Assembly (NCBI GenBank): GCA_018667995.1
Contig: JABIQT010000013.1
Span: forward strand, 1-10,367
Source: Candidatus Latescibacterota bacterium
GTDB taxonomy: Bacteria > JAAXHH01 > JABIQT01
DNA: 10,367 nucleotides
Direction: 5' to 3'
Positions 1-10,367 of the stretch are shown here, in pieces. The notes under the pieces were generated by a model. It was given only the letters and a program-made list of their open reading frames with translations, was not told the origin of the DNA and did no database searches. The translations under genes and the position numbers were made by a program. Within the stretch, counting starts at the first letter, position 1, and each line of letters starts with the position of its first letter.

Positions 1-220
1 CTGCCAGTAACTAGAGTATCAACGCTTTGTAACCTGTGCGATTCTTTGTGGTACTTTCTTCTAAAGAAAGTAGCAGTCTTTACAAGGGGGTAGACGCACA
101 GGGCCAGGAATCCATGCGCCACCAAACGCACCGGGCACAAGCACAAACAGCGTTAGAGAGACAGCAAATTATCGTTGAAAATATAGATATACGAGGAGAG
201 TACGGGGATTGTCCACTATA
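1..220. other. Intergenic stretch with one hairpin, no gene seen
   Basis: No reading frame here looks like a protein gene, and I see no tRNA or rRNA signature. The only clear structure is a perfect 9-bp inverted repeat, TACTTTCTT (52-60) and AAGAAAGTA (64-72), separated by three bases. Weaker flanking complementarity (CTTTGT near 44-49 with ACAAGG near 82-87) could lengthen it. No T-run follows on either strand, so it is not a standard intrinsic terminator. It might belong to the 3' end of a gene lying left of the window. Confidence 0.5.
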
Positions 221-258
221 AAGAAAAAAGCCCCCGGCGGGATTTGCCGGGGGCTTTT
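221..258 (-). terminator. Intrinsic terminator of the sigma factor gene
   Basis: A perfect GC-rich stem, AGCCCCCGGC (229-238) with GCCGGGGGCT (246-255) around a 7-nt loop, lies just past the stop of the minus-strand sigma gene. Read on the minus strand it is followed by a run of T with one C (221-229), the classic rho-independent form. Flanking AAA/TTT lets the stem extend by three pairs. The plus strand also has a short T-run (255-258), so weak function in that direction is possible. Confidence 0.93.
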
Positions 259-262
259 AAAA

Positions 263-1099
263 TCAGTCCGCGTAAGCGGCCAATCTCTGGCTGCGCGAAG
301 TGTGCCGCAACTTGTTAATTGCCTTCTGCTTGATCTGACGCACACGCTCGCGCGTGATTCCATAGGTCTTCCCTATTTCCTCAAGCGTGTGGGCGCGATC
401 CGTGTTCAGGCCGAAGTAATAACTGAGGATCTCGCCCTCGCGTTCTGTAAGACTGGCCACTGCGCGACCTATTTCCTGCTTCATGGCGTCTTCCATCCAG
501 ACTTCGTCAGGAGATGCGCTGTTCTCATCTTCAAGGCGGTCCATGAGACTGTAATCGTCAAACCCACCCATGGGGGCATCGAGAGAGAGAGGTGTTGCCG
601 CCCACTCTGGTGCACGTTGCGGACCGGCTATATCATCTCCTGAAAGCTCATCGTTGCCCAACTGCATTTCACGTTCCCGATTGTGTTTCCGAATCTTGTG
701 CAGCTCACCAACCTTGTTACCGGGCAGGCGAATCAGGCGCCCTTGCTCGTTCATTGCTGACAGAATCGATTGGCGAATCCACCAGACGGCGTAGGAAATA
801 AACTTGAACCCGCGAGCCGCATCGAAGCGTCGTGCTGCTTTCATGAGGCCGATATTGCCTTCGCTGATCAGATCGGACAGGGACATGCCCCGATTCTGAT
901 ACTGTTTGGCAACCGAAACTACGAATCGCAGATTAGCCTTGACCAAAAGGTCAACCGCCCCTTCATCCCCCTCTTTAATCTGCTCTGCCAGAGAGACTTC
1001 CTCTTCTGCGGTAAGCAGATCAGTCTCCCCAATTTCCTGAAGATAATAATCTAGAGAAACATCATCCCGGCTATGCTGCATAGTTACTGGCATTTCCAT
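263..1099 (-). CDS. Sigma-70 family RNA polymerase sigma factor (short RpoD/SigA type)
   Basis: Directs core RNA polymerase to promoters in the cytoplasm. Of 278 residues, 14-44 match region 1.2 (LDYYLQEIGETDLLT), 52-125 match region 2 with the core-binding and -10 recognition segment (ANLRFVVSVAKQ, then GFKFISYAVWWIRQSIL), and 217-266 are region 4 with its DNA-binding helix-turn-helix (EEIGKTYGITRERVRQIKQKAINKLR). Region 1.1 is absent, as in the roughly 287-residue primary sigma factors of Bacteroidetes and relatives. Region 3 (about 133-172) is odd: the usual conserved helices are replaced by a shorter stretch containing GDDIAGPQRAPEW. The ATG at 1099 is preferred because AGGGG lies 10 bases before it; a GTG at 1108 would be only three bases from that ribosome site. 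Whether it is the primary or an alternative group 2 sigma cannot be told from the sequence; the intact regions 2 and 4 make the family certain. The gene appears monocistronic, with a terminator after it. Confidence 0.95.
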   Translation of the reverse strand: MEMPVTMQHSRDDVSLDYYLQEIGETDLLTAEEEVSLAEQIKEGDEGAVDLLVKANLRFVVSVAKQYQNRGMSLSDLISEGNIGLMKAARRFDAARGFKFISYAVWWIRQSILSAMNEQGRLIRLPGNKVGELHKIRKHNREREMQLGNDELSGDDIAGPQRAPEWAATPLSLDAPMGGFDDYSLMDRLEDENSASPDEVWMEDAMKQEIGRAVASLTEREGEILSYYFGLNTDRAHTLEEIGKTYGITRERVRQIKQKAINKLRHTSRSQRLAAYAD

Positions 1100-1108
1100 G
1101 AAACACAC

Positions 1109-1376
1109 ACCCCTGACCGCGTCGGCTTAGCTTTCGCGTAATCCTTAGTAAACGACGATTAACAACCTCAACACAACGACACCAATACAAACACTAACAT
1201 GATTCATTCAAATAAAGACTCAATATACCTTCACCTGCTGGAGCACCAACAGGTCGGTTCGACAATATCCCATGGTGGCTATTCGACTCATCTATGCAGA
1301 TATAGGACATAATGGACAATACCACCACATACAAAAGGTCGTCCCATTGTTCACTGTATCTGCATACGTAGATGTT
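1109..1376. other. Intergenic region between the bacilliredoxin and sigma genes, with two hairpins
   Basis: It should hold the sigma promoter, but I find no -35/-10 pair good enough to name. Two inverted repeats are visible. One is ACCTGCTGG (1233-1241) with CCAACAGGT (1246-1254), 8 of 9 pairs around AGCA. The other is ATGCAGATATAG (1294-1305) with CTGTATCTGCAT (1354-1365), 12 positions with one G-U pair and a long loop, starting about 12 bases after the bacilliredoxin stop on the minus strand. Neither has a T-run, so their role as 3'-end or processing structures is only a guess. Confidence 0.45.
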
Positions 1377-1901
1377 CTATCCACCAAACATTGGAATCTT
1401 TGATCCACACGAAACCGCGTGTGCAAGTTGCTCATATTCCTCTGATGAGATAGAGGGGCCTTCCTTTGTGCAGGCCTTATCGTATGCAGCTGTGAGTGCG
1501 GTGGAGATATCTTCCGGTGTTCTACCTTCAATATCCTGACGATGTAATACCCCGAGTACCTCTCCATTTTTCAGAAGCGCCACAAAGGGAGACGAAGGAG
1601 GGACATCGCCAAGGTACTGGTCACGCAGATGCGCTACAGCAGCTTTATCCTGGCCGGCGAAGACAGTAGTAAGATGGTCGGGTATCACCTTATTCTGCGC
1701 GGATAAGGTGACGCCAGGGCGTGCACTGCCTGCGGCGCAGCCACATACACTATTTATCATCACAAGCACGGTCTCATCATTCTTCGGACCGAGAATGCGG
1801 TCTACCTCATCGGGCGTTGTTAATTCTTCGAAACCGGCTGACGTCAATGCGTCACGCATGGGTTGTACCGCGATGGGATCGTAGGTAGGCTGTAGTGACA
1901 C
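1377..1901 (-). CDS. Bacilliredoxin, BrxA/BrxB (YphP/YqiW) family
   Basis: Thioredoxin-fold protein whose characterised Bacillus relatives remove bacillithiol from S-thiolated proteins in the cytoplasm. The family's CXC active site is seen as NSVCGCAAGSARPG (C53, C55), followed by TVFAGQDK (79-86), PPSSPFVALLKNGE (101-114) and an RQDIEGRTPEDI segment (121-132), all in the family order. Canonical members end near residue 145 with an aromatic and a Cys; here C144 fits that end, but about 30 residues follow (EEYEQLAHAVSCGSKIPMFGG region) with an additional Cys at 165. GTG is the start because AAGGAG sits seven bases upstream. It lies 126 bases after the Rrf2 regulator in the same direction, so co-transcription or a shared redox theme is plausible. 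Whether this organism makes bacillithiol is unknown; the family is also found where other thiols are used. Confidence 0.93.
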   Translation of the reverse strand: MSLQPTYDPIAVQPMRDALTSAGFEELTTPDEVDRILGPKNDETVLVMINSVCGCAAGSARPGVTLSAQNKVIPDHLTTVFAGQDKAAVAHLRDQYLGDVPPSSPFVALLKNGEVLGVLHRQDIEGRTPEDISTALTAAYDKACTKEGPSISSEEYEQLAHAVSCGSKIPMFGG

Positions 1902-1911
1902 GTTGTATCTC

Positions 1912-2027
1912 CTTGAGTTGCGATGTTAAATGTATATCGAACTAAATTGACCAGCGAATATCAAAAAAACCTGCGCTGTGAGGTCCATGGCGTTTCAGGA
2001 ACTATCTTAGCCCGATCTGGCATGAAC
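1912..2027. other. Gap between the Rrf2 and bacilliredoxin genes
   Basis: No terminator is evident after the Rrf2 gene on the minus strand, so read-through into the bacilliredoxin gene is possible. AT-rich sequence on the minus strand (TTGATA, then TATACAT and TTTAAC further on) could hold a second promoter, but the spacings are not convincing. No copy of the IscR-like operator found upstream of the Rrf2 gene occurs here. Confidence 0.4.
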
Positions 2028-2558
2028 TCAAGATTTCAAGATCTTCATGTCCTGAAGTTCTTCTGGTTCAAGATCCCCTGCTTCGGATTGCCCTGTCACT
2101 GTCTGGTGACATAGACTTTCGACGCAGATTTCTTCTTGCAGCAGGTCTCTGAGGGTGATACCCGCCAGCATACGTGATATGTATCCCTCTACGGCATTCC
2201 ACATGGGCCTGATACCACATTCACCAACGTGGATACATACCGCCCTCTGGCCAGAATACTGCTTACAGAGTTGATCTCCTGGGCTGTTCAGAACTCCCGT
2301 ATCTTCGCAAAGAGCTGCCAGCACCTGCCCTGCAGTAATACGTTCGGGCTCTCGGCTCAATGTGTATCCACCCTTGACGCCACGTATACTATCGACTAAG
2401 CCTTCGTGTCGCAGACACATAAGTAACTTTTTCACATAATCTGTGGAAAGCCCTTCGCGGTCCGCGATCGTGCGACTTAGCAATGGACTCCCGCCATGGT
2501 CTCTTGCCAGCTGGAGCATGCATCGTAGTCCGTATTCTTCCTGCGCCGTTACCTTCAT
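2028..2558 (-). CDS. Rrf2-family transcriptional regulator with cysteine triad (IscR-like)
   Basis: DNA-binding repressor or activator of the Rrf2 family, several of which sense iron-sulfur status, nitric oxide or thiols. The N-terminal winged helix aligns residue for residue with E. coli IscR over at least the first 45 positions (MKVTAQEEYGLRCML; recognition helix LSTDYVKKLL, 37-46; wing RGVKGGYTL, 59-67). The recognition residues differ from IscR: D40, K43 and K44 instead of S40, E43 and Q44. A cysteine triad, C98, C108 and C114 (C-x9-C-x5-C), occupies the place of the IscR [2Fe-2S] ligands C92, C98 and C104, so cluster binding is likely but the spacing is different. The 176-residue length is slightly above the usual 130-165; the tail is acidic and has two further Cys (in EEICVESLC). 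ATG has GGAG eight bases upstream. An IscR-like dyad over its own promoter points to autoregulation. Exact ligand and regulon are unknown. Confidence 0.92.
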   Translation of the reverse strand: MKVTAQEEYGLRCMLQLARDHGGSPLLSRTIADREGLSTDYVKKLLMCLRHEGLVDSIRGVKGGYTLSREPERITAGQVLAALCEDTGVLNSPGDQLCKQYSGQRAVCIHVGECGIRPMWNAVEGYISRMLAGITLRDLLQEEICVESLCHQTVTGQSEAGDLEPEELQDMKILKS

Positions 2559-2583
2559 TCATGTCGCTCCAGTCGAGCCGTGT

Positions 2584-2611
2584 AATATATCATACGTGAC
2601 TCTTTTGTCAA
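2584..2611 (-). promoter_or_regulatory. Sigma-70 promoter of the Rrf2 regulator gene
   Basis: On the minus strand a perfect -35 TTGACA (plus-strand 2606-2611) is followed, after 16 bases, by a -10 TATATT (plus-strand 2584-2589). Transcription would begin near 2577, giving a leader of about 20 bases before the ATG at 2558, which contains the GGAG ribosome site. Confidence 0.85.
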
Positions 2612-2615
2612 GTAT
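2592..2615 (-). promoter_or_regulatory. IscR type-1-like operator overlapping the Rrf2 promoter
   Basis: A dyad of two 9-bp arms, ATACGTGAC (2592-2600) and GTCAAGTAT (2607-2615), with a 6-base AT-rich centre TCTTTT. The arms are inverted copies with one mismatch. The E. coli IscR type-1 consensus has arms ATASYYGAC and GTCRRSTAT with a 7-base AT-rich centre, so this site matches one arm fully and the other except for one base, with a centre one base shorter. It covers the -35 and most of the spacer, so binding should block RNA polymerase. The likely ligand is the protein encoded just downstream; that is inference. Confidence 0.75.
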
Positions 2616-2893
2616 TAATTGCGATAAGAATACGACCTGACTTCTCTGGAATAATCGATTCCACCTGGACCCGCATCGGCCCATAAGAACTCGATGCGGT
2701 ATTTCCCTCAACAAGGCAATGGGGGAAGGCTGGTAAACCGTCCCTTCCGTGCAGATATTCACGAGTATGTTCCGATCTTAATTCAGGAAGCGACCAAACG
2801 TGGTTGGTAACCTATGCGCTAACCTGGGTACATTGGAGGGCTGATGTTGAAAGAATGAATTGTCACAGATACCCATTTAATTGAAGTTTTTAC
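2616..2893. other. Divergent intergenic region with several dyads
   Basis: No protein gene is credible here. Inverted repeats cluster: TGGAAT (2647-2652) with ATTCCA (2658-2663); CCGCATCG (2671-2678) with CGATGCGG (2692-2699), a perfect 8-bp stem; and GGAAGG (2724-2729) with CCTTCC (2743-2748), nested around GGT/ACC. No T-run follows them. They could be regulator sites or parts of a small structured RNA; nothing identifies a known RNA family. The last part before 2894 is AT-rich and may act as an UP element for the cold-shock promoter. Confidence 0.4.
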
Positions 2894-2922
2894 TTGACTA
2901 AGGTTGCGGATCTCTGTATATC
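2894..2922 (+). promoter_or_regulatory. Sigma-70 promoter of the cold-shock protein gene
   Basis: TTGACT (2894-2899) and TATATC (2917-2922) are separated by exactly 17 bases, a strong vegetative-type promoter preceded by AT-rich sequence. The start site would lie near 2929, giving a leader of about 140 bases before the TTG start, a long leader as is typical of cspA-type genes. Confidence 0.85.
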
Positions 2923-2979
2923 TGGGTAGAAATCAGCAAAGTTGAGATGGGTCTCCTGTGCGATCGAACTAAAAACGTC

Positions 2980-3022
2980 CCGGCAAGGATCGGAGTTTTT
3001 TGATCCCTGCCGGTTTTTTTTT
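2980..3022 (+). terminator. Intrinsic terminator inside the cold-shock leader (candidate attenuator)
   Basis: CCGGCAAGGATC (2980-2991) pairs with GATCCCTGCCGG (3002-3013) in 11 of 12 positions and is followed by nine T (3014-3022). This is a full rho-independent terminator, yet it lies between the only good promoter (2894-2922) and the coding start at 3070. Only 47 bases remain after it, with no convincing second promoter. Either it is a regulated attenuator, or it ends a small RNA of about 95 bases. A competing pairing, CGATC (2961-2965) with GATCG (2988-2992), possibly extended by CTC with GAG, would break the left arm, but it is weak. The preceding A-run (2971-2975) may make it work on the minus strand too. 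Confidence 0.88.
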
Positions 3023-3069
3023 AGAGAGTTCAGCTTGGGAATTTCAAGATTTAAAGGTGGTGAGAACAG

Positions 3070-3270
3070 TTGGCAACAGGCAAAGTAAAGTGGTTTAACG
3101 ACTCCAAGGGCTTTGGCTTTATCGAGCATGACGGTGGTGATGATGTATTCGTCCACTACTCGGCTGTCCAGGGCGAAGGCTTCAAGTCTTTGGCCGAAGG
3201 CGACGACGTCGAATTCGATATTACTGAAGGTCCTAAAGGACTTCAGGCCGCAAACGTGGTCAAGCAGTAG
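3070..3270 (+). CDS. Cold-shock domain protein, CspA family
   Basis: Small cytoplasmic single-stranded RNA/DNA-binding protein of the OB-fold cold-shock domain; family members melt RNA secondary structure and some act as transcription antiterminators. The 66 residues are the family's normal length. [16 protein letters not shown] (4-19) includes RNP1, and DVFVHYSAV (25-33) includes RNP2, with Tyr in place of the usual Phe. The C-terminal [10 protein letters not shown] is standard. The start is TTG: the family N-terminus begins exactly there, no ATG is in frame nearby, and AAAGGTGG/GGTGAG lies 5-9 bases upstream. The gene stands alone between a leader terminator and a 3' terminator, so its expression is probably set by the long leader. 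The TTG codon may further limit translation. Confidence 0.96.
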
Positions 3271-3306
3271 ATTTTGAGGGTCGTTAAGGCTCTTATCATA
3301 GAAGTA

Positions 3307-3346
3307 ATGGGTGCCAATACTAATCGTGTTGGCACCCATTTTTTTT
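3307..3346 (+). terminator. Intrinsic terminator of the cold-shock gene
   Basis: ATGGGTGCCAATAC (3307-3320) pairs with GTGTTGGCACCCAT (3326-3339) over 14 positions with one G-U pair, around a 5-base loop, and is followed by a run of T to 3346. It lies 36 bases after the stop codon, a textbook rho-independent terminator. Confidence 0.95.
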
Positions 3347-3635
3347 GCATATCCTACTCACCGGACTAATGAGTAAGCCTGTTCTCGGCGGAGTTCTTGC
3401 CTCAAAGGAATCCGCGCCAGTTTGGATGGTGGTCCAAGAGGAATTGGTGTTCAGATTAACAGGCGCTTCAAATTCGTTTGGGCGGCGTGTTGAATGAGTG
3501 CCGGGAAGTAATCTGCGAGGAAAAGGACGGCTATGGCCAGCGAATCTTGAAGGTGGGACACCGCGACCTGTTGCAGCTTTGGTTATTTCCTGTTGAGTAC
3601 AGAAGTTTGACAACCTGTTTTCAACAGGCCCAGAG
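3347..3635. other. Intergenic region between convergent genes, no gene seen
   Basis: The cold-shock and phosphatase genes converge here. No frame has family motifs or a ribosome site. A short perfect hairpin, CCTGTT (3614-3619) and AACAGG (3623-3628) with loop TTC, sits 8 bases past the phosphatase stop on the minus strand. It has no T-run, so it is at best a weak 3'-end structure. TACTCA (3355-3360) and TGAGTA (3370-3375) form another small dyad. Confidence 0.45.
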
Positions 3636-4550
3636 TTAGATCCGTTTTATGACGATGAAGCTAATGTCGTCGGATTGGTTATTAAAGCTGAGAGCATCTT
3701 TCTGAATCGCATCGCAGATGGTGGCTGCCGACTCGTTTTTTACTTCACATATCAGATCTTGGAGAGATTTCGGATAGTAGGTCTCTCCGCCACGACTATG
3801 TTCAAGAAGGCCATCTGAACAGATGATCATGATGTCGTTCTCTCCCATGATCTCCCATTTATTGATCACGTATTTGCTCTTGAAACCAAGAACGCTGCTC
3901 GTGGCACTCTGGTCGATCATGTCCTTGGATGGTTGCATTCCTATCGGTGGAAAAGCAGCACACAACTGCGGATCAATATCCATGAACCGGCCGTGTTTGT
4001 CCGAAAATACGATTGGGGGAGGGTGCCCGGCCGTGAAGAAGCGAAACGTGGTGTCGGTGGCGATCTCGCCATAGATCATTGTGAAGTACTTGGACATGCT
4101 GGAGGTATTGTAGAATCTGGTGTTCAGATTTTCGAACAATCGATTCGTAATCTGGCCGAAAATATCGAGTTCGTATAGGGCGCCCATACGGAAAGATTGA
4201 TGCAGCATGGCTGCCAGAAGGGCGTCGGTGGCCTGGTGGCCTGAGACATCCATCAGAATCACACCGGCCCTGTTTCTGCAACGCTTCAGGTTGGCTGCAA
4301 CTTCATGCCGTCCGCCTCCCTGAGCTTCGGCTATCCTGGCTTGGAGGTTATATTGTTGCTTAAAGTCCACATAGATAATATGGTCGCCGCCGGCAATGCC
4401 ATTCATAGGCATTATTTTACCAAAGATGTCCAGACCTTCAAGTTGCGGGATTTCCAACGACAGAGGACTTATGCCCTCTAGTATGCCTTGGAAATTGGCC
4501 AACTCATCGGTGAGACGTTTAAGGGTGTCTTCCCTATCTGTGGTGGACAT
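3636..4550 (-). CDS. PP2C-type (SpoIIE-family) serine/threonine phosphatase
   Basis: Predicted Mn/Mg-dependent protein phosphatase of the SpoIIE/RsbU group, which typically dephosphorylates anti-anti-sigma (STAS) proteins. In 304 residues the metal-binding and core motifs are in order: GGD (54-56), DVSGH (101-105), AGHPPP (174-179), SDGLLE (245-250) and the terminal DD (294-295) in QSDDISFIVIKR. The domain fills almost the whole protein; only about 35 N-terminal residues, with helix-forming DTLKRLTDELANFQGIL, precede it, so there is no PAS, GAF, HAMP or receiver sensor. Between GGD and DVSGH there is an added segment (about 68-95) rich in Ala, Gln, Gly and Arg that most relatives lack. ATG is the only reasonable start, but its ribosome site is poor: the nearest GAGG is 15 bases away. 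No anti-sigma kinase or STAS gene is nearby, so its target is unknown. The sigma factor at 263-1099 is not of a type usually controlled by partner switching. Confidence 0.92.
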   Translation of the reverse strand: MSTTDREDTLKRLTDELANFQGILEGISPLSLEIPQLEGLDIFGKIMPMNGIAGGDHIIYVDFKQQYNLQARIAEAQGGGRHEVAANLKRCRNRAGVILMDVSGHQATDALLAAMLHQSFRMGALYELDIFGQITNRLFENLNTRFYNTSSMSKYFTMIYGEIATDTTFRFFTAGHPPPIVFSDKHGRFMDIDPQLCAAFPPIGMQPSKDMIDQSATSSVLGFKSKYVINKWEIMGENDIMIICSDGLLEHSRGGETYYPKSLQDLICEVKNESAATICDAIQKDALSFNNQSDDISFIVIKRI

Positions 4551-5493
4551 TTCGGGATTCGATATCCTCTCGCGATGCAGTCTGTCTGTAACTGGGGCCC
4601 TATAAGAAGCTAATCCAGCGTTATTAGCCGATACAATGGGATTTCGGGGTACGGGCGATCATTGGGTATTATAGAAGTGACGCGTGCCGGTTCCCGCCGA
4701 GGGCAATATAGTGGTAACCCCAAGACTGTCAATCGTCAACCACTTGGGAGATTCCGAGTTGCTGTCCGCAGTCAAGACCGCGGTAGTGGGCCTCGCGATT
4801 GGCGGAGATTCGTGCGACCCACCAGATGTGTCCGGGGTCGGATGATTTTGATGTAGTCCAGTGTCGTTGGGTGCTGGTCGTGTCCAAGTCATAGGCCTCT
4901 TTTGCGTACTGCTCTATAGGGGGATTTTTTGACAATCGGTACGATCCTGGCCTTCATCCCTATTTCAATCATTGAATAGACTGGAAAGTACGAAGTCCAA
5001 TCCCCGTTTTTCGTGTTGTCAGAGACCTGATGCATTCTGGAGCATAGGGGAACGGGTTGACCTTTGTAGTCGTTCTGGTGAAGTTAACAATAGATAGTGC
5101 CTATATTGCAGTACGAAATTAGGCGGTTTATCTCCCATATCGTTGGCAGTCCGTGAATAAATCACAGGAATCTGATGTCCTCGGTTATATTGGTGCCTAT
5201 CCGTTTTCGATTGCCCGACCGACCATGTCACGTTAGACTGTTTATCTAAGTGTTTCTTTCGCGGGGACTGTACGGCAATATGCACATGAACTGATGTTGC
5301 CGGCGGATACCACATTTGCGTTACGAAACCATTCCATATTCTTACAAATGGTGCTGTTTTTGTCCAGGGATTCGCCCTGGAGGACCTGGTAGGCTTAGTT
5401 GAGCTGTTGATACAGTTCAAGATTTGAAGCATAGAGGCACGTCATGGAAGTTTCAGTTAGATTGGATCGTCTTTTTTTGATAAGGAGTACAGG
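4551..5493. other. Gene-poor region of about 940 bases upstream of hflK
   Basis: Several open frames of 60-137 codons occur on both strands, but none shows family motifs, a good ribosome site or a protein-like composition, so I call no gene. It must hold the promoters of the phosphatase (leftward) and hflK (rightward). Visible structures are a 7-bp hairpin, TCCAGGG (5363-5369) and CCCTGGA (5375-5381), and the dyad at 5399-5420. A TTGACA occurs at 4929-4934 on the plus strand but has no fitting -10. The region could be a decayed gene; I could not recognise one. Confidence 0.5.
5399..5420 (+). promoter_or_regulatory. Dyad upstream of hflK, overlapping a weak candidate promoter
   Basis: TTGAGCTGT (5399-5407) and ACAGTTCAA (5412-5420) are inverted copies in 8 of 9 positions (the ninth can form G-U) around TGAT. 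A possible sigma-70 promoter overlaps it: TTGATA (5407-5412), 17 bases, CATAGA (5430-5435), which would give a leader of about 50 bases before hflK. The dyad could be an operator or an RNA hairpin. The promoter assignment is tentative because the -10 is poor. Confidence 0.4.
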
Positions 5494-6486
5494 ATGGAGA
5501 AAAGAACTGTTCAGGTAGGGGGTGAGACCATAGAGGTGCCTGATGTGAGCAAATCTTGGCTCATGGTCGCAGCAGGTGTCCTTGTTGCCCTCTGGTTGGT
5601 GTTTTCGGCCTTCTATACCGTAGATGCTGACGAGGTGGGCGTGATTCAAAGGTTCGGTCGATACACGCGGACGACCGAGCCCGGCCTACATTTTAAACTG
5701 CCTTTTGACATGGAGACCGTGGTCAAAGTCAAGGTGCAGCGTGTCTTCAAGGAGGAGTTTGGCTTCCGAACCGCTCAGGCGGGGGTTCGTACCGAGTATG
5801 CCCGGGGCGACTTTACGGGTGAGTCCTTGATGCTTACGGGCGATTTGAATTCTGCTGTAGTGGATTGGATCGTTCAATACCGTGTCAAGGATCCGGTCAA
5901 GTATCTGTTTCAGGTACGAAACGTTGTTGAAACTCTGAGAGACGTGTCGGAATCAGTGATGCGTGAGTTGGTAGGTGATCATAGTGTGGACGAGGTCATC
6001 GTTCTCAGTCGTCAGGACATTGAAACGCTGGCCCAGGTGGCTACGCAGAAGCTCCTGGATGATTTTGAGACCGGTATCGATATCGTGACCATAAAGCTAC
6101 AGGACGTAAATCCTCCACCTCCTGTGCAGCCGGCCTTTAATGAGGTCAATGAGGCCCGGCAGGAGAAGGAAAGAATCATCAATGAGGCTCTGGAAGCATA
6201 CAACAAGGTCGTGCCGCAGGCGCGCGGTCAGGCCGAGCAGACCATTCGGCAGGCAGAGGGATATGCAACGAACAGGGTGAACCGAGCACAGGGCGACGCG
6301 GAGAAATTCAATGCCGTGCGTCAGGAATACAACAAGGCAAAGAACGTAACTCGCCGTCGCTTGTATCTCGAAACCATGCTCGACATCATTCCCTCGCTCG
6401 AAAACATCTACATCATTGATGAATCACAGAAGGGTGTCATTCCGCTTCTGCAGTTTCCGGCTTCGTCGAAAGGGGTGCAAAATTGA
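5494..6486 (+). CDS. hflK: Protease modulator HflK (SPFH/band-7 membrane protein)
   Basis: Subunit of the HflK-HflC inner-membrane complex, which assembles with the FtsH protease and limits its access to membrane substrates. The 330-residue protein has a short cytoplasmic N-terminus, one transmembrane helix (about 22-42, WLMVAAGVLVALWLVFSAF), then the SPFH/band-7 domain starting ADEVGVIQRFGRY with EPGLHFKLPF (62-71), a DVNPPPPVQPAF turn at the end of the domain, and a long Ala/Glu/Arg-rich coiled coil (about 217-285). The C-terminus includes IYIIDESQKGVIPLLQF, typical of HflK. It lacks the Gly-rich N-terminal extension of E. coli HflK (about 420 residues). AAGGAG lies six bases before the ATG. 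The last codons overlap hflC by four bases, so the two are coupled. No ftsH is in the window. Confidence 0.95.
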   Translation: MEKRTVQVGGETIEVPDVSKSWLMVAAGVLVALWLVFSAFYTVDADEVGVIQRFGRYTRTTEPGLHFKLPFDMETVVKVKVQRVFKEEFGFRTAQAGVRTEYARGDFTGESLMLTGDLNSAVVDWIVQYRVKDPVKYLFQVRNVVETLRDVSESVMRELVGDHSVDEVIVLSRQDIETLAQVATQKLLDDFETGIDIVTIKLQDVNPPPPVQPAFNEVNEARQEKERIINEALEAYNKVVPQARGQAEQTIRQAEGYATNRVNRAQGDAEKFNAVRQEYNKAKNVTRRRLYLETMLDIIPSLENIYIIDESQKGVIPLLQFPASSKGVQN

Positions 6487-7427
6487 AATGGTCTAATCTG
6501 GCGACAGCCGGGGTAGCGGTCCTATTGCTGCTGGTTCTCTCGGCATCGACCTATACAGTCGACGAAACAGAGCAGGTTATTATTCTCCAATTTGGTAAGC
6601 CCGTGGGGGAGCCCATTACGGAAGCTGGACTCCACTTCAAAATGCCGTTGATCCAGGACGTGATTACGTTTGATAAGCGCATACATGAGTGGGACGGCGA
6701 TGAAAACCAGATTCCCACGTCTGATAAAAAATACATCTGGGTGGATACATTTGCCCGGTGGCGCATTGTTTCGCCTCTCAAGTTCTACCAGTCGGTGAAC
6801 AATGAGCGCAACGCCCAGAGTCGTCTCGACGACATTATAGATAGTGCTACCCGAAACTATGTTTCTGAGAATCTCCTCATTGAGGTGGTTCGAAACAGCA
6901 ATAGGGAGCTGCAGATTACCATCGAGGAGGCTGAAGGGTTCGGGTTGGAGAATACCACTGATCTTCAGATTGAGCAGGGCCGAGAGAAAATCACGGAGTT
7001 GATCCTCGCCAAGGCCGCGGAAACCATGCCTCAGTATGGCATCGAGCTTCTCGACATGCGCATTAAGCGTATGAACTACATTGAGGAAGTGCGACAGAAG
7101 GTGTACGAACGGATGATCTCCGAACGCAAGCGTATCGCCGAGAAGTTTCGTTCAGAAGGCCAGGGCCGCAAAGCTGAGATCGATGGTGAACGTGAGAAGG
7201 AAATGCAGCGGATTACATCCGAGGCCTATCGTACCGCCCAGGAAATCAAGGGTAAAGCCGATGCGGAGGCAACGCGCATATATGCCTCGGCTTTCAACAG
7301 GGATCCTGAGTTCTACTCCTTCATTCAGACGCTCGAGACCTATAAGAGCACGCTGGATAAGAAAAACACGACCATGATTCTTAGCACCGATAGTGACTTC
7401 TTGAAATACCTCAAGAAAGTCCGGTAA
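6483..7427 (+). CDS. hflC: Protease modulator HflC (SPFH/band-7 membrane protein)
   Basis: Partner of HflK in the membrane complex that encloses and regulates FtsH. The 314 residues comprise a single N-terminal transmembrane helix (about 7-24, ATAGVAVLLLLVLSAS), the SPFH/band-7 domain (TEQVIILQFGKPV, then EAGLHFKMPLIQDV, DKRIHEWDGD and YIWVDTFARWRI), the conserved GIELLDMRIKRMNY segment, a charged coiled coil (about 200-265), and the C-terminal FYSFIQTLETYKSTLD motif of HflC. The start is TTG inside TTGA, sharing bases with the hflK stop, with AGGGG seven bases upstream; the nearby ATG at 6488 is out of frame. The overlap and uncommon start suggest translational coupling that keeps the two subunits in step. 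Confidence 0.95.
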   Translation: MKWSNLATAGVAVLLLLVLSASTYTVDETEQVIILQFGKPVGEPITEAGLHFKMPLIQDVITFDKRIHEWDGDENQIPTSDKKYIWVDTFARWRIVSPLKFYQSVNNERNAQSRLDDIIDSATRNYVSENLLIEVVRNSNRELQITIEEAEGFGLENTTDLQIEQGREKITELILAKAAETMPQYGIELLDMRIKRMNYIEEVRQKVYERMISERKRIAEKFRSEGQGRKAEIDGEREKEMQRITSEAYRTAQEIKGKADAEATRIYASAFNRDPEFYSFIQTLETYKSTLDKKNTTMILSTDSDFLKYLKKVR

Positions 7428-7493
7428 GACTGGATTCTGACGTTGTCTGTGCAGCGTCCAATCGGTCCAATGCTTGGGATTGTGCCAATGCGG

Positions 7494-7532
7494 AAAGGGA
7501 CGGCAGGGAGATACCTGTCGTCCCTTTCTTGT
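7494..7532 (+). terminator. Intrinsic terminator of the hflK-hflC operon
   Basis: AAAGGGACGGCAGG (7494-7507) pairs with CCTGTCGTCCCTTT (7514-7527) over 14 positions with one G-U pair and a 6-base loop, then TTTCTTGT. It lies about 65 bases past the hflC stop. The T-run is interrupted by C, so efficiency may be moderate. Confidence 0.85.
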
Positions 7533-7841
7533 ACGTGCATTCATCTCGATTGGTGGAGACAATCAAGTGTTTATTCAGGGGGTGTTGGTTACCCGGAACT
7601 GCCGGAGGGATGAGTGGAGCCGTCCACTGCCCATGTTATCGATAGGAGAATCAGAAGTGGAAATGAAGATGGCCCGTGACCGTACCGCCTCTGATACCTC
7701 AACAGTCTACCCAGTTGCCCGCCACTCGCCATCTCAGTTGGATTCACACATTCCGTGCAACACTATAATCCTACCCCTATAGGTTCTGGCTCTCACCGGT
7801 ATCCATTTCGGATGTCCACCCGGCTGGCTCCCCGTGATTCG
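7533..7841. other. Intergenic region between convergent hflC and the PhyH gene
   Basis: No gene is supported; a frame across 7474-7782 overlaps the terminator and has no domain-like composition. One small hairpin, AGTGGA (7613-7618) and TCCACT (7623-7628) with loop GCCG, is present. No T-tailed terminator is seen for the minus-strand PhyH gene. Confidence 0.45.
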
Positions 7842-8711
7842 CTACATATCCTGCAATCTTTGCCCAAGCGCCGTTTTGTCCTCGTCTATCATGGCCCTCC
7901 ACGCCCGCTGTTCACGCTCCGTGAAGAGTGGGTCCTCCCCGAATAACCGCAGGACTCTACGATCATTGGTGGATCGAGCACGTTTTCTGATGGTTTCGAT
8001 ATTGGCATGATCAAATCTGTCTCTATGGGGCAATCCGATTCGCTGGAAGTAGGCGCTGATAAAATACCTGATCTCTTTCGTGGTGTTTACCGAACCGGCA
8101 TGAAGGATTTCATTATGGGTAAATACCATGTCGCCAGCTTTCAGTGATAGGCACCGCTCACGAGGATGAGGTTCCCGGTGTTTGTCGGTGGGGATGATTG
8201 TGAAATCCAGATGGGATCCCGGGATTACTCGTAGCGTGCCACTTTCCGGCGTCATGTCCTGAAGATAGGTAAGGCAATTGCAGGCTGTAGGAGCTGTGTA
8301 GGGATGAGGTCGGGGATTCTTGTTGGAAGGATGATCACCCCACATCTCGGAATAGCTGAAGGCATCCCGGTGCCAATGGGCGACCTGATTAAACTCATGC
8401 TTCGGTCGGCACGGAAATCCTGTGATCTCGAAACTATCCAGTTGCACAAATGGTCCCATGGCCTGCTCGGCGAAATCTAACACCGTTCCGTCGAGGACGT
8501 GGGGCGCCAGAAGAGGCGAGAGCGTCTCGTGATTCAGAAGTTCGGATATGGTTGTTCGTGAGGTATCCGGTTCACGAGCGAAACGGTTTTCGAATTCTGA
8601 ATCGATTGCCCGTCTTGTGGCCCCTATGCGCTCCTGGGGCATGAATCCGTCAAATACTGTGTATCCCTCGCCCTGATACTCGTCAAAATGGTCAGATAGC
8701 GACCGTTGCAT
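7842..8711 (-). CDS. PhyH-family Fe(II)/2-oxoglutarate-dependent dioxygenase
   Basis: Predicted cytoplasmic non-haem iron oxygenase of the phytanoyl-CoA dioxygenase family; members hydroxylate varied small molecules using O2 and 2-oxoglutarate. In 289 residues the double-stranded beta-helix iron ligands are visible: the HxD pair H114 and D116 in AHWHRDAF, and the distal His204 in NEILHAGS. R215 in TKEIRYFISAYF is the expected 2-oxoglutarate carboxylate partner. The segment SGTLRVIPGSHLDF (157-170) is typical of the family. The N-terminal FDEYQGEGYTVFDGFM matches the usual opening of the fold. ATG is set by a strong AAGGAGG seven bases upstream. A minus-strand TATACT around 8796-8801 could be its -10, but no good -35 matches. 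The substrate cannot be predicted; such enzymes are highly expanded in some uncultured marine lineages. Confidence 0.92.
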   Translation of the reverse strand: MQRSLSDHFDEYQGEGYTVFDGFMPQERIGATRRAIDSEFENRFAREPDTSRTTISELLNHETLSPLLAPHVLDGTVLDFAEQAMGPFVQLDSFEITGFPCRPKHEFNQVAHWHRDAFSYSEMWGDHPSNKNPRPHPYTAPTACNCLTYLQDMTPESGTLRVIPGSHLDFTIIPTDKHREPHPRERCLSLKAGDMVFTHNEILHAGSVNTTKEIRYFISAYFQRIGLPHRDRFDHANIETIRKRARSTNDRRVLRLFGEDPLFTEREQRAWRAMIDEDKTALGQRLQDM

Positions 8712-9260
8712 CGGTAATCCTCCTTTTCATTAGAAAAGCTCATTGGCCTAAAGAGCTCTCTCACTGTTTCCGCGAACACGTGGTGTCGCAACAGTATAGT
8801 CAGGTAATTCGCTTCTGGATCGCATCTCACTACCTCATTGAACGCATTCGACGATTCTTTGAGGCTGACGAGGAACTGTCTGTCGCATGGTTCGATGACG
8901 ATCCACAGCGATGTGTGCCGTTATCTCGGAAACTGTGGATCGGTGCTGTACAGAATGGTGTGGTGCCTCGCGTGGCTCGCCAGGCCCACACCGATGATGG
9001 AATAGTTGAGGATTCTCGTAGCCCAGACGAATGATTCGTGATGTCCGCTAGAAACAGACGATGATTCGATGTAAGTCGCTATTCTATGAAACGTCCAGGG
9101 CCAAAGAGTTCCTTGATACTTCTTCCAGCTATTGTCGTGCGATCAGCTGGTCATGAGACGTCGCTGCTTTTCCTGACGCCGTCGATAATGACCGAGATCT
9201 GTATCGTAACTCCCCAACGCCATCTGGCCAGATCGAAACTCCGGCATACATTTGGGCCCG
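8712..9260. other. Intergenic region of about 550 bases between the M81 and PhyH genes
   Basis: Apart from a doubtful frame at 8780-9034, no gene is apparent. A perfect 12-bp palindrome, ATCTGGCCAGAT, lies at 9222-9233, about 28 bases after the peptidase stop on the minus strand; without a T-run it is not a normal terminator. The left end holds the PhyH ribosome site and probably its promoter. The gap makes a single peptidase-oxygenase transcript unlikely. Confidence 0.45.
8780..9034 (+). CDS. Doubtful small hypothetical protein
   Basis: An 84-codon frame opening with two GTG codons encodes a charged, aromatic-rich protein (FWIASHYLIERIRRFFEADEEL, split by no stop). The frame stays open further left across the PhyH start region on the opposite strand, where no ATG is found. 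There is no ribosome site, and I recognise no family. It could be a remnant of a decayed gene or simply chance. Composition in the first 60 codons is somewhat protein-like, which is the only reason it is listed. Confidence 0.15.
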   Translation: MVSQQYSQVIRFWIASHYLIERIRRFFEADEELSVAWFDDDPQRCVPLSRKLWIGAVQNGVVPRVARQAHTDDGIVEDSRSPDE

Positions 9261-10367
9261 CTACAGCTCCATGTCACCGTCAAAGGGATACAAGGGGCGC
9301 CGCAGATTTCGGTAAGAAAAGCTGAAGAGATTGGGACTGTGGACGCCTGGCGTGTCTACCTCGAGAATCTCATGGGCCAGAGGCGTGTAGTCGGCGCGGT
9401 AGTGCACGGCAGATTTCAGCGCGATGAGCTTACGGTCGCGGGGCTCGATACCCACGCACCGCAGGACCTCGGCATCAAAAGGTTGATGGCGTTCCTCCGT
9501 GAGTATGACCTCGACACCTCCTATGATGACCACAGCGGTGCGCCCCATTCGACCTTTTCTACCGCGTCCCATGGGGCCTTTGAATACATAGATACCGTCA
9601 GAAATGGTCTTCACGTAGGTCTCAGCCTCAACGGGCGTCCCATGCATACCGTCCGTCTTGCCGCCAATGGTGAGATGCACGGTGGCGCCAACACCGGCCT
9701 TTGCGACGACATTGATCGATTCCGGGTCGGCTATGACGGCCACCACTGCGCCCTCAAAATTCGCCTCGATCAGTGCCCGTAGAATAAATGTTCCGTCACA
9801 TGGCCCGCCGCCACCGGGATTATCTGCCCCTTCCGCGAGAATGATCGGCTGTCCTTCCGTTCGCCTGGCGTATGTGATCGCCTCTTCGATGGATACCAGC
9901 TGCGTTTTGAAAGAGGAGCGCATCGACCAGATGCGGTTTGCGAGTGCGTCTGCCTTCTCCTCCGCGAGGGCCTGGTCCCCATCCGTTGTCACAAGAACAG
10001 AGAGACCAGCGTGATGTATATCGGCAAATGGAAACCCCATGGATAAAGTGGCTGTGACCACATGCTCCTCGGACTCCATTTCATGTAGTCTGTTCACGAG
10101 GCCTATCATGGGCTCCTTCATCGTGCATTGGACAGGTGGCGGCGTCAACAAGGGTAGCTGACGATAAGCCACCGTGGGTTGAATTTCACCACGGATGATC
10201 CTGTAAATCACATCAGTCGCCTCACGCCCGCGCTCGTACATATCCACATGGGGGTATGTATCAAAACCAATGATTACGTCGGGGTATTTTACGGTCTCGG
10301 GCGAGATGTTGGCGTGCAGGTCGAAGGTAGTCACGATGGGCAGGTGACCCACAAGTTCCCGCACTGA
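9261..10367 (-). CDS. M81 family metallopeptidase, MlrC-like (5' end outside window)
   Basis: C-terminal 368 residues or so of a zinc peptidase related to MlrC (microcystinase C), a cytoplasmic enzyme that finishes linear microcystin breakdown; most M81 proteins have no known substrate. The frame is open to the right edge, and a full-length member has about 490-510 residues, so roughly 125 N-terminal residues are missing; the GTG at 10364 is not the true start. Visible motifs are TTFDLHANIS and, 22 residues after its His, the His of GFDTYPHVDMYERG; from memory this spacing equals that of the proposed MlrC metal ligands D184, H186 and H208. The MlrC C-terminal domain follows with AEGADNPGGGGPCDGT, VHLTIGGKTD and a final SPNLFSFSYRNLRRPLYPFD segment, the normal family end. 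The substrate here is unlikely to be microcystin by default; small cyclic or modified peptides are possible. Confidence 0.93.
   Translation of the reverse strand, partial: SVRELVGHLPIVTTFDLHANISPETVKYPDVIIGFDTYPHVDMYERGREATDVIYRIIRGEIQPTVAYRQLPLLTPPPVQCTMKEPMIGLVNRLHEMESEEHVVTATLSMGFPFADIHHAGLSVLVTTDGDQALAEEKADALANRIWSMRSSFKTQLVSIEEAITYARRTEGQPIILAEGADNPGGGGPCDGTFILRALIEANFEGAVVAVIADPESINVVAKAGVGATVHLTIGGKTDGMHGTPVEAETYVKTISDGIYVFKGPMGRGRKGRMGRTAVVIIGGVEVILTEERHQPFDAEVLRCVGIEPRDRKLIALKSAVHYRADYTPLAHEILEVDTPGVHSPNLFSFSYRNLRRPLYPFDGDMEL

Follow-up and report, generated by a model that had tools for sequence, protein, structure and literature searches.

In the leader of a cold-shock gene (csp) of a Candidatus Latescibacterota bacterium, a hairpin directly followed by a run of nine T is read here, with a probability of about two in three, as an intrinsic terminator acting as a transcription attenuator. 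We favour this reading because the strength of the terminator exceeds chance expectation, the upstream gene is divergent, the arrangement is conserved in relatives and leader terminators recur before csp genes in other phyla. The sequence analysed (the window) is a stretch of 10,367 nt from a genome bin of 6.06 Mb in 1165 contigs. The csp product is a cold-shock domain over its whole length (PF00313, CSD; E 4.7e-30, residues 3-65 of 66), with orthologues of 88-89% identity in genus g3 of the same order and 83% in G013, and a 511-nt gap separates the gene from a divergent Rrf2 regulator gene, itself adjoined by a gene for a PF06491 disulphide isomerase family protein (1377-1901, minus strand). 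Relatives were drawn from a phylum sample of 16 genomes, and csp genes with a TTG start and a AAAGGTGGTGA ribosome binding site are referred to as family-A. The features of the locus are as follows.

2028-2558, minus strand: Rrf2 regulator gene, upstream of csp and divergent from it
2894..2922, plus strand: putative promoter, TTGACT (2894-2899), 17 nt, TATATC (2917-2922), inferred from the sequence and from the -35 kept in relatives
2929..3069, plus strand: predicted csp leader of about 141 nt, placed from the promoter position and the TTG start
2944..2955, plus strand: local hairpin GAGA-UGGG-UCUC, overlapping element P and specific to the window (RNAfold, transcript cut before the 3' arm of the terminator)
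2948..2961, plus strand: pyrimidine-rich element P, core UCUCCUGUGC, from alignments; candidate strand of an antiterminator, or contact site for protein or RNA
2980..3013, plus strand: terminator hairpin, from fold statistics and conservation
2980-2991, plus strand: terminator 5' arm, CCGGCAAGGATC
2992-3001, plus strand: terminator loop, 10 nt
3002-3013, plus strand: terminator 3' arm, GATCCCTGCCGG
3014-3022, plus strand: U-tract of nine T, read from the sequence
3053..3064, plus strand: ribosome binding site AAAGGTGGTGAG, in which AAAGGTGGTGA is invariant across all family-A leaders
3070-3270, plus strand: csp gene with TTG start, 66-aa cold-shock protein (PF00313)
about 3306-3346, plus strand: the csp gene's own ordinary 3' terminator, from the terminator scan and hairpin statistics

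The leader element has the anatomy of an intrinsic (Rho-independent) terminator, a stable GC-rich hairpin directly followed by a U-run, and termination itself is predicted from it. Its stem comprises 11 pairs and one mismatch (A2986-C3007); about 50 nt separate it from the predicted start of transcription on one side, and 47 nt lie between the U-tract and the TTG codon on the other. For the 56-nt element the folding energy is -22.8 kcal/mol (z -4.2), a stability reached by 0 of 200 shuffles, and when the 511-nt gap was shuffled 1000 times no hairpin matched the -20.6 kcal/mol of the native one with at least 7 T among the 8 nucleotides after it, the best shuffle reaching -15.3. These values confirm the proposal of the first-pass annotation that a complete terminator stands between the promoter and the csp start codon. 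A simple terminator scan had missed the hairpin because its loop limit was 8. Three other strong terminators were found in the window, each directly 3' of a gene (the sigma factor gene, csp and the second Band_7 gene), so that the leader terminator is the sole strong one placed 5' of a start codon. The Band_7 (HflK/HflC-like) genes form an adjacent pair at 5494-7427 on the plus strand, and a strong terminator of their own follows at about 7525.

The orientation of the neighbouring genes constrains which RNA could reach this terminator. Since the Rrf2 gene runs the opposite way, the terminator must act on a plus-strand RNA begun upstream of 2980, which most simply begins inside the 511-nt gap; and since the upstream gene is divergent, the terminator serves no upstream gene. 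It thus has the position expected of an attenuator, between the inferred promoter and the start codon. The -10 element (TATATC) is imperfect and weak and is absent from the promoter scan calls; the TTGAC -35 element is found at a matching distance in every family-A order-mate. From this promoter position we predict a transcription start near 2929 and a terminated RNA of about 94 nt.

The window genome and eleven genomes of genus g3 have a family-A gene, G013 has two (L014, L112), and a second copy is present in G012 (L113). All order orthologues found, along with two further paralogues, keep the -35, the pyrimidine element, the hairpin, the U-tract, the ribosome binding site and the TTG start. 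Except at N, the terminator 5' arm (GGCANGGATC) does not vary; changes in the 3' arm are mostly tolerated by the pairing. The U-rich tail differs by lineage: T9 in the window, T10 in L113, TTTTTCTAT in g3 and a weak TATTCTG in L112. Family-A leaders also carry a small AUCG/CGAU hairpin, which is degenerate in the window. In the family-A alignment, 95.5% of cells in the terminator and small hairpin are paired versus 26-52% when the structure is slid, and two pairs show double changes, so that covariation of the predicted stems is real but thin. The first-pass annotation had staked its idea on stem and promoter being kept in close relatives, and both hairpin and -35 are present in all family-A leaders found, with no loss seen. 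Within 3023-3060, where that annotation had allowed for an alternative transcription start, the scan called no promoter-like site. Such conservation across the phylum is, like the position of the element, what marks an attenuator, and at the level of sequence the conserved layout settles that the predicted leader terminator is no accident.

Terminators also precede csp genes well beyond the order, and a scan of csp loci turned them up in many other phyla. Counted over distinct csp leaders, they occur in 24 of 31 (77%) in the phylum of the window, in 40 of 68 (59%) in one Gemmatimonadota order and in 13 of 59 (22%) across scattered other phyla, this last figure being nearer a census and possibly including terminators of co-directional upstream genes; shuffles gave rates of 3.1-7.9%. 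Among csp paralogues of eight chosen genomes the count was 6 of 14. A first locus set, ranked by similarity to the window Csp protein so that its 42% is not a census, had a terminator upstream of 30 of 72 csp genes versus 16 of 113 other genes, and the position of most of these 16 marks them as a csp gene's own 3' terminator. In an orthologous csp group of Gemmatimonadota the terminator lies mostly at -75 to -97 and is followed by two more hairpins. Among 20 divergent sequences of these leaders, compensatory change is seen at 13 of 20 pairs, and the covariation score is 0.437 versus 0.065-0.134 in slid versions; the 20 sequences were preselected as terminator-positive, which inflates the pairing of helix 1, and the unselected helix 2 also covaries. 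Other csp paralogues of the same Gemmatimonadota order (most of L212-L230) are mostly without a terminator. No convincing leader terminator was detected in the Bacillus-group csp loci examined, the weak L100 and L111 matches being long irregular stems. Where other phyla have a leader terminator, the sequence upstream of it is unrelated, and at gathering score no Rfam family, the cspA thermosensor RF01766 included, matches the window or 20 loci.

Several further csp leaders were noted in passing. Each of the five csp paralogues of G039 (L029, L127, L128, L129, L246) has a leader terminator, and four of the five have related stems of the type CCGTAAGAGTTTTG...CTCTTACGGG. A second csp family of the window's order (L016, L114-L120, L135-L140) has a long outer helix, CUCCCC-GACAACC/GGUUGUC-AGGGAG, that encloses a leader hairpin with a weakly U-rich tail (GTATTTATT or TTATTTTC). 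Many Geobacter/Desulfuromonadales csp loci (L035-L064) share a long conserved stretch, GTTTCGGAAGTTTTTGCAGAACG ... CTGCATCAGACTCCGGAAACT, in the upstream ~200 nt, with ends that can pair; it looks like another undescribed structured csp leader, and the two loci tested, L040 and L048, gave no terminator and no Rfam match.

A candidate target of a regulator within the family-A leader is element P, which reads UUUCUGUCUCCUGUGC or UCUGUCUCCUGCAUG in order-mates. When transcripts were cut before the 3' arm, P paired with the 5' arm and loop of the terminator in four lineages out of five, at -12 to -16 kcal/mol; set against shuffles, p for this pairing ranged from 0.016 to 0.81 by lineage and the pairing is weak in the window, where P prefers the local GAGA/UCUC hairpin. 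The alignment, limited to five family-A lineages, holds no compensatory changes in this helix. Folding models nevertheless make it a plausible antiterminator in the relatives, one that would explain why the loop bases AGAA are conserved in most lineages, and a better candidate than the competing pairing of 2961-2965 with 2988-2992 put forward by the first-pass annotation. That pairing does exist in the window; it is not conserved and is unavailable in L112, L113 and L014, and we discarded it as a general antiterminator. P also pairs with the sequence past the terminator (Q) and with the csp ribosome binding site, the latter pairing being the one given by RNAalifold. An outer P-Q helix was rejected as a common architecture, with a median p of 0.31 versus 0.51 for csp 3' terminators and 6 of 48 cases at p<=0.05, which amounts to a trend, and the pairing of P with the ribosome binding site is weaker than P-arm and P-Q in every lineage. 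Fold predictions at 10, 25 and 37 C gave no separation between the states. The evidence fits a structured, conserved leader rather than one particular switch.

Part of this evidence could be accommodated by a separate small RNA gene, whose ~94-nt product would pair through its conserved UCUCCU stretch with ribosome binding sites while csp was transcribed by leak-through or from its own promoter. P is conserved by sequence and not by covariation, it resembles an anti-Shine-Dalgarno seed and its RNAalifold partner is the ribosome binding site of csp itself, all as such an RNA would have it; yet P, the terminator and csp occur together in each relative and paralogue, the scan called no promoter-like site between terminator and csp gene, where just 47 nt are left and part of these is ribosome binding site, and other phyla keep the terminator without the upstream sequence. 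We therefore consider a small RNA gene unlikely. About as unlikely, and if anything a shade more so, is a constitutive, unregulated partial terminator that does nothing but set csp dosage from a strong promoter. The variable quality of the tail (T9, TTTTTCTAT, TATTCTG) would suit it, as would the fact that the regulator site is a candidate only, but the invariant 5' arm, the conserved P and the inner hairpin of the order-mates exceed what a bare terminator needs.

Least probable of all is that the hairpin serves as mRNA structure (an RNase III site, or a stability or translation thermosensor) and not as a terminator, the T-run being a U-rich patch bound by Csp. The Listeria cspA leader acts at translation (PMC8079631), and P can pair beyond the terminator and with the ribosome binding site; however, almost all relatives, and other phyla too, retain a GC-rich hairpin with a U-rich run directly behind it, and a processing hairpin needs no such run. 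For attenuation of csp by the leader terminator, which the first-pass annotation had listed among several possibilities, conservation among relatives and recurrence across other phyla give good support.

Under attenuation, RNA polymerase would start near 2929 and either stop near 3022, with release of a ~94-nt leader RNA, or continue into csp, and termination at the hairpin would presumably be partial and regulated. As regulator we tentatively propose, at somewhat less than even odds, a cold-shock protein and/or temperature acting on the pyrimidine element upstream of the hairpin. In the order-mates P would pair with the terminator 5' arm while the 3' arm was still to be transcribed, Csp bound to single-stranded P would block this antiterminator and restore termination, and cold or a shortage of Csp would favour read-through. 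Negative feedback by Csp binding at P is the scheme we prefer, though we would not wager on it at evens. That Csp would act at the terminator of its own leader is a reasonable idea, since Csp proteins change termination elsewhere.

Cold-shock proteins melt RNA hairpins and alter termination at other genes, and the known routes of csp control are mainly mRNA stability and translation, together with Rho in E. coli. E. coli CspA, CspC, CspE and CspD weaken termination at tested sites (PMC9765468), and in B. subtilis CspB/CspD apparently promote it at several sites (PMC8307031). The nearest precedent comes from E. coli cspB and cspG, whose reporter fusions revealed termination by Rho within the coding region or 5' UTR (PMC7815308); there early termination limits csp expression, as it would in the window, whose leader has an intrinsic hairpin and U-run instead. 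The leaders of E. coli cspA (PMC3890552; RF01766) and Listeria cspA (PMC8079631) are likewise structured, with possible refolding by temperature, but they are thermosensors that control translation and, in the parts of these reports covered here, no terminator is described, whereas the window leader carries a terminator and lacks an Rfam match. Leader elements, including cold-shock boxes, also set csp expression in B. subtilis cspB/cspC, where CspB/CspD influence terminators elsewhere (PMC8307031) and the Bacillus-group loci examined here lack a convincing leader terminator. Surveyed intrinsic-terminator attenuators (PMC2965389) have the same order of promoter, leader terminator and downstream gene, and a candidate alternative pairing is seen in the relatives here; the gene class differs, since csp and cold shock are both absent from the main text of that survey. 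The open literature searched yielded no account of a csp leader with an intrinsic terminator, and we regard the novelty of such terminators as provisional.

The finding extends further than first stated, to a conserved leader terminator of csp genes in several phyla that most likely acts as an attenuator. It is quite possible, though less likely than not, that intrinsic-terminator attenuation is a widespread, uncatalogued form of csp control (in Latescibacterota, Gemmatimonadota, Nitrospirota, deltaproteobacterial lineages and others) in which Csp sets termination in its own leader. Were csp leaders of several phyla to share a conserved hairpin-type terminator, direct autoregulation at a terminator could be tested in culturable Gemmatimonadota, and these leaders would constitute a class of leader RNA absent from Rfam.
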